Source: Acinetobacter wuhouensis (GTDB lineage Bacteria; Pseudomonadota; Gammaproteobacteria; Pseudomonadales; Moraxellaceae). From it: DNA of 64,000 bases. Under the pieces are notes generated by a model that made no database searches, was not told where the DNA came from, and saw nothing but the letters and a program-made list of their open reading frames with translations. Location: positions 2,604,001 to 2,668,000 of the forward strand of contig NZ_CP031716.1 in NCBI RefSeq assembly GCF_001696605.3, given 5' to 3'. Below, piece by piece: positions 1 through 64,000 of the stretch (position 1 is the stretch's first letter; each line of letters begins with the position of its first letter). Position numbers and translations under genes: made by a program.

Positions 1-2988
1 GCCATAGACACACATATATGCCCCACCAATACCCACAGCATTTTCAGGCGTCCAAGTCCGAGCAGGATTATATTTAGTGGTCACTAAACGCTGACGTGGG
101 TCAAGCGGTGTGGCAACGGGCGCACCGAGATATACATCACCTAAACCCATAACCAAATAGTTGGCACTATACACCACATCTTTAACCGCTTGTTTGGATG
201 CCAAGCCATTGATACGGCGAATAAATTCAACATTATCAGGACACCACGGCGCATCTGGACGTACAATTTGGGTATAACGCTCTGTTGCCAATTGCGTTTG
301 TGAATCTTCCCAAGCCAAAGGCAGATATACTGTTCTCGAAGGAACTTGCATATTGTCAATATTTGGCAATTCAGCTTCTGCTTTTTGAAGCTGCGCCAAT
401 AATTCAAGTTGATCAATTTTGATTGAGTCAAAATGAATCTGTAGTGATCGAATCCCAGGTGTGAGGTCAATAATACCTTGAATATTCTGTTCTTTTACCC
501 ATTGCATCAAGGCATGAATACGGAAACGAAGATTTAAATCAAGGACTAATTCACCATATTCCACAAGTAAATAACTATTTCCTGCAGGACGATAAGTCAC
601 ACTTGGTAAATCATCTTGTCCATCCAATGTCGCCAAAACAGCATCATTTAAGGTCTCCATTTCAGCATGTAAAGATGGATTAAAATCAATCATTGCTGTG
701 TCAGATGCGCTAATACTTTGATGATATTTTTGATCTAGAGCTTTGGCTTGCGCATAACTCACAGGAATGAATTTTACCTTATCACCTGCTTTCAGCTGAC
801 CTATTTTCCAAAGCTCAGAATGGATCACCACCGCAGGGCATACAAAACCACCTAAACTTGGACCGTCTGGCCCGAGAATAATCGGCATATCACCGGTAAA
901 ATCAATTGCGCCAATCGCATAGGCATTGTCATGAATATTAGAAGGATGCAAGCCTGCTTCGCCACCATCCTCACGTGCCCATTCAGGTTTTGGCCCCACC
1001 AAACGAATCCCTGTACGACTGGAGTTATAGTGAATTTCAAATTCATTGGCAAAAAAAGTATCTATATCTTGTTTGGTAAAGAAATCTGGCGCACCATGTG
1101 GACCATACATCACCGCAATGTCCCAACTATGGCTAAAGCTTGGGATATTTTGAGTGTCTAACTGCGTTGACTCTGCTGAGGAATATGCTGTGATCGGCAA
1201 CATATCTCCGATCAATAAATTACGTCCTGCATGACCGCCAAATTGTCCCAATGTAAATGTCGCTTGTGAACCTAAATATTCAGGTACATCAAAACCGCCT
1301 TTAATCCCGATATAACTTCGGCAGCCTGTCATGATCGTACCGCATTTTAAGACCTGACCTTTTTTGACATTGATAGTCTGCCACATCGGCACATTGACGC
1401 CATCAAGTTTTGATGGCATTTCACCACCTGTAATTACAATTTGGCTATCACAATGGAACTTTAAACTTGGCCCCTGCAAGGTACATTCAAGTCCCGCGGT
1501 ATTTTTTGCATTGCCTAATAACTGATTGGCAACGCTTAAACTCAATGGATCAATTGCACCTGATGGTGGTACACCGACATCCCAATAGCCCAAACGTCCA
1601 TCTACATCTTGGATTGAAGTTTGAATCCCTGATTGTAACACTTCAATTTTTTGGGTTTTCCATTCAAAGTTATTTAAAAAACGTGTGGTTTGTGTCCCCG
1701 CTTTAAACACGTCACCATCAACAATATTTTGTAAATATTCAAGATTGGTTTCAATGCCTGCGACTTTCGTTTTTGCCAAAGTGTCAATCATGGCTTGAAT
1801 TGCAGATTCACGACTGTCACTTGTCACGATAATTTTAGCAATCATCGGATCATAAAAAGACGAGACATTTGAACCTGTTTCAACCCATGTTTCATTACGA
1901 GCATGGTCATCAAATTGCACATGCGTCAGTAAGCCTGCACTCGGTTGGAAATTTTTGATCGGGTCTTCAGCATATAAACGTACTTGGATGGAATGACCTT
2001 TTGAACTTAATTTGTCAATCGGTGCAACCCAATCGCCACTGCCTAAAGTGATCATCCATTCAACTAAATCAACACCAAAAACTTGCTCCGTCACACCGTG
2101 TTCTACTTGTAAGCGAGTATTTACTTCTAAGAAATAGAATTCTTGCGTGTCCGTATCCATGACAAATTCAACCGTACCTGCGGAACGGTAATTCACAGAC
2201 TGCATCAGTTGAATCGCAACATCTTGGATATATGCACGTTGTTGATCATTCAAATGCGGTGCAGGGGTTTCCTCTATTACTTTTTGGTTACGTCGTTGTA
2301 CCGAACAATCGCGTTCACCCAAAGCCAGGATTTGTCCCTCACCATCACCAAAAATTTGCACTTCGATATGTCGTGCATTTTGGACAAATTTTTCTAAATA
2401 TAATCCTGCATCTTTGAAATTGGCTTGGGCTAGGTATGAAACAGTTGCGTATGCTTCTTTAAGTTCTTCGGCATTCCACACCAAGCGCATACCAATCCCA
2501 CCGCCACCTGCGGTACTTTTGAGCATGACGGGGTAGCCAATACGCTCAGCTTCAAGCAGTGCTTCTGTTTTATCTACAAGTAATTGACTACCAGGCAATA
2601 AGGGAACATTGGCTTGAATCGCCAATTCACGCGCCGTATGTTTTAAGCCAAATGACTTCATTTGCGCTGAGTTTGGACCTAAAAATACAATGCCTTGCGC
2701 TTCACACAAATCACAAAACTCTGCATTTTCAGAAAGAAAACCATAACCTGGATGAATCGCTTCTGCACCTGTTTGCATTGCGACATCTAAAATCTTATCG
2801 ACATTTAAATAACTTTGACTTGCAGGAGAATCACCAATAAATACAGCTTCATCCGCTAAAGTGACATGTAAGGAATCACGATCAGCTTCTGAATAGACCG
2901 CTACAGATTGAATACCCAACTTTTTAAGTGTACGAATCACTCGGCAAGCAATTGCACCACGATTGGCGATCAGGACTTTATTAAACAT
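1..2988 (-). CDS. uca: Biotin-dependent urea/guanidine carboxylase, partial
   Basis: ATP- and bicarbonate-dependent carboxylase of the urea carboxylase family. The frame is open from ATG 2988 to the window edge (996 codons), so roughly the last 200 residues, including the biotinyl domain, are missing. The N-terminal half is a biotin carboxylase: an ANRGAIACRV start, an ATP-grasp glycine loop GGGGIGM near residue 160, and EVNTRLQVEHG near 286. It is followed by the two carboxyltransferase halves related to KipA and KipI (for example LGPDGPSLGGF). It starts 2 bp after the upstream DUF1989 gene and is the third gene behind a guanidine-I riboswitch. In this context family members carboxylate guanidine better than urea, so guanidine carboxylase is the likelier function. 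That substrate call is inference from context; the enzyme family is certain. Confidence 0.9.
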   Translation of the reverse strand, partial: MFNKVLIANRGAIACRVIRTLKKLGIQSVAVYSEADRDSLHVTLADEAVFIGDSPASQSYLNVDKILDVAMQTGAEAIHPGYGFLSENAEFCDLCEAQGIVFLGPNSAQMKSFGLKHTARELAIQANVPLLPGSQLLVDKTEALLEAERIGYPVMLKSTAGGGGIGMRLVWNAEELKEAYATVSYLAQANFKDAGLYLEKFVQNARHIEVQIFGDGEGQILALGERDCSVQRRNQKVIEETPAPHLNDQQRAYIQDVAIQLMQSVNYRSAGTVEFVMDTDTQEFYFLEVNTRLQVEHGVTEQVFGVDLVEWMITLGSGDWVAPIDKLSSKGHSIQVRLYAEDPIKNFQPSAGLLTHVQFDDHARNETWVETGSNVSSFYDPMIAKIIVTSDSRESAIQAMIDTLAKTKVAGIETNLEYLQNIVDGDVFKAGTQTTRFLNNFEWKTQKIEVLQSGIQTSIQDVDGRLGYWDVGVPPSGAIDPLSLSVANQLLGNAKNTAGLECTLQGPSLKFHCDSQIVITGGEMPSKLDGVNVPMWQTINVKKGQVLKCGTIMTGCRSYIGIKGGFDVPEYLGSQATFTLGQFGGHAGRNLLIGDMLPITAYSSAESTQLDTQNIPSFSHSWDIAVMYGPHGAPDFFTKQDIDTFFANEFEIHYNSSRTGIRLVGPKPEWAREDGGEAGLHPSNIHDNAYAIGAIDFTGDMPIILGPDGPSLGGFVCPAVVIHSELWKIGQLKAGDKVKFIPVSYAQAKALDQKYHQSISASDTAMIDFNPSLHAEMETLNDAVLATLDGQDDLPSVTYRPAGNSYLLVEYGELVLDLNLRFRIHALMQWVKEQNIQGIIDLTPGIRSLQIHFDSIKIDQLELLAQLQKAEAELPNIDNMQVPSRTVYLPLAWEDSQTQLATERYTQIVRPDAPWCPDNVEFIRRINGLASKQAVKDVVYSANYLVMGLGDVYLGAPVATPLDPRQRLVTTKYNPARTWTPENAVGIGGAYMCVYG

Positions 2989-2990
2989 TT

Positions 2991-3644
2991 TTATGCTCCT
3001 TCTGCTTCACGCACGATCAATTGAATTTGAGTTGGATTATAGGCATTACATGGATTATTCAGCTGAGGACAATTTGAAATCAGTACGATTAAATCCATTT
3101 CAGCCTGAATTTCGACGTATTTTCCTGGTGCAGAAATTCCATCATCAAACTTCAATGCACCATCCTCAGTCACAGGAACATTCATAAAAAAGTTAATGTT
3201 TGGTCCGATATGTCTCACATTTAATTCATGTTTTAGTGCAATTGGATGCTTCGCCAAAGCGTACATGAAGTTATTTCGGCAACTGTGCATCGGATACTTA
3301 TCATGTGAATAACGCACTGTATTACTTTCGCATGAACATGCACCACCCAATGTGTCATGACGACCACAATTATCATCATGAATCACAGCGATCGGACGAC
3401 CAAAATTACTATATAAAGTTGTGCCTTTTTCCAAATAAATTTGTTGATTCATCGCCAATGTATCTGTTGCGCTATAACGTTCATCTGGATTTTCAGCACT
3501 GATAAAGAGCGTATCTACAGCCTGATTTCCCTCAAGATCAACAATACGGAAAAATTGCCCTTTTTTAACTTCACACATCCATGCTTCGCCGGCTGGACAC
3601 ACTTCACTGAGCACTGTTTTTTCAAAAGATTGTAAAATTGTCAT
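2991..3644 (-). CDS. cgdB: Carboxyguanidine deiminase-type subunit (urea-carboxylase-associated protein 2, DUF1989)
   Basis: A 217-residue DUF1989 protein, annotated in many genomes as urea-carboxylase-associated protein 2. Proteins of this pair form a heteromeric carboxyguanidine deiminase that turns carboxyguanidine into allophanate. Visible features are the DLEGNQAVDTLF block near residue 36, an HDDNCGRHDTLGGAC stretch near 89-103 rich in potential metal or catalytic residues, and PVTEDG near 157. The central His/Cys-rich segment is better preserved here than in the neighbouring paralogue. It lies 18 bp downstream of the other subunit gene and 2 bp upstream of the carboxylase, so all three are one transcript. 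The cgdB symbol is assigned by gene order and is tentative. Confidence 0.8.
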   Translation of the reverse strand: MTILQSFEKTVLSEVCPAGEAWMCEVKKGQFFRIVDLEGNQAVDTLFISAENPDERYSATDTLAMNQQIYLEKGTTLYSNFGRPIAVIHDDNCGRHDTLGGACSCESNTVRYSHDKYPMHSCRNNFMYALAKHPIALKHELNVRHIGPNINFFMNVPVTEDGALKFDDGISAPGKYVEIQAEMDLIVLISNCPQLNNPCNAYNPTQIQLIVREAEGA

Positions 3645-3662
3645 GGTTATTCTCCTGCTGGC

Positions 3663-4412
3663 TTAAACATTACTTTCAAGTGCGTAATAACGTGCGTTAT
3701 TTGCATAGGCACGTTGATTTTGCGGACACGAATCACGACAAATATCATGCTCACTCAAAGGCAAAGCTTTAAATAATTGCATATTCACATCGGCAGGTTG
3801 ATAACGATCACTATTGTCTAAGGCATGCGGTGCAGCGGACAGAAATACCAAACAATCCATCTCAAAACGCAGTTCAATCACTTGATTGGTACGATCAGCA
3901 TGGATATATGACAACTCACCACAATCATTGGGAGTAACTTTTGAAAATAAATTGACAGTAGCACTCAAATCTTTTTGAGCGAGTGAGAATTTCGCCATTT
4001 CGACCAATAAGCCATCCAAGCCACTTTGGTACATCTCATTTCGAGCATCTTGAAAGGTACAACTTCCGAACTGCTTTTTAATATATTCAGGACGACTCGC
4101 ACCACAAAAGGCATCGTTCCAACCTTGATCATCATGAATGATGGATGCCATGACACGCCCTAAATCTGAATACAGTGCATGACCTGTCGATAAAAAAGCC
4201 GTATGTTGTCCTTTGAGGCTATCGGGCATGTTGTATCGTTCTAATTGATCTGCTGCATTTACACAGAAGAATGATACGTTGGCATTTTCGCCTAATGATT
4301 TAAATTGGAGTACTGTCCCTTTTTGAATTCGTCCCGACCAATGATGCCCCCCGGGTAAAACTTCACTCCACAAGATTTTGTTATCGCGATATTGATTTGC
4401 ATGTTCGCCCAT
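3663..4412 (-). CDS. cgdA: Carboxyguanidine deiminase-type subunit (urea-carboxylase-associated protein 1, DUF1989)
   Basis: A 249-residue DUF1989 protein (urea-carboxylase-associated protein 1), first gene after the riboswitch. It shares the fold of the next gene: HDDQGWNDAFCGASRPEY near residue 113 matches that protein's HDDNCGRHDTLGG segment but lacks some of its residues, as expected for one half of a heterodimer. The C-terminus adds about 30 residues containing a DICRDSCPQNQ stretch. The start is ATG 4412, with a GAGG Shine-Dalgarno at 4421-4424 that can pair with upstream leader sequence. The proposed role is conversion of carboxyguanidine to allophanate together with its partner; function is inferred from the family and the operon. 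Confidence 0.8.
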   Translation of the reverse strand: MGEHANQYRDNKILWSEVLPGGHHWSGRIQKGTVLQFKSLGENANVSFFCVNAADQLERYNMPDSLKGQHTAFLSTGHALYSDLGRVMASIIHDDQGWNDAFCGASRPEYIKKQFGSCTFQDARNEMYQSGLDGLLVEMAKFSLAQKDLSATVNLFSKVTPNDCGELSYIHADRTNQVIELRFEMDCLVFLSAAPHALDNSDRYQPADVNMQLFKALPLSEHDICRDSCPQNQRAYANNARYYALESNV

Positions 4413-4419
4413 TTGCTCT

Positions 4420-4444
4420 ACCTCATTTAAGGTTAATCCAACCT
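4420..4444 (-). promoter_or_regulatory. Possible translational switch between aptamer and cgdA start
   Basis: Just 3' of the aptamer, AGGTT (4440-4444) can pair with AACCT (4430-4434) around a 5-nt loop. ACCTT (4429-4433) can instead pair with GAGGT (4420-4424), which contains the Shine-Dalgarno of the first gene, around a 4-nt loop. The two 5-bp hairpins exclude each other. There is no U-tract, so control at translation fits better than a terminator. Which state the ligand favours is not readable from the sequence. Confidence 0.4.
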
Positions 4445-4540
4445 CCCGGGCTTTTATCCCTCCGTGTAGCTCAATTGAGCCGTAAACTCTCGGTCACAGC
4501 ACAGCCAATCTTCATTGCGCTGCCGGAACCCTAGTTCACT
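4441..4540 (-). ncRNA. Guanidine-I riboswitch (ykkC-yxkD leader)
   Basis: Read on the minus strand, the leader contains the conserved blocks of the ykkC/guanidine-I aptamer in order: CTAGGGTTCCG at the 5' end (about 4523-4533), GACCGAGAG in the middle (about 4486-4494) and ACGGAGGGATAAAAGCCCGG at the 3' end. The class senses free guanidinium and generally turns on guanidine export or degradation genes. It lies 28 bp upstream of the first DUF1989 gene, and the putative start site of the sigma-54 promoter falls just before it. Boundaries are approximate. Confidence 0.93.
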
Positions 4541-4558
4541 TTATGATGATGAGTAATT

Positions 4559-4574
4559 AGCAAATAGCGTGCCA
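4559..4574 (-). promoter_or_regulatory. Sigma-54 (RpoN) -24/-12 promoter of the guanidine operon
   Basis: The minus strand reads TGGCACGCTATTTGCT, a full match to the sigma-54 consensus TGGCAC-N5-TTGC, with GG and GC elements 10 nt apart. The expected start is about 12 nt further on, near 4548, only some 8-10 nt before the riboswitch aptamer. Sigma-54 promoters need an enhancer-binding activator; nitrogen control (NtrC) is the natural candidate for a nitrogen-scavenging operon, but that is inference. Confidence 0.85.
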
Positions 4575-4700
4575 TTTCAGTATTACGTTTTTTTGTTTTA
4601 GTCGTATTTTTTGAGCTATTCAGGTGCGGGGTTTAATTTTTAATGAGGTTAATGTGCCAACTTTTGGGTCATTTAAATTGAGTTAAATTGTTCAAAATGA

Positions 4701-4722
4701 TGTGCCTTGTCATTTCAGCACA
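4701..4722. promoter_or_regulatory. Dyad upstream of the sigma-54 promoter, possible activator site
   Basis: TGTGC (4701-4705) and GCACA (4718-4722) form an inverted pair about 130 bp upstream of the -24 element, a usual distance for enhancer-binding proteins. It resembles the half-sites of NtrC operators only loosely. Confidence 0.25.
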
Positions 4723-4799
4723 CCATTTTGAAATTTACACACTAGTTATTTTCAAAATGAAATAATTTCAAAAATCAAACATCAGAATTGTGACGTGAC

Positions 4800-5858
4800 T
4801 CAAGGATGAACAATAATTTTAACTGCTGACTCGTTATTGTGAATCAAAGTTTCAAATCCTTGAGCAACCAAATCATCCAGTGCAATTCGTTGGGTAATAA
4901 ACGGTTCTAGATTAATCTTGCCCTGCTCCACCAAACGAATGGTTTCCTGATGATCATTCACATAAGCAATAGTGCCTCGGATATCCAATTCTTTCATCAC
5001 CACGCTATGCACATTGATGGTTGCGGGATGACTCCAGATTGACACGATCACCACGACGCCTGTTGGTTTCATGGCAGCAACCAAGGTATCCATCACTTTA
5101 TTGACACTGCTGCATTCAAAAGCAACATCCACGCCACGATCCTGCGTGATTTTCATCACTTCAGCCACGACATCGACTTGCGAGGGGTCTAATACATAAT
5201 CCGCAACGCCTGCTTCCAGCGCTTTTTCTTTCCGTTTAGCACTGAGTTCAGTGATAATAACTGTCAAACCTTTGGCTTTTAAAATGGCGGATAATAACAA
5301 TCCGATTGGACCTGCCCCACCAACCAGTGCAATATCTCCCGCCTTTGCACCACTTCTAACATAGGCGTGATGACCAACAGATAAAGGCTCAATCAACGCA
5401 GCTTGATCTAAGGGAATATCATTGGAAATCGGATGTACCCAACGGCGTTGCACCGCAATCTTTTCAGACAATCCGCCACCACGCCCACCTAAACCAATAA
5501 AATTCATATCTTTAGATAAATGATAATTGTCATTGGGTCCTGTCGCTACATCATCAGCAATGATATAGGGTTCAACAACCACATGTTGTCCAACCTGAAT
5601 ATCATCCACACCTTCTCCTACAGCATAAACCACACCAGAAAATTCATGTCCCATGGTCACAGGTGCTGACTCTCCTGAAATAGGATGTGGATGCCCACAT
5701 GGTGGTATGAAAATAGGTCCTTCCATAAACTCATGCAAGTCTGTCCCGCAAATCCCACACCAAGCGACTTGTATCCCGACGGTTCCTGCCAAAACTTGTG
5801 GTTCAGGAATATCTTCTATACGAATGTCACCCTTGTCATAAAAACGTGCTGCTTTCAT
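4800..5858 (-). CDS. bdh: 2,3-butanediol dehydrogenase (zinc-type MDR family)
   Basis: A 352-residue medium-chain dehydrogenase that interconverts 2,3-butanediol and acetoin with NAD(H). The catalytic zinc site is present: C37 in CGICGTD and H71-E72 in GHEFSG. The Rossmann motif is GGAGPIG near 178-184. The segment around residues 98-118, where the family usually carries the four structural-zinc cysteines, contains no cysteine. It is the last gene of the aco cluster, 111 bp after lpd. A short-chain acetoin reductase often found at this place in related clusters is absent. Substrate stereospecificity cannot be read from the sequence. Confidence 0.88.
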   Translation of the reverse strand: MKAARFYDKGDIRIEDIPEPQVLAGTVGIQVAWCGICGTDLHEFMEGPIFIPPCGHPHPISGESAPVTMGHEFSGVVYAVGEGVDDIQVGQHVVVEPYIIADDVATGPNDNYHLSKDMNFIGLGGRGGGLSEKIAVQRRWVHPISNDIPLDQAALIEPLSVGHHAYVRSGAKAGDIALVGGAGPIGLLLSAILKAKGLTVIITELSAKRKEKALEAGVADYVLDPSQVDVVAEVMKITQDRGVDVAFECSSVNKVMDTLVAAMKPTGVVVIVSIWSHPATINVHSVVMKELDIRGTIAYVNDHQETIRLVEQGKINLEPFITQRIALDDLVAQGFETLIHNNESAVKIIVHP

Positions 5859-5969
5859 ATTGCTTCCTTCAACATCTTTTTATTGATAAAAATCTGATGG
5901 CTTGTTCTCACAATATTCAGCAATTGAAAATGACGGAACAAGCCTATGATTTAAATGTAAATTGCTCTT

Positions 5970-7370
5970 TTAAATATGAATCGCACGTTGCATCGCTGCC
6001 AATACTGACTCATGCATCGCTTCAGACAACGTTGGATGAGGGAAAATCACCTGTGCCAAACTTTCATCCGTAGCTTCCAAATATTTCGCTATCGCAAAGC
6101 TCTGGATATGTTCAGTCACTTCATGACCGACCATGTGTGCACCCAACAACTCACCAGTTTCCTGATTGAAAATAGTCTTAATAAAGCCTGCTGAGTCACC
6201 CAAAGCCAAAGCCTTACCATTGGCCTGTAAAGGGAACTTCCCTACATTGATACTGTAACCGGCTGCTTTGGCTTTCTGCTCAGTCAAACCAATACTCGCC
6301 ACTTGCGGATGCGTGAAAATACAGCCCGGAATTTGCGTGCGATCCAAAGCATGAACATTGGCAACACCTGCAATTTTTTCTACACATAAAATGGCTTCAT
6401 GACTCGCCTTATGTGCCAAACACGGTGCGCCTGCCACATCGCCGATCGCATAGACACCAACTACATTGGTTTTGCACCATTGATCTACTTTGATAAAGCC
6501 ATTTTCAAATTCAATGCCTAAAGTTTCCAAGCCAAGCTTTTGAGAATTTGGACGTACGCCAATCGCAGACAGTACTTTATCTACAGTGATAACATTAATT
6601 TCTGATGAGGTTTCGACATGACATTGAACTTGACCATTGGTAATTTCAATTTTCTGTACAGCAGCATCCGTCAGAACCTGCATACCCTGCTGTTCAAACT
6701 GTTTTTGTACGTACTTGGCGACTTCCGCATCTTCACTGGGTAATATTTGCTTGGCAATATCGACCAAGGTCACTTGGCAACCTAAATCCTGGTACAAACT
6801 GGCAAATTCACTGCCAATCGCACCTGAGCCAACCACCAAAAGTGACTTAGGCAATTCTTCAGGGATTAAAGCTTCTTTATAGCTCCAAACATACTGACCA
6901 TCGACAGGGACTTGCGGTAAATTGGCAGCTTTAGCCCCTGTCGCCACAATAATATGTGGTGCAGAAATCTGCTGTTTTTGACCTTCAGCATCGGTTAATT
7001 CAAGTTGTTCTTTGGCAATAAATTGCGCCCTTGCGGTAAAAACAGTGACCTGATTTTTTTTCAGCAATTGTCCAATGCCTTGTACCAACTGACTCGATAC
7101 CTGGCGGCTATGCTGTACCAATTGCTGAATATCAAAATCAACCGCACCAACAGTGAAGCCAAACTGACCTGCATGTTTAAGTTGTTGAGCGACCGCTGCA
7201 CCACTCAACAAGGCTTTGGTTGGAATACAGCCCCAATTTAGGCAAATTCCACCCAAATGTTTCTCTTCAACAATGGCGGTTTTCAAGCCCAGTTGGGCTG
7301 CGCGAATCGCAGCCACATATCCACCAGGGCCAGCACCAATGATGATGACATCAAATTGTGTGTCTGACAT
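5970..7370 (-). CDS. lpdA: Dihydrolipoyl dehydrogenase, E3 of acetoin dehydrogenase complex
   Basis: A 466-residue FAD-dependent disulfide oxidoreductase. The N-terminus has the FAD-binding GAGPGGY; the redox pair is C43 and C48 in GGICLNWGCIP; a second Rossmann motif, GSGAIGSEFA, lies near 179; and the C-terminal HPTLSEAMHE carries the catalytic His-Glu of the partner subunit. It reoxidises the dihydrolipoyl arm of the E2 protein encoded 10 bp upstream, yielding NADH. Its place directly after acoC marks it as the acetoin-specific E3, although it could also serve other lipoyl complexes. Confidence 0.93.
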   Translation of the reverse strand: MSDTQFDVIIIGAGPGGYVAAIRAAQLGLKTAIVEEKHLGGICLNWGCIPTKALLSGAAVAQQLKHAGQFGFTVGAVDFDIQQLVQHSRQVSSQLVQGIGQLLKKNQVTVFTARAQFIAKEQLELTDAEGQKQQISAPHIIVATGAKAANLPQVPVDGQYVWSYKEALIPEELPKSLLVVGSGAIGSEFASLYQDLGCQVTLVDIAKQILPSEDAEVAKYVQKQFEQQGMQVLTDAAVQKIEITNGQVQCHVETSSEINVITVDKVLSAIGVRPNSQKLGLETLGIEFENGFIKVDQWCKTNVVGVYAIGDVAGAPCLAHKASHEAILCVEKIAGVANVHALDRTQIPGCIFTHPQVASIGLTEQKAKAAGYSINVGKFPLQANGKALALGDSAGFIKTIFNQETGELLGAHMVGHEVTEHIQSFAIAKYLEATDESLAQVIFPHPTLSEAMHESVLAAMQRAIHI

Positions 7371-7380
7371 GATTATTCTC

Positions 7381-8925
7381 CTACACCAAAATCAATGCAG
7401 GATTTTCAACAAACTGCTTAAAGGCTGCCAAGAATTTTGCACCCAATGCACCATCAATCACTCGATGATCACAGGACAAGGTCGCGGTCACCATTTGACG
7501 TACCACAATCGCATCACCTTCAACAATCGCGCGTTTTTCAGCCGCTCCCAAAGCGAGAATTGCGCCTTGCGGTGGATTGATAATCGCATCAAAGGCTTTG
7601 ATGCCTAACATTCCCAAATTGGAAATGCTGAAACTACCACCCTGGAATTCATCAGGCGCAAGTTTTCCTGTCTTGGCACGTGTTGCCAAATCACGCATAT
7701 CATTGGAAATCTGTGCCAAAGACTTGCTGTTGGCAGATTTAATAATCGGTGTGATCAAACCATTTTCAATCGCCACAGCAACTGAAATATCCGCTTGATT
7801 AAACTGTAAAATTTGCTGATTTTCTTCATCAAACTGTACATTGACCTGTGGCACTTTAACCAATGCTGCCGCAGCGGCTTTGATCAGCATATCGTTAATC
7901 GACAATTTAACCTGTGGCACAGTGGCATTAATTTGCTGTCGTAAGCCCTGAATTGCATCGACATTTAAATCAACCGTTAAACGGAAATGTGGTGCATTAC
8001 GTTTTGCAGCTTGTAAGCGTGATGCAATGGCTTTACGCATCCCATTCATTGGAATCGCTGTAACTTGAGCGGTTTCTGATGAAGTACTCCCTACAGTTTC
8101 AACAATGGTTGGATTTTCACGTTGATAAACAGCTTCAACATCTTCTTTCGATACTCGACCACGTGAACCCGAAGCACGGCAATCATGTAGATTAATCCCC
8201 CACTGTTTTGCCAAACGACGTGCAACTGGGGTTGCTAAAACCTGGCTATCATCCGCTGTAGATTTTGCAACTTTTCCACTCGATTGGTGACGTACATCTG
8301 GCCACGCTCCATCTGCTGCCTGCACTGCAAGTTGAATATCTTTGACACTGATACGACCTTCACGTCCTGAACCTGTGATCTGTGCTAAATTGACATTGTG
8401 TTTTTCAGCCAATTTCAAAGCATGCGGTGTAGTAAATATTTCATCGACCTGCTGATAACCTTGTAAAGTTGCAGGCACTGAATAACCACCTTGCGCAACG
8501 GGTTTGGTTGCTTTTGGCGTACTATTTTGTACAGGTGCAGTCTGAACTTTTGTTTCTATGGTCGCAGTTGTTGTAGTTGCTACTTTTTCAGCGACCACTT
8601 CGGTAGATTTGGTTTCAGTTGCTGCTGTGCTTGATCCACCCAAAGATTGAGCAAATGCTTCAATTTCTGCATCGGACACTTGGCTGTCTGCACAAATGGC
8701 AATGATTCCACCGACAATTAATGTATCACCTGCTTTGGCAATAATTTTGCGTAAAGTACTGTCAAAAGGGGCTTCTAATACATTGACGATTTTTGTAGTT
8801 TCAATTTCACAAATTTCATCGCCTTTATTAAAAGTCGTGCCTTCCTGAATCAGCCATTGGGCAATCGTACCCTCTTCCATCGACAAACCCCATTTTGGGA
8901 TTTCCAAGGTTTTAATTTCGCTCAT
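7381..8925 (-). CDS. acoC: Dihydrolipoamide acetyltransferase, E2 of acetoin dehydrogenase
   Basis: A 514-residue E2 core protein that accepts the acetyl group from E1 and passes it to CoA. Domains in order: a lipoyl domain (1-80) with lipoylated Lys45 in IETTKIVN; a Thr/Ala/Val-rich linker (about 98-150); two peripheral-subunit-binding domains (about 165-201, TPHALKLAEKHNVN, and about 229-266, TPVARRLAKQWGIN); and the acyltransferase domain ending in the catalytic CDHRVIDG. Two binding domains in one E2 chain are unusual in number. The gene sits 1 bp after acoB and 10 bp before lpdA. Its lipoyl domain is the likely substrate of the neighbouring lipoyl synthase. Confidence 0.93.
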   Translation of the reverse strand: MSEIKTLEIPKWGLSMEEGTIAQWLIQEGTTFNKGDEICEIETTKIVNVLEAPFDSTLRKIIAKAGDTLIVGGIIAICADSQVSDAEIEAFAQSLGGSSTAATETKSTEVVAEKVATTTTATIETKVQTAPVQNSTPKATKPVAQGGYSVPATLQGYQQVDEIFTTPHALKLAEKHNVNLAQITGSGREGRISVKDIQLAVQAADGAWPDVRHQSSGKVAKSTADDSQVLATPVARRLAKQWGINLHDCRASGSRGRVSKEDVEAVYQRENPTIVETVGSTSSETAQVTAIPMNGMRKAIASRLQAAKRNAPHFRLTVDLNVDAIQGLRQQINATVPQVKLSINDMLIKAAAAALVKVPQVNVQFDEENQQILQFNQADISVAVAIENGLITPIIKSANSKSLAQISNDMRDLATRAKTGKLAPDEFQGGSFSISNLGMLGIKAFDAIINPPQGAILALGAAEKRAIVEGDAIVVRQMVTATLSCDHRVIDGALGAKFLAAFKQFVENPALILV

Positions 8926-8926
8926 C

Positions 8927-9946
8927 CTAAGCCTCCAAAGTTTTACGTACAGCCTGTTCGATACGTTCTACACTTGGTAACCATTCTTTTTCCAATACAG
9001 GCGAAAATGGTACTGGCGAGTGTGGTGGCGTAACCAATTCGATTGGCGCTTTGAGATAATAAAAACCTTTTTGTGCAATCAATGCTGCGACATCATGCCC
9101 AAAACCACAACGTGCTGCAGACTCATCCACAATCACCACACGACCTGTTGAAGCAACAGATTCCAAAATCCCTTCTTCATCGAGTGGAGAAATGGTACGT
9201 GGATCAACTACTTCAACTGAAATGCCTTCTTTGGCTAATTTATCCGCAACTTCATTGGCACGATGCACCATTAAACTCAGCGCAATAATTGTGACATCAG
9301 TGCCTTGGCGTGTGTAATTTGCCACACCGAATGGAATGGTATATGCACCATCTGGCACTTCGCCTTTGATGTCATACAACAGTTTATGCTCACAGAACAC
9401 CACAGGATCGTCATCACGAATCGCTTGAATCAATAAGCCTTTCACATCGTAAGCACTCGATGGCACCACGACTTTTAAGCCTGGTACAGCCGCAAAAACG
9501 TTATAAGGTGACTGTGAATGTTGCGCTGCTGCCGAGAAACCTGCACCGATCATGCCACGTACCACCATTGGTGCTTTAGCTTTGCCCCCAAACATATAAC
9601 GGAACTTGGCTGCTTGGTTATACAACATGTCATGACACACGCCGTAGAAATCCATAAACATCAAGTCCGCTACTGGACGTAAACCTGTTGCAGCAGCGCC
9701 TGCTGCCATTCCTATAATTGCCGATTCGGTAATCGGGGTATCAATTACACGCTCAGAACCGAACTCAGTCCACAAGCCTTTGGTCACACCGAGTACGCCA
9801 CCAAAGCCTTCCAATTTATTGTCATCGGTATTTTTACCGCCATGACCACCACGAACATCTTCACCCACCACGATCACACTTGGATCACGGCGCATTTCTA
9901 ATTCAATCGCTTCTTTAATCGCATTTCGATAACTTTTATTTGGCAT
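8927..9946 (-). CDS. acoB: Acetoin dehydrogenase E1 component, beta subunit
   Basis: A 339-residue transketolase-like beta subunit of the thiamine-diphosphate-dependent E1 enzyme. The start resembles other E1-beta chains (IVVGEDVRGG near 25-34), followed by DTPITESAIIGMAAGAA near 89-106, which includes the glutamate that activates the cofactor, and a C-terminal transketolase domain with VVDPRTISPLD. With AcoA it cleaves acetoin, releasing acetaldehyde and passing the acetyl unit to the lipoyl arm of AcoC. It starts 15 bp after acoA and ends 1 bp before acoC. Confidence 0.94.
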   Translation of the reverse strand: MPNKSYRNAIKEAIELEMRRDPSVIVVGEDVRGGHGGKNTDDNKLEGFGGVLGVTKGLWTEFGSERVIDTPITESAIIGMAAGAAATGLRPVADLMFMDFYGVCHDMLYNQAAKFRYMFGGKAKAPMVVRGMIGAGFSAAAQHSQSPYNVFAAVPGLKVVVPSSAYDVKGLLIQAIRDDDPVVFCEHKLLYDIKGEVPDGAYTIPFGVANYTRQGTDVTIIALSLMVHRANEVADKLAKEGISVEVVDPRTISPLDEEGILESVASTGRVVIVDESAARCGFGHDVAALIAQKGFYYLKAPIELVTPPHSPVPFSPVLEKEWLPSVERIEQAVRKTLEA

Positions 9947-9961
9947 TGCTTTACTATTCCT

Positions 9962-10924
9962 TTAGTAAGAGACGTAAACATCGGTAAGCAGTTGAGAGAC
10001 TTCTGGATAATTGGCAGCACGGGCTTTTGCAACCGCAGCATCTACATTGGCTTTTGACTCTGCATCAATCGCATCCAGTTTGGCTTCATCAATTTTTCCT
10101 TTGACTTTTTCACGGAAGATTTTCAAAGGATCTTTATGCTCTTTGACATAATCAAGTTCTTCCTTAGAGCGGATCAAACCTGGATCACCTTCGAAATGTC
10201 CATAAAAACGGTTGGTTACGCTTTCAATCACACTTGGACCTTCGCCACGGCGTGCACGCTCAATCGCTCTTTGTGCAACCTCATACATCGCAAAGAAATC
10301 AGTACCATCTACTTTTTCCGCAGGCATACCAAAGGCTGCTGCACGTCCTGCAATATCTTTGCTACCGACCGCATAATCATGTGCTGTACCTTCACCAAAA
10401 CCATTATTTTCAAAGACAAAAACCACAGGCAATTTTAAAACCACAGCCATGTTCATCGCTTCAAACGTCAAGCCTTGATTCGAGCCACCATCCCCTGTAA
10501 AGGACAAACCAATTCCGCCTGTTTTAAGAGTTTTGGCCGTCAACGCAGCTCCAATCGCCAATGGTGGACCACCACCGACAATCCCGTTTGCACCGAGCAT
10601 GCCTTTGTCCAAATCGGCAATATGCATTGATCCGCCCTTGCCGCGGCAAAGTCCGTCATCTTTACCAAAAATTTCCAACATCATGCCGTGGATATCACAA
10701 CCTTTGGCAATACAGTGTCCATGACCACGATGGGTAGAGGTGATAAAATCTTTATCCGTTAAATTTTCACAAATCCCCACCGCAACGGCTTCTTCACCGC
10801 TATAAAGATGAATAAAGCCAGGAATATCGCCTGTATTATTTTCATCATGTAGACGATCTTCAAACTCACGAATATCTCGCATCCGTCGATATGCTGCTAG
10901 CAATTGCTCTTCCGTTAATTGCAT
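9962..10924 (-). CDS. acoA: Acetoin dehydrogenase E1 component, alpha subunit
   Basis: A 320-residue E1-alpha chain and first gene of the aco operon. The thiamine-diphosphate motif is intact: GDG at 144-146 (GDGGSNQG), closing with N173-N174 in ENNGFG; the substrate-pocket stretch STHRGHGH is at 63-70. A clear Shine-Dalgarno, AAGGA, lies 8 nt before ATG 10924. The upstream 359 bp is very AT-rich and shared with the divergent lipA paralogue. I found no sigma-54 promoter there, although aco operons in several other bacteria use one with the activator AcoR. Confidence 0.94.
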   Translation of the reverse strand: MQLTEEQLLAAYRRMRDIREFEDRLHDENNTGDIPGFIHLYSGEEAVAVGICENLTDKDFITSTHRGHGHCIAKGCDIHGMMLEIFGKDDGLCRGKGGSMHIADLDKGMLGANGIVGGGPPLAIGAALTAKTLKTGGIGLSFTGDGGSNQGLTFEAMNMAVVLKLPVVFVFENNGFGEGTAHDYAVGSKDIAGRAAAFGMPAEKVDGTDFFAMYEVAQRAIERARRGEGPSVIESVTNRFYGHFEGDPGLIRSKEELDYVKEHKDPLKIFREKVKGKIDEAKLDAIDAESKANVDAAVAKARAANYPEVSQLLTDVYVSY

Positions 10925-11283
10925 ATATTTTGTCCTTTATCATTTAATCAAAAAGTAAATCCATATTATAAATTTCAAATATGGATGTTTAATTCCTGTT
11001 TATTTATATAAAATTATTTTCAAATTAATTAATATTAGACTAAAAAAATATTATTTAAAAAATCCAAATAAAAACATTAAAAACAAGAGCTTAAAACCAA
11101 AAAATAATTGTAATTTTTTTATAATTTTCAAAAACTTAAAAAACCAAACCTTTACCCAACCTTTATTTTATAATATTAATATTTTGTATTAATTTATTAT
11201 TTTTAAAACAGATTAAATATATTTGACATTTAAAATATAAATGCCATTTTATATTTAATTCACTATCTTATGGACGATTTAAA
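10925..11283. promoter_or_regulatory. Divergent aco/lipA intergenic region
   Basis: This 359-bp gene-free stretch between acoA (minus) and the lipA paralogue (plus) is extremely AT-rich, with many runs of A and T and no tRNA, terminator or usable ORF that I can see. It must hold the promoters for both directions. No TGGC-N8-TTGC element is visible on either strand, so a sigma-70-type promoter is more likely. Confidence 0.6.
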
Positions 11284-12264
11284 ATGGATTTAAAACGCTC
11301 AATTACAACAGGTCAAAAATTACGTGGCGCAGATAAAATGTCACGTATTCCTGTAAAAATTATTCCGACTGAACAAATTCCCAAAAAGCCTGAATGGATT
11401 CGCGCCAAAATTAGTCATCCAGAAGAAATCGCACAGATTAAAAGCCTATTACGTCAGCAAAAACTACATACTGTTTGTGAAGAAGCTGCTTGTCCAAACC
11501 TGCCCGAATGCTTTGGTGGTGGCACAGCAACCTTTATGATTATGGGCGATATTTGTACCCGCAGATGCCCTTTCTGTGATGTGGCTCATGGTCGTCCCAA
11601 TACCTTAGATATTAATGAGCCCACACATTTAGCTGAATCGGTGAAAAATTTAAATCTAAAATATGTGGTGATCACTTCTGTAGATCGTGATGATTTAGCA
11701 GATGGTGGTGCACAACATTTTGCTGATTGTATTCACGAAATTCGTAAAACGAGTCCAGATACATTGATTGAAATTCTTGTACCTGACTTTCGAGGAAGAT
11801 TAGATATTGCCTTAAAAATTTTGAGTGAAACTCCACCCGATGTGTTTAATCACAATATTGAAACTGTGCCACGTTTATATCGTGCCATGCGTCCAGGTTC
11901 AGACTATCAACATTCTCTTGATTTATTGAAATCATTTAAACAACTCAGACCAGATATTGCGACCAAATGCGGATTAATGGTTGGGCTGGGTGAAGTGGAA
12001 GCCGAAGTGATTGTATTGCTAAATGATCTCAGTGATCATGCCGTGGATTATGTCACCATTGGACAATATTTACAGCCTTCAAAATCTCATGCACCTATTC
12101 ATCGTTTTGTTTCACTTCATGAATTTGAGCATTATCAAACTCATGGGCAATTACTAGGGTTTAAAAATATCTGGAGTGCGCCTATGGTTCGTTCAAGTTA
12201 TTTTGCTGATCGCCAATTTAAAGGTGAAGCTGTACCTAAACCCTTTTCACGTGAAAAAATCTAA
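11284..12264 (+). CDS. lipA: Lipoyl synthase paralogue dedicated to the aco cluster
   Basis: A 326-residue radical-SAM lipoyl synthase that inserts two sulfurs into octanoylated lipoyl domains. Both [4Fe-4S] motifs are present: [12 protein letters not shown] (auxiliary cluster, CX4CX5C) and [10 protein letters not shown] (radical SAM, CX3CX2C). The C-terminal [14 protein letters not shown] supplies the conserved serine. It is clearly homologous along its full length to the second copy at 15866-16879 but diverges at both ends. It is divergent from acoA. The context suggests it supplies extra capacity for lipoylating AcoC during growth on acetoin or butanediol. Confidence 0.94.
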
Positions 12265-12500
12265 TCTTTGTTACAGATAAAGCGATTTATTCCAACCAAA
12301 GTTGTATATGTTTTACACGACTTTTTTCATAAAATTTAAACTGAAAATATTTTTATAATGTGTAACTCTAGGATTTTTAAACCGTGATGGATGAGTAATT
12401 CGTTGGATAGAGGTTATCCGTATTCAACAAATATAAAATCCGATAAATATAATAAATACAGTATGTTGATGAATATAGCTCAATCATGAAGGAATATGAT

Positions 12501-13598
12501 ATGAATCTATGGAATAAGTTGCAGCGTTCTCCGCAACAACTGCAAACAACTCATTTTGTGAATATGGACTCAATTACATCAGCACCATTATTTACACTCA
12601 CTCAAGAAGAACAACCTTCTCTATTTCGTCGATCTATTCAACATAAACATCAAGATTTGCTCAAAATTGCTGAAGATTCAGGTATGGCGATTGGGGTGAC
12701 AGATCATCAAGGAACACTACTTTGGACATGGAGTAGTCGTCCAATGCTCTCTTCAGCAGAACAAGCTCATTTTGTCGAGGGCGGTCATTGGTCAACTCAA
12801 GCTGTAGGAACCAATGCAATTGGGTTAGCACTCAACAATCATATAGCGAGTTGTGTTTATTCTCATGAGAATCAAATGCATAGCGTACGTGATTGGGTAT
12901 GTTATGCAACGCCAATTTTAGATCCAATATCTGGGCAATTTCATGGAGTTATTAACCTTTCGACTAAATATAAAAAACATACGTCACTTGGACTTTTAGC
13001 TGTAGAGCATTGTGCCGAATTAGTAAAGCGCGCGATTCAATTTGAACAAAAAAATGTTTTATACATAAAAGCTTTGGGAACTCCTCAAGTACAGTTTAAT
13101 CAACAAACGATCCCGCTTACACATCGGCAAATTGAGATCCTCTGTATGTTGGCATTATATGCAGAAGGGATTAGTTTAAATGAATTGCACTATGCGCTTT
13201 ATGGTGACCGCAATATTAGTGAAAAAACGCTAAAAGCTGAACTTTCCCAACTCAGAACACTGTTGCCTGACTGCATTCTTTCACGCCCCTATAAATTAGC
13301 ATGTGAAGTACAAACTGATTTTTTACGTGCTGAAAAATCACTAGATGCAGGCTTTTTGGCTAGCATTTTTTCACTCTATAAAGGGAGTTTTTTAACGAAA
13401 TCTGAAAGTCCTGTTTTATCTTCGTGGCGTGATTGTTTCGATGCTCGTTTAAGCCATCTGATTTATCAAATGGAAGACATTGATCAACTTCTCAAATTGG
13501 TTGGACGTGTTCCAGACCGAATTGATGCCATGCATCGTTTGCTCGAATTACTTCCATCCAACCATCAACTGAGAGAGAAAATTTTACAAAGGCTTTGA
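12501..13598 (+). CDS. GAF-domain regulator with SARP/OmpR-like winged helix, probable aco regulator
   Basis: A 365-residue protein. The first half resembles the sensor part of AcoR: a GAF domain at about 50-180 with AVGTNAIGLAL near 100 and a following block typical of AcoR-like sensors (NLSTKYKKHTSLG). Instead of the AAA+ sigma-54 activator domain, the second half has a winged helix at about 190-260 (LTHRQIEILCMLALYAEGIS, then LYGDRNISEKTLKAELSQLR), and the tail resembles the bacterial transcriptional activation domain of SARP regulators. The start is ATG 12501, with AAGGAA 6 nt upstream; ATG 12486 in the same frame has no ribosome site. It lies next to the aco lipA, so control of the aco genes by acetoin is likely but unproven. 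Confidence 0.8.
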   Translation: MNLWNKLQRSPQQLQTTHFVNMDSITSAPLFTLTQEEQPSLFRRSIQHKHQDLLKIAEDSGMAIGVTDHQGTLLWTWSSRPMLSSAEQAHFVEGGHWSTQAVGTNAIGLALNNHIASCVYSHENQMHSVRDWVCYATPILDPISGQFHGVINLSTKYKKHTSLGLLAVEHCAELVKRAIQFEQKNVLYIKALGTPQVQFNQQTIPLTHRQIEILCMLALYAEGISLNELHYALYGDRNISEKTLKAELSQLRTLLPDCILSRPYKLACEVQTDFLRAEKSLDAGFLASIFSLYKGSFLTKSESPVLSSWRDCFDARLSHLIYQMEDIDQLLKLVGRVPDRIDAMHRLLELLPSNHQLREKILQRL

Positions 13599-14203
13599 TT
13601 CAATACGCTTCTCTACTTTCAAAAATATTAGCTAAGGTCAAAGCCCTTAGAAAAAGTAGCTACTATTCAATTAACAGCCTCTTTCTATACCCCTTCATAG
13701 AATGAATAGGCTGAAATTGCTTTTATTTTGATTAAGCCTATATCGGGTAAAAAATTCTGCATCAGCAAATATTTTGGTTAAGCTTCTTTCAACCATCCAA
13801 TTGCATTTATTTAAAGTGAAGCAACTACTTATTTTAAATAATAATTTTTCATACTAACTATACCTTCCAATATCTTTTTATACTTCGTTAATTGTCGCAT
13901 TTGCTAGGATATGTTTACATTTTAAGTATAGAATTTACTCGATAAAAGGAACCAAATAAATATACAAGCTAATGCAACAGCCCCTCATAACTACACTTTA
14001 GCTGATCATAACTTGTTACTATCCCTCTAAATTGTTTCAACCTACAAAAGGATCAGCAGGCTTTAGTTACTGTTCTACTCAGCAGGAAAAGTATGATGGG
14101 GTTAAAGGGCATATTGTGATTAATTTATTTTGCAATAGACGGAGCAAACAAGTGAAATTAAGAAATAATTCCCCTGAAAACATAACATTTTGATCGCTAG
14201 TCA
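13599..14203. other. Gene-free interval between the aco regulator and sthA
   Basis: About 600 bp that is AT-rich, with stop codons in all frames. A short stretch around 14050-14130 reads like a decayed coding fragment, but I cannot assign it to any family. I see no RNA gene or repeat. Confidence 0.5.
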
Positions 14204-14237
14204 TAAAAAAACCAGTTCAAAAGAGCTGGTTTTTTTA
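14204..14237. terminator. Bidirectional terminator after sthA
   Basis: Stem CCAGTTC/GAGCTGG with an AAAA loop, flanked by an A run on the left and a T run on the right. It lies 16 bp past the sthA stop and can act on either strand. Confidence 0.8.
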
Positions 14238-14252
14238 TGTATTTAGATAAGA

Positions 14253-15668
14253 TTAGAACAATCGATTCATACCATTCAACGTTGCTACACGATAAGCTTC
14301 TGCCATCGTTGGATAGTTGAACGTGGTTTCCACAAAATACTTAATGGTATTGTTACCACTTTGCATCACGGCTTGACCAATGTGGATAATTTCCGCAGCA
14401 TTATTACCGAAACAATGTACACCAAGCAACTCTAACGTATCACGATGGAACAAGATTTTAAGCTCGCCCACAGTATCACCTGTGATCTGCGCACGTGCCA
14501 AATGACGGAACGATGCTTGACCCACTTCATACGGAATTTTTTCTTCAGTGAGCTGACTTTCAGTTTTACCAAAGAAAGAAATTTCTGGAATGGTGTAAAT
14601 CCCTGTTGGAATATCTTTCACAGGTTTAACATCAAGCTCACCGCTCATATTCGAACCTGCACAACGACCTTGGTCATAAGCCGCCGAAGCAAGCGATGGC
14701 CAACCGATGACATCACCTGCAGCATAAATATTTGCAACTTCAGTTTGATACTGATCATTGACCGCGAGCTGACCACGACTGTTTGGTGTGATACCAACAT
14801 TTTCAAGACCTAAGCCATCGGTATTCCCCGAACGACCGTTACACCACAAGATCGCATCGGCTTTGATTTTCTTACCACTTTGTAAATAAAGCACTACATG
14901 ATCATCAGCAGTTTCTAAATGATCAATTTGCTCATTGTGACGAATCAACACACCTTGTTCACGCAAGTGATATGACAATGCATCAGCAATTTCATCATCC
15001 AAATAGCTTAAAAGCTGATGCTGAGTATTAATCAAGTCAACTTTATGATCTAAACCGATGAAAATAGAGGCATATTCGCAGCCAATTACACCTGCACCAT
15101 AAATGATGATTTTATGAATCGTAAAATCTAAATCTAAAATTTTATCTGAATCAAACACGCGTGGATGATTAAAATCTAAGCCTTGAGGATGATATGGACG
15201 GCTACCTGTTGCAACCACCAATTGTTCATATCCAAGGGTTTCTTTAATGCCATCTTCACCAAAAATAATCACGCTATTTTGATCTTGGATATATGCTCGA
15301 CCGTGGAATACATCAATATTGTTACGATCATAAAAGCGTGAGTGCGTATCCACTTGTTGTTGGATAACTTTATGTGCATTACGCAATACTTGTTTCATGG
15401 TGAATTGTTTCCAATCCCCCACTTTTTTAAACATTGGATCACGTTGGTAACGAATGATGCTCGAAACAGTTTGACGCAGTGCTTTACTTGGAATTGTTCC
15501 TACGTGAGTACAGTTACCGCCAAGTTGTTCACGTACATCAACGATCGCAACACGCTTACCCGATTTAGCAAGCTTCATTGCCGCGCCTTCACCAGCAGGT
15601 CCTGAGCCAAGTACGACTGCATCGTATTTCACATAATTCCCACTAACGACTTCTTTCTTACGTGGCAT
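14253..15668 (-). CDS. sthA: Soluble pyridine nucleotide transhydrogenase
   Basis: A 471-residue flavoprotein that transfers reducing equivalents between NADPH and NAD+ in the cytoplasm. The fold is that of dihydrolipoyl dehydrogenase: FAD-binding [10 protein letters not shown] near 21, NAD-binding [11 protein letters not shown] near 180, and ATGSRPYHP. The position of the redox disulfide reads [15 protein letters not shown]: the second cysteine is threonine, which separates SthA from true disulfide reductases. The C-terminus has [13 protein letters not shown] in place of the HPTxxE motif. It is a single-gene unit facing the housekeeping lipA across about 200 bp. Confidence 0.94.
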
Positions 15669-15865
15669 TCAAAGCTCCTTATATTCAATTCAGTCTAAGT
15701 CTTATGCGATATTATGAACTAAACTTGAATAATTTTCTGTATTTCACATGCATATATTCTGTGATAACCACATTTAGTATATGAATAGTGTTTTTACCCC
15801 ATCTTTTGCCATTTCAGCTATAATGTTAAGCATATCCCCCGTAGAAAACAGTGGAAAAGTTGAAT

Positions 15866-16879
15866 ATGTCAGAGAACCGTAAACCAGAACAGGGTGTCAA
15901 GTTACGTGGTGCAGAGAAAGTCGCGCGTATTCCTGTAAAAGTTATCCCAACGGTTGAAGCACCTCGAAAGCCTGATTGGATTCGTGTAAAAATGGCTGCG
16001 CCTGATGAAGTTCAACGTATTAAAACCACCTTGCGTGCGCAAAAATTACATACTGTCTGTGAAGAGGCTGCTTGTCCGAATCTTCCTGAATGTTTCGGTG
16101 GTGGTACTGCAACCTTTATGATCATGGGTGATATTTGTACGCGTCGTTGTCCATTCTGTGATGTGGCACATGGTCGTCCAAATGCACTTGATCCTGATGA
16201 ACCACGTCACATGGCTGAAACCATTGCTAATCTTGGTTTGAAATATGCTGTAATTACATCTGTAGACCGTGATGATCTATTAGATGGTGGTGCGCAACAT
16301 TTTGTCGATTGTATTAAAGAAGCACGTTCGCAAAGCCCTAAAACATTATTAGAAATTTTAGTCCCAGACTTCCGTGGTCGTATGGATATTGCCCTACGTA
16401 TCATGACTGAATGTCCACCAGATGTGTTTAACCACAACATCGAAACTGTGCCGCGTCTATATAAAGCAATGCGTCCGGGTTCAGATTATCAGCACTCTTT
16501 AAATTTATTGAAAATGTTTAAAGAATATTGCCCTGATGTGCCAACGAAGTGTGGTTTGATGGTGGGTATTGGTGAAACTGAAGAAGAAGTGATTGCGTTG
16601 TTGGATGATCTTCATGCACATGGTGTGGACTATGTGACGATTGGTCAATACTTACAACCATCGAAAGAACATGCGCCAATTGACCGTTTTGTAACGCCTG
16701 AAGAATTTGAACGTTATACTGCACATGGGCAAAAGCTTGGTTTCCGTAATATTTGGGCTGCTCCAATGGTTCGTTCAAGCTACTTTGCTGATCGTCAATA
16801 TTATGGTGAGCCTGTACCACAAGTACGCCGTAAAACTGATCCTGCAAAGAAAATTGCAGTACAAACTATTGAAGCTTAA
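15866..16879 (+). CDS. lipA: Lipoyl synthase (housekeeping copy)
   Basis: A 337-residue radical-SAM lipoyl synthase with [12 protein letters not shown] and [10 protein letters not shown] cluster motifs and RSSYFADRQ near the end. ATG 15866 ([10 protein letters not shown]) is preferred because GGAAA lies 8 nt upstream; an in-frame GTG at 15851 would add five residues. It carries a basic C-terminal tail (RRKTDPAKK) that the aco-linked copy lacks. It stands alone between sthA and its own terminator, and no lipB is in the window. It most likely serves pyruvate and 2-oxoglutarate dehydrogenases and the glycine cleavage system. Confidence 0.94.
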
Positions 16880-16901
16880 TTAAAATTTTGCTTTGAAAAT
16901 G

Positions 16902-16931
16902 AAAAGCCAATCGGAAATGATTGGCTTTTTT
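16902..16931 (+). terminator. Rho-independent terminator of lipA
   Basis: AAAAGCCAATC and GATTGGCTTTTTT form a strong stem with a GGAAAT loop and a T run, 22 bp past the stop. Confidence 0.88.
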
Positions 16932-16954
16932 ATTTAAGCTCGATACTTATAAAT

Positions 16955-17365
16955 TTATCTACACTTCCCTACAGTCTTCCCCTCAATCATACTGTTTGAA
17001 GATTGAAGTTTTGTCACTGGAGAACAATAAAAATTACCCGAAATCATAGCCTTGTCTAAGCTAATCACAGCAGGTGCTTGAACATCGCCTTCGATCATGG
17101 AGTTAATCAGTTTAACCGATCTCGCTGTCGTCGCTTGAACATTTCCAGAAACAGAAGAGTTATTTAAAACCAAACTCGCGCCTTTTTGAACAGTGATCGT
17201 GCCATCTACAGATGATAGATTCACTGTACATGTTGCACCTGCGGGTACAGTCAGACTTCCTACAGCATTATTACTAATTGTACTACTACAATTTGCTGCA
17301 AAAGTAAGTTGAGCGGTTGCTAAACCAGCGGTCACCATAACGGTTTTTAGAAAAATATTTTTCAT
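16955..17365 (-). CDS. Secreted small protein with beta-helix-like repeats, unknown function
   Basis: 136 residues from ATG 17365, which is preceded by GAGG 9 nt upstream; the frame is open further 5' but without support. An N-terminal signal peptide (MKNIFLKTVMVTAGLATAQL, cleavage after TFA-A) predicts export. The mature part has short Ser/Asn/Val-rich repeats such as SSVSGNVQ, NSMIEGDVQ and KAMISGNF, the pattern of a small bactofilin-like or right-handed beta-helix protein. Three cysteines (in ANCSS, FYCS and GKCR) and one in ATCTV could form disulfides. It stands alone between lipA and an M61 peptidase. I do not recognise the family. Confidence 0.7.
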   Translation of the reverse strand: MKNIFLKTVMVTAGLATAQLTFAANCSSTISNNAVGSLTVPAGATCTVNLSSVDGTITVQKGASLVLNNSSVSGNVQATTARSVKLINSMIEGDVQAPAVISLDKAMISGNFYCSPVTKLQSSNSMIEGKTVGKCR

Positions 17366-17583
17366 ATAGAACATCCTCGGAAATTTTAAAATTTTATTTA
17401 AATTAAACTTATTATTTAAAACATCTTTATAGTATGTGTTTTCATATGACGTTTTGATTACAGATCTGTTGATAATTATTAGTGCTACGTAAAGTTTGTA
17501 AGCCATCTGCGTCAATCATGTTCAAATTGTGAAGTGATGATATACAAGCTGTAAATCTAGTATAGATATGCACATAGTGATAA

Positions 17584-17613
17584 AAAAAACCGACACTTTA
17601 AAGTATCGGTTTT
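17584..17613. terminator. Terminator near the M61 peptidase gene
   Basis: AAAACCGACACTT/AAGTATCGGTTTT palindrome with flanking A and T runs, 35 bp beyond the stop of the minus-strand peptidase gene. Confidence 0.75.
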
Positions 17614-17647
17614 CACATTCAATGATATTTAAGTTTGCCGTTAAAGA

Positions 17648-19351
17648 TTAAGCTTTCAACCATTTTTCAGCTTTAGCTTGATCTTCAACTTTCAGCTCTA
17701 CAGTCGTCAGCTGTACTTCCCCACCTTGCAGTTCAAACTGAATAAATTCATCACGACGGAAAGCATGAACAGTATATGTACCCTGCTGTTTTGCATATTT
17801 TGCTAACAATTTTTCAGATGCCTTCAAGCCATCGATTGCGATGATCACATCATTGGCAGAAAGACCGGCTTTTGCACCTACACCCTCACGATTGGCTTGC
17901 TGAACCAAAACACCTTCTGGCTTTTCAGTGATTTTCAAACCAAATGGCAAGGTCTTTTCATTTTTCAATGTATAACTTAAACCAAACTCAGGGAACAATT
18001 GATCTAAAGGTAATTCATCTGTGGTATTGATCAAATGGTTGACTTGCTCAATCCAGTTGTCGCCCGTTAATTCATTGCATAACTCAACAATGGTACGTTC
18101 ATTGACTTGAATGCCATTTTGCGTATTTTCATATAAACGACGCATCAAAGCATCTAGGCTTGAACCACGTAAACGTAATCCTAAGTCTAAGCACAGTGCC
18201 ACTAAACAGCCTTTGTTGTAGTAACTCGTACCCGCATTATTTGAGTTTTCATCTTGGCGATAGAATTTAATCCATGCATCAAAACTTGACTCAGATACAG
18301 TTTGGATAAAACGTCCTGGATTTTGTAAATAACGATCAATTTGACCTTTAAGTAATTTCAAATAGGAGTCTTGAGAAATCACGCCACTACGGAGCAATAT
18401 CAAATCGTCGTAATAAGATGTAAAACCTTCAAAAATCCATAATAAAGACGTTAAGCTTTCTTTATTTAAATCATAATTGGCTAGGTTTTCAGGACGAATA
18501 AATTTAACCAACCATGAATGGAAATATTCATGGCTACATAAACCAAGGAAACGCTGATAATCCGCTGAAGGTTCAGTCGGCTCATCGGCTTTGGGTAAAT
18601 CATCACGTGGTGAGATCAAACTGGTACTGTTTGGATGTTCCAAACCACCATAGCTACTCCCTGTTGCCATGGTCATAAAGGTATAATTTTCAAATGGTGC
18701 TGAACCAAACATTGAAATTTCAGTACTACAGATTTTTTCAATGTCTTGCTTCATCCGTTCAGCATTCATTTTATGCTGACCTGACACCACAAATTCATGT
18801 GGAATGCCGTTCGCTTCAAAGCTAAAACGAGTTTGATCTGCAAGCTCAAATGGTGCGTCAATCAACTGCGCATAATTATCCGCTTTTAAGGTATAACGCC
18901 CTTTCACCAAACTTTTTGAAACCAAACCTGTTGCAAGTTGGAAATGTTTAAGTTCATCTGGTAAGAACACTTCTAATTCAACTGCTGAATTTTCTTGATC
19001 TTGTAAACCCAAACAGATACAGGCTGGATTGACATATAAACGAGTTTGGTCAACGTATGCACCACGTACAGACAGATCATAAGCATAGACATCATACTCA
19101 ACTGTAATCAGTTCATGATCCGTATTAAATAAACGCCATTTATTCTTTTCGAATTTACTGATTTGAAGTTGACGACCTGCTTCATCATAGGCTTTGACAG
19201 ATTCAATATGTTTGGCAAATTCACGAATTAAATAACTGCCTGGAATCCAAATTGGGAGTGATAAAACTTGCGTTGGATTGGCAACAAAACGCAAGGTAAC
19301 ATGGATGAGATGCTGACGAAAATCGTCGAATTCAATTTGATAATGCAACAT
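17648..19351 (-). CDS. M61-family metallopeptidase with PDZ domain
   Basis: A 567-residue zinc metallopeptidase of the M61 glycyl-aminopeptidase family. An N-terminal beta-sandwich domain (about 1-170) is followed by the catalytic domain with the zinc motif HEYFH near residue 273 and the downstream glutamate in WIFEGFTSYYDD. A C-terminal PDZ domain (about 470-540) contains GVGAKAGLSANDVIIAIDG. No signal peptide is evident, so a cytoplasmic location is likely. It is divergent from the dacC gene with about 180 bp between. Physiological substrates are not known. Confidence 0.9.
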   Translation of the reverse strand: MLHYQIEFDDFRQHLIHVTLRFVANPTQVLSLPIWIPGSYLIREFAKHIESVKAYDEAGRQLQISKFEKNKWRLFNTDHELITVEYDVYAYDLSVRGAYVDQTRLYVNPACICLGLQDQENSAVELEVFLPDELKHFQLATGLVSKSLVKGRYTLKADNYAQLIDAPFELADQTRFSFEANGIPHEFVVSGQHKMNAERMKQDIEKICSTEISMFGSAPFENYTFMTMATGSSYGGLEHPNSTSLISPRDDLPKADEPTEPSADYQRFLGLCSHEYFHSWLVKFIRPENLANYDLNKESLTSLLWIFEGFTSYYDDLILLRSGVISQDSYLKLLKGQIDRYLQNPGRFIQTVSESSFDAWIKFYRQDENSNNAGTSYYNKGCLVALCLDLGLRLRGSSLDALMRRLYENTQNGIQVNERTIVELCNELTGDNWIEQVNHLINTTDELPLDQLFPEFGLSYTLKNEKTLPFGLKITEKPEGVLVQQANREGVGAKAGLSANDVIIAIDGLKASEKLLAKYAKQQGTYTVHAFRRDEFIQFELQGGEVQLTTVELKVEDQAKAEKWLKA

Positions 19352-19530
19352 AAATATATATTCGAAAATAGACAGTGAAATATTACCAATTAGATTAGCA
19401 TTTTTTTACAAAGTCGGGCGATTTTAGTCTAAATTGTCTACAATTCTTACTGGCGAAGTCCTTAAAAAAGGCATAGCATTCGCAGAGTTTGTGCACTCTT
19501 GCCATAGGATTGGCTAAAAAGGTAAATCTG

Positions 19531-20796
19531 TTGAAAATATTCGCGTCTTTCGTTGCGGTTGTGGGCTTAGTCTGTTCCACGCTTGTCAATGCTGCTCTAC
19601 TAAATATTAATCCGCAATCTGTTGAAGCTGAAGCTTGGACCATATTAGATACGCAAACGGGTCAAACCATTGCAGAATATAATAGTCATGTCCAACGTGC
19701 TCCCGCTTCAATGACCAAGATGATGGTCGCTTATATCGCTTTAAAAGAAATAAAAGCGGGACATCTTAAAAAAGAAGAGATTATTACCGCAACACCTGTT
19801 GTGCAAATGGTGCAATGGGATGAATCCCAAATGTATCTTAAACAAGGTGAACAGATTTCAATTGATCAATTGCTAGCAGGTTTGATTGTCATGTCTGCCA
19901 ATGATGCAGCGGTGACATTGGCAGAACGCATTTCAGGTGATGTCCCTACCTTTGTCGCACGTATGAACAAAGAAGCACAAGCTTTGGGGATGAAAGACAC
20001 TCACTTTGCCAATTCACCTGGTATCACCATGCCAGACCATTTCTCATCTGCGCATGATATGGCTCTTCTTGGGCAAGCTGTTACTATGCAAACACCTGAA
20101 TATATGCATTATTCAGTGATGCCTAGTTTTAGCTATAACCAACGTTTTCATCACGCGACCAATTTAGTTTTAAAGTCTGACCCTAGTGTCGACGGTTTAA
20201 AAACAGGTTTTACCAAAGCCGCTGGATACAACTTAGCCTTAACTGCACACAGACCTTCTGGTGTAGAGGAATCACCCGATCGTCGTTTAATCGTGGTGGT
20301 CATGGGTGCAAAAAATGCTATCAAACGTGCTGAAATCGCACATAAACTTTTAAACTTAGGTTATGCCTATACCCGTGATGAAGTTGCGATTAAAGACAAG
20401 CAATTAATCGCAAAACTTCCTGTGATTAAATCAACGTTGAAAATGTTTAAAGTAGAAGCGAAGAAGCCACAGTTAGTGACTACATCATTATATAACGATC
20501 CTACACCAATTGATTTGATGACGTTTGATGTGGTGAATAGTCGTGTGATGAAGACTGACCTAAATGGAACTTTGACTGCTGTTGAACCACTGACAACCAC
20601 ACAAACTCACTTGAATGTTCAACTGAATGAAACAGCACTTACAGCACCTTTAGAAAAAATTATGCATCTGGCTAAAGTGAATGTATATCAAGACAATCAA
20701 TTGATTCAAAGCTTTGATATTGAAGATGAAGTTCATATTGAACAGGCTTCATGGTTTGAGCGTTTACTGGAATGGTTAAGCTCATTTTTTAAATAG
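19531..20796 (+). CDS. dacC: D-alanyl-D-alanine carboxypeptidase (PBP5/6 type)
   Basis: A peptidoglycan carboxypeptidase that trims the terminal D-Ala of stem peptides in the periplasm. All three penicillin-binding motifs are seen: S60-M-T-K63, SAN in MSANDAA, and KTG in GLKTGFT. A signal peptide ends near LVNA-AL. The C-terminal domain ends in an amphipathic helix (SWFERLLEWLSSFF) that anchors the protein to the inner membrane. I choose TTG 19531 because AAAAAGG lies 8 nt upstream; a longer frame from TTG 19489 would extend before the signal peptide. It is followed by its own terminator. Confidence 0.92.
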   Translation: MKIFASFVAVVGLVCSTLVNAALLNINPQSVEAEAWTILDTQTGQTIAEYNSHVQRAPASMTKMMVAYIALKEIKAGHLKKEEIITATPVVQMVQWDESQMYLKQGEQISIDQLLAGLIVMSANDAAVTLAERISGDVPTFVARMNKEAQALGMKDTHFANSPGITMPDHFSSAHDMALLGQAVTMQTPEYMHYSVMPSFSYNQRFHHATNLVLKSDPSVDGLKTGFTKAAGYNLALTAHRPSGVEESPDRRLIVVVMGAKNAIKRAEIAHKLLNLGYAYTRDEVAIKDKQLIAKLPVIKSTLKMFKVEAKKPQLVTTSLYNDPTPIDLMTFDVVNSRVMKTDLNGTLTAVEPLTTTQTHLNVQLNETALTAPLEKIMHLAKVNVYQDNQLIQSFDIEDEVHIEQASWFERLLEWLSSFFK

Positions 20797-20884
20797 TGAA
20801 TCAACTTCAGATAAAACCAACTAAAACAGTTAGATTTATTGTAATTATGTAACTTGTATTACAAAAAAAACCGAAAATACAAAT

Positions 20885-20917
20885 GAGGATGGCATATTAA
20901 ACCATCCTCTATTTTTA
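20885..20917 (+). terminator. Terminator after dacC
   Basis: GAGGATGG/CCATCCTC 8-bp stem, 9-nt loop, followed by TATTTTTAT. It sits between dacC and ndh. Confidence 0.75.
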
Positions 20918-20939
20918 TAACTACTATTAGGTTTTTTCT

Positions 20940-22226
20940 ATGTCAAATCTTCATCATATCGTGATCGTTGGTGGTGGCGCAGGTGGATTGGAGTTGGTCA
21001 CACAACTCGGTGATACGCTCGGGAAAAGTAAAAAAGCAAAAATTACTTTGGTCGATCAAAAGCTTACTCACATTTGGAAGCCCTTATTGCATGAAATTGC
21101 AGCAGGCACAATGAACCCGAGTGATGAAGAAACCAATTATTATGCACATGCGGCAAAACATCATTACGAATTTGTTTTAGGTCGCTTTGAACAACTCAAT
21201 CGTGAAAACAAAACCATCGTTCTCAGTAAAACACAGTCGGGGAAATACGACTCAAATCAAGACTCAATTGAACTCAGTTATGACACTTTAATTCTTGCTG
21301 TCGGTTCGATTTCCAATGACTTCAATACCTCAGGTGTAAAAGAGTTTTGTCATTATCTAGACAGTCGCCAACAAGCTGAAATTTTCCAACAAGATTTACT
21401 GCATTTGTATTTAGATGCGCAAAATAAAAATATCGACCGTGAATTGCAAATCGCCATTATTGGCGCAGGTGCAACTGGTGTTGAACTTTCTGCGGAATTG
21501 GTTCAAGCCAAGCAAAATTTTTATAAATATGGATTAAATAAAATTAATCCAAACAATGTCAAAATCACACTCATTGAAGGCGCAGAACGAATTTTACCTG
21601 CTCTCTCTGATAAAATTGCTGAACATGCAACACATCAGTTGAAACGTATGAAAATTGATGTCCTTACATCAAAGCGTGTTGAAAAAGTCGATGCAGATAA
21701 AGTTTATTTCAATGATGGTACTTCTGTCGATGCACAGCTCAAAGTTTGGGCGGCTGGAATTAAAACACCAAAAGTCATTGCAGATTTAGAAGGTTTTGAA
21801 AAAGACCGTATGGGACGAATCAAAGTCTTTGCAACGCTTCAAACTCAGGCTGATCCAAACATCTTTGCTTTTGGTGACTGTGCACATTGTATTTTAGATG
21901 CTCGTGAAGCCCCGCTTGGTCCACGTGCGCAAGTCGCAAGCCAACAAGCAGCTTTTCTTGTTGATGCGATGAGTGCTCGCTTAAAAGGTCGCCCACAACC
22001 AATGTTCCAGTTTTCAGACAAAGGTTCATTGGTTTCGCTCAGTGAAAATAAAGCTGTGGGTGAATTACTGGGACAAGTCAATGTTCAAGGCTTTGTGGCA
22101 AAGTCGATGTACGTTTCATTGTATCGTATTCACCAAGCGACCATTTATGGCTATGCCCATGCAGGTTTATTGACGGCTAAAGATTTTGTTACACGAAAAA
22201 TTGCGCCAAAAATTAAATTGCATTGA
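20940..22226 (+). CDS. ndh: Type II NADH dehydrogenase (NDH-2)
   Basis: A 428-residue single-subunit, non-proton-pumping NADH:quinone oxidoreductase bound to the inner face of the membrane. Two dinucleotide-binding motifs are visible: FAD-binding IVGGGAGGLELV at the N-terminus and NAD-binding IIGAGATGVELS near 178. FAFGDCAH near 310 contributes to FAD binding. The last 60 residues are rich in aromatic and basic residues, fitting a membrane-associated C-terminus. It is monocistronic, between dacC and slyD. Confidence 0.9.
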   Translation: MSNLHHIVIVGGGAGGLELVTQLGDTLGKSKKAKITLVDQKLTHIWKPLLHEIAAGTMNPSDEETNYYAHAAKHHYEFVLGRFEQLNRENKTIVLSKTQSGKYDSNQDSIELSYDTLILAVGSISNDFNTSGVKEFCHYLDSRQQAEIFQQDLLHLYLDAQNKNIDRELQIAIIGAGATGVELSAELVQAKQNFYKYGLNKINPNNVKITLIEGAERILPALSDKIAEHATHQLKRMKIDVLTSKRVEKVDADKVYFNDGTSVDAQLKVWAAGIKTPKVIADLEGFEKDRMGRIKVFATLQTQADPNIFAFGDCAHCILDAREAPLGPRAQVASQQAAFLVDAMSARLKGRPQPMFQFSDKGSLVSLSENKAVGELLGQVNVQGFVAKSMYVSLYRIHQATIYGYAHAGLLTAKDFVTRKIAPKIKLH

Positions 22227-22370
22227 AATTTAACATTTCGCCCTTATTAATGATAAAACGCTCAAAATACAGCTGAAAATGCAATTTTTTAGTAATTTTA
22301 GTCTACAAAAATTGCATTTCACTTTATGATGTAAGCTTAAAATTTTTCGATTACCGAATGGATCAATAAC

Positions 22371-22853
22371 ATGACTGCTATTGCAAATAACAACGTGGTT
22401 TCTTTCCACTATACGTTGACTAACGCAGAGGGCGAAACTCTAGACAAATCACAAGGTGAACCACTTGCTTATTTACACGGCGCAGGTAACATCATCCCTG
22501 GTTTAGAAAAAGCTTTAGAAGGTAAAACTGTAGGTGACAAATTTACAGTAACGATTCCAGCTGCTGAAGGTTATGGCGAATATAACCCTGACCTTGTTCA
22601 AGAAGTTCCAGCGCAAATGTTCCAAGGTGTTGAAAACATCGAAGCGGGCATGCAGTTCCAAGCTCAAACTGATGACGGTGTTCAAATCGTAACAGTTAAA
22701 GCGATCGAAGGCGAAAACGTAATCGTTGATGCTAACTTCCCATTGGCAGGTCAAGACCTTACTTTTGAAGTTGAAATCGTTGAAGTACGCGATGCTTCTC
22801 CAGAAGAATTAGAACACGGTCATGTACACAGTGCAGGTGGTCATCACCACTAA
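22371..22853 (+). CDS. slyD: SlyD-type FKBP peptidyl-prolyl isomerase
   Basis: A 160-residue FKBP-family prolyl isomerase and chaperone. The FKBP core is interrupted by the insert-in-flap domain typical of SlyD (about 70-125, including EVPAQMFQGVE). GNIIPGLEKALEG near 37 is the FKBP signature. The tail is His-rich (EHGHVHSAGGHHH) and likely binds nickel or other divalent metals, though it is much shorter than in Escherichia coli SlyD and has no cysteines. It is monocistronic with a strong terminator. Confidence 0.92.
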   Translation: MTAIANNNVVSFHYTLTNAEGETLDKSQGEPLAYLHGAGNIIPGLEKALEGKTVGDKFTVTIPAAEGYGEYNPDLVQEVPAQMFQGVENIEAGMQFQAQTDDGVQIVTVKAIEGENVIVDANFPLAGQDLTFEVEIVEVRDASPEELEHGHVHSAGGHHH

Positions 22854-22871
22854 GATCTGACCGATCTGATC

Positions 22872-22901
22872 AAAAGGCAAAGTTTTTACTTTGCCTTTTT
22901 T
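22872..22901 (+). terminator. Terminator after slyD
   Basis: AAAAGGCAAAGT/ACTTTGCCTTTTTT, 12-bp stem with a TTTT loop and T run. Confidence 0.9.
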
Positions 22902-22946
22902 ATGGATGAAAATATAAGATTAAAGTACGGACGAGTATAAAGAGTA

Positions 22947-24392
22947 ATGATGCAACGACAACTCATTTGGTTTCGCCAAGACTTACGTATCCAAGATCAT
23001 GCTGCACTTTGGCATGTAACCCAGTCTGGACACACCACTGCCCTCATTATTTTTTCGCCTGAACAATGGAGAATTCATCATGATGCTCCGATTAAAATCG
23101 ACTTATATTTACGTCAAATTGAACAGCTTAAACACAGTCTTGAATCACTCAATATTCCGCTGATCATCAAAATTATTCCTTTATGGAAAGACCTTACCCA
23201 AGAGATTCTCAAACTTTGTTATGATTTAAATATTGAAAATGTACATGCCAATGTTGAATGTGGTATCAATGAACTGAATCGTGATTTTCAAATCCAAAAA
23301 GCACTCAATCAACATCACAAAGACCTGATTCTGCATCATGATCGAAGCATTTTCCCTATCGGTTCGATTCGTAATAAATCCAATCAACCTTATCAAGTGT
23401 TTGGTGCATTTAAGAAATATTGTTATGAACAGTTCAGTATTTCAATTCCACACTGCTATCCCGAACCTGAAATTCAACAACCTATAGCCTTAGAAAAATT
23501 AGACCATTTAGAAATAGCAAATCATTCGAATATTCCAACATTAAGCGATCTTGGTTTTGATGATGTTGATCATCCACATACCCATTATCCAGTTGGTGAA
23601 AAATATGCTCATGAATTATTAGATCAATTTATTGCAGACCAAGTTCAACATTATCAAGCTGAACGTGACTTTCCAAATATTCAAGGGACGAGTCAGCTTT
23701 CTGCATATTTAAATATCGGGATACTTTCAATTCGCCAATGCTTGAATGCCCTATTCCGCGATCAGCAAGGTTATTTCCATATTGACAATATTGGGCAACA
23801 AACGTGGTTAGATGAACTGCTATGGCGAGAGTTTTATCAACATATTTTGTTTGATTTTCCACGTGTTTCAAAGCATTTACCGTTTAAAGAGATGACTCAA
23901 AAACTTCAATGGCGTGATGCACCTGAAGACCTTAAAGCTTGGCAAATGGGACTTACAGGCATTCCGATTGTCGATGCAGGCATGCGCCAGCTTTTACACA
24001 CAGGATGGATGCATAATCGTGTGCGGATGATTGTTGCGATGTTTCTCACTAAGAATTTACTGATTGATTGGCGTTCGGGCGAACAATGGTTTATGCAACA
24101 TTTGATTGATGGAGATTTGGCAGCCAATAATGGCGGTTGGCAATGGTGTGCGTCAACAGGTACAGACTCCGTTCCCTATTTCCGTATTTTCAATCCTATT
24201 AGCCAATCACAAAGATTTGATGCACAAGGTGATTATATTCGGCAATGGGTTCCTGAATTGGCACATTTAGATGCAAAATCTATTCATGAACCTTATGCGA
24301 AACATTTGAATATTGAGCTGAATTATCCAAAACCGATTGTAGATTTAAAACAAAGTCGAATCCGTGCAATTGAAGCTTTTAAGCAACTTTAA
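22947..24392 (+). CDS. phrB: Deoxyribodipyrimidine photolyase
   Basis: A 481-residue class I CPD photolyase that repairs UV dimers with blue light. The N-terminal antenna domain begins [13 protein letters not shown]; the C-terminal FAD domain has [18 protein letters not shown] and [13 protein letters not shown], the family signatures with the tryptophan electron-transfer chain. The length is normal. It is monocistronic on the plus strand, and I see no SOS box upstream. Confidence 0.93.
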
Positions 24393-24420
24393 TCACTTAA
24401 AAGCTTCTATTGTGCCTCTT

Positions 24421-24879
24421 TCAACCGACACGTTGATACGTATTTAATTGTTCAAGTATTTGTTTTACTGGTCGTTCGATTGATTCAAAGTAACAGTAAT
24501 ATTTAAATACGCTGTCTAATGCAACATAAATGATTTTTTGTTCTGAAACTGACCAAACTTGTGCATGATTTGAACCTGACAAGGTACTGCCACTGAGTTG
24601 AAATAAATATAAATCTTGTTCTCGTTGCGGTGCTTTTTCATTTTCGTATTTATTGATATTTGATAATATACGGTAATTTTTATTAATCAGCCATTTTTCA
24701 CTGAACCACAATTGTAGCAAGTCACCTAAGCATAATTTTTTTTCAGAAAATGGCCAAACATCGAGATGAGCATGCTCAACTTCTAGGTAATATTGTTCAG
24801 GGTTTTGTAGAATAGACAAATAATTGTCTTGATAAAAAGAGAGGTTTTCAAAAATTTGAGAAATCGTAAGCGTATTCAT
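24421..24879 (-). CDS. Hypothetical protein
   Basis: 152 residues from ATG 24879 (MNTLTISQIF), chosen because AGGAG lies 7 nt upstream; the frame is open for 17 more codons 5' without a ribosome site. No signal peptide or membrane segment. It is rich in Tyr, Trp and Leu, with an aromatic stretch near 128-138 (VFKYYCYFESIE). I do not recognise a domain. It is convergent with phrB, only 28 bp apart, and precedes the tRNA-Asn/CRISPR region. A codon pattern like its neighbours and a clear ribosome site support a real gene. Confidence 0.65.
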   Translation of the reverse strand: MNTLTISQIFENLSFYQDNYLSILQNPEQYYLEVEHAHLDVWPFSEKKLCLGDLLQLWFSEKWLINKNYRILSNINKYENEKAPQREQDLYLFQLSGSTLSGSNHAQVWSVSEQKIIYVALDSVFKYYCYFESIERPVKQILEQLNTYQRVG

Positions 24880-25087
24880 TCGCTGTCTCCTATTTAGCCA
24901 TTTTAGTGCTGGCAAGTTGGTTAAATCCACACGGTTTAAGCATTGCTTAAACTCACTTTATGAATTTAATCTAACAAGCAAATTTAGCTGTTGCAAGCTT
25001 TTCAATTATTTTTTCTGAAAGTTTTCAGTTTTTTGCTCAAATTAAAAGCATATAACTAAAAAATGAAGCCAACATGACAATTAAGGC

Positions 25088-25115
25088 TTGACCCCTTTTT
25101 AAATCTCCTTATAAT
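25088..25115 (+). promoter_or_regulatory. Sigma-70 promoter of tRNA-Asn
   Basis: TTGACC (25088-25093) and TATAAT (25110-25115) with 16-bp spacing; the tRNA starts 12 bp downstream of the -10 box. Confidence 0.8.
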
Positions 25116-25126
25116 CGCATTCAGAT

Positions 25127-25202
25127 TCTCCAATAGCTCAGTCGGTAGAGCGACGGACTGTTAATCCGCAGGTCCCTGGTTCGAGCCCAGGTTGGAGAGC
25201 CA
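25127..25202 (+). tRNA. tRNA-Asn (GTT)
   Basis: 76 nt including an encoded CCA. The acceptor arm pairs TCTCCAA with TTGGAGA, the D-arm has AGCTCAGTCGGTAGAGC, the anticodon loop CTGTTAA gives anticodon GTT, and the T-arm reads CCTGGTTCGAGCCCAGG. It has its own promoter and terminator and lies 48 bp from the trailer end of the CRISPR array. Confidence 0.97.
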
Positions 25203-25208
25203 AATACT

Positions 25209-25242
25209 AAAAAGCCCACTCATTACGAAGTGGGCTTTTTTT
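25209..25242 (+). terminator. Terminator after tRNA-Asn
   Basis: AAAAAGCCCACT...AGTGGGCTTTTTTT, a strong stem with T run; symmetrical, so it could also stop transcripts leaving the CRISPR array on the minus strand. Confidence 0.88.
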
Positions 25243-25250
25243 ATATCAAT

Positions 25251-28222
25251 ACTTTAAACTGCCTACATGGCAGTGAACCAGTTTATTTCTCTCTCATTGT
25301 GCCAAATACATTTCTAAGCTGCCTACATGGCAGTGAACCCAAATATTCACGAGAGGGAATATCACCCCATTTTCTAAGCTGCCTACATGGCAGTGAACGC
25401 GGTGCTACATACTGCGAAAGACCGCCTCAATTTCTAAGCTGCCTACATGGCAGTGAACCACTATGGCGGCGCAATGTTCACGTCTACATTTTTCTAAGCT
25501 GCCTACATGGCAGTGAACTTGCTGAAAGTCTGGTTTACTCGTTTAGAAATTTTCTAAGCTGCCTACATGGCAGTGAACACCACTGGTTTAATGGTGATAT
25601 TCGCGATTATGTTTCTAAGCTGCCTACATGGCAGTGAACATTAAAATATGCACAAGTTCACTATCTCTTAAATTTCTAAGCTGCCTACATGGCAGTGAAC
25701 CAAAGAATCATCAACTGGATCTTTATATCCTTTTTCTAAGCTGCCTACATGGCAGTGAACACTGCAAGATCGCCCAAAAGGCTTTCTGTTAAATTTCTAA
25801 GCTGCCTACATGGCAGTGAACTGCTTAAGTCTTTTAAAAAAGAGATTCCTGCTTTTCTAAGCTGCCTACATGGCAGTGAACATTTGCTGTGCTTCATAAA
25901 TATCAACAACACATTTCTAAGCTGCCTACATGGCAGTGAACTACATCGCTAAGCGAATTGCTTTGATGCCTTTTTTCTAAGCTGCCTACATGGCAGTGAA
26001 CTCGGACTTAATAATCTTAAATATTTTTCCACTTTTCTAAGCTGCCTACATGGCAGTGAACGTTTTCCGAGTTTTAAAACGACATTTTCCGATTTTCTAA
26101 GCTGCCTACATGGCAGTGAACTGCAACTTATACAAATGATGAAATTCATCTAATTTCTAAGCTGCCTACATGGCAGTGAACCCGTCAAAGTCATCATGTG
26201 CAATATCGACACGTTTCTAAGCTGCCTACATGGCAGTGAACCTGTTTGTGTTGCTGCACTAATGAGATTACGTTTTCTAAGCTGCCTACATGGCAGTGAA
26301 CTTACAGATTATTGTACGCATAGAAGTCTTACTTTTCTAAGCTGCCTACATGGCAGTGAACCACCCGATGGAATGTTCTTAACTTGGGCGCATTTTCTAA
26401 GCTGCCTACATGGCAGTGAACCACCCGATGGAATGTTCTTAACTTGGGCGCATTTTCTAAGCTGCCTACATGGCAGTGAACATAGAAATTGCTTGGCATG
26501 CTGTGACAATCACTTTCTAAGCTGCCTACATGGCAGTGAACCTCCGCACTATCAGGAAGCGATGTGTACATTATTTCTAAGCTGCCTACATGGCAGTGAA
26601 CTGTAAGCCCATCGACATTCACGTCATCCCATTTTTCTAAGCTGCCTACATGGCAGTGAACTTGAAAGTCGCACCGCGTCATGTTGCCCTTGTTTTCTAA
26701 GCTGCCTACATGGCAGTGAACTCGGACTTAATAATCTTAAATATTTTTCCACTTTTCTAAGCTGCCTACATGGCAGTGAACGGTTTTCGCACTGTTATAC
26801 TAATTGTTCCATCTTTCTAAGCTGCCTACATGGCAGTGAACATTTAGAGTGGCAACCGCAACCAGTTTCAAGCTTTCTAAGCTGCCTACATGGCAGTGAA
26901 CGTAAATCAAACATGCCTACTTTAGTTGATTCATTTCTAAGCTGCCTACATGGCAGTGAACGTCGAGATATAGACCCGATATAGAACTTTAGGTTTCTAA
27001 GCTGCCTACATGGCAGTGAACAGACGATAAAAGTGTTCTCGAAGCTATCGAACTTTCTAAGCTGCCTACATGGCAGTGAACGCAACAAGTAAACCGATAT
27101 AAGTCAAAATATCTTTCTAAGCTGCCTACATGGCAGTGAACGCAACAAGTAAACCGATATAAGTCAAAATATCTTTCTAAGCTGCCTACATGGCAGTGAA
27201 CAGCAATTCTTGCTCTTTATCATTCATTCTTACTTTCTAAGCTGCCTACATGGCAGTGAACCTCTTCATACGATAAAAGCCCGCAACACGGCGTTTCTAA
27301 GCTGCCTACATGGCAGTGAACTAATCAATTGCGTATAAAAAAGCCACCATTAATTTCTAAGCTGCCTACATGGCAGTGAACAAGTCAGACTGAAGTCAAT
27401 CTTTATACGAACATTTCTAAGCTGCCTACATGGCAGTGAACGAATATCAAATCAGTTCTTTAAATTAAATTGATTTCTAAGCTGCCTACATGGCAGTGAA
27501 CTGATGTATAGAATGCGCTGAATTGCGTTTTAATTTCTAAGCTGCCTACATGGCAGTGAACCCGAAAATTACTTGATAGGTTTCCCAAAACAGTTTCTAA
27601 GCTGCCTACATGGCAGTGAACCATCAAAAAGATGAAAAATCATTTTGGGATAATTTCTAAGCTGCCTACATGGCAGTGAACGCCACATTGACAAAGATCA
27701 GCGACCAATCTATTTTCTAAGCTGCCTACATGGCAGTGAACACAGCAACACCGTTATGCGGACTTATCCATCGTTTCTAAGCTGCCTACATGGCAGTGAA
27801 CGCCAGATGGAGTTGTAATTGTGTCGTCATTAATTTCTAAGCTGCCTACATGGCAGTGAACGTTACTGGCACGCAAAGTGATCCAGTTAAGATTTTCTAA
27901 GCTGCCTACATGGCAGTGAACATCCTGATGGTTGTTTTTATCTGAAAGTCGTTTTTCTAAGCTGCCTACATGGCAGTGAACTGCCAATCCATCATAGGCG
28001 CAACGGATATACGATTTCTAAGCTGCCTACATGGCAGTGAACCCCAAGATGTTTTTGATGCTCATTTTGATGCATTTCTAAGCTGCCTACATGGCAGTGA
28101 ACGAATGATGTAGCAAAAACACTCGATCTGACATTTTCTAAGCTGCCTACATGGCAGTGAACTTGGAATAAGTGTTTTATAGGGATGGTTGGCATTTCTA
28201 AGCTGCCTACATGGCAGTGAAC
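25251..28222 (-). CRISPR. Type I-F-like CRISPR array, 50 repeats and 49 spacers, no cas genes in window
   Basis: The 28-nt repeat read on the minus strand is GTTCACTGCCATGTAGGCAG followed by CTTAGAAA, the palindrome (CTGCC..GGCAG) and 3' handle of subtype I-F. I count 50 repeats with 32-nt spacers, except a few of 33 nt (for example ending at 25611, 25672, 25793 and 28014). The leftmost repeat (25251-25278) is degenerate in its last 10 nt, so the trailer is on the left and the leader on the right. Identical spacers occur at 26362 and 26422, at 27082 and 27142 (adjacent pairs), and at 26002 and 26722 (720 bp apart). Both flanks are ordinary chromosomal genes (tRNA-Asn and miaE); no csy, cas1 or cas2-3 is present. 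Small ORFs across the array are artefacts of the repeat. Confidence 0.98.
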
Positions 28223-28377
28223 AGTAAAACTCTAACCACAAACAAAATAAAAACATAGAGTTATTTCAAAAATATGCAAAATACCCAAGTTTTTTATTCA
28301 ACTTGCAAGTTATTGATTTATATAAGCTGTTAAAGAGTGCTTAAAATATTGGGGTAAAAACTTGGCTTTGTCAAAAC
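28223..28377 (-). promoter_or_regulatory. CRISPR leader
   Basis: 155 bp of AT-rich, gene-free DNA between the first intact repeat (28195-28222) and the miaE terminator, at the array end with perfect repeats. A minus-strand TTGACA at 28369-28374 with CAATAT 17 bp further could be a weak promoter. The role is inferred from position. Confidence 0.65.
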
Positions 28378-28402
28378 AAAAAAAGGAAGTGTCACCACTT
28401 CC
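28378..28402 (-). terminator. Terminator after miaE
   Basis: Minus strand GGAAGTG-GTGA-CACTTCC followed by seven T. It separates miaE transcription from the CRISPR leader. Confidence 0.85.
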
Positions 28403-28424
28403 CTCTCTTTAAACATTTAAAACA

Positions 28425-29081
28425 TCAAGCAACAGCTTTCATCGGTACACCACTATGAAAGCGGAATAACTTATCTGGACTTAAAATTAATTCTTTTTCC
28501 ACTTCACGAATCAACTCAATCCGTTGTTGAATATCCTCTTCAGGATCTTTCAACTTCGCAGTTTTGGCAACATCCAAAGCCAAAGTCAAATAATCTTCAT
28601 AATGACGAGATTCAGACTTCAACAAATAACGATAATAACGCCCTAACTCTTCATCAACAATCGGTGCTAAAGCATAAAAACGCTCACACGAACGTGCTTC
28701 CACAAAAGCACCTATCACTAAAATATCAATCAAAGCTTCAGGCTCATAAGTACGGATTTCCTTACGCAAACCACCTGCGTAACGACCTGCACTTAAACCC
28801 TGCCACTCTTGACCGCGTTTGGTCATAAACTCTAAAACTTGCTCATAATGCAACATTTCTTCACGAACAAGTTGCGCCAACTTCACTTGCAAATCGGTAA
28901 AAAAACTATAGCGGAACATCAAATTCATGGCTGTTCCTGCCGCTTTCTTTTCACAGTTTGCATGATCTTGCATGAGTAATGGGAGATTGTTCAATGCCTC
29001 ATCCAACCAAGCTTTTGGCGTTTCACAGCCTAAAAAAGCAATCACTGGTTGCATCAGTTCATCATAATTCAAATTTGACAT
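28425..29081 (-). CDS. miaE: tRNA-(ms[2]io[6]A)-hydroxylase
   Basis: A 218-residue diiron hydroxylase that hydroxylates the isopentenyl group of ms2i6A37 in tRNA. The ferritin-like helices carry the iron-binding Glu/His sets: E and H in REEMLHYEQ, EARSCERF and SESRHYEDY. ATG 29081 is preferred; an in-frame TTG two codons earlier is also open. It lies 64 bp downstream of pdxJ on the same strand, so it may be the last gene of the rnc-era-recO-pdxJ run. Confidence 0.9.
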   Translation of the reverse strand: MSNLNYDELMQPVIAFLGCETPKAWLDEALNNLPLLMQDHANCEKKAAGTAMNLMFRYSFFTDLQVKLAQLVREEMLHYEQVLEFMTKRGQEWQGLSAGRYAGGLRKEIRTYEPEALIDILVIGAFVEARSCERFYALAPIVDEELGRYYRYLLKSESRHYEDYLTLALDVAKTAKLKDPEEDIQQRIELIREVEKELILSPDKLFRFHSGVPMKAVA

Positions 29082-29145
29082 GATCAATATTCAATAAGGT
29101 AAAACAAAAAATAACTAACTTTAAAAAACCAACTTACAAAAACAA

Positions 29146-29871
29146 TTAACTTGCTGCTTGAATCGTAGCTTTCATATCTTTCACAGCTTGTTCTAAGCCA
29201 ACAAAGACACTTTCAGCAATAATCGAGTGACCAATATTCAACTCATAAATTTGTGGAATTGCCGCAATTTCTGCAACATTTTTCAGGTTCAAGCCATGCC
29301 CAGCATTCACCACTAAACCTTTAGAAGCAGCATATTCAACACTTTTGATAATGCGCTCTAATTCATGGTGATGCGTATCTTCATCATAAGCTTCCGCATA
29401 AGCACCTGTGTGTAATTCAATCGTTGGTGCACCACATGCAATTGCAGCATCAATTTGAGCAAAATCAGGATCAATAAATAACGATACATCACAGCCAATC
29501 GCAGTAAGTGCCTGAGTAGCAGCTTTTACATCCTCAAAATGACCAACCACATCCAAACCACCTTCCGTAGTCACTTCTTGGCGCTTTTCAGGCACAAAAC
29601 AGACATGATGCGGTTGAATCTCTTTGGCAAAAGCAACCATTTCATCAGTCACAGCAATTTCCAAATTCATTCTCGTCTTCAACACAGGACGCATACGACG
29701 CACATCATCATCTTGGATATGACGACGATCTTCACGTAAATGTAGTGTAATGCCCTCTGCCCCTGCTTGTTCGCAAACCAGTGCGGCTTTCACAGGATCA
29801 GGATAAGTTGTACCACGCGCTTGTCTGAGTGTTGCAACGTGATCGATGTTTACACCTAGCAATGCAGCCAT
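29146..29871 (-). CDS. pdxJ: Pyridoxine 5'-phosphate synthase
   Basis: A 241-residue TIM-barrel enzyme that condenses deoxyxylulose phosphate with 3-amino-2-oxopropyl phosphate to make pyridoxine phosphate. The family opening [16 protein letters not shown] and the later blocks HLREDRRHI and NAGHGLN are present. It follows recO by 42 bp in the conserved era-recO-pdxJ order. Essential for de novo vitamin B6 synthesis. Confidence 0.95.
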
Positions 29872-29913
29872 AACATTTTCCTAATGAACAATAAATGAAA
29901 AACTAAAATGAAA

Positions 29914-30633
29914 TTAACGACTCAATGATTTAGATTGAGCATTTTGAATCCAAAGTTGACGACTTTTCAAAGGTCGATCACCCAGTAACGATGTGATCAT
30001 CTGTCGATACAGCTTGGCTAATAATTGTAACTGTTCTGAACTAAAATCCATACCCTTTTCATAATTTGCCATACTGAGAATTTGCTGTCCTAGCAATGTC
30101 GCGGATGAGCTATGCGCAACGGGAATAAAACCATCAGACAACTGAAATTGATAACGCTGATTTTCAACAATTTCATGCTGATTTGAATCATGCGCATAAT
30201 CTAAGGGATAACCCAATTCTTCTAATAATGCATGTTCAAACTGACGTAAAATTTGTCTTAAAAATAAATCCGCTTGTGAATGATCAGCTAATTTTTGTAA
30301 ATGTTGTAAAGTTAAATGATATTGCTCAAAAGTCTCAGGCATTTCCTGCTCAAGCGGACATAAGCGAAGAATAATCTCATTTAAATAAAAACCTGAAAAA
30401 AACGCATCACCATAAAAGAATACAGGTTGATTAAGTATTTCCAGTTTAGAAAAATTTTTAAGCTCAGATTTACCTGAAGCCGTTAATGTAATGGGTTGAT
30501 ATTGAGGGGGTGGTGTTTGACGGAGAATACCATCGACACGCCCATGCTCTTGCGTAAACAAGTGGACGATATGACTACGTTCTCTGTACTTACGATGATG
30601 AATTAAATAACCATGTAAAACTTCATTACGCAT
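29914..30633 (-). CDS. recO: DNA repair protein RecO
   Basis: A 239-residue recombination mediator that, with RecR, loads RecA onto SSB-coated gaps and anneals strands. An N-terminal OB-fold (about 1-80, GYLIHHRKYRERSHIVHLFT) is followed by a helical domain. The C-terminal zinc-finger cysteines seen in some RecO proteins are absent, as in other gamma-proteobacteria. It lies 42 bp before the next small gene and upstream of pdxJ. Confidence 0.9.
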   Translation of the reverse strand: MRNEVLHGYLIHHRKYRERSHIVHLFTQEHGRVDGILRQTPPPQYQPITLTASGKSELKNFSKLEILNQPVFFYGDAFFSGFYLNEIILRLCPLEQEMPETFEQYHLTLQHLQKLADHSQADLFLRQILRQFEHALLEELGYPLDYAHDSNQHEIVENQRYQFQLSDGFIPVAHSSSATLLGQQILSMANYEKGMDFSSEQLQLLAKLYRQMITSLLGDRPLKSRQLWIQNAQSKSLSR

Positions 30634-30675
30634 AAATCAGTGTTTCACTCACACTGAAATGATGATTCATCATAA

Positions 30676-30867
30676 TCAATCTTTTTTATTATCTTTTTCT
30701 TCATCTTCGTCATCACCATCTGGGATGACTGCACCTACGACAGCGGCTGTCCCTTTGACAACCCCTTTCGTAGTTTTATAGGCAACTTTTACAGGAACTG
30801 TAACGAGTTTATGTACACAACCTTGAAGCATGAAAATACATGTCACGATAGCAATTACTTTGATCAT
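30676..30867 (-). CDS. Small lipoprotein
   Basis: 63 residues with a lipoprotein signal peptide: a hydrophobic segment and lipobox LQGC, lipidated Cys16. The mature part is short, with a glycine/valine-rich hydrophobic patch (GVVKGTAAVVGAVIP) and a very acidic tail (DGDDEDEEKD). It is inserted between era and recO, which are adjacent in most gamma-proteobacteria. Function unknown. Confidence 0.8.
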   Translation of the reverse strand: MIKVIAIVTCIFMLQGCVHKLVTVPVKVAYKTTKGVVKGTAAVVGAVIPDGDDEDEEKDNKKD

Positions 30868-30896
30868 TACAGTTTTATTCCTTTAAAATTTAGCGA

Positions 30897-31925
30897 TTAA
30901 ATATCGCTATAACCTAAACTTTTCAGTGCACGTTCATCATCAGACCAACCACCTTTTACTTTCACCCAAAGTGTGAGCATGATCTTTTGTTCGAACATTT
31001 TTTCCATGTCGACACGTGCATCCATACCGATTTTTTTCAGCTTAGCACCTTTTTCACCAATTACGATGGCTTTTTGTCCAGGGCGATCAACAAAAATAGT
31101 CGCATCGATATAAGTACACGCTGCTTTAGGACGACCCGTTTTTTCATTAATGGTCGCCTCTTCCGTTTTAAATGATTCAATTTGAACCGTTAAATCATAA
31201 GGAAGTTCTTCACCTAACTGGCGCATGATTTTCTCACGAATGATTTCACTCGCAAGGAAACGTTCAGAACGGTCTGTTAACTGTTCTAGCGCATATAGTG
31301 GTGGTTGGAATGGAAGATATTTTTCAATGGTATTACGCAAATGATCTAAATTTGCACCACGTAGCGCAGATACAGGAACAATTTCAGCGAAATTCATTAA
31401 TTTTGCACGTTCTTGAATCAATGGCAAAGCATGGTTTTTATTTTCCAGTGTATCAATTTTATTGATCACAAGAATCACTGGCATATCTGCATTTTTCAGC
31501 TTTTCCAATACCAACTCATCGTTCTGAGTCCATTTGTCTGCATCTAAAACAAATAAAACCAAATTGACATCACGCAATGCAGAATGCGCTGCACGATTCA
31601 TCATTTTGTTAATGGCACGCACTTCTTTCTTGTGCATCCCTGGGGTATCTACAAATACCGCTTGTGATGTCTCACGGCTGTCGATTCCGACAATTTTATG
31701 GCGAGTAGTCTGTGGTTTACGCGAAGTAATCGATAACTTTTGACCCAAGATATGGTTCATCAAAGTCGATTTACCCACGTTTGGGCGACCTACAATTGCC
31801 ACAAATCCACTTTTATAATCCGCAGGAATTTCTGTCCCTTGCGAACTAAAAAACTGGTTAATTAAGTCATTGCCGTTTTCAGACGGCTCGTGATCAGCAT
31901 CGTTGTGATCGGAATGTGTATTCAT
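30897..31925 (-). CDS. era: GTPase Era
   Basis: A 342-residue GTPase that binds 16S rRNA during 30S assembly. The G1 motif is GRPNVGKST at 46, G3 DTPG (VDTPGMHKK), G4 NKID, and the C-terminal KH domain contains the VIGEKGAKLKKIG segment. It is about 40 residues longer than usual at the N-terminus, with an acidic, His/Asp/Asn-rich extension (residues 1-38). It starts 5 bp after the rnc stop, so the two are co-transcribed. Confidence 0.95.
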   Translation of the reverse strand: MNTHSDHNDADHEPSENGNDLINQFFSSQGTEIPADYKSGFVAIVGRPNVGKSTLMNHILGQKLSITSRKPQTTRHKIVGIDSRETSQAVFVDTPGMHKKEVRAINKMMNRAAHSALRDVNLVLFVLDADKWTQNDELVLEKLKNADMPVILVINKIDTLENKNHALPLIQERAKLMNFAEIVPVSALRGANLDHLRNTIEKYLPFQPPLYALEQLTDRSERFLASEIIREKIMRQLGEELPYDLTVQIESFKTEEATINEKTGRPKAACTYIDATIFVDRPGQKAIVIGEKGAKLKKIGMDARVDMEKMFEQKIMLTLWVKVKGGWSDDERALKSLGYSDI

Positions 31926-31930
31926 GCAGT

Positions 31931-32623
31931 TTACTGCTCCAATAGCTTTAAAAAATCCGCCGCAACTGCCTGTTCTGCAAAGCGACGGCTCGATCCCTCA
32001 CCCATCATTTTAGGTAAGCCATCTACGGTACATTCTACTTTAAAATGTTGATTCGGTGCATCACCCTGAATATCTACAACCTCATAAATCGGCAAATGTT
32101 TTTTATGAGCTTGTAGATATTCTTGCAAGCGAGATTTTGGATCTTTCAATTGATCCGTTGGCTCAATATTTTCAAGGTAAGGTTCATACCACTTCAGCAC
32201 GATTGAACGCAATAATGGTAAGTCCTGACTATCGGTATAAATCGCACCAATAATTGATTCAACCGTATCTGCCAATATTGACTCACGATGATGACCGCCA
32301 GATTTCAATTCACCTGTACTGAGAATTAAACTTTTACTAAGGTTTAAATCATTGGCAATTTTACCCAAGGCTTCTTGACGCACCAAAGTTGCACGCATAC
32401 GCGTTAAGCGACCTTCGTTTTCCTGAGGGTATTCATGATAGAGATAATTCGCAATAATCATCCCAAGCAATGAATCGCCTAGAAACTCTAGGCGTTCATA
32501 ATTGTATTTGTGACTCACCGAGCGGTGTGTCAGCGCGAGCTGTAATAACTCGTATTGTTTAAACTGATAACCAATTCTGCTTTGTAAGCGAGGATCACTT
32601 ACTTTCAACTGACCTTTTATCAA
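31931..32623 (-). CDS. rnc: Ribonuclease III
   Basis: A 230-residue double-strand RNA endonuclease. The catalytic signature ERLEFLGDSLL is at 43-53 and the C-terminal dsRNA-binding domain (about 155-228) contains SSRRFAEQAVAADFL. The start is a TTG at 32623 lying inside the end of the upstream DUF4845 gene (29-bp overlap), preceded by GAAGAG, suggesting translational coupling. It processes rRNA precursors and is followed directly by era. Confidence 0.94.
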   Translation of the reverse strand: MIKGQLKVSDPRLQSRIGYQFKQYELLQLALTHRSVSHKYNYERLEFLGDSLLGMIIANYLYHEYPQENEGRLTRMRATLVRQEALGKIANDLNLSKSLILSTGELKSGGHHRESILADTVESIIGAIYTDSQDLPLLRSIVLKWYEPYLENIEPTDQLKDPKSRLQEYLQAHKKHLPIYEVVDIQGDAPNQHFKVECTVDGLPKMMGEGSSRRFAEQAVAADFLKLLEQ

Positions 32624-32969
32624 AACTCTTCTCGAATGTGAGGACTAAATCAATATTCAGCATGAAAGGCTTTCGCACTTCATATTTCTTAGTCACTTGT
32701 AAACCATCTTTTGTTGATACTTTCGCAATATCCTCGAATTTAACATCTCGAATATTATTCATATCAAACTTTTGTCCCATCTTGGAACTAAACTGTGTTG
32801 GTGTAATATCATTTGGGCTGTTTGATACCAATTCAGCAATTTGCTTATTGATCGCATTATCATCCCAATATAATGGCCATACAGCAACTATGATCTTCAA
32901 TAGAAATGCTGCAGCAATTATCCCCACTAAAATTCCAATATATGAAGCGCCTTGTTGATTTTTACGCAT
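32595..32969 (-). CDS. DUF4845 membrane protein
   Basis: 124 residues: a short basic N-terminus, one transmembrane helix at about 10-31 (YIGILVGIIAAAFLLKIIVAV), then a periplasmic domain. Proteins of this family are found between lepB and rnc in many gamma-proteobacteria; the function is unknown. Its stop overlaps the rnc start by 29 bp. Confidence 0.85.
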   Translation of the reverse strand: MRKNQQGASYIGILVGIIAAAFLLKIIVAVWPLYWDDNAINKQIAELVSNSPNDITPTQFSSKMGQKFDMNNIRDVKFEDIAKVSTKDGLQVTKKYEVRKPFMLNIDLVLTFEKSFDKRSVESK

Positions 32970-33222
32970 TTTTTATATCCAACAGGTAAAAGAATAATCC
33001 TTAATTCCAATTGAAAATAATGACGTGGAATGATCAATTGGATTGATTCAGACTGTTTCACAACCTTCAATAAGGTATAGACTTTTGAACAATTAAATTT
33101 ATAAATTTATCAAAAAATCTAAGATGCTTATTATCCTTAAAATTCATGCAACTTACTAGTTGTAATTATTTGTTATCGTGTTTTTTCTTACAAAGTGACA
33201 AAAACTGGGGTTTTAGTAGATA

Positions 33223-33256
33223 AAAATAAAGATCAATAAAAATTGATCTTTATTTT
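33223..33256. terminator. Terminator after lepB
   Basis: AAAATAAAGATCAA/TTGATCTTTATTTT, a 14-bp perfect stem with a 6-nt loop, about 20 bp past the lepB stop. It splits lepA-lepB from the rnc run. The remaining 33000-33222 is AT-rich and gene-free. Confidence 0.7.
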
Positions 33257-33275
33257 AAACTTGGACATTGTGCTC

Positions 33276-34130
33276 TTAGTTAATTGCACCATTACGGCTA
33301 AATGATGGAACTTTCAGACCTGGTTCTTTGTGCATCCACACATAGATTGCATGACCTGTTAAGTTTTCTTCAGGTACAAAGCCCCAAAAACGACTGTCCG
33401 CACTTTGGTCACGGTTATCACCCATCGCAAAATATTGACCTTTTGGTACGGTCACTTCCCAACTTTGCCCATTGGTTTTGACAAAGCGATCGTTAGCAGT
33501 AGCAACATACGGAAGGTCTTGTTTTTTCTGCGCATAGTTAAATGCTGTAACCAGTGTATTTTGACCTTCAAGTAGGCGAACTAAATGCTTATGTTCACCC
33601 ATTTTTTCATAGTAATAGATCGACTTTGGCGTATCCAAAATATCTTTTTCACGACTGAACTCAGTCGGAATCTGCTCGACATTTTTACCATTGATGATCA
33701 ATTGACCATTATTAAATTCAATATGATCGCCTGGTAAACCAATAATACGTTTGATATAGCTGATTTTCGGATTTTCAGGATAACGGAAAACGGCAACATC
33801 ACCACGCTGTGGCTCACCAACATCGATAATCTTGGTATTGGTAATCGGTAAACGAACGCCATATTGGTATTTATTGACCAAAATATAATCACCTGTTTCT
33901 AAGGTTGGAACCATAGAGTCAGACGGAATATTAAACGGTTCAAAAAAGAATGAACGCAGCACTAAAACCACTGCAAGCACTGGCCAGAAGTCGTAAGCCC
34001 ATGAAATGATAAAATTTTCATTCCCCTTACCTTTTGTTGCACGTTGCTTCAAAACAAACTTATCCAGCAACCATAAGCCGAAAAAGATAAGCGTCGCAGG
34101 TACGAGAATTAAATTAAAATCAAAATCCAT
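33276..34130 (-). CDS. lepB: Signal peptidase I
   Basis: A 284-residue inner-membrane leader peptidase that cleaves Sec and Tat signal peptides. Two N-terminal transmembrane helices (about 5-22 and 46-62) precede catalytic Ser72 in NIPSDSMVPTL; the catalytic lysine lies in YIKRIIGLPGDH; the C-terminal GDNRDQSADSR is the family box. ATG 34130 is taken as the start; an in-frame TTG at 34136 is better spaced to the AGAGG and could be used. It follows lepA by 21 bp. Confidence 0.94.
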   Translation of the reverse strand: MDFDFNLILVPATLIFFGLWLLDKFVLKQRATKGKGNENFIISWAYDFWPVLAVVLVLRSFFFEPFNIPSDSMVPTLETGDYILVNKYQYGVRLPITNTKIIDVGEPQRGDVAVFRYPENPKISYIKRIIGLPGDHIEFNNGQLIINGKNVEQIPTEFSREKDILDTPKSIYYYEKMGEHKHLVRLLEGQNTLVTAFNYAQKKQDLPYVATANDRFVKTNGQSWEVTVPKGQYFAMGDNRDQSADSRFWGFVPEENLTGHAIYVWMHKEPGLKVPSFSRNGAIN

Positions 34131-34151
34131 GAGCAATCAGACCTCTAGTTT

Positions 34152-35969
34152 TTATCTGTCTACTTTTAACACAGCAAGGAACGCTTCTTGTGGAATTTCA
34201 ACACTTCCCACTTGCTTCATACGTTTCTTACCTTCTTTCTGTTTAGATAACAGTTTCTTCTTACGTGAAACGTCACCACCATAACACTTCGCCAATACGT
34301 TTTTACGCATCGCTTTCACTGTAGAACGTGCAATAATCTGTGCACCAATGGCAGCCTGAATTGCCACATCAAACATTTGACGAGGAATCAAGTCTTTCAT
34401 TTTTTCTACCAATGCAATACCACGATGACGAGCATCTTGACGATGGCAAATCATGGCTAAGGCATCAACCTTATCACCATTAATTAACACGTCCACCTTA
34501 ACCAAAGATGAAGACTCAAAGCGTACAAAATTGTAATCGAGTGATGCAAAACCGCGCGAACAAGACTTTAATTTATCAAAGAAATCCATCACCACTTCAG
34601 CCATTGGGATTTCAAAGGTAATTGACACTTGGTTTGCCATAAATTTCATGTCTTTTTGCACACCACGGCGCTCAACACATAAAGTCATGACATTACCCAA
34701 GTAGTCTTGAGGCACGAGAATATGACATTCTGCAATCGGTTCACGTAAATCTTCAACTGTTGAACCATCTGGCATTTTTGACGGGCTGTCGATGTATTTA
34801 GTATCGCCATTTTTCATCAATGCTTCATAGATTACGGTCGGTGCAGAACTGATCAGGTCTAAATCGTACTCACGCTCTAAACGCTCTTGTACGATTTCCA
34901 TGTGTAGCATTCCTAAGAAGCCACAACGGAAACCAAAACCTAAAGCATCTGAGCTTTCAGGTTCAAAAAATAATGCAGAGTCGTTAATTTGTAGTTTGTG
35001 CAAAGCTTCACGGAACGGTTCAAAATCACTAGCATCGATCGGGAACAAACCTGCGTAAACTTGAGGTTTAACCTTTTTAAAACCAGGTAAAGTAGCAACT
35101 TCTGGTGTTGTTGCTAGGGTAATCGTATCCCCGACTGGCGCACCAAAAATGTCTTTGATTCCAGCAATCACAAAGCCAACTTCACCAGCTTCCAAAATAC
35201 CTGTTTCAGTGTGTTTTGGATTAAAAATACCGACAGAAGTAATGATGTGCGTTTGGCCTGTTGATTTCATCAACATCTTGTCGCCTTTTTTCACGCGACC
35301 TTGTTTCACACGGACTAAAGACACAACGCCTAAGTAGTTATCGAACCAAGAGTCAACAATCAACGCTTGTAATGGTGCATCACGATCACCTTCTGGTGCA
35401 GGAATCACATTGACCAATGTTTCTAAAACACCTTCAATACCTAAACCTGTTTTCGCAGAACAAGTCGGTGCTTCAGTTGCTTCAATTCCGATGATGTCTT
35501 CAATCTCTTGAATCACACGCTCAGGTTCTGCCTGGGGTAAATCAATTTTATTTAAAACTGGAAGAACTTCTAAACCTTGCTCAATCGCGGTATAGCAGTT
35601 TGCAACAGACTGTGCTTCTACACCTTGCGCAGCATCCACGACCAATAATGCACCTTCACACGCCGCTAGAGAACGTGACACTTCATACGAAAAGTCCACG
35701 TGTCCTGGGGTGTCAATAAAGTTCAATTGATACTCTTGACCATTTGGATGAGTATAGTACAAGGTCACCGAAGTTGCTTTAATGGTGATCCCACGCTCAC
35801 GCTCCAATTCCATAGAATCGAGAACTTGCGCTTGCATTTCACGATCTTGCAAACCACCACACGTTTGAATAAAACGGTCAGCAAGTGTCGACTTTCCGTG
35901 GTCAATATGCGCGATGATCGAGAAGTTTCGGATATTTTTAATATCAACAGATTTTTTAGCTTGCGCCAT
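34152..35969 (-). CDS. lepA: Elongation factor 4 (LepA)
   Basis: A 605-residue translational GTPase that acts on stalled or back-translocated ribosomes. G1 AHIDHGKST is near residue 20, G3 DTPGHVDF, G4 NKIDLP. The C-terminal domain specific to LepA contains [18 protein letters not shown]. First gene of the lepA-lepB unit. Confidence 0.96.
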
Positions 35970-36140
35970 GGGCTACCTTGAACAATGAATAGCGCTATGT
36001 ATGAAAATTAAAACTACATAGCAAAAGCGTTTATGAAATTGGCACGGATTATAGCAGAATGGCGTTATAGGAAAAGGATTATATTGTGCTGAATATTGAA
36101 AGAATTTAAGACTGATTCAGCTCGGAAAAAATAATACGCA

Positions 36141-36692
36141 CTATTCAAAATCTAGTTTAAAAATCTGTCGGGCACTAATCTCTAAATTTAAACGAATTTG
36201 TTCAGCGACTTTTGATTTAACTTGTTGAAAACCATGCTTCAAAAGCAGATTCATCGAGCCTACATTTCCCTCATACACTTCAGCAACAACAAAGCTGATT
36301 TTCTTTTCAAATAATGGTTGGGTTTTGAGTTCCATTAAAATTCGACGCAAAACTTCCGACATATAGCCTTTTTGCCAATAGTCGGGATGCAGCTCACATC
36401 CGATCACAACACCATATTTACCCTCAACCTCAAGCACACGATTTACCCCAAAACTGCCAATAACTTGACCTGTTTTTAAACGAATCGCATAACGATACCC
36501 CAGATGATTTCGATATTTTTGAGAAACCCTTGTAATCCAGTCCTCTGCTTGTTTGAACTTGGTAAATTGGGTATCTCCATAATATTTCATCACCAAATCA
36601 TTGGTAAATAATTCAAAATAGGCGGCAGCATCATGTTGTTCAATTTCATTGAGAATTAGACGTTCAGTCATTAATGTTTTTAAATTATCCAC
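36141..36692 (-). CDS. GNAT-family N-acetyltransferase (RimJ-like)
   Basis: A 183-residue acetyltransferase of the RimJ/RimL type (TERLILNEIEQHDA at the start, typical of this clade). The acetyl-CoA site region is seen as HPDYWQKGYMSEVLRRI (about 100-116). The substrate is unknown; candidates are N-termini of proteins or small molecules. It is 26 bp downstream of a thioesterase gene on the same strand. Confidence 0.8.
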   Translation of the reverse strand: MDNLKTLMTERLILNEIEQHDAAAYFELFTNDLVMKYYGDTQFTKFKQAEDWITRVSQKYRNHLGYRYAIRLKTGQVIGSFGVNRVLEVEGKYGVVIGCELHPDYWQKGYMSEVLRRILMELKTQPLFEKKISFVVAEVYEGNVGSMNLLLKHGFQQVKSKVAEQIRLNLEISARQIFKLDFE

Positions 36693-36718
36693 AATGCCTC
36701 ACCCACACTTTTAAATGA

Positions 36719-37162
36719 TTATTTTCCTGTTAAATCAAATGGATCTACTTCAGCATCAATCGGTTGATACGCCTGAATAAAAGTCGGTGACATACGTTTA
36801 GGACGACCAGTGGCTATTTCTATACATGCCCACTTGGTATTGCCTGTAAATAAGAGACTTTTGTCTTTGGCATTAAAAAAGGCATATTGGCGGAATGAAT
36901 ACAAAGCATTGATGTCATATAACCAAGTGCGCAAAATGATTTCATCATCTATCAGCGCAGCTTTACGATATTGCACATGATGTTCAATCGCCACCATGGC
37001 ATGCTTCATTTCAAGATATTGCTCTAAGCCTACACCTAATTGTTCAATATGTGCTGATGCAACATCTTGCATCCACTGTATATACACCACATTATTCACA
37101 TGACCTAAAACATCGATATGTTCTGGTTTAACTTGAATGGTTAAATCAAATAATGAACTCAT
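36719..37162 (-). CDS. Hotdog-fold acyl-CoA thioesterase (4HBT/YbgC type)
   Basis: A 147-residue single-domain thioesterase. The HIDVLGHVNNVVYIQWMQD region near residue 15 matches the 4-hydroxybenzoyl-CoA thioesterase active-site helix, with the catalytic Asp replaced by the HVNN variant. It hydrolyses some acyl-CoA; the chain length is not predictable. Likely co-transcribed with the GNAT gene downstream. Confidence 0.82.
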   Translation of the reverse strand: MSSLFDLTIQVKPEHIDVLGHVNNVVYIQWMQDVASAHIEQLGVGLEQYLEMKHAMVAIEHHVQYRKAALIDDEIILRTWLYDINALYSFRQYAFFNAKDKSLLFTGNTKWACIEIATGRPKRMSPTFIQAYQPIDAEVDPFDLTGK

Positions 37163-37254
37163 GTGACATTTCCTTACCCTGATAATCTTTTAAAAATACT
37201 TTAATTTTTAAAACTATTTAATCTTCAATTTTGAATACACGGATATTTTTGCAT

Positions 37255-37279
37255 AAAAAAGCCACTCTTTGAGTGGCTC
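37255..37279 (-). terminator. Terminator after the Do-family protease
   Basis: Minus strand GAGCCACTC-AAA-GAGTGGC followed by TTTTTT, about 25 bp past the stop. Confidence 0.85.
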
Positions 37280-37301
37280 ATTCGCATCAAAATCAATTCT
37301 A

Positions 37302-38702
37302 TTATTGAATACGTAAACCAATCATCGCATGTTGTCCTTCACGAACAATCGCCACACGCGCGACGGTATTTTTTTGCAAGTCAGCAACTGCCTCGACAAA
37401 ATCGTTGGCAGTGTCCACTTTCTTATTATTCACTTGAGTAATAATATCACCTGCTCGAATACGAGACTGTGCAGCAAGACCACCTAGTGTAACATCCTGA
37501 ATGAGTACACCACCTTTGACACCAGATTTAGTTTTCTCTTGCTCTGTTAAGTTGCGAATAGCAACACCTAATACAGGTCCTTTGCGTGCCTTTGTGGCAC
37601 TTTGTACCGCATCTTCTTTTGCAGGCGTATCATCAGGAGCAACGGTTAAGGTCGCAGAAATCACTTTTGGCTTATCATCACGTAATACTTCTAGACGAAC
37701 TGATTGCCCTGGTTGAGTACGATTCAGATAGTTTAACAATTCAGATGTACGAGAAATTGGTGAACCATTGTATTTCATGATCACATCACCAGATCTAAAC
37801 CCTGCTTTTGCCGCAGGAGAATCAGGCGCAACTTGGGTAATCAATGAACCTTCCGGTTTATCTAGTTTATAAGCTTCTGCTAAGTTACGATCAATATCTT
37901 GCAACATTACGCCCAGATAAGAACGGGTGACTTTACCATTCTTTTTCAGTTGATCGACGACATCCATTGCCACATCAATTGGTATGGAGAATGACAAGCC
38001 CATATAACCACCCGTACCACTAAAAATACGAGAGTTCACACCGACCACTTGCCCTTGTTGATTGAACAATGGACCACCAGAGTTACCTGGGTTCAAGGCC
38101 ACATCGGTTTGGATAAATGGAACTGAAGTTTCACCCATCATATTACGTGACTTGGCACTGACAATCCCTGCTGAAGCTGAATAGTCAAAACCAAACGGGG
38201 AACCAATCGCGAGTACAGGTTGCCCCACTTTAAGCTGGTCAATATTTCCAACGGACAATGATGGGAAATTATTGCCTTCAACTTTTAATAATGCGACATC
38301 GGTACGTTCATCACTACCAACGACTTTCGCATCAATCTCACGACGATCGTTGAGCATGATGGTCACTTTAGATGCATCTTCTACCACATGATGGTTTGTC
38401 AATAAGTAACCATCTTTACTGATAAAAAAAGCACTACCGTACGCTGTTTTTTCTTGTGGTGCACGTTGCTGTGGAATAATGATCTGATTACCAAAGAAAC
38501 GTTTTAAAATTTCAGGAACTTGTTGTTGTAACAATTCTTCCTGAGATATTTTTTTAACAACATTGACACTCACAACCGCAGGGCTGACTTGTTCTACCAA
38601 GTTTGAAAAATCAACAGGTGTCGAAGCTTGAACTTGTGATGTTGCCGCAGCGACAGTAAAGACTGCTGCATACATTCCCTTTTGTACTAGACCATTACTC
38701 AT
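37302..38702 (-). CDS. degP: Do-family periplasmic serine endoprotease (DegP/MucD-like)
   Basis: A 466-residue HtrA protease for misfolded envelope proteins. A signal peptide ends near VQA-ST. The catalytic triad is visible: His in LTNHHVVEDA, Asp in RTDVALLKVE and Ser in NPGNSGGPLFN. Two PDZ domains follow (about 260-350 and 375-462). The Q-linker loop near 55-80 is rich in Gln and Pro. MucD could be the better name. It is divergent from nadB; the 224-bp gap holds both promoters, and I see no clear sigma-E box. Confidence 0.92.
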   Translation of the reverse strand: MSNGLVQKGMYAAVFTVAAATSQVQASTPVDFSNLVEQVSPAVVSVNVVKKISQEELLQQQVPEILKRFFGNQIIIPQQRAPQEKTAYGSAFFISKDGYLLTNHHVVEDASKVTIMLNDRREIDAKVVGSDERTDVALLKVEGNNFPSLSVGNIDQLKVGQPVLAIGSPFGFDYSASAGIVSAKSRNMMGETSVPFIQTDVALNPGNSGGPLFNQQGQVVGVNSRIFSGTGGYMGLSFSIPIDVAMDVVDQLKKNGKVTRSYLGVMLQDIDRNLAEAYKLDKPEGSLITQVAPDSPAAKAGFRSGDVIMKYNGSPISRTSELLNYLNRTQPGQSVRLEVLRDDKPKVISATLTVAPDDTPAKEDAVQSATKARKGPVLGVAIRNLTEQEKTKSGVKGGVLIQDVTLGGLAAQSRIRAGDIITQVNNKKVDTANDFVEAVADLQKNTVARVAIVREGQHAMIGLRIQ

Positions 38703-38926
38703 TTATCACGAACCTACATCTTGTGTTTTTACTTAAAAATGTTTGTAACATACTATTTGATGTCTTTGCGTAATAATATGTTTTCATTTTTTTATAAAAC
38801 AAGACTTTACTTAATTATTTCTTAAAAGTCCTTATATCTAGTATTTAGACTAAAATCTGACACGTATAACTATTGTAATTTGTTCAAAAAAAGAGTGTTA
38901 TAAGCAGACTTTTTTGAAATTAGCTG

Positions 38927-40579
38927 ATGGACATGTCTAATTTAAACACAACACATCAATTTGATGTGATTATTGTGGGTAGTGGCGGTGCTGGTTTAAG
39001 TTTAGCTTTATCCTTGCCTGAACATTTTAATATTGCTGTTTTAGCCAAATCGACACTGACCGATGCGAGCACCTATTTTGCTCAAGGTGGTGTTGCTGCT
39101 GTTCTCGATGAAACAGATTCTATTCAACAGCATATTGATGACACTATGATTGCAGGTGCGCAATTATGTGAATTAGAAGCAGTGAAACATACAGTTGAAG
39201 GTGGTCGCCCGTCTGTAGACTTTCTGCTCAATCACGGTGTGCAATTTACTTTAGATGAAGATGAACAATTGCACCTTACTCGTGAAGGTGGGCATTCTCA
39301 GCGCCGTATCATTCATTCGGCAGATGCAACAGGTAAAGCGATTTCAACCACACTGGTTCAAAGAGCGCAAGAAAAGCAAAATATTCATATTTTTGAGAAT
39401 TACATCGCAGTTGATCTCATTACCTTACATAAATTAGGTCATACCCAACAAGAGAATCGTGCTGTCGGTCTATATGCCTTAGATGAAAAAACTGAAACAG
39501 TACATACATTCTTAGCACCATTTACTGCCCTCGCCTGTGGTGGTGCAATGAAAGCTTACCTTTATACCTCTAATCCTGATATTGCCACAGGTGATGGGAT
39601 CGCGATGGCATATCGTGCAGGCTGTCGTGTAGCGAACATGGAATTTAACCAATTCCACCCAACTTGTTTATATCATCCGCAAGCGCGTTCATTTTTAATC
39701 ACAGAAGCCATGCGTGGCGAAGGTGCATATTTACGTTTACCTGATGATGAACGCTTCATGCTCCGTTTTGATGAGCGTGCTGAACTTGCCCCGCGTGATA
39801 TTGTTGCACGTGCGATAGACTATGAAATTAAGCGCTTAGGCATACGTCATGTCTGGTTAGACATCACACATAAGCCTGCTGAATTTGTTAAAGAGCATTT
39901 CCCCACACTTTATGCACGTTTAATGGAACTCGGAATCGACATTACCAAAGAGATGATTCCTGTTGTTCCGGCAGCACATTATACTTGTGGTGGCGTCGTG
40001 GTTGATGAGCATAGCCAAACTGATCTTGCTGGCTTATATGCGATTGGCGAAACGTCTTATACGGGTTTACATGGTGCAAACCGTATGGCAAGTAACTCTC
40101 TTTTAGAATGTTTTGTCTATGGAATGAGTGCAGCCAAAGATATTGAAGCAAAATTTGGACAAGCTTTTAATCTTCCAACTGTCCCTGAATGGGATGCGTC
40201 TCAATCGACCAATCCAGATGAAGATGTCGTAATTCTGCAAAACTGGGATGAATTACGTCAAACCATGTGGAACTATGTCGGAATTGTTCGTACCACCAAA
40301 CGTCTACAACGTGCCTTGCATCGTATTGAGATGCTGAAAAAGGAAATTACGGAATATTACCAAGACTATCATGTCAGTAAAAACTTGATTGAATTGCGTA
40401 ATTTGGTCATGGTTTCTGAAATGATTGTACGTTGTGCAATGGAGCGTAAAGAGTCGCGTGGTCTACATTACACCTTAGACTATCCAGAGCTTTCACCTGA
40501 GTTAAGAAAAACAGTACTCACACCGCCTAACTTTACCGTAGAAACTCCATTGGTGAATGAAGAGCTTATTGTTTCTTAA
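38927..40579 (+). CDS. nadB: L-aspartate oxidase
   Basis: A 550-residue FAD enzyme that oxidises L-aspartate to iminoaspartate, the first step of NAD synthesis. FAD-binding [14 protein letters not shown] is near 14-27; the catalytic region has [11 protein letters not shown]; the C-terminal part has the family block [26 protein letters not shown]. The length is typical. A second ATG two codons in (38933) is also possible. nadA is not adjacent. Confidence 0.94.
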
Positions 40580-40599
40580 TATTTTTATTGGTCAATTTA

Positions 40600-40634
40600 A
40601 AGTGCCTTCTCTTTACAGAGGAGGCACTTTTTTA
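40600..40634. terminator. Terminator between nadB and the deacetylase gene
   Basis: GTGCCTTCTC/GAGGAGGCAC 10-bp stem with one G-T pair, a TTTACA loop and a T run. It serves nadB and lies just past the convergent gene's stop. Confidence 0.85.
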
Positions 40635-40663
40635 TCGACAATACATTCATTTTAAAAATACTT

Positions 40664-41551
40664 CTATTCACCATAATACACTTGATACGCACTATGAAAA
40701 GTTTGTGTATGCAAAGCAGTTAAGTCACCCAAGTCTTGATAGCCTCCCGCCAAAACAAACATGATCGGAATCCCTGCTTTTTTTGCCATATTAAAGACCA
40801 TTTCATCGCGTTTCTGGATCAATTCAGTTGTGAACCACGCTGAACCATAAGGATCGGCTTGATGACAATCCATACCTGCTTGATAAATAATAATATCTGC
40901 TTGCCATTCATGTGCCTTTTGAAAAGCTTCATGCAATGCCATCAGATACTGCGCAAAACTTCCATTCTTAGTATGTACATGGCGACTTTCAGCCCGTTCA
41001 TAAGTTGGATAACCAAAAGCCAGACCATAAATACTAAAATTATATAAATTATTATACTTACGGGTAAATTCAGCGGTACCATCCCCGCCATGTTGGTCAC
41101 AATCTAAGATAAAAATTCGTTTATTCGGATATTGCTGTGCAATCAGAGCCAAACCATTAAAAGTACAAAATGAACCACCGTATTCAGGTCGCGCATGATG
41201 AAAACCTTGCGCAATATTTGCAGCAATCCCATGTTCAAAAGCCAATTCTGTTGCCATTAGTTGCCCTGCATTAATGGCTAAAACCGCATCACGTAACTGC
41301 TCATTCCACGGTTTAAACCCTGCAAAAGTTGCAAGCTTATTGGGCTGACCAGTCATAAAAGCTTCGACATATTTAGGAGAATGTAATGCTTTTAAAATCT
41401 CAGGGTCTAATATTTTTGGTTCGTGAAATTCAAAATTCTTCACGTTATTTTGATTAAATTGCTGTAATTGCTCTGCAACAGCAAGCAGTTTTTCCATGCT
41501 ATTGGTATGCGTTTGAGCAAAATAGCGTGGCGAAAAACATACATTTAACAT
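40664..41551 (-). CDS. Histone-deacetylase-family hydrolase
   Basis: A 295-residue member of the zinc-dependent HDAC/acetylpolyamine amidohydrolase family. The active-site blocks are intact: GFHHARPEYGGSFC with the paired catalytic His, DCDQHGGDGT with zinc-binding Asp and His, and AGMDCHQADPYG with the third zinc ligand. Bacterial members deacetylate polyamines or protein lysines; the substrate here is unknown. Its start is 6 bp after the stop of the upstream unknown gene, so they form one operon. Confidence 0.88.
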   Translation of the reverse strand: MLNVCFSPRYFAQTHTNSMEKLLAVAEQLQQFNQNNVKNFEFHEPKILDPEILKALHSPKYVEAFMTGQPNKLATFAGFKPWNEQLRDAVLAINAGQLMATELAFEHGIAANIAQGFHHARPEYGGSFCTFNGLALIAQQYPNKRIFILDCDQHGGDGTAEFTRKYNNLYNFSIYGLAFGYPTYERAESRHVHTKNGSFAQYLMALHEAFQKAHEWQADIIIYQAGMDCHQADPYGSAWFTTELIQKRDEMVFNMAKKAGIPIMFVLAGGYQDLGDLTALHTQTFHSAYQVYYGE

Positions 41552-41557
41552 AAAAAA

Positions 41558-42538
41558 CTATCCGAGACTTAGCGCACTAAGTTGCGACTTTGCAACATCA
41601 TCCAATTGTTTTAACAATGTCGTATCTGGACTAAATAACCCATTATGTACTTGCTGTTCAAAATGGGTACTAAACGCCCTCTTACGATTTTCAGGAGAGA
41701 TCGCCAATGTCGTTAAACGTAAAAACCAAAATTTTTGAATCGCCTGATACGGAATAATAAAACCTTTAAACTCTTTATTTGGGCTTTTATCTGTAATTTG
41801 TTCAATATCATATTCGACTGAAAATAATGAACCCACTGGAATCCGTATACCATTCATTATAAGCGGCTGTAAATTAATACATGAATGATTATCTCCCATA
41901 TTCATCTTTTCAATCAGCAACGGCTGATTTTGATCATCCACAAAAATATTAATTGAGCCCTGTCTGAGCATGGAACGATGGGCAATTTTCAGAAAAAAAG
42001 CTTCTGCCATTGGACATGAGCCAACTTTTGGCTTTTCTGATAAAGTTTGAATTTCGATATAGCCTGTTTCACGCGCTGACTTGGGCAAAATCACGTCCTC
42101 TAACATCGCACAAATGATTTTACTTTCTTCGAGTTGTGCAGATTGTGACACTTTTCTTAAATTTGCCTGAAATCGAACCTCTTGTTCCACTAATGTTTTG
42201 AAGTCATCTTCTTTTGCTTGGCGAATAAAATTTTGAATAGATACATTCTGATCTAAATTATGCCAATCTTCGATTTCTAAATCATACAAACTCTTTTGAT
42301 CGATAATTTTTTTTAATTTTTTAAAATCATAATCTTGGAATATTTTTAGATCTGTGCCTTCAATTTGATCACGTGGGAAATTGATGTATTCTGCCAAAAC
42401 ACGTGTCGCTTGCGTAAAGCCACAGCCACGACGCTCGGTTTGATGTGAATAGTGTTCATTCAGCATTTCCGTCAATTTTTCAGATAAAGGAAAAACCTGT
42501 TCCTTAAACAACTGGACGACTTCATGATCTAATGACAT
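41558..42538 (-). CDS. Hypothetical protein co-transcribed with the deacetylase
   Basis: 326 residues from ATG 42538 (MSLDHEVVQLF); the open frame extends 27 codons further 5' without a ribosome site. No signal peptide or membrane segment. It has a CGFTQATRVLAEY stretch near 40 and a GSCPMAEAFFLKIAHRSM segment near 175. I do not recognise the family. Its tight coupling (6 bp) to the HDAC-like gene suggests a shared pathway. Confidence 0.7.
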   Translation of the reverse strand: MSLDHEVVQLFKEQVFPLSEKLTEMLNEHYSHQTERRGCGFTQATRVLAEYINFPRDQIEGTDLKIFQDYDFKKLKKIIDQKSLYDLEIEDWHNLDQNVSIQNFIRQAKEDDFKTLVEQEVRFQANLRKVSQSAQLEESKIICAMLEDVILPKSARETGYIEIQTLSEKPKVGSCPMAEAFFLKIAHRSMLRQGSINIFVDDQNQPLLIEKMNMGDNHSCINLQPLIMNGIRIPVGSLFSVEYDIEQITDKSPNKEFKGFIIPYQAIQKFWFLRLTTLAISPENRKRAFSTHFEQQVHNGLFSPDTTLLKQLDDVAKSQLSALSLG

Positions 42539-42667
42539 ATTCTCGCTTCCATTTACTATATATTTTTTAAATAATGTATTTATTATTAATAATTTAACAT
42601 TATAAAAACGAGAGTACACTGCAAATTTGATTTTTATTCGAAATTTAATGAAGCATTTTTGAGAACA

Positions 42668-42938
42668 TTAGGGTCTGTTGACAATTCGTCCATGTTTGCG
42701 ACTTTGTATATTTTTAGCTGATACTAGGCGTGAAATACGAAACTTAGTTATTTTAAGTGAGTAGTTCACAACGAAGTAGCAGCTAAAAATACACTAGTCC
42801 CGAAGGGTTGTGGCTAAAATTATCGCAAACTTCGTTATGAAGTTTAAAAATGGAACCACCATTCTTTGCACTTCATGCCTCGTCTGCTCAATTTTAGCCG
42901 ACAACGCAAGCCATTTATGAAATGTCAACAGACCCTAA
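42668..42938. mobile_element. MITE-like element with terminal inverted repeats
   Basis: A 271-bp, non-coding element bounded by TTAGGGTCTGTTGACA (42668-42683) and its exact complement TGTCAACAGACCCTAA (42923-42938). If TA is the duplicated target, the element proper runs GGGTCTG...CAGACCC. Inside there are further inverted pairs (TATTTTTAGCTG with CAGCTAAAAATA, GTTTGCGA with TCGCAAAC). There is no transposase, so it needs one in trans. It sits between the 41558-42538 gene and a thioesterase gene, interrupting neither. IS5- or IS630-like elements are possible parents. Confidence 0.8.
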
Positions 42939-42976
42939 AGTAAATGGTAGATTTAATGTTCTCAATTTTTTGAATT

Positions 42977-43393
42977 TTACTTTTGAGGTGGAACTGAATA
43001 CGTCCCTGTCACATGTGCCACAGGATCATCGGAATCCAATGAATAAATCCATACTTCACCAACAATCAGTGCTTTACCCACTTTCATCAATCTACACACA
43101 CCACGAATATCGACACCACCAGAAGGTTTGCGTAAAAAATTAATATTCATATTGGTGGTCACAGCCAAACCGATCAATCCAATTTCACCCATAATCGCAA
43201 CATAAAGAGCGAAGTCAGCCAATGCCATCATGGTTGGCCCTGAAATTGTGCCCCCTGGTCGAAGATCATTCTCTGCGACATGCCATACCAATGAAGCACC
43301 CTTTTCAGTCACCTCTTCAATTTCGCATCGCTCTAAGCTTGGGCTAAAAAATTGCTGTAAAAATTGTACAATTTCGGTCTTATTGCTTTTCAT
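42977..43393 (-). CDS. PaaI-family thioesterase
   Basis: A 138-residue hotdog thioesterase of the PaaI/YdiI type. The motif LRPGGTISGPTMMALADFALYVAIMG near 45-70 corresponds to the HGG-type active-site helix, with the usual His replaced in PGGTISG. It hydrolyses acyl- or aryl-CoA esters; the substrate is unknown. It stands alone, 38 bp from the MITE-like element. Confidence 0.82.
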   Translation of the reverse strand: MKSNKTEIVQFLQQFFSPSLERCEIEEVTEKGASLVWHVAENDLRPGGTISGPTMMALADFALYVAIMGEIGLIGLAVTTNMNINFLRKPSGGVDIRGVCRLMKVGKALIVGEVWIYSLDSDDPVAHVTGTYSVPPQK

Positions 43394-43530
43394 CTTATAA
43401 AGTCTTCCTATCCCTGACCATTGACAATATAAAGCCTTTTACCCACCAAAACACTAACACTTTCGCTCAAAAAAATAGGTTGAATTTTATCATTCAACCT
43501 ATCCTCTAAATTTAGAACTGACTTGGAATT

Positions 43531-44130
43531 TTATTTAACATAAGCCAATGCATCGGCAAATACTTTTTCTTGCGCTTGAATCGCATCTAGACGCTTCATA
43601 CGCTCAGGGTCACGTGCATGAATTTCAGCAAATCCACTGCGTACCGATTCAAAAAATACCACTTTTTCTTGCTCAAAACGATCTAAATCCCCACGCGCTC
43701 TTGCACGGGTCATTCCTAGTTCAATTGGTGCATCGAGCCAAAAAGTAATATCAGGCATTTTTGAAACAAAGTTTTGATTTAAAAGTTGTAATTTTTCACG
43801 ACTTAAACCACGACCCGCACACTGATAAGCAAAGCTCGAATCGGTAAAACGATCACACAAGACAATTTTACCTTCCGCTAATGCAGGTAAAATTACCAGT
43901 TCCAAATGCTGTGCGCGCGCTGCGTACATCAATAACAATTCAGTATCATGACTCATTTGCTCATCATGATTGACTGACAGCAATAAAGAACGGATTTGTT
44001 CAGCAAGAGGCGTTCCACCTGGTTCACGAGTCAGAACAACCGCTTTTCCTTGTTGCTGAAAATGTTCATACAACTTTTGGATGAGCGTGGTTTTACCAAC
44101 CCCTTCAGTACCTTCAAAACTAATAAACAT
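43531..44130 (-). CDS. tmk: Thymidylate kinase
   Basis: Phosphorylates dTMP to dTDP. The P-loop EGTEGVGKTT is at the N-terminus, DRFTDSSFAYQ carries the DRY/F-like motif, and the lid follows RARARGDLDRFE. ATG 44130 (199 residues) has AAGGA 6 nt upstream; an in-frame ATG at 44136 directly abuts that sequence and is less likely. It lies about 10 bp after mltG in the conserved pabC-mltG-tmk order. Confidence 0.94.
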   Translation of the reverse strand: MFISFEGTEGVGKTTLIQKLYEHFQQQGKAVVLTREPGGTPLAEQIRSLLLSVNHDEQMSHDTELLLMYAARAQHLELVILPALAEGKIVLCDRFTDSSFAYQCAGRGLSREKLQLLNQNFVSKMPDITFWLDAPIELGMTRARARGDLDRFEQEKVVFFESVRSGFAEIHARDPERMKRLDAIQAQEKVFADALAYVK

Positions 44131-44139
44131 GCTCATTCC

Positions 44140-45201
44140 TTAATTCTTCGCTCGCATAACTTCAATATATTCTCGTACCGCACGATTATGGTCATCCAAG
44201 TTTGCTGAGAATTTATGACCACCATTGCCTGTTGCAACAAAGTAAATATTGTCAGAATCATCAGGATGCATGGTCGCTTCAATGGCTTTTTTACTTGGTA
44301 AAGCAATCGGTGTTGGCGGTAAACCATTGATCGTATAAGTATTATAAGCAGTCGGTGTACGTAAATCTTGTTTAGAAATTTTGCCTTGGTATTTATCACC
44401 CATACCATAAATCACCGTAGGATCTGTTTGCAAACGCATCCCTAATTTTAAACGGCGGTAGAATACCCCTGAAACTTGACGAAGCTCACGATCTACACTG
44501 GTTTCTTTTTCGATGATTGAAGCCATAATCAATGCTTCATATTTATCTTTATACGGTAAATTTGGAGCACGTTTTTCCCAAGCTTCATCTAAAATTTTCA
44601 TTTGACGTTGATATAAATCCGTCAAAATTTTCTTATCCGATTCACCTTTATCAAAGAAATACGTATCTGGTGCAAACAAACCTTCAGGATGATCGTATGG
44701 AATATTTAATGCTTTCAGCATTTCAGCAGGCGGTAAATGAATCACTGATTTCTCAATCAATGGATCATTTTTTAAAGATTGAATTAACTGTTTAGACGTC
44801 GTCCCTTCAATCACCAAAAGACGGCTCATTTGTGCATTTTCAACGTTAGAAATCATTTCCAAAACTTGACGAACGCTCATCCCTTGTTTGACTTCATAAA
44901 CACCCGCTTTCATGGTGTCATGGATAAAAAGTTTGCGATAAAACTTCAGTACAATTGGAAAGCTAACTTTATTCTCTTTTGCAAGATCATCAATAAAGCC
45001 TGTATACGTTTCACCATTTGTAATCGAAAGCTTTTGCTTTGCCCCCTCGACGGGATAACTTTTGAAAATGCTCATTTTTAAAATAATGGTGGCAATCACC
45101 AAGATCGCCACCAATACAATGATGATCCCTTTATAAATTTTATTGCCCGTTTTATCAGAAGTATTCTTTTTAGATTTGGGCTTTGATTTTGCTTTAGACA
45201 T
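44140..45201 (-). CDS. mltG: Endolytic murein transglycosylase MltG
   Basis: A 353-residue inner-membrane YceG-like enzyme that cuts nascent glycan strands. A Lys/Ser-rich cytoplasmic tail (1-22) precedes one transmembrane helix (about 23-45) and a LysM-like region; the catalytic glutamate lies in IMASIIEKET near residue 225. The conserved end has NTYTINGLPPTPIALPS. It overlaps the pabC stop by 8 bp. Confidence 0.93.
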   Translation of the reverse strand: MSKAKSKPKSKKNTSDKTGNKIYKGIIIVLVAILVIATIILKMSIFKSYPVEGAKQKLSITNGETYTGFIDDLAKENKVSFPIVLKFYRKLFIHDTMKAGVYEVKQGMSVRQVLEMISNVENAQMSRLLVIEGTTSKQLIQSLKNDPLIEKSVIHLPPAEMLKALNIPYDHPEGLFAPDTYFFDKGESDKKILTDLYQRQMKILDEAWEKRAPNLPYKDKYEALIMASIIEKETSVDRELRQVSGVFYRRLKLGMRLQTDPTVIYGMGDKYQGKISKQDLRTPTAYNTYTINGLPPTPIALPSKKAIEATMHPDDSDNIYFVATGNGGHKFSANLDDHNRAVREYIEVMRAKN

Positions 45202-46015
45202 GAGAATTAAACTGACTTAAATTTAAAGTTTGGAATAACTCAACACAAGATTGAGTGTTTAAAGGCTGTTGATTTAAAGTTTCAACAATTTTCATCGGGC
45301 TCAACGCATTGCAAAAAAATACGCTTTGAAAATTACGTATTTCATCCATATCAATATAACGTTGTTCGCATCGAATACCTTGCTGATGCATTCGAGACAA
45401 AATTTCAGCTCGCATCACACCATGTACGCCATTATAACGAAGTTCAGGCGTAATCCATGTATTGTTTATTTGAATAAAACAATTACTGCTCACCCCTTCA
45501 ACAATCGAACCTTGTACATCCGTAACCAGCGCTTCCAACCAGCCCTTTTCTTGTGCTTCTTTCTTTAACATGACTTGTTCTAAACGGTTTAAAGTCTTTA
45601 AACCGACTAAATTTGGCATGACTAAACCAATCGCTTGTTCCAAAACACCACTATGAATAAACTCAGGTTGAAAAGCATCCGTCGCTTTTGGGTAAAATAG
45701 TACATATAAGTCAGCATCATGCTCAGGCATGGCATAACCACGATCGCCCTCACCACGACTTAGAATAATTTTCAACGTACCATTTAGACTTGGAAATTGT
45801 TGCTTTAATACATCCAAAGATTGCTCTAAAACATCAAAATTGAATTTTAAATACAAGCGTTCAGCGGCTAGTTTTAAACGTGCACGATGTAAGGACTCTA
45901 ACTCCATGACATTTTGATGAAATCTTGCAGTGGTAAAACAACCATCACCATAATGAAAAGCTCGATCTAAAAGTGGAATAAAATCAATTTTTTGAGCATT
46001 TTTAAAGCAAATCAT
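45194..46015 (-). CDS. pabC: 4-amino-4-deoxychorismate lyase
   Basis: A PLP enzyme (fold type IV) that releases p-aminobenzoate and pyruvate for folate synthesis. FHYGDGCFTT near 29 and the PLP-lysine-containing GLKTLNRLEQ match PabC; EGVSSNCF binds the cofactor phosphate. ATG 46015 (273 residues) has AGGA 10 nt upstream; nine more codons 5' are open. First gene of the pabC-mltG-tmk operon. Confidence 0.9.
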   Translation of the reverse strand: MICFKNAQKIDFIPLLDRAFHYGDGCFTTARFHQNVMELESLHRARLKLAAERLYLKFNFDVLEQSLDVLKQQFPSLNGTLKIILSRGEGDRGYAMPEHDADLYVLFYPKATDAFQPEFIHSGVLEQAIGLVMPNLVGLKTLNRLEQVMLKKEAQEKGWLEALVTDVQGSIVEGVSSNCFIQINNTWITPELRYNGVHGVMRAEILSRMHQQGIRCEQRYIDMDEIRNFQSVFFCNALSPMKIVETLNQQPLNTQSCVELFQTLNLSQFNSHV

Positions 46016-46177
46016 GATGCAATTTTCCTGACCTATGCACAAATGACGATAACAATATCTGCATTAACTAATTCACATTTATTCATATAAAATTCGTTTT
46101 TTATTATTTTTTATGAATAAAGACTAGCGTTATGCTCACTCCATCTTACCGAACTTATGAAATAAATGGGGCAAAAA

Positions 46178-47188
46178 ATGCAGTTCACTCAACTAAAATT
46201 CGCTGTTGTTGCAGCATTATTATCAACAACTTCTCTCAGCGTTACAGCGAAAGATTTTTTAAATGTTTCTTATGATCCGACACGCGAACTGTATGAAAAT
46301 TTCAACAAAAGCTTTTCGACATATTGGAAATCTAAAACTGGTCAAACGATTGACTTTAAACAATCTCACGGCGGTTCTGGCAAACAAGCTCGCGCTGTGA
46401 TTGATGGTTTACAAGCTGATGTGGTGACTTTAGCACTGGCAGCAGACATCGATGCAATTGCACAAAGTACGAATCTATTACCAAAAGACTGGCAGAAGAA
46501 ATTTCCACAAAACTCGACACCGTATACATCAACCATCGTTTTCCTTGTTCGTAAAGGCAATCCAAAAGGCATTAAAGACTGGGGCGACTTGGTAAAACCA
46601 GGTGTTGAGATCGTAACACCGAATCCAAAAACATCGGGTGGTGCACGTTGGAACTATTTAGGAGCATGGGCTTGGGCAAAACACCAATATGGTTCTGACG
46701 CGAAAGCACAAGACTTTGTTCGTCAAATTTATAAACAAACCAAAGTGTTGGACTCAGGTGCGCGTGGTGCGACCACAACATTTGCTGAACGTGGTATCGG
46801 TGATGTGCTCTTGGCTTGGGAAAATGAAGCTTTCCTCTCGACTCGTGAACAACCCGGTAAATTTGAAATTATCACACCTTCACTTTCAATTTTAGCTGAA
46901 CCACCTGTTGCGATTGTTGAAAAGAATGCTGAGAAAGATGGCAACTTAAATCTTGCAAAAGCATATTTAAACTATTTGTACTCACCAGCAGGTCAAGAGA
47001 TTGCAGCGAAGAACTTCTATCGCCCACGTAATGCAGCTACTTTGAAAAAATATGCAACGACATTCAAACCTTTAAAATTGGTAACGATTGATAAAGAGTT
47101 TGGTGGCTGGACCAAAGTTCAAAAACAACATTTTGATAATAATGGTGTATTTGATCAAATCGTCAAAGCCAATGCAGCAAGTAAATAA
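46178..47188 (+). CDS. sbp: Sulfate ABC transporter substrate-binding protein
   Basis: 336 residues from ATG 46178, which has GGGG 7 nt upstream (an in-frame ATG at 46166 precedes it). A signal peptide ends near VTA-KD. The mature protein has [28 protein letters not shown] and [19 protein letters not shown], all typical sulfate-binding residues of Sbp/CysP. It feeds the CysTWA transporter encoded downstream. Confidence 0.94.
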
Positions 47189-47227
47189 GATTTAAATAAA
47201 GTTCATTCAAGAAATAGGAGCATAGAC

Positions 47228-47833
47228 ATGATTCACACAATTATTGTTCCAGGTGTAGGTGGCAGTGAATATGATCATTGGCAATCAAAACTACAACGTG
47301 AACTCGTGTCTTGTTCCCGTGTACAACAACAGGATTGGAATCTACCGATTCTCAAAGATTGGGTTGCTCAATTTATCGAAACGCTGAATAAAGCTCAAGA
47401 TCCTGTTCAAATTGTCGCTCACAGTTTCGGATGTCTTACGACTGTTGCAGCCTTAGCACAACATCCTGAAGTTACAGCTAAAGTTAGAAAAGTTATTTTA
47501 GTTGCACCAGCCAATCCATCACGCTTTGGTGAAGCAGGTTTTGCACGGAACAGTCTTGGAAACTACGAAGCTTATTTTCATGGACTTAAAATCAATGTTG
47601 CTGCTGAAATGATCATTTCTGAAAATGATCCATGGCTAGATTTTGAAAATGCGCAGAAGCTGGCGAAGGCTTGGAAAATCAGACCTAGAAACTTAGGACA
47701 AGTGGGACATATCAATGTTGCATCTGGTTTTGGACATTTTCCTGAAATCTATGACCATTTAATTTTAGAGAAACAAGATTTCTTTATTAGTAATACTGAT
47801 GAGACCAAGTTGTTTTTTAAATTTGCAATTTAA
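47228..47833 (+). CDS. RBBP9/YdeN-family alpha/beta hydrolase
   Basis: A 201-residue serine hydrolase. It has VPGVGGSEYDHWQ at the oxyanion region, nucleophile Ser in VAHSFGCLTT near 73, Asp in ENDPWLDF and His in VGHINVASGFGHFP. The substrate is unknown. It sits between sbp and cysT, 40 bp and 80 bp away, in the same direction, which suggests a link to sulfur uptake, possibly activity on sulfur-containing esters, but that is speculation. Confidence 0.83.
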   Translation: MIHTIIVPGVGGSEYDHWQSKLQRELVSCSRVQQQDWNLPILKDWVAQFIETLNKAQDPVQIVAHSFGCLTTVAALAQHPEVTAKVRKVILVAPANPSRFGEAGFARNSLGNYEAYFHGLKINVAAEMIISENDPWLDFENAQKLAKAWKIRPRNLGQVGHINVASGFGHFPEIYDHLILEKQDFFISNTDETKLFFKFAI

Positions 47834-47913
47834 CCATTGCCTTTTAAGCTTGCCGAATTGTTTTAAATTTGCTTATTGACTTCAATAAGCTTTCTCTCTT
47901 TTGAGGAGTCATC

Positions 47914-48747
47914 ATGTCGCAGCGATCCCGAGTGCTGCCAGGTTTTGGTCTATCTCTAGGCTTCACCCTAGCGTATTTATCATTAATCGTGCTTATACCA
48001 CTCTCTGCCGTATTCATAAAATCTTTAGGCGTGGGCTGGGATGGTTTATGGGAAATTTTAAGTTCTGAACGAATTATTAAATCCTTACAACTGAGTTTTT
48101 CCACCGCCCTTGTCGCAGCGTTGATCAATGTGGTCTTCGGCTTGTTATTGGCTTGGTGTTTAGTGCGTTATTCTTTTCCAGGTAAGCGTATTGTAGATGC
48201 TTTGGTCGATTTACCTTTTGCACTGCCGACAGCAGTTGCTGGTATTGCACTCACCTCACTCTACGCATCAACGGGGTGGATTGGTCAACTCCTAGAACCT
48301 TTAGGAATCAAAATTGCTTATACCTCTTTAGGTATTACCTTGGCGTTGATTTTTATTGGTATTCCATTTGTGGTACGCACTGTGCAACCGGTTTTAAGTG
48401 ATCTTGAAACTGAGCTAGAAGAAGCCGCTTCTGCATTAGGTGCAAACCGTTTTCAGATCGTGACAAAAATTATTTTACCGATCTTATTCCCTGCCTTACT
48501 CACTGGTTTTGCTTTGGCATTTGCGCGTGGTGTAGGTGAATATGGTTCAGTGATCTTCATCGCAGGGAACATTCCTTACGAAACTGAAATCGCACCGTTG
48601 ATGATTATTACCCGTCTTGAAGAATATGATTATGCAGGTGCAACAACCATCGCCGTGGTGATGTTGATTATCTCTTTCGCATTCCTCTTTGTCATTAACT
48701 TGATTCAAGCATGGGCAAGTCGCCGTACAGGGAGAACTGCACGATGA
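47914..48747 (+). CDS. cysT: Sulfate ABC transporter permease CysT
   Basis: A 277-residue inner-membrane permease with six predicted helices. The EAA loop that contacts CysA is [23 protein letters not shown] near 170. It pairs with CysW. The stop overlaps the cysW start by 4 bp (ATGA at 48744-48747). Confidence 0.94.
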
Positions 48748-49640
48748 GCTTAAATACCAATAGCAATGAGTTAGCAATTAAATTGCAATCTCGTGATGCG
48801 ACACGTGAACCGACTTGGGTACGTTACATCTTATTAATTATTGCCTTACTTTTCTTTTTAGGCTGTTTAATATTACCGTTAATCTTGATTTTTGTTGAAG
48901 CATTTAAACAAGGTTTTCAAGTTTATGTTGCCTCTCTGGTTGATCCATATACCTTATCAGCAGTCAAACTCACTTTACTGACAGCTGCGATTGCCGTGCC
49001 ATTGAATGTCATCTTTGGTGTAACTGCGGCTTGGTGTGTGGCGAAGTTTAATTTCCGTGGTAAAGCGATTTTAACCACCATTATTGACTCACCATTTTCA
49101 GTCTCTCCTGTTGTTGCGGGTTTAATGTTGGTGTTGATTTTCGGTTCACAAGGTTGGATCGGCTCATGGCTGATTGAACATGATATTAAAATTTTATATG
49201 CAACGCCTGCGATCGTCCTTGCCACCGTCTTTATCACAGTGCCTTTTGTTGCACGTGAACTGATTCCGTTGATGGAAGCGCAAGGCTCTGAAGAAGAAGA
49301 AGCGGCAATTGTATTGGGTGCTTCAGGTTGGCAAACCTTTTGGAAAATTACTATTCCAAATATCAAATGGGGTTTGATCTATGGCGTGATTCTATGTAAT
49401 GCACGTGCCATGGGTGAGTTCGGTGCAGTATCTGTGGTTTCAGGTCACATTCGTGGTGAAACCAATACTTTACCGCTGCATATTGAAATTTTATATAACG
49501 AACCAAATTCGATTAGTGCTGCTTTTGCTGTATCGACCTTGTTAGCGTTCTTAGCAATCATTACCCTTATTCTAAAAACATGGGTTGAGTATCGCCAAGA
49601 AAAACAAGATCGTGAAAGCAAAGAGTCAACCGTTTCTTAA
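48744..49640 (+). CDS. cysW: Sulfate ABC transporter permease CysW
   Basis: 298 residues from the ATG that overlaps the cysT stop. Six helices; the EAA loop reads [23 protein letters not shown]. The N-terminus has an extra hydrophilic stretch of about 30 residues. It forms the heteromeric channel with CysT and is followed 11 bp later by cysA. Confidence 0.94.
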
Positions 49641-49651
49641 GGAATTGCACA

Positions 49652-50713
49652 ATGAGTATTCAAGTAAAAAATATTGAAAAAAACTTCGGTGCATTCCATG
49701 CACTCAAAAACATCTCTTTAGATTTTCCAGATGGTCAGTTGGTTGCCCTACTCGGTCCATCGGGCTGTGGCAAAACCACTTTACTCCGTATTATTGCAGG
49801 TCTGGAGTCTGCGGATAGTGGCAAAATTATCCTTGAAGGGACAGATGCAACCAAAGTGCATGTTCGTGAACGTCAAGTCGGTTTTGTATTCCAACACTAT
49901 GCATTATTTCGCCACATGACTGTCTATGACAATGTTGCGTTTGGTCTACGTGTTCGCCCTAAAGCGACTCGCCCGAATGAGAATGAAATCAAAAAACGTG
50001 TCACACGTTTATTGGATTTAGTCCAACTTGGCTTTTTAGCAGATCGTTATCCTGCACAATTGTCGGGTGGTCAACGTCAACGTATTGCTTTGGCACGTGC
50101 TTTAGCGGTTGAACCTCGTGTATTGTTACTGGATGAACCTTTTGGTGCTTTGGATGCTAAAGTCCGTAAAGAACTGCGTCGTTGGTTACGTACACTACAT
50201 GATGAATTACATATCACTTCAATTTTCGTAACCCATGACCAAGAAGAAGCCTTAGAAGTTGCCGATCAAATCGTCGTGATGAATAAAGGTGATATTGAAC
50301 AAATTGGTTCACCACGTGAAGTTTATGAAAAGCCTGCAACACCGTTTGTTTTTGACTTCTTAGGTCAAGCCAATCGTTTTGAAGGTGAAAATCATCAAGG
50401 CATTATTCAAATCGGTGATGATCGTATCCAACTACCATCTGCACGTAATACTGCCGACGGTAAAGTCATTGCATTCGCGCGTCCAAATGAGTTAAAAATT
50501 CATGCGCAACCGACTGAGAATGCAATCCAAGCCACCTTCTTACGTGAATTGTGGATTGCTGGTAAGGTGATGGCAGAATTACAAGATCGTCAAGGGAACT
50601 TGATTGAAATTGCACTCAATCCAGAAGATGCAAAGTTACATCAATACAGACCAAATCAAACAGTTTGGGTAAGTGCTTCGACACTTCACCTATTTGAAAA
50701 TCAAGTCGCATAA
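49652..50713 (+). CDS. cysA: Sulfate ABC transporter ATP-binding protein CysA
   Basis: A 353-residue ATPase: Walker [10 protein letters not shown] near 37, Q-loop QHYALFRHM, signature LSGGQRQR, Walker [12 protein letters not shown], and H-loop THDQEEA. A C-terminal TOBE-like domain (about 235-350) follows. Energises sulfate and thiosulfate import. Confidence 0.95.
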
Positions 50714-50766
50714 TGGGCGACTGGGTGAGTCGTAACAGACTCATCCACAATTGAGGTATCGAAACA

Positions 50767-51696
50767 ATGAACTTTCAACAATTACGAATTATCCGAGAAA
50801 CAGTTCGTCAAAATTATAATTTAACTGAAGCTTCAGCAGCACTTTACACATCACAATCAGGTGTGAGTAAACACATTAAAGATCTTGAGGATGAACTCGG
50901 CGTACAATTATTTGTTCGCAAAGGTAAACGTCTTTTAGGTTTAACTGAACCTGGGCAAGCCCTACTCAGTATCGTTGAACGTATGTTAATCGATGCCGAT
51001 AATATCAAACGCCTTGCTGATGATTTTAATAAAGTCGATGAAGGGACGCTGACCATTGCAACGACTCATACGCAAGCGCGTTATGTTCTACCACCAATTG
51101 TGAATTTGTTTAAAAAAGCGTTCCCAAAAGTACATTTGATTTTACAACAAGCCAGCCCTGTTGAAATTTCTGAAATGCTTCTACTCGGTCTTGCTGATAT
51201 CGGTATTGCAACTGAATCATTGACCACAGAAGAAAACTTGGGCAGCGTGTCATTCTATAACTGGAAACATAGCATCATTACCCCGCAAGATCATCCTTTA
51301 ACCAAGCTTGATCCTAAAGATATTACCTTAGAAAAATTAGCAGAATATCCGATTATCACCTATCACGGCGGTTTTACAGGCCGTTCTAAAATTGACAAAG
51401 CATTTGAAGATGCCAATTTAGATGTTGATATTGTCATGTCAGCTCTCGATGCCGATGTCATCAAAACCTATGTCGAGTTAGGCATGGGGGTTGGTATTGT
51501 CAATGATGTGGCGTATGACAATGAACGTGATCATCGTTTAAAACAAATTGATACTGATATTTTTGGTTTAAATACCACTTGGATTGCAGTGCGTAAAGGT
51601 CACTTACTTCGAGGTTATGGTTACGAGTTTATTTCTCTCTGCTCACCGGATGCGGACATCAAAGCATTGAAAAAAATAGCGTATCCGGACGATTAA
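50767..51696 (+). CDS. cysB: LysR-type regulator CysB/Cbl
   Basis: A 309-residue LysR-family activator of sulfur assimilation. The N-terminal HTH (NLTEASAALYTSQSGVSKHIKDLEDEL) and the effector domain (TTHTQARYVLPP, TYHGGFTGRSKID, GVGIVNDVAYD) match CysB/Cbl, which sense N-acetylserine or APS. It is 53 bp downstream of cysA, so it may be transcribed with the transporter it controls. CysB versus Cbl cannot be settled here. Confidence 0.9.
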   Translation: MNFQQLRIIRETVRQNYNLTEASAALYTSQSGVSKHIKDLEDELGVQLFVRKGKRLLGLTEPGQALLSIVERMLIDADNIKRLADDFNKVDEGTLTIATTHTQARYVLPPIVNLFKKAFPKVHLILQQASPVEISEMLLLGLADIGIATESLTTEENLGSVSFYNWKHSIITPQDHPLTKLDPKDITLEKLAEYPIITYHGGFTGRSKIDKAFEDANLDVDIVMSALDADVIKTYVELGMGVGIVNDVAYDNERDHRLKQIDTDIFGLNTTWIAVRKGHLLRGYGYEFISLCSPDADIKALKKIAYPDD

Positions 51697-51719
51697 TTCA
51701 GAAAGCACTAACAAAAGAT

Positions 51720-51744
51720 GGAGAGTTTAAACTCTCCTTTTTTA
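51720..51744 (+). terminator. Terminator after cysB
   Basis: GGAGAGTTTAAACTCTCC, a perfect palindrome followed by TTTTTTATT. Confidence 0.85.
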
Positions 51745-51911
51745 TTGCTCTTTTTTTAATTCACGAATTTCAAATCATTAAAATATTAACAAACACTTTT
51801 TAGAATTTCTAAAATCATTGATTTTTATATTATTTTTACTTTCATGAAGATTTATAGTATAAAATTTAACCTTATTTTTTATTTATACATTATAAATAAT
51901 TCGGGGTAGCA

Positions 51912-53129
51912 ATGAACACAATCACATGGGGGCTTGCCTTAGGCACTTTTGTTCCTATTTTAAGTAGTGCTGCTGGAATAGAAACGTCTAATCAATCTAT
52001 TCAATCATTTTTAGAGTCTGATCATTATGTCGAACTGTCCTATGCACAAATGCATGCCAATGTATCAGGTCAGCTTCCACAAACTGAAGCTTTAAAACAA
52101 CAAGGCGTTGAGAATTTCTCCACTGGAAATTTAATCAATGATCAGTATTTTTTCAATGTCGCTGCAAAGCTACAACTTACTCCGCAGTTTTCCTTTGGTC
52201 TAATTTATGATCACCCCTATGGTATGGATATGGATTATCAATACCAACCACAATTACAAACTGGTGCACCGCTTTTAGAGTCTGGAAAATTAGATTTTTC
52301 GAGTGAAAACATTTCATTGTTATTCGGTTATCAACCCTCATCGCAATGGAATATCTATGCAGGTACTGCATATCAACAATTTCAGGGTGAACTTGAAGTG
52401 ATGGGTGAAAACTATTCTACATTGAGTGGTTATCATGCAAAAATTAAAAAAAGTGCGGGACAAGGTTGGCTTGCGGGACTCAGTTATCAAATTCCTGAAT
52501 ATGCGTTTAAAACTGCGCTCACCTATCGTTCTAAAATCGAACATAAGGCAAGTATTACAGAAGACCTTTATGGTCAAAATTTAGAATTTGTTCCTTTTGC
52601 CAAAACAACAATCAATACACCACAATCGGTGAATTTAGATTTTCAAACAGGCTTAAGTCAACACAATTATCTCTACAGCACATTGCGATGGGTCAATTGG
52701 AAAGATTTTAAAATTCAACCCACTCAATTTGGTACAGTCATCGACTATTACGTTTCACTTTATCCTACGACAGCAAAGCCATTTAATTTAGTTGAATATA
52801 AAAGTGACCAATGGTCAGCAAAGCTTGGACTTGCACATAAGTTTAGCGAACACTGGATCGGTGCGGCTGAAATGCTATGGGATTCAGGCACTGACAATCC
52901 CGCAGGAACACTTAATCCATCTAATGGATATTATGGTTTAGGAATTGGAGCGGTATATAAACCAGATGAAAATTATTATCTCGCCTATGGGATCAATTAT
53001 ATTTACTTCAATAAAGCTGATCTCGACTCACTGAACCCCTTCAATTCAGTCACGCAAAATTCAACTTTATCTGGAGTTAATAACAATTACGCTTTTGTGC
53101 ATGGAATTAAGTTTGGTTATCACTTTTGA
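51912..53129 (+). CDS. FadL-family outer-membrane transporter
   Basis: A 405-residue beta-barrel of the OmpP1/FadL/TodX family that passes hydrophobic compounds across the outer membrane. It has a signal peptide (MNTITWGLALGTF, cleavage near SSA-A), the family SFLESDHYVELSYAQM stretch, alternating amphipathic strands and a C-terminal aromatic residue (FGYHF). Somewhat shorter than fatty-acid FadL proteins, so an aromatic-hydrocarbon or other lipid substrate is possible. Confidence 0.83.
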   Translation: MNTITWGLALGTFVPILSSAAGIETSNQSIQSFLESDHYVELSYAQMHANVSGQLPQTEALKQQGVENFSTGNLINDQYFFNVAAKLQLTPQFSFGLIYDHPYGMDMDYQYQPQLQTGAPLLESGKLDFSSENISLLFGYQPSSQWNIYAGTAYQQFQGELEVMGENYSTLSGYHAKIKKSAGQGWLAGLSYQIPEYAFKTALTYRSKIEHKASITEDLYGQNLEFVPFAKTTINTPQSVNLDFQTGLSQHNYLYSTLRWVNWKDFKIQPTQFGTVIDYYVSLYPTTAKPFNLVEYKSDQWSAKLGLAHKFSEHWIGAAEMLWDSGTDNPAGTLNPSNGYYGLGIGAVYKPDENYYLAYGINYIYFNKADLDSLNPFNSVTQNSTLSGVNNNYAFVHGIKFGYHF

Positions 53130-53166
53130 TTTATGTTTTAAAGGTATTATCAATATTCATTACGCA

Positions 53167-53193
53167 TAAAAAAACGAGCCGAAGCTCGTTTTT
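53167..53193. terminator. Bidirectional terminator between the FadL-like gene and carO
   Basis: AAAAACGAGC-CGAA-GCTCGTTTTT, a strong hairpin with A and T runs on both sides, between convergent genes. Confidence 0.88.
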
Positions 53194-53219
53194 GGATTCT
53201 AAAAAGAATCTAGATGCAA

Positions 53220-53948
53220 TTACCAGTTAAAGCTTACACCAACTTTACCAACTGGCAACCATTCATATTTATCATCATTACGGATTTTGTTTTCTTCAGC
53301 TGCTAAATCACGATCAAAATCTGCACCATTTACATTAACAAAATTACCTTTTGATTGTAAATTCACATCAGGATTTCCAGTGTAGTACGCACCAACTTCA
53401 CCAAATACACCAATATTTTTTGTGATTTTAGGTGCAAAACCAAACCCTACATATGGAGCTATATCATTTTTATAGTCCATTTTACCTGATACTTCACCAT
53501 TAAAGTTATAGTTATTACCATTTACCTTAATTGTGCCATCACTAGAACGTTTTTTAAGGTCATATTCACTATCAACATAACCTACACCAGCAGCTACATA
53601 TAGACCTTGTGCCCATACATTTTGGCTCGCACCCCATGGACGAATTTCAGCATTTAAATATGCTAATTTATTATCCATATCTGCATCATATTTAGTACCG
53701 TTGATTGATACATCATCAGTCCAAGAAATGTCGCCGCCATTATAACCAAGAGCCAAACCTACATAAGGATTTGCTGTCCAAAGTAAAGCACCACCATAAC
53801 CAGTTGTACCTACTTCAACACGAGCACCTGTAGGAAGTAATTGATTTGCATTAAAAACATTACCTTGGTTTACAACAGCTTCATCAGCCATTGCAACGCC
53901 TGATGCCAATAATGCAGTTGCAACTGTTAGTACTTTTAACACTTTCAT
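53220..53948 (-). CDS. carO: CarO-type outer-membrane protein
   Basis: A 242-residue beta-barrel. A signal peptide ends at AMA-DEA; the mature part has the CarO features GARVEVGTTGYGGALLW, NPYVGLALGYNGGDISW, AEIRPWGASQN and GFGFAPKITKN, and ends in a C-terminal Trp. CarO is an Acinetobacter porin linked to uptake of basic amino acids and, when lost, to reduced carbapenem entry. The extracellular loops (about 120-150 and 200-225) are the variable parts. It is divergent from dapD over 307 bp. Confidence 0.82.
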   Translation of the reverse strand: MKVLKVLTVATALLASGVAMADEAVVNQGNVFNANQLLPTGARVEVGTTGYGGALLWTANPYVGLALGYNGGDISWTDDVSINGTKYDADMDNKLAYLNAEIRPWGASQNVWAQGLYVAAGVGYVDSEYDLKKRSSDGTIKVNGNNYNFNGEVSGKMDYKNDIAPYVGFGFAPKITKNIGVFGEVGAYYTGNPDVNLQSKGNFVNVNGADFDRDLAAEENKIRNDDKYEWLPVGKVGVSFNW

Positions 53949-54255
53949 TTCTATCTCCTCAAATTAAACATGAGTTTGTTCTTTAATCGTTAATGTGTTT
54001 CGACTCAAACGCATAATATGTGATTTGATTGACGTAATTAAGGTGAAAATTGATTACTTTTTGTTAACTTTTGATACAATTTAACTTTAATATTTGTTTA
54101 TAAACACTTTCTTTTTTAAGAAATAGTTGAGCTAAACAACTTTTTAAAGCAATTTTTAAATTTCATCGTGAGTTTTTTAAATTGAAGTTCGATTTTATAT
54201 CTAAACCCAGTGCGATTTGGTGTAGAATCTTTAAAATTTTTTTGGAAAGAAGAAC
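53949..54255. promoter_or_regulatory. Divergent carO/dapD intergenic region
   Basis: 307 bp, AT-rich, no ORF or RNA gene. It must carry promoters for carO and dapD; a TAGAAT box (54223-54228) lies 28 bp upstream of dapD, without a good -35 partner. Confidence 0.5.
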
Positions 54256-55077
54256 ATGACTCAGCTTTCAACGATCATTGAAGAAGCGTTTGAAAATCGT
54301 GCTAACTTTACTGCTGCAGACTGTCCTGCTGAAGTACGCCAAGCTGTTGAACAAGCGATTGCTGGCTTAGATAACGGTAGCTTACGTGTCGCTGAAAAAA
54401 TTGATGGTAAATGGATTGTTCATCAATGGTTGAAAAAAGCGGTTCTTTTATCATTTAAGCTCAATGATAATAAACCAATTGAATCATGTGATCTTCAATT
54501 CTATGACAAAGTAGATACTAAATTTACAGGTTGGACTGAAGCACAATTTAAAGCTGCTGGCGTACGTGTTGTACCGCCTGCTGTTGCACGTAAAGGCTCT
54601 TTCCAAGCAAAAAATGTGGTGTTGATGCCTTCTTATGTCAATATCGGTGCTTATGTTGATGAAGGCACAATGGTGGATACTTGGGCAACTGTAGGTTCAT
54701 GTGCTCAAATCGGTAAAAATGTACATCTATCAGGTGGTGTTGGTATTGGTGGTGTTCTTGAACCACTTCAAGCAAACCCAACCATTATTGAAGATAACTG
54801 CTTCATTGGTGCACGTTCTGAAATCGTTGAAGGTGTAATCGTTGAAGAAGGTTCTGTGATTTCAATGGGTGTTTTCATTGGTCAATCGACTAAGATTTTT
54901 GACCGTGAAACTGGCGAAATCCACTATGGTCGCGTACCTGCGGGTTCTGTAGTCGTATCTGGTAGCCTTCCATCTAAAGATGGTACTTGCAACCTTTATG
55001 CTGCAATCATCGTAAAAAAAGTCGATGCTAAAACACGCGCTAAAACAAGCCTTAACGAATTACTTCGTGAAGACTAA
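54256..55077 (+). CDS. dapD: Tetrahydrodipicolinate N-succinyltransferase
   Basis: A 273-residue enzyme of lysine and meso-diaminopimelate synthesis; it succinylates tetrahydrodipicolinate. The C-terminal left-handed beta-helix (hexapeptide repeats from about 108 to 230, for example [23 protein letters not shown]) and the [11 protein letters not shown] loop match DapD. Strong Shine-Dalgarno GGAAAG precedes the ATG. Monocistronic with a terminator. Confidence 0.95.
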
Positions 55078-55143
55078 TTGATAATCACGAAATATCAATC
55101 GTTTTGCGGAACCTAATGTTCCTCGGAGTTTGAATCGCTCCTC

Positions 55144-55177
55144 ATCTCTACGGTCAAATTTGATCGTAGAGATTTTT
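55144..55177 (+). terminator. Terminator after dapD
   Basis: TCTCTACGGTCA/TGATCGTAGAGA stem around AATT followed by TTTTTCATTTT; it lies 25 bp before queE. Confidence 0.8.
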
Positions 55178-55202
55178 CATTTTGTAAGCTGTGGTAAATC
55201 TC

Positions 55203-55913
55203 ATGAATGCTCTTCGTTCTTCAACTATTCCTGTTTCTGATCCGTCTGCGGGGTTACGTATTACGGAGATCTTTTATTCGTTACAAGGTGAAGCCAATGC
55301 CGCGGGTTTACCGACTGTTTTTATTCGTTTAACTGGTTGCCCTTTGCGTTGTACCTATTGTGATACAACCTATTCGTTTGAAGGTGGCGAACGTCAGTCA
55401 CTTGACCAAATTATTCAAACCACATTAGATTTTAAAACACCATATATCTGTGTCACTGGTGGTGAGCCACTTGCTCAACCCAATGCTTTGCCTTTAATGC
55501 AACGTCTTGCAGATCTCGGTTGTGAAGTATCTTTAGAAACCAGTGGTGCCTTAGATGTATCTAAAGTTGACCCACGGGTTTCAAAAGTTTTAGATTTAAA
55601 AACACCTACTTCAGGTGAAGCTGCTCGAAATTTGATGAGTAATCTAGAACATCTTACTCAGCATGATCAGATTAAATTTGTGATCTGTAATCGAGAAGAT
55701 TATGAATGGTCAAAGCAGCAAGTTGAACAGTTTTTGTTAAATGAAAAAGTCAGCACTGTGTGGTTCTCTCCTGCTTTTGCTGTTGAAAAAGGTGCTGTTC
55801 GTTTACCACAACTCGCACGTGATTTAGCTCAATGGATTTTAGAAGACCATCTCCCTGTTCGTTTCCAATTGCAATTACATAAATTGCTTTGGAATGACGA
55901 AACTGGTCGTTAA
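55203..55913 (+). CDS. queE: 7-carboxy-7-deazaguanine synthase
   Basis: A 236-residue radical-SAM enzyme that forms 7-carboxy-7-deazaguanine in queuosine synthesis. RLTGCPLRCTYCDT holds the CX3CX2C cluster motif near residue 47; CVTGGEPLAQP binds SAM. ATG 55203 is preferred over an in-frame GTG at 55191. It is followed by queC, so both act in the preQ0 pathway. Confidence 0.93.
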   Translation: MNALRSSTIPVSDPSAGLRITEIFYSLQGEANAAGLPTVFIRLTGCPLRCTYCDTTYSFEGGERQSLDQIIQTTLDFKTPYICVTGGEPLAQPNALPLMQRLADLGCEVSLETSGALDVSKVDPRVSKVLDLKTPTSGEAARNLMSNLEHLTQHDQIKFVICNREDYEWSKQQVEQFLLNEKVSTVWFSPAFAVEKGAVRLPQLARDLAQWILEDHLPVRFQLQLHKLLWNDETGR

Positions 55914-55975
55914 TCCTTCGTCTTACTTATTTACCTTTTGTTATTTGTTTTAATTGATATTTTGGAGAATTGGAT

Positions 55976-56647
55976 ATGCGCCCTCGTGCCATAGTCTTAC
56001 TATCTGGTGGTTTAGACTCAACAACTTGCTTAGCTTGGGCTCAAGCCAATTATGAATGCATCGCTTTAAGTTTTATGTATGGTCAGCGTTCAACCACTGA
56101 ACTAGATGCTGCACGTGCTTTAGCGCAACGCGCGGGTGTAGAACATCGGGTCATCAATATTGATTTAGGCAATTTAGGTGGTTCAGCACTTACAGACCAT
56201 AACATTGATATCCCTGATCATGAAACTGATGGTATTCCTGTAACTTATGTTCCAGCACGTAACACGATTTTCTTGTCTTATGCACTGGCAGCAGCAGAAG
56301 TTTTTGATGCACAAGCCATTGTGATTGGTATCAATGCTGTTGATTATTCAGGATATCCTGACTGTCGACCTGAATTTATTGACGCCTTTGCCAATATGGC
56401 GCGTTTGGCAACCAAAGTTGGTGTAGAAGGAAAACCTCTTAAATTTGAAACACCTCTGTTACATTTATCCAAAGCGAATATAATACGCTTAGGCATCGAA
56501 CATGGCGTAGACTATAGTCAAACGGTTTCATGCTACCAAGCAGATGACCAAGGACGCGCTTGTGGTAAATGCGATAGCTGCCGACTTCGTAAACAAGGTT
56601 TTATGGATGCAGGTGTTGCAGATCCAACTCGCTATATACCGCAATAA
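55976..56647 (+). CDS. queC: 7-cyano-7-deazaguanine synthase
   Basis: A 223-residue PP-loop ATPase that makes preQ0 from 7-carboxy-7-deazaguanine and ammonia. [12 protein letters not shown] is the PP-loop near residue 8; the C-terminal zinc site is seen as [20 protein letters not shown] (four Cys). ATG 55976 has GGAG 8 nt upstream; a TTG six nt earlier is also in frame. It is followed 13 bp later by a small secreted protein. Confidence 0.95.
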
Positions 56648-56660
56648 CAAGGTACATTTT

Positions 56661-57071
56661 ATGAAAAACTTAAAATCAGGTCTTATTCTTTCAACTTTAT
56701 TTTCAGCTTCGGCTTTAATGGGAACAGCTGCTTTTGCTGCTGAAGCAAATCCGCTTCAACAAGCTTATAAAAGCACCAATGTAAAATCAGCGCTTGTGAA
56801 TGTATGTAAAACTGAAACAGCGAAAGGTGGAAAACTGACTTCTGCTGAAGTCAGCAAATTCTGTGGTTGCCAAATTGATGCTCAAGGTAAAGTGACTGAA
56901 GCTCAAAAATGGGAAATCCAAAGCGCTGTAAACCAAAAGAAAAACCCATCAAGTTTAGCTTTTGTACAGCAACAAAATAAAGAACTTAAAGCATGTTTCG
57001 GTCCTCAGTTAACCAGCAAGTTAGAAACTTTAACTGAAGCTGCGATCAAAGCTGCTCAAGCGAAAAAATAA
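56661..57071 (+). CDS. Small periplasmic protein, unknown function
   Basis: 136 residues with a signal peptide (MKNLKSGLILSTLFSASALM, cleavage near AFA-AE). Four cysteines (NVCKTE, KFCGCQ and ELKACFG) could form two disulfides. ATG 56661 has AAGG 8 nt upstream, so it is probably co-transcribed with queC. A longer open frame beginning inside queC is not supported. I do not recognise the family. Confidence 0.75.
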   Translation: MKNLKSGLILSTLFSASALMGTAAFAAEANPLQQAYKSTNVKSALVNVCKTETAKGGKLTSAEVSKFCGCQIDAQGKVTEAQKWEIQSAVNQKKNPSSLAFVQQQNKELKACFGPQLTSKLETLTEAAIKAAQAKK

Positions 57072-57085
57072 TACTGATTCAATCA

Positions 57086-57110
57086 AGCCTGCTTAATGCA
57101 GGCTTTTTTT
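57086..57110 (+). terminator. Terminator after the small periplasmic gene
   Basis: AGCCTGC-TTAAT-GCAGGCT followed by TTTTTT. Confidence 0.88.
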
Positions 57111-57159
57111 CGCATTTGATTTATACACCAGCTTTAACAAAAGCATTACAAGCCTGCCC

Positions 57160-57846
57160 ATGCAAAATTCAACTCACTCTTCCATTCAACCACGTAAATT
57201 CGTCGCATCTTATAGCGGTGGCAAAGACAGTAGCCTTGCCTTGTACTATGCAATGCAGCAAGGTCAAGCCGTTGCCTTAATCGTTACCTTAGATGAACAT
57301 GGTATTCGCTCACGCTCACATGCGATGCCACTTGATATTATTGATGCACAAGCAGCAGCACTGGGACTGCCTATTCTCAAAACCACAACCACATGGGAAA
57401 GCTATGAATCTCAGTTTCTCAACGTCTTGGCAGAAGCTAAAGGCTATGGTGCTGAAGTTTTAGTTACAGGTGATATAGACTTAATCGGTCATGCAGAGTG
57501 GAATCAATCAGTTTCGGCACAACAACAACTTGAACTGTGGATGCCTTTGTGGCAAAAGCCACGTCTTGAAGTGGTCAATGAACTGATTCAACTGAAATTT
57601 ATTTGTATTGTCGTGACAGTCAATCTTGACCTTGGAATGACCACGGAAGATTTAGGTCGTGTGATTGATCATGACTATGTCAATGAATTACTTGCACGTG
57701 GTATAGATCCATGTGGAGAATCTGGTGAGTTTCATACCACCGTAATTGATGCACCGATATTTAAAAATCCGCTTTCAGTGCATAAAGGTGCTATTCTTTA
57801 TCATCAAAATTATGCCTTTTTAACGCTTGAATTAGAAGCTTCGTAA
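57160..57846 (+). CDS. Dph6-related ATP pyrophosphatase
   Basis: A 228-residue member of the adenine-nucleotide alpha-hydrolase family related to diphthine-ammonia ligase. The PP-loop ASYSGGKDSSLAL is near 14-26, and EFHTTVIDAPIF near the end is typical. Bacteria lack diphthamide, so the real substrate is unknown. It is followed within 15 bp by bcp. Confidence 0.82.
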   Translation: MQNSTHSSIQPRKFVASYSGGKDSSLALYYAMQQGQAVALIVTLDEHGIRSRSHAMPLDIIDAQAAALGLPILKTTTTWESYESQFLNVLAEAKGYGAEVLVTGDIDLIGHAEWNQSVSAQQQLELWMPLWQKPRLEVVNELIQLKFICIVVTVNLDLGMTTEDLGRVIDHDYVNELLARGIDPCGESGEFHTTVIDAPIFKNPLSVHKGAILYHQNYAFLTLELEAS

Positions 57847-57861
57847 ATTTAAGGAATGACA

Positions 57862-58323
57862 ATGACTGAACAAATCCAACTGCCGAATCAAAGTTTTCCG
57901 ACCACTACAGGTGAAATCAATCTAACTGAACTGAGTACAGAATGGTTAGTTTTATATTTTTATCCAAAAGACAATACGCCTGGTTGTACCACACAAGCTG
58001 TTGGTTTCTCATGTATTAAAGATCAATTTGACGCATTGAATGCTACCATCATTGGGGTATCTCGTGACTCAGTCAAAGCACATCAAAACTTTACGGAAAA
58101 GCAAGCTTTAACCATCAATTTGATTAGTGATAAAGAAGAAGTACTCTGCAAACATTTTGACGTGATTAAAGAAAAAAATATGTATGGTAAAAAAGTGATG
58201 GGGATTGAACGCTCAACCTTTATTTTCCATAAAGGTCAATTGGTTAAAGAATACCGTAAGGTTAAAGCTGCGGGGCATGCGGAACAAGTTTTAGAAGACT
58301 TAAAAGCATTACAAGCGGATTAA
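57862..58323 (+). CDS. bcp: Thiol peroxidase Bcp (peroxiredoxin)
   Basis: 153 residues from ATG 57862 (AAGGA 6 nt upstream; an ATG six nt earlier is less well placed). A thioredoxin-fold peroxiredoxin that reduces hydroperoxides. The peroxidatic Cys is in DNTPGCTTQAVGF near 44, and a second Cys (GFSC) follows eight residues later, where Bcp proteins often have five-residue spacing. Co-directional with the preceding ATP-pyrophosphatase gene. Confidence 0.9.
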   Translation: MTEQIQLPNQSFPTTTGEINLTELSTEWLVLYFYPKDNTPGCTTQAVGFSCIKDQFDALNATIIGVSRDSVKAHQNFTEKQALTINLISDKEEVLCKHFDVIKEKNMYGKKVMGIERSTFIFHKGQLVKEYRKVKAAGHAEQVLEDLKALQAD

Positions 58324-58406
58324 TATTATTAATGGAAAGCCCCTTTCCTTGCGCCATATATGGCTCAGGGATGAGGCGCTTGCTCCGCAAGAGGATGAGG
58401 GAAATT

Positions 58407-59006
58407 TTAAATCACCAATGAAATCGCAATTCCCCACATCACCACTCCAATGATAAAATCTAATATTTTCCATGCTTTAGGATTTTGAAAAATAGGCAAT
58501 AATAATCGCGCACCATAACCCAACGTAAAAAAGAATAGCCAAGATGCTGTGATTGCACCCATTGCAAAATACATTGCTGTCGTCTCAAACTTTGTCGAAA
58601 TTGAACCAATCAACACCACGGTATCCAGATACACATGTGGATTCAGCCAAGTTAATGCCAAACAAATCAAAATCATTTTGAATAAATTTGATTCACTATT
58701 TTCACTCGGTAATAAACTGCTTGATGTTTTAAAGGCTTGAATAAAATGTTGCGCGCCGTAAAAAAATAGAAACGTCGCACCAAAATACTTCGCCCAATTT
58801 ACAATTTCAGGATGACTTTGTACTACATGTGAAAAACCCAGTACGCCCAATAAGATCAAAATCGAATCTGAAGCTGCACAAATCACACACAGCCAAAAAA
58901 CATATTGCTTTTTTAAGCCTTGCTTGAGGATAAATGCATTTTGCGCCCCAATCGCAATAATCAGACTGAATCCTACAGCCATCCCCTGTATATAACTCTG
59001 CAACAT
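58407..59006 (-). CDS. argO: LysE/ArgO-family amino acid exporter
   Basis: A 199-residue inner-membrane exporter with five or six hydrophobic helices. The N-terminus has AIGAQNAFILKQGL, the LysE/ArgO signature, and WLNPHVYLDTVVLIG near 117. It exports basic amino acids, probably arginine and possibly lysine. It is divergent from an ArgP-type LysR gene, the usual pair. Confidence 0.9.
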   Translation of the reverse strand: MLQSYIQGMAVGFSLIIAIGAQNAFILKQGLKKQYVFWLCVICAASDSILILLGVLGFSHVVQSHPEIVNWAKYFGATFLFFYGAQHFIQAFKTSSSLLPSENSESNLFKMILICLALTWLNPHVYLDTVVLIGSISTKFETTAMYFAMGAITASWLFFFTLGYGARLLLPIFQNPKAWKILDFIIGVVMWGIAISLVI

Positions 59007-59215
59007 TTAACACTACACTTTTAACATTTCTATCAATCACGCTATTATCTTCACTTATGCTATAAAGTGAGTATTTCTAAATAAATATAATCATTACTGA
59101 GTTTTTCTTAGCTTTAATAACTATGCTATTTTTAGTCAGAGATCTTTAATTCTTCGATAAATTAATGATCTTTAGCAATTAATATATCCACCTTTGCAAT
59201 AGAGTCGATTGGAAG

Positions 59216-60103
59216 ATGTTACAAAGTAAACATAGTGAAGCTTTCTTGGCTGTCGCAGAAACAGGAAGTTTTGAACAGGCTGCACAGCGTCTAAACATCA
59301 CAGCGTCTGCAGTGACATTACGCTTACAGAGCTTGGAAAAAAGTCTAGGGCATCTACTTATTGTTAGAGAACGCCCCTGCAAACCGACACAGGTTGGACA
59401 GTCACTGTTGCATTATTTACAACACAGCAAATTGCTTGAGCAGAACTTTTTGCAAAATTTGACAGGGCAAACAGCTTCTTCTTTTTATCAGGTCAATATC
59501 GCAACCAATGCTGATTCTTTAGCAACATGGCTATTGCCTGTTTTAAAATCGTGTCTGGTTGAAAATCAGATTGTGGTACATTTTCAGGTCGATGATCAGT
59601 CACAGACGCATCATTTACTTGAAGCCGGATTAGTCAATGCGTGTGTGACCACAGAAGCCCAAGCCATGAAAGGTTGCAGTGCAGCGTATATTGGCACTAT
59701 GCATTATCATTTTGTCGCGACCTCTGCGTTTTGTCAGCAATGGTTTAAAAATGGTGTCAATCGTGAATCAATTCGGCTCGCACCTGCCCTTATTTTCAAT
59801 CCCAAAGATGGTATGCATACTGATTATATACAAAAGAATTTTGGTTTAAATGTCGCACAATATCCACATCACTTTATTCCCTCATCACATGGTTTTGTCG
59901 ATGCGATTGCTATGGGCTTAGGTTATGGCTGGTTACCTTATTATCAAGCCAAAGATTTTTTTACTAATGGTACTTTGATCGAAGTTTCTCCAGCACTTCA
60001 AATTGATTTACCACTCTATTGGCATCATTGGAAACAACAATCCAAGCAACTTGATCAAATTACCCAAGTGCTAAAAACAACGGCACAAAGTGTTTTGCAA
60101 TAA
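59216..60103 (+). CDS. argP: LysR-type regulator ArgP
   Basis: A 295-residue LysR-family activator. The HTH (EQAAQRLNITASAVTLRLQSLEKSLG) begins near residue 19; the effector domain follows. Location beside argO and 210 bp of shared upstream region indicate it controls the exporter in response to arginine or lysine. Confidence 0.88.
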   Translation: MLQSKHSEAFLAVAETGSFEQAAQRLNITASAVTLRLQSLEKSLGHLLIVRERPCKPTQVGQSLLHYLQHSKLLEQNFLQNLTGQTASSFYQVNIATNADSLATWLLPVLKSCLVENQIVVHFQVDDQSQTHHLLEAGLVNACVTTEAQAMKGCSAAYIGTMHYHFVATSAFCQQWFKNGVNRESIRLAPALIFNPKDGMHTDYIQKNFGLNVAQYPHHFIPSSHGFVDAIAMGLGYGWLPYYQAKDFFTNGTLIEVSPALQIDLPLYWHHWKQQSKQLDQITQVLKTTAQSVLQ

Positions 60104-60173
60104 GGATGTATAGGGGCAATAATGTATTAGAGTAGCAACATTCAGATTTATAAATCACATGCAACACAATGCT

Positions 60174-60752
60174 CTATTGTGCTTTCCATTGTCCATTCAC
60201 TTGAATATTCACTTTTTCTCCGACACCACCCACAGCTTTTTTCATCCCAAAATCACTACGGTTAATCGTCGTAGATGAATTAAAATCCAAAAGTTTCGGA
60301 TTACTCGTATTCGGTTTAATCGTCGCATCAAATATGACTGATTTAGTCACATTACGTAGCGTTAAATTGCCAATAATTTGATACTTATTGTTTGAAAGTG
60401 CTTTAAAACTTGTACTTTTAAAAGATACTGAAGGATACTTAGCCGCATAAAATAAATCCTCACCAAAGATCATATTCTTCAAGGAAGATTTATTGATGCT
60501 TAGGCTATTTACATCCATTACAAATTCAGTCGATGCTTTTTGTGGTGCTTTTACATCAAAGTTAAGTGAAGATTGCACACGCTTAAACTGCCCTTTGACA
60601 ATGCTTATTCCCATTGAATCTATATTGAACCCAACCCGACTCGATGGCGTTAAAGTCCAGTTTGTGGCAAATGCGCTTGTACTCAATACAGCAGTCGAAA
60701 AAATAACAGCTTTGGCAATCTTTTGATTCAATCGTTTTTGATTCAATTGCAT
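60174..60752 (-). CDS. YceI-family periplasmic protein
   Basis: 192 residues; the lipocalin-like fold of the YceI family binds isoprenoid-type lipids. A signal peptide ends near AFA-TN. The conserved NRSDFGMK-type block is near 165 (INRSDFGMKKA), after which VNIQVNG closes the barrel. Monocistronic. Function in the cell unclear. Confidence 0.87.
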   Translation of the reverse strand: MQLNQKRLNQKIAKAVIFSTAVLSTSAFATNWTLTPSSRVGFNIDSMGISIVKGQFKRVQSSLNFDVKAPQKASTEFVMDVNSLSINKSSLKNMIFGEDLFYAAKYPSVSFKSTSFKALSNNKYQIIGNLTLRNVTKSVIFDATIKPNTSNPKLLDFNSSTTINRSDFGMKKAVGGVGEKVNIQVNGQWKAQ

Positions 60753-60833
60753 GATATATCCTTAACTTTGTTTTAGCCTTAGCAGTACAAGGTCTGGTTT
60801 ACTGCCTGCAAAGCTTCATTCTATGCAATAAAG

Positions 60834-61409
60834 TTAGAGATTCGATTTGTCCTGAGTGTCGAATTTGTGTTGCAATTGTTGATACATATCACTTTTTTTA
60901 AAGTTTTGTAAAAATTCTATCGTTCCTTGTGGAAATTCCGTGTGTTTAATTTCACCTCGATAGTATGCTTCTCGTAATGGTGTAGCAGAAATTGAACCAA
61001 CTAAGCTGTCTAATTCAACCATTTCCCATTCAGGAAATAATTTTAAATAATAAGATGAATCATCTTTGAAATGACCGATTAATCCGATTTTATCTTGAGG
61101 TTTGACGACTTCATTGACCAATGATTTTACCAATTTAACCCATTTCACATCATTATAAACATCAATCACATGCACGAATTTAATGCGTTTTTGATCGGCT
61201 TCAGAAAAATTCGATAAAATCATCTGTTCCCTTTCTTGGGCTAGAAAAGGATTTTTGGTATTTCGCTCATTCTGTGCTGAACCGAGTGCCAAAATCACGT
61301 ATTGGCTTTGTTGTAATGCAATACTCACGGTTTGCATATGTGCCAAATGAAAAGGCTGAAAACGTCCAATATAGACAAGATCATCAAATTTATAAGTCAT
61401 AAAAATCAT
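60834..61409 (-). CDS. nadM: Nicotinamide-nucleotide adenylyltransferase (NadM type)
   Basis: A 191-residue nucleotidyltransferase that makes NAD from NMN and ATP. The nucleotide-binding motif is GRFQPFHLAHMQT (about 15-27) and the C-terminal SISATPLREAYY matches the ISxTxxR motif. Related NadM proteins may carry a C-terminal Nudix domain; this one does not. A second ATG three codons in (61400) is an equally good start. Monocistronic. Confidence 0.85.
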   Translation of the reverse strand: MIFMTYKFDDLVYIGRFQPFHLAHMQTVSIALQQSQYVILALGSAQNERNTKNPFLAQEREQMILSNFSEADQKRIKFVHVIDVYNDVKWVKLVKSLVNEVVKPQDKIGLIGHFKDDSSYYLKLFPEWEMVELDSLVGSISATPLREAYYRGEIKHTEFPQGTIEFLQNFKKSDMYQQLQHKFDTQDKSNL

Positions 61410-61501
61410 TTTTTATGAACTCACCAGTTGCAACATATTTTCAAATATGCGACATAATGAGGGCATAAAATCCAATTAAATTTTAAAGCAAGGATAGTAC
61501 G

Positions 61502-62302
61502 ATGACATTTCGTTGTATTCAACAACCGCATCAACATTTAAACGCAAATTTAGAAAATGGTGTACTGACTTTATCAATTAACCGACCAGAAGCAAAAAAT
61601 GCCTTGTACGGTGAATTGTATCTTTGGATTGCGTCAGCTTTAGATGAAGCAGATCAAGATAACAGTGTCCGTGTTGTGATTTTACGTGGTGCAGGTGCTG
61701 ACTTTAGTGCTGGCAATGACATGAAAGACTTTCTACAGTCTTTACAGAATAAACAAGAAGGTAAAGAAGGTGATGGACCTCCTTTTGTGTTATTAAAATC
61801 AGCAGCACGTTTTTCTAAGCCTTTGATTTGTGCAGTGCGCGGTGTTGCAATTGGGATTGGTGTAACGATTCTTCTGCATGCAGATCTCGTCTATGCAGAC
61901 AATACAGCCCTCTTCCAAATTCCATTTGTCAGCTTAGGACTTTCTCCTGAAGGTGCTTCGAGCAAACTGCTTATTCAACAAGCGGGCTATCATAAAGCGG
62001 CTGAATTGCTTTTAACCGCTCAGAAGTTTAACAGTGAAAAAGCTTTAAGTGCTGGTTTAATCAATAGTATTGAAGATGATGTCTATGGTCATGCTTTACA
62101 CCAAGCCCAAACGCTTGCGGCATTGCCTTTGGCTTCAATTAAACAAACTAAAGCCTTGATGAAACACAATCTTGAAGAAATTATTCAATGTGTAGATGAT
62201 GAAGCCGTGGTCTTTATGCAACGTGTAAAATCACCTGAAATGGCTGAAGCTGTTGCAGCATTTATGCAAAAGCGTAAACCTGATTTTGCTCAATTTAACT
62301 AA
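61502..62302 (+). CDS. Enoyl-CoA hydratase/isomerase family protein
   Basis: A 266-residue crotonase-fold enzyme. The oxyanion-hole segments are GAGADFSAGNDMKDF near 67 and CAVRGVAIGIGVTILLHADLVYA near 108. The second catalytic acid is in VSLGLSPEGASS, as in delta3-delta2-enoyl-CoA isomerases. Substrate unknown; fatty-acid or aromatic acyl-CoA beta-oxidation is likely. Confidence 0.87.
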   Translation: MTFRCIQQPHQHLNANLENGVLTLSINRPEAKNALYGELYLWIASALDEADQDNSVRVVILRGAGADFSAGNDMKDFLQSLQNKQEGKEGDGPPFVLLKSAARFSKPLICAVRGVAIGIGVTILLHADLVYADNTALFQIPFVSLGLSPEGASSKLLIQQAGYHKAAELLLTAQKFNSEKALSAGLINSIEDDVYGHALHQAQTLAALPLASIKQTKALMKHNLEEIIQCVDDEAVVFMQRVKSPEMAEAVAAFMQKRKPDFAQFN

Positions 62303-62361
62303 CGTTACACAGTAACATAAAAGCAGTTTTTGCTTCTCGATCAATATGGATACGCGATAAC

Positions 62362-62460
62362 GTCATCCGCAACGTGTTTGAGGCAGGACTACTTTTAATC
62401 AGATATGTTTCTGCGATGTATTCAATAGTTTGACGGAAGTGGACGAGTTTTGCGGATGAC
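62362..62460. repeat. Inverted repeat, possible dispersed intergenic element
   Basis: GTCATCCGCAA (62362-62372) and TTGCGGATGAC (62450-62460) are exact complements enclosing 77 bp. The stretch has no convincing gene. It is followed by another palindrome. Confidence 0.5.
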
Positions 62461-62470
62461 AATGGTTTTG

Positions 62471-62496
62471 CCTCCTTTTCCCGAAAGAAAAGGAGG
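62471..62496. repeat. Palindromic hairpin
   Basis: CCTCCTTTTC-CCGAAA-GAAAAGGAGG, a perfect 10-bp stem with a 6-nt loop and no T run. It could be a weak terminator of the hydratase gene or part of an intergenic repeat family. Confidence 0.55.
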
Positions 62497-62602
62497 TCGA
62501 GCCGAAGGCTAATCCCTAAATTAAAACTTTTGATGTAAGACTCCGTCAAAAACTACAAAACCATTTTAAATCTTCATAAAAAATTTCAATAAGGTTAAAC
62601 CA

Positions 62603-62677
62603 ATGCCACAAGACTCTACTGAAAAGAAGCGTTATTACGAACCTGCACCACAAGATATTGAAGAGATGGATCCGTAA
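62603..62677 (+). pseudogene. N-terminal fragment of an IS-interrupted nitroreductase gene
   Basis: ATG 62603 with AAGG 8 nt upstream begins 24 codons (MPQDSTEKKRYYEPAPQDIE...), ending in a stop created at the IS junction. The other side of the element continues with a nitroreductase-like N-terminus in frame from 63928, so the two pieces were probably one gene. Confidence 0.7.
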
Positions 62678-62749
62678 ATTTGAACAACTCCTATAAGTGA
62701 TATTCTGCTCCTCAAATGATGTTATAAACATCAATATATGGAGTATTTT

Positions 62750-63055
62750 ATGGCACGTAGACCAAGAAGAAATCATTCAAATGATTTTAAAGCTAAGGTA
62801 GCACTTGCTGCGATTAAAGCAGAAAAAACACTTGCTGAATTGAGTGCTGAGTTTGATGTTCATCAAAACCAAATTATTGACTGGAAAAATCAATTGATCT
62901 CAGCTTCCTCGCAAGCTTTCGATCAATCAAAAGCTCCAACAGAACCACCCATCGATCTAAAAAAACTACATGCAAAAATCGGTGAGCAGGCATTAGAAAT
63001 TGATTTTTTAGAAGGTGTGTTGAAGAAACTGGGCCGCTTCAACCACAAAAGTTAA
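62750..63055 (+). CDS. IS3-family transposase OrfA
   Basis: 101 residues from ATG 62750 (GGAG 6 nt upstream; an upstream in-frame ATG at 62738 is less likely). It contains the HTH_Tnp_1 motif (FKAKVALAAIKAEKTLAELSAEFDVHQNQI) and a leucine-zipper-like end (LHAKIGEQALEIDFLEGVLKKL) used for multimerisation. It ends in the frame shift zone before OrfB. Confidence 0.9.
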   Translation: MARRPRRNHSNDFKAKVALAAIKAEKTLAELSAEFDVHQNQIIDWKNQLISASSQAFDQSKAPTEPPIDLKKLHAKIGEQALEIDFLEGVLKKLGRFNHKS

Positions 63056-63882
63056 TCGACGACTCACTTCAGATTTCAGTATCTAAGCAAGCTAAGCTGC
63101 TGAAAGTCTCCCGTGGTTGTTATTACTATCGCCCAAAACCTGTGAGTGCATCAGATCTGAAGCTGATGCGATGTATTGATGAATTACATATGCAATATCC
63201 TTTTGCAGGCAGTCGTATGATGCGTGATTTGTTGAATCGTCAAGGACATCATATAGGACGACGTCATACACGTACTTTAATGAAGAAAATGGGTATTCAG
63301 GCGTTATATTGCAAACCAAATTTAAGCCAGGCTAATCAAGCTCACCGTAAATATCCATATCTGCTCAAAGGGTTGGCTATTCAGCGCAGTAATCAAGTGT
63401 GGTCTACGGATATAACGTATATCCCTATGGCAAAAGGCTTTGTTTATTTATGTGCTGTGATTGATTGGCATAGCCGCAAGGTACTTGCGCATAGGGTATC
63501 GATTAGTATGGAGGTGGATTTTTGTATTTCGGCTTTAAATGAAGCGATTGAAAAATATGGTCGACCTGAAATATTTAATACAGACCAAGGCAGCCAGTTT
63601 ACCAGTGATGCATTTATTGATGTATTGAAATCAAATGGCATTCAAATCAGTATGGATGGTAAAGGTCGATGGGTAGATAATGTGATGGTTGAACGATTAT
63701 GGCGGAGCGTTAAATATGAAGAGGTGTATCTCAAAGCTTATAGCAGTGTCACAGATGCGAAAAAGCAATTAAGTGCATATTTTGAGTTTTATAATTTGAA
63801 ACGACCTCATTCGAGTCTAGACAAAATGACACCAAATGAGTTTTACTATGATCAGCTACCCCAACAAAACAAGGTGGCTTAA
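63004..63882 (+). CDS. IS3-family transposase OrfB (DDE integrase)
   Basis: Frame -1 relative to OrfA and open from 63004; translation most likely enters by programmed frameshifting near the end of OrfA (around 63020-63030), joining through ETGPLQPQKLIDD. An internal ATG 63142 would give 246 residues. The rve core carries the catalytic triad: Asp in WSTDITYIP, Asp in FNTDQGSQFT and Glu in VERLWRSVKYEEVY. It appears intact. Confidence 0.88.
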   Translation, partial: FFRRCVEETGPLQPQKLIDDSLQISVSKQAKLLKVSRGCYYYRPKPVSASDLKLMRCIDELHMQYPFAGSRMMRDLLNRQGHHIGRRHTRTLMKKMGIQALYCKPNLSQANQAHRKYPYLLKGLAIQRSNQVWSTDITYIPMAKGFVYLCAVIDWHSRKVLAHRVSISMEVDFCISALNEAIEKYGRPEIFNTDQGSQFTSDAFIDVLKSNGIQISMDGKGRWVDNVMVERLWRSVKYEEVYLKAYSSVTDAKKQLSAYFEFYNLKRPHSSLDKMTPNEFYYDQLPQQNKVA

Positions 63883-63924
63883 CTAGAGCGGAATATCACT
63901 TATAAATACGCTTTTAGTTGTTCA

Positions 63925-64000
63925 AACAAGTGGGACCACCTCTTTGATGTCAATAATTTCCGCAAGGTTGTAGAAAGTCGTCGTTCTGTACGTAAATTTA
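63925..64000 (+). pseudogene. Continuation of the interrupted nitroreductase gene (runs off the window)
   Basis: From 63928 the frame reads KWDHLFDVNNFRKVVESRRSVRKF to the window end (given as positions 63928-63999). FRKVVESRRSVRKF is the start of the FMN-binding nitroreductase fold. No start codon or ribosome site precedes it in this side, so the gene began on the other side of the IS. The rest lies beyond the right edge. Confidence 0.65.

Follow-up and report, generated by a model that had tools for sequence, protein, structure and literature searches.

A sigma-54-type promoter element conserved before guanidine-I riboswitches in Acinetobacter and other Pseudomonadota, with a NikR-like protein as candidate third control

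A sigma-54-type promoter element lies directly before the guanidine-I riboswitch of Acinetobacter wuhouensis, on a 64,000-nucleotide stretch of the genome (referred to as the window), and the same pairing of element and aptamer is found in every Acinetobacter leader read and in most leaders from other Pseudomonadota. The promoter is termed P1. We regard as quite probable the overall explanation that P1 is a sigma-54 promoter which feeds a guanidine-I riboswitch operon, with a NikR-like protein as a third control in Acinetobacter.

In the proposed mechanism, RpoN polymerase would wait at P1 until a nitrogen-type activator, most likely NtrC, opens it, and only then would the leader be made. The nascent leader would fold the guanidine-I aptamer, and in the presence of guanidine the carboxylase operon would be expressed by way of the riboswitch. 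A NikR-derived RHH protein would add repression, through an operator at -45 of P1 and operators over +1 at two further promoters, P2 and P3. P2 would drive the regulator's own operon and P3 an ABC transporter (no riboswitch was found at either), and the NikR-like protein would respond to guanidine or a breakdown product.

Promoter P1 and the riboswitch leader

The -24/-12 element of P1, TGGCAC-GCTAT-TTGC (TGGCACGCTATTTGC), is at positions 4574..4560 of the minus strand and is an exact consensus match, as claimed in an earlier note on this DNA, which described a full-consensus TGGCAC-N5-TTGC. It has the GG at -24, the GC at -12, the fixed spacing and the flanks of a sigma-54 promoter. Element and aptamer are on the same strand and in the right order, with 25 nt from the element to the aptamer CTAGGG. 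The predicted +1, counted 12 nt downstream of the -12 C (4560), is at about position 4548; it is 3 nt 5′ of the start of the RF00442 model and 9 nt 5′ of the first pair of the aptamer's P1 helix, in agreement with the start about 10 nt before the aptamer that the earlier note proposed.

The exact TGGCAC-N5-TTGC sequence occurs once in the 64-kb window, at P1. At one mismatch or fewer there are 10 sites against 5.49 in shuffled sequence, and the nine one-mismatch sites were set aside as near noise for this reason. In the 3.96-Mb genome the exact sequence TGGCAC-N5-TTGCW is found 10 times (2 times for the reversed control), and two of these 10 sites are in the guanidine locus. RpoN is encoded in the same genome (TIGR02395, 520.3 bits; cut-off 277.35 bits). 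A sigma-70 promoter for the leader was also considered; the sole sigma-70-like match on the leader strand between positions 4300 and 4900 is at 4843..4816, with none near +1, and this candidate was dropped.

The aptamer (positions 4545..4441, minus strand) gives 71.7 bits with RF00442 over the full model, 1–107 (gathering score 63), and is present as a single copy in the genome. By this covariance score it is a guanidine-I riboswitch, predicted to bind guanidinium, which bears out the guanidine riboswitch named in the earlier note. No second riboswitch over the gathering score was found in the guanidine locus. A candidate translational expression platform is at positions 4420..4444 of the minus strand. 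It consists of AGGTT (4444..4440), AACCT (4434..4430) and a GAGGT Shine-Dalgarno sequence (4424..4420), which are mutually complementary by sequence; similar triplets are seen by eye in a number of relatives. Since a scan of positions 4300–4900 found no terminator-like site, and since this set of segments could mask or expose the ribosome site, riboswitch control is probably at translation. The switch is presumed to be of ON polarity.

Three open reading frames on the minus strand follow the leader. Two encode subunits of carboxyguanidine deaminase with the DUF1989 domain (PF09347): UAAP1 at 3663..4412 (TIGR03425, 269.7 bits, cut-off 205.95) and UAAP2 at 2991..3644 (TIGR03424, 309.1 bits, cut-off 284.7). 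The third, a urea/guanidine carboxylase, is at 1..2988 and extends beyond the window to L140:19383, L140 being the 20 kb to the left of the window in the same genome (TIGR02712, 1608.9 bits, positions 1–1001 of 1201). The matches to TIGR02712, TIGR03424, TIGR03425 and PF09347 support the prediction that the operon serves guanidine use.

Conservation of the pairing in Acinetobacter

A sample of 149 Acinetobacter genomes contained 85 with RF00442, and all 85 leaders were read, that of the window included. TGGCAY-N5-TTGC is present just before the aptamer in 85 of 85 leaders, which come from related genomes and are not independent; 43 have TGGCAC and 42 have TGGCAT. The distance from the end of the element to CTAGGG is 23–28 nt, with one leader at 42 nt. 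At one mismatch or fewer, dinucleotide shuffles yield 0.07 elements per 85 leaders; there are none on the antisense strand, nor in any of the 85 stretches taken about 1.3 kb upstream. The view of the earlier note that the pairing would not arise by chance is upheld by this comparison. The conserved blocks of the leaders sit in otherwise variable DNA, and the DNA further upstream varies.

The pairing outside Acinetobacter

Leaders from other genera were drawn from 369 genomes of the class (29 with RF00442) and 398 genomes of the phylum (43 with RF00442); both counts include the window's own genome, and three further genomes are common to both. The sample consists of 90 different non-own aptamers of Pseudomonadota. 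An element with at most one mismatch, with GG and GC intact, is present within about 110 nt upstream in 66 of the 90 leaders, and is exact in 16 of these. When three sub-threshold aptamers are left out, the count is 66 of 87 leaders over the gathering score. For the first 85 leaders scored, shuffles give 0.49 per 85 (3 at most in any of 200 runs), and the controls give 0/85 (antisense), 1/83 (far upstream) and 0/85 (downstream).

The earlier note had raised conservation of the -24/-12 element in relatives, and the element is indeed kept, within the genus and in the majority of leaders beyond it. The distance differs between leaders: outside Acinetobacter, 16–23 nt or 44–95 nt separate the element from CTAGGG. 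Leaders of one family in the window's own order often have TTCGC for TTTGC, which was scored as one mismatch. An element with at most one mismatch is absent from 24 of the 90 leaders. Six non-Acinetobacter leaders have UAAP1 as the first gene; one of these has the element at one mismatch or fewer, and two more have it at two mismatches.

A pattern scan of named genomes with the longer spacing found at least 118 stretches. The matches listed include Raoultella, Buttiauxella, Enterobacter, Pectobacterium and Alcanivorax, as well as Psychrobacter, Cupriavidus, Herbaspirillum and Stutzerimonas. Nine of the longer-spacing stretches were examined for RF00442 and eight are over threshold; the other is from Spirochaetales. 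These matches, together with the counts outside the genus, indicate that the predicted sigma-54/guanidine-I pairing is a widespread design and not a quirk of the window. The Spirochaetales stretch, a MAG contig (L307), displays a sigma-54/CTAGGGTTCCG pattern without RF00442 over threshold.

The type of gene downstream was considered as a predictor of the element, i.e. assimilation versus export. By tblastn on 89 leaders, a pathway gene (substrate-binding protein, UAAP or permease) lies downstream of 61 of the 65 that have the element and of 18 of the 24 that lack it. Since gene type hardly predicts the element, the split rests on three exporter-like cases, and the proposal was dropped. These are the three sub-threshold RF00442 leaders, which precede open reading frames resembling EamA-type transporters (by eye) and have no element. 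Guanidine-I leaders at five other loci (L103, L108, L116, L117 and L172) precede open reading frames of about 400 aa with a common HHPxF...GWK start, and several of these leaders are in divergent riboswitch pairs. These open reading frames are possibly guanidinases.

Candidate activator of P1

NtrC is encoded in the window's own genome (TIGR01818, 745.8 bits against 558.6) and has receiver, sigma-54 and Fis-type domains. Upstream DNA, roughly -50 to -220, was scanned for NtrC-like dyads (TGCAC-N7-GTGCA with at most two mismatches). Outside Acinetobacter the scan covered 64 promoters, i.e. those of the first 85 leaders that have the element at one mismatch or fewer and enough upstream DNA. Dyads are found upstream of 34 of these 64 promoters, compared with 7.65 in shuffles and 5/63 far upstream, and upstream of 36 of the 85 Acinetobacter promoters, compared with 4.4 in shuffles and 1/85 far upstream. 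Most are 70–155 bp before +1. In the window there is a weak NtrC-like dyad, CGCACCTGAATAGCTCA, at positions 4612..4628 of the minus strand, centred at about -72, with mismatches at 3 of 10 positions; a relative (L075) has a dyad with two mismatches. A genome-wide search with the E. coli-type NtrC pattern gave 90 matches against 59 for the reversed control and was too noisy to define a regulon.

In an RNA-seq study of a B. cenocepacia ntrC mutant, the accessible part of the paper gives a six-fold lower level for BCAS0272, a 'urea carboxylase', while the neighbours BCAS0269 (transporter protein) and BCAS0271 ('aminomethyltransferase') are entered as 'na(m)', a mark that the table note relates to the number of reads from the mutant (PMC5491218). 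It is our reading that BCAS0272 and its neighbours are guanidine genes of a homologous operon. NtrC is the most likely activator of P1.

A 28-bp dyad at P1, P2 and P3

A second conserved sequence, GTAWTAC-N14-GTAWTAC, is directly upstream of the -24 element in Acinetobacter. It is perfect in 61 of the 85 leaders and has at most two mismatches in 14 positions in 78 of 85, compared with 0.12 in shuffles. The offset of the dyad is shared by 82 of the 85 leaders, that of the window included. The window's copy, a candidate NikR-like operator of P1 (positions 4580..4607, minus strand, centred at about -45), has an intact right half (GTAATAC, 4586..4580) and a degenerate left half (ATACGAC, 4607..4601); seven leaders, this one included, have three mismatches.

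Ten loci, not all of them independent species groups, were read further downstream and contain 28 dyads at two mismatches or fewer. Of these, 27 adjoin a -24/-12-like element with two mismatches or fewer, and the one at L200:3087 has none. Seven of the 27 promoter-linked dyads are at P1 and the other 20 are two per locus, at P2 and P3, which are sigma-54-type promoters of the same locus. The P2 and P3 dyads are centred at +8 to +15, i.e. over about +1. In L140, P2 precedes the NikR-like gene, an allophanate hydrolase and a binding protein, and P3 precedes an ABC permease and ATPase; P2 is directly before the NikR-like gene in 10 of 10 loci. Among the matches listed for 19 related genomes there are seven perfect dyads, all in guanidine loci. 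The one-mismatch dyad was rejected as a genome-wide signal, as it is not commoner than the reversed control in these 19 genomes.

No clear NtrC sites were found at P2 and P3; five of 20 have a match at two mismatches or fewer (0.82 expected), and three of these five are on a terminator-like stem (by eye). Two small open reading frames are present nearby on the minus strand of L140. One, at L140:17991-18116, has 41 residues (MNNPHPQAKK...) and is between P2 and the NikR-like gene; start codons are seen by eye at this place in other species too. The other, at L140:18355-18813, has 152 aa and a sub-threshold TetR_N match, and is between the carboxylase and P2.

The NikR-like protein

The NikR-like protein has 144 residues and contains NikR_C (PF08753, 64.4 bits against 22). 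It matches NikR chains in the PDB, in a profile comparison too; all five NCBIfam NikR models match below their cut-offs, the best at 94.4 bits against 105. The square-planar nickel ligands of NikR are His, His, His and Cys. Aligned to 2bj1, the NikR-like protein reads Gln80, His91, Gln93 and Ile99 at these sites, and appears to have lost three of the four nickel ligands. The third and fourth sites are Gln and Ile in 40 of 40 copies from 37 genomes; three of the copies have His at the first site, two of these with Ser at the second, and His91 is kept in 38 of 40. An AlphaFold model gave a pLDDT of 58 and was not used as evidence.

A full-length NikR-like gene is present in 81 of the 85 riboswitch genomes and in none of the 64 others of the 149. 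Three of the remaining riboswitch genomes have no match (G053, G081, G121) and one has a broken gene (G064); the guanidine locus itself looks broken by eye in two of these four. G018, a genome without the riboswitch, shows two partial matches. The operator is still perfect in two of the four genomes that lack an intact gene, and it is poor in five that have the gene, including the window's. Decay of the operator on loss of the gene was considered, and the counts of poor operators (2/4 against 5/81, p 0.03 when kinship is ignored) are suggestive only. Among the best 120 of 379 homologs, every named organism is an Acinetobacter. Among the matches listed for a locus protein, the nearest from named species belong to A. 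wuhouensis (96%) and A. gerneri (93%).

The operator of E. coli NikR, GTATGA-N16-TCATAC, spans 28 bp and has the same layout as GTAWTAC-N14-GTAWTAC. The NikR-like protein is the best candidate for the repressor, and possibly a protein sensor of guanidine metabolism; it would probably bind the dyads and repress P1 and the two further sigma-54-type promoters. The two-input AND gate of the earlier note, nitrogen limitation for transcription and guanidine for the RNA switch, remains a likely reading of promoter and riboswitch, in accordance with the conserved pairing and with the genes for RpoN and NtrC in the genome, but it is incomplete, as the NikR-like operator at -45 makes a third input likely in the genus.

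Alternative explanations

P1 may be sigma-54-dependent and yet be fired by an enhancer-binding protein other than NtrC, in which case the second input would not be nitrogen limitation. We consider this unlikely. Such a protein could be one of three more matches to the NtrC model in the genome, which span its AAA+ part, and could bind, for example, a strong 15-bp inverted repeat with a 12-nt loop at positions 4691..4732 (minus strand, about -163), which is a candidate activator site or an end-of-operon hairpin. The weakness of the NtrC-like site in the window and the lack of clear ones at P2 and P3 point the same way. However, the inverted repeat is not visible in the consensus of the upstream alignment, and this promoter shows an upstream enrichment of NtrC-like dyads both in and outside the genus. 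The operon is moreover one of nitrogen assimilation, and its presumed B. cenocepacia homologue is NtrC-dependent in the part of that study available (PMC5491218). NtrC remains the preferred activator. Far less probable still is a vestigial -24/-12 element, with the leader made mainly by read-through from an upstream acetoin-type operon or from a sigma-70 start. A same-strand gene does end at position 4800 with no terminator-like site between 4300 and 4900, but all 85 genomes retain the element though the DNA further upstream varies, and the scan found no sigma-70 match near +1.

The dyad may instead be bound by another protein, or the NikR-like protein may be an activator, or may still sense metal. 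These variants, taken together, are rather unlikely, though somewhat less so than an activator other than NtrC. At P1 the dyad is upstream of -24, a possible position for an activator; one of the four metal ligands, His91, is nearly always retained; and binding of the NikR-like protein to the dyad is itself predicted. Against this, the dyad has the architecture of the E. coli NikR operator, the gene and the dyads share a locus, with P2 just before the gene in each of the ten loci, and the P2 and P3 dyads cover about +1 as a repressor would. Repression by the NikR-like protein is preferred on these grounds.

A further step is more speculative, and we put it forward tentatively as a possibility: that the NikR-like protein gave up nickel and became a transcription factor sensing guanidine (or carboxyguanidine/allophanate), and that at two promoters it stands for the second guanidine riboswitch of other bacteria. 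If so, guanidine would be sensed in the locus both through RNA and through protein, and a single sigma-54 nitrogen gate would stand over the two.

Relation to known systems

A serial arrangement of this kind is known from the nasF leader of Klebsiella oxytoca, where an Ntr/sigma-54 promoter is in series with an RNA-level gate operated by antitermination by the protein NasR. The locus described here would have the same series of sigma-54 promoter and RNA-level substrate gate, but the gate would be a metabolite-binding riboswitch rather than a protein. The -24/-12 element, the UAS-like dyads (enriched across relatives but weak in the window) and the nitrogen-scavenging genes are as in the NtrC/sigma-54 nitrogen regulon. 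The nickel-responsive NikR repressors (2bj1, 1q5v) have the same RHH and NikR_C domains and a 28-bp dyad operator; the regulator here differs in that three of the four nickel ligands appear replaced and its presumed targets are guanidine genes, not nickel uptake.

COG3665 is equated here with DUF1989, an assumption of ours. A 2025 sigma-54 survey predicted 102 COG3665 genes to be sigma-54-regulated, 59% of them annotated as urea carboxylase, in the part of the paper available (PMC12316311). The term 'guanidine' has no match in the accessible text of that survey or of the ntrC mutant study (PMC5491218), and 'riboswitch' is found there only in one reference title. In the accessible text of a review (PMC12186494), the terms 'sigma' and 'NtrC' have no match. 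This text describes guanidine-I carboxylase operons, e.g. in Raoultella terrigena, with the same aptamer class, the same operon content and guanidine as nitrogen source. The second, carboxylase operon of Raoultella has a guanidine-II riboswitch (PMC12186494), whereas the locus described here has no second riboswitch over the gathering score and has NikR-like operators at the other two promoters. A guanidine-II riboswitch is also present in the R. ornithinolytica locus, and RF01068 is in the same 8-kb locus in five of nine named genomes examined. It is tempting to suggest that the NikR-like protein replaced this second riboswitch.

Also considered and set aside was a different 'urea carboxylase' locus, the A. 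baumannii mum operon, which includes a Mn transporter; the accessible text has no 'riboswitch' or 'CopG' (PMC5050338). No link between NikR and bacterial urea carboxylase was found in the accessible part of a nickel genomics paper (PMC2667541). In Alcanivorax, dRNA-seq showed that Rfam-annotated RNAs, a guanidine-I riboswitch included, mainly have their own start sites, according to the part of the paper available (PMC9788540). A search of open-access titles and the beginnings of abstracts found no link of sigma-54 or of NikR to guanidine among the matches listed, which does not prove that none exists. The parts described here are of known kinds, and sigma-54 control of these genes had been predicted earlier, without the riboswitch; the measured pairing and the tied, nickel-ligand-poor NikR relative were not met in the open-access literature searched.

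Most studies treat a riboswitch separately from its promoter. Here one class of riboswitch has the same sigma-54 promoter before it in 66/90 sampled leaders outside Acinetobacter and in 85/85 within the genus, which suggests that guanidine use is handled as nitrogen scavenging, and that reporters with a constitutive promoter would miss part of the riboswitch control. The NikR-like protein provides a named candidate for a guanidine-responsive regulator protein.

Two other loci in the window should be noted. An operon resembling acetoin dehydrogenase/butanediol dehydrogenase (by eye) is at positions 4800-10924 of the minus strand; its end is some 225 nt before the -24 element, with both on one strand, and read-through is possible. 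A CRISPR array with 49 repeats matching CRISPR-DR4 is at positions 25311-28222 of the minus strand.
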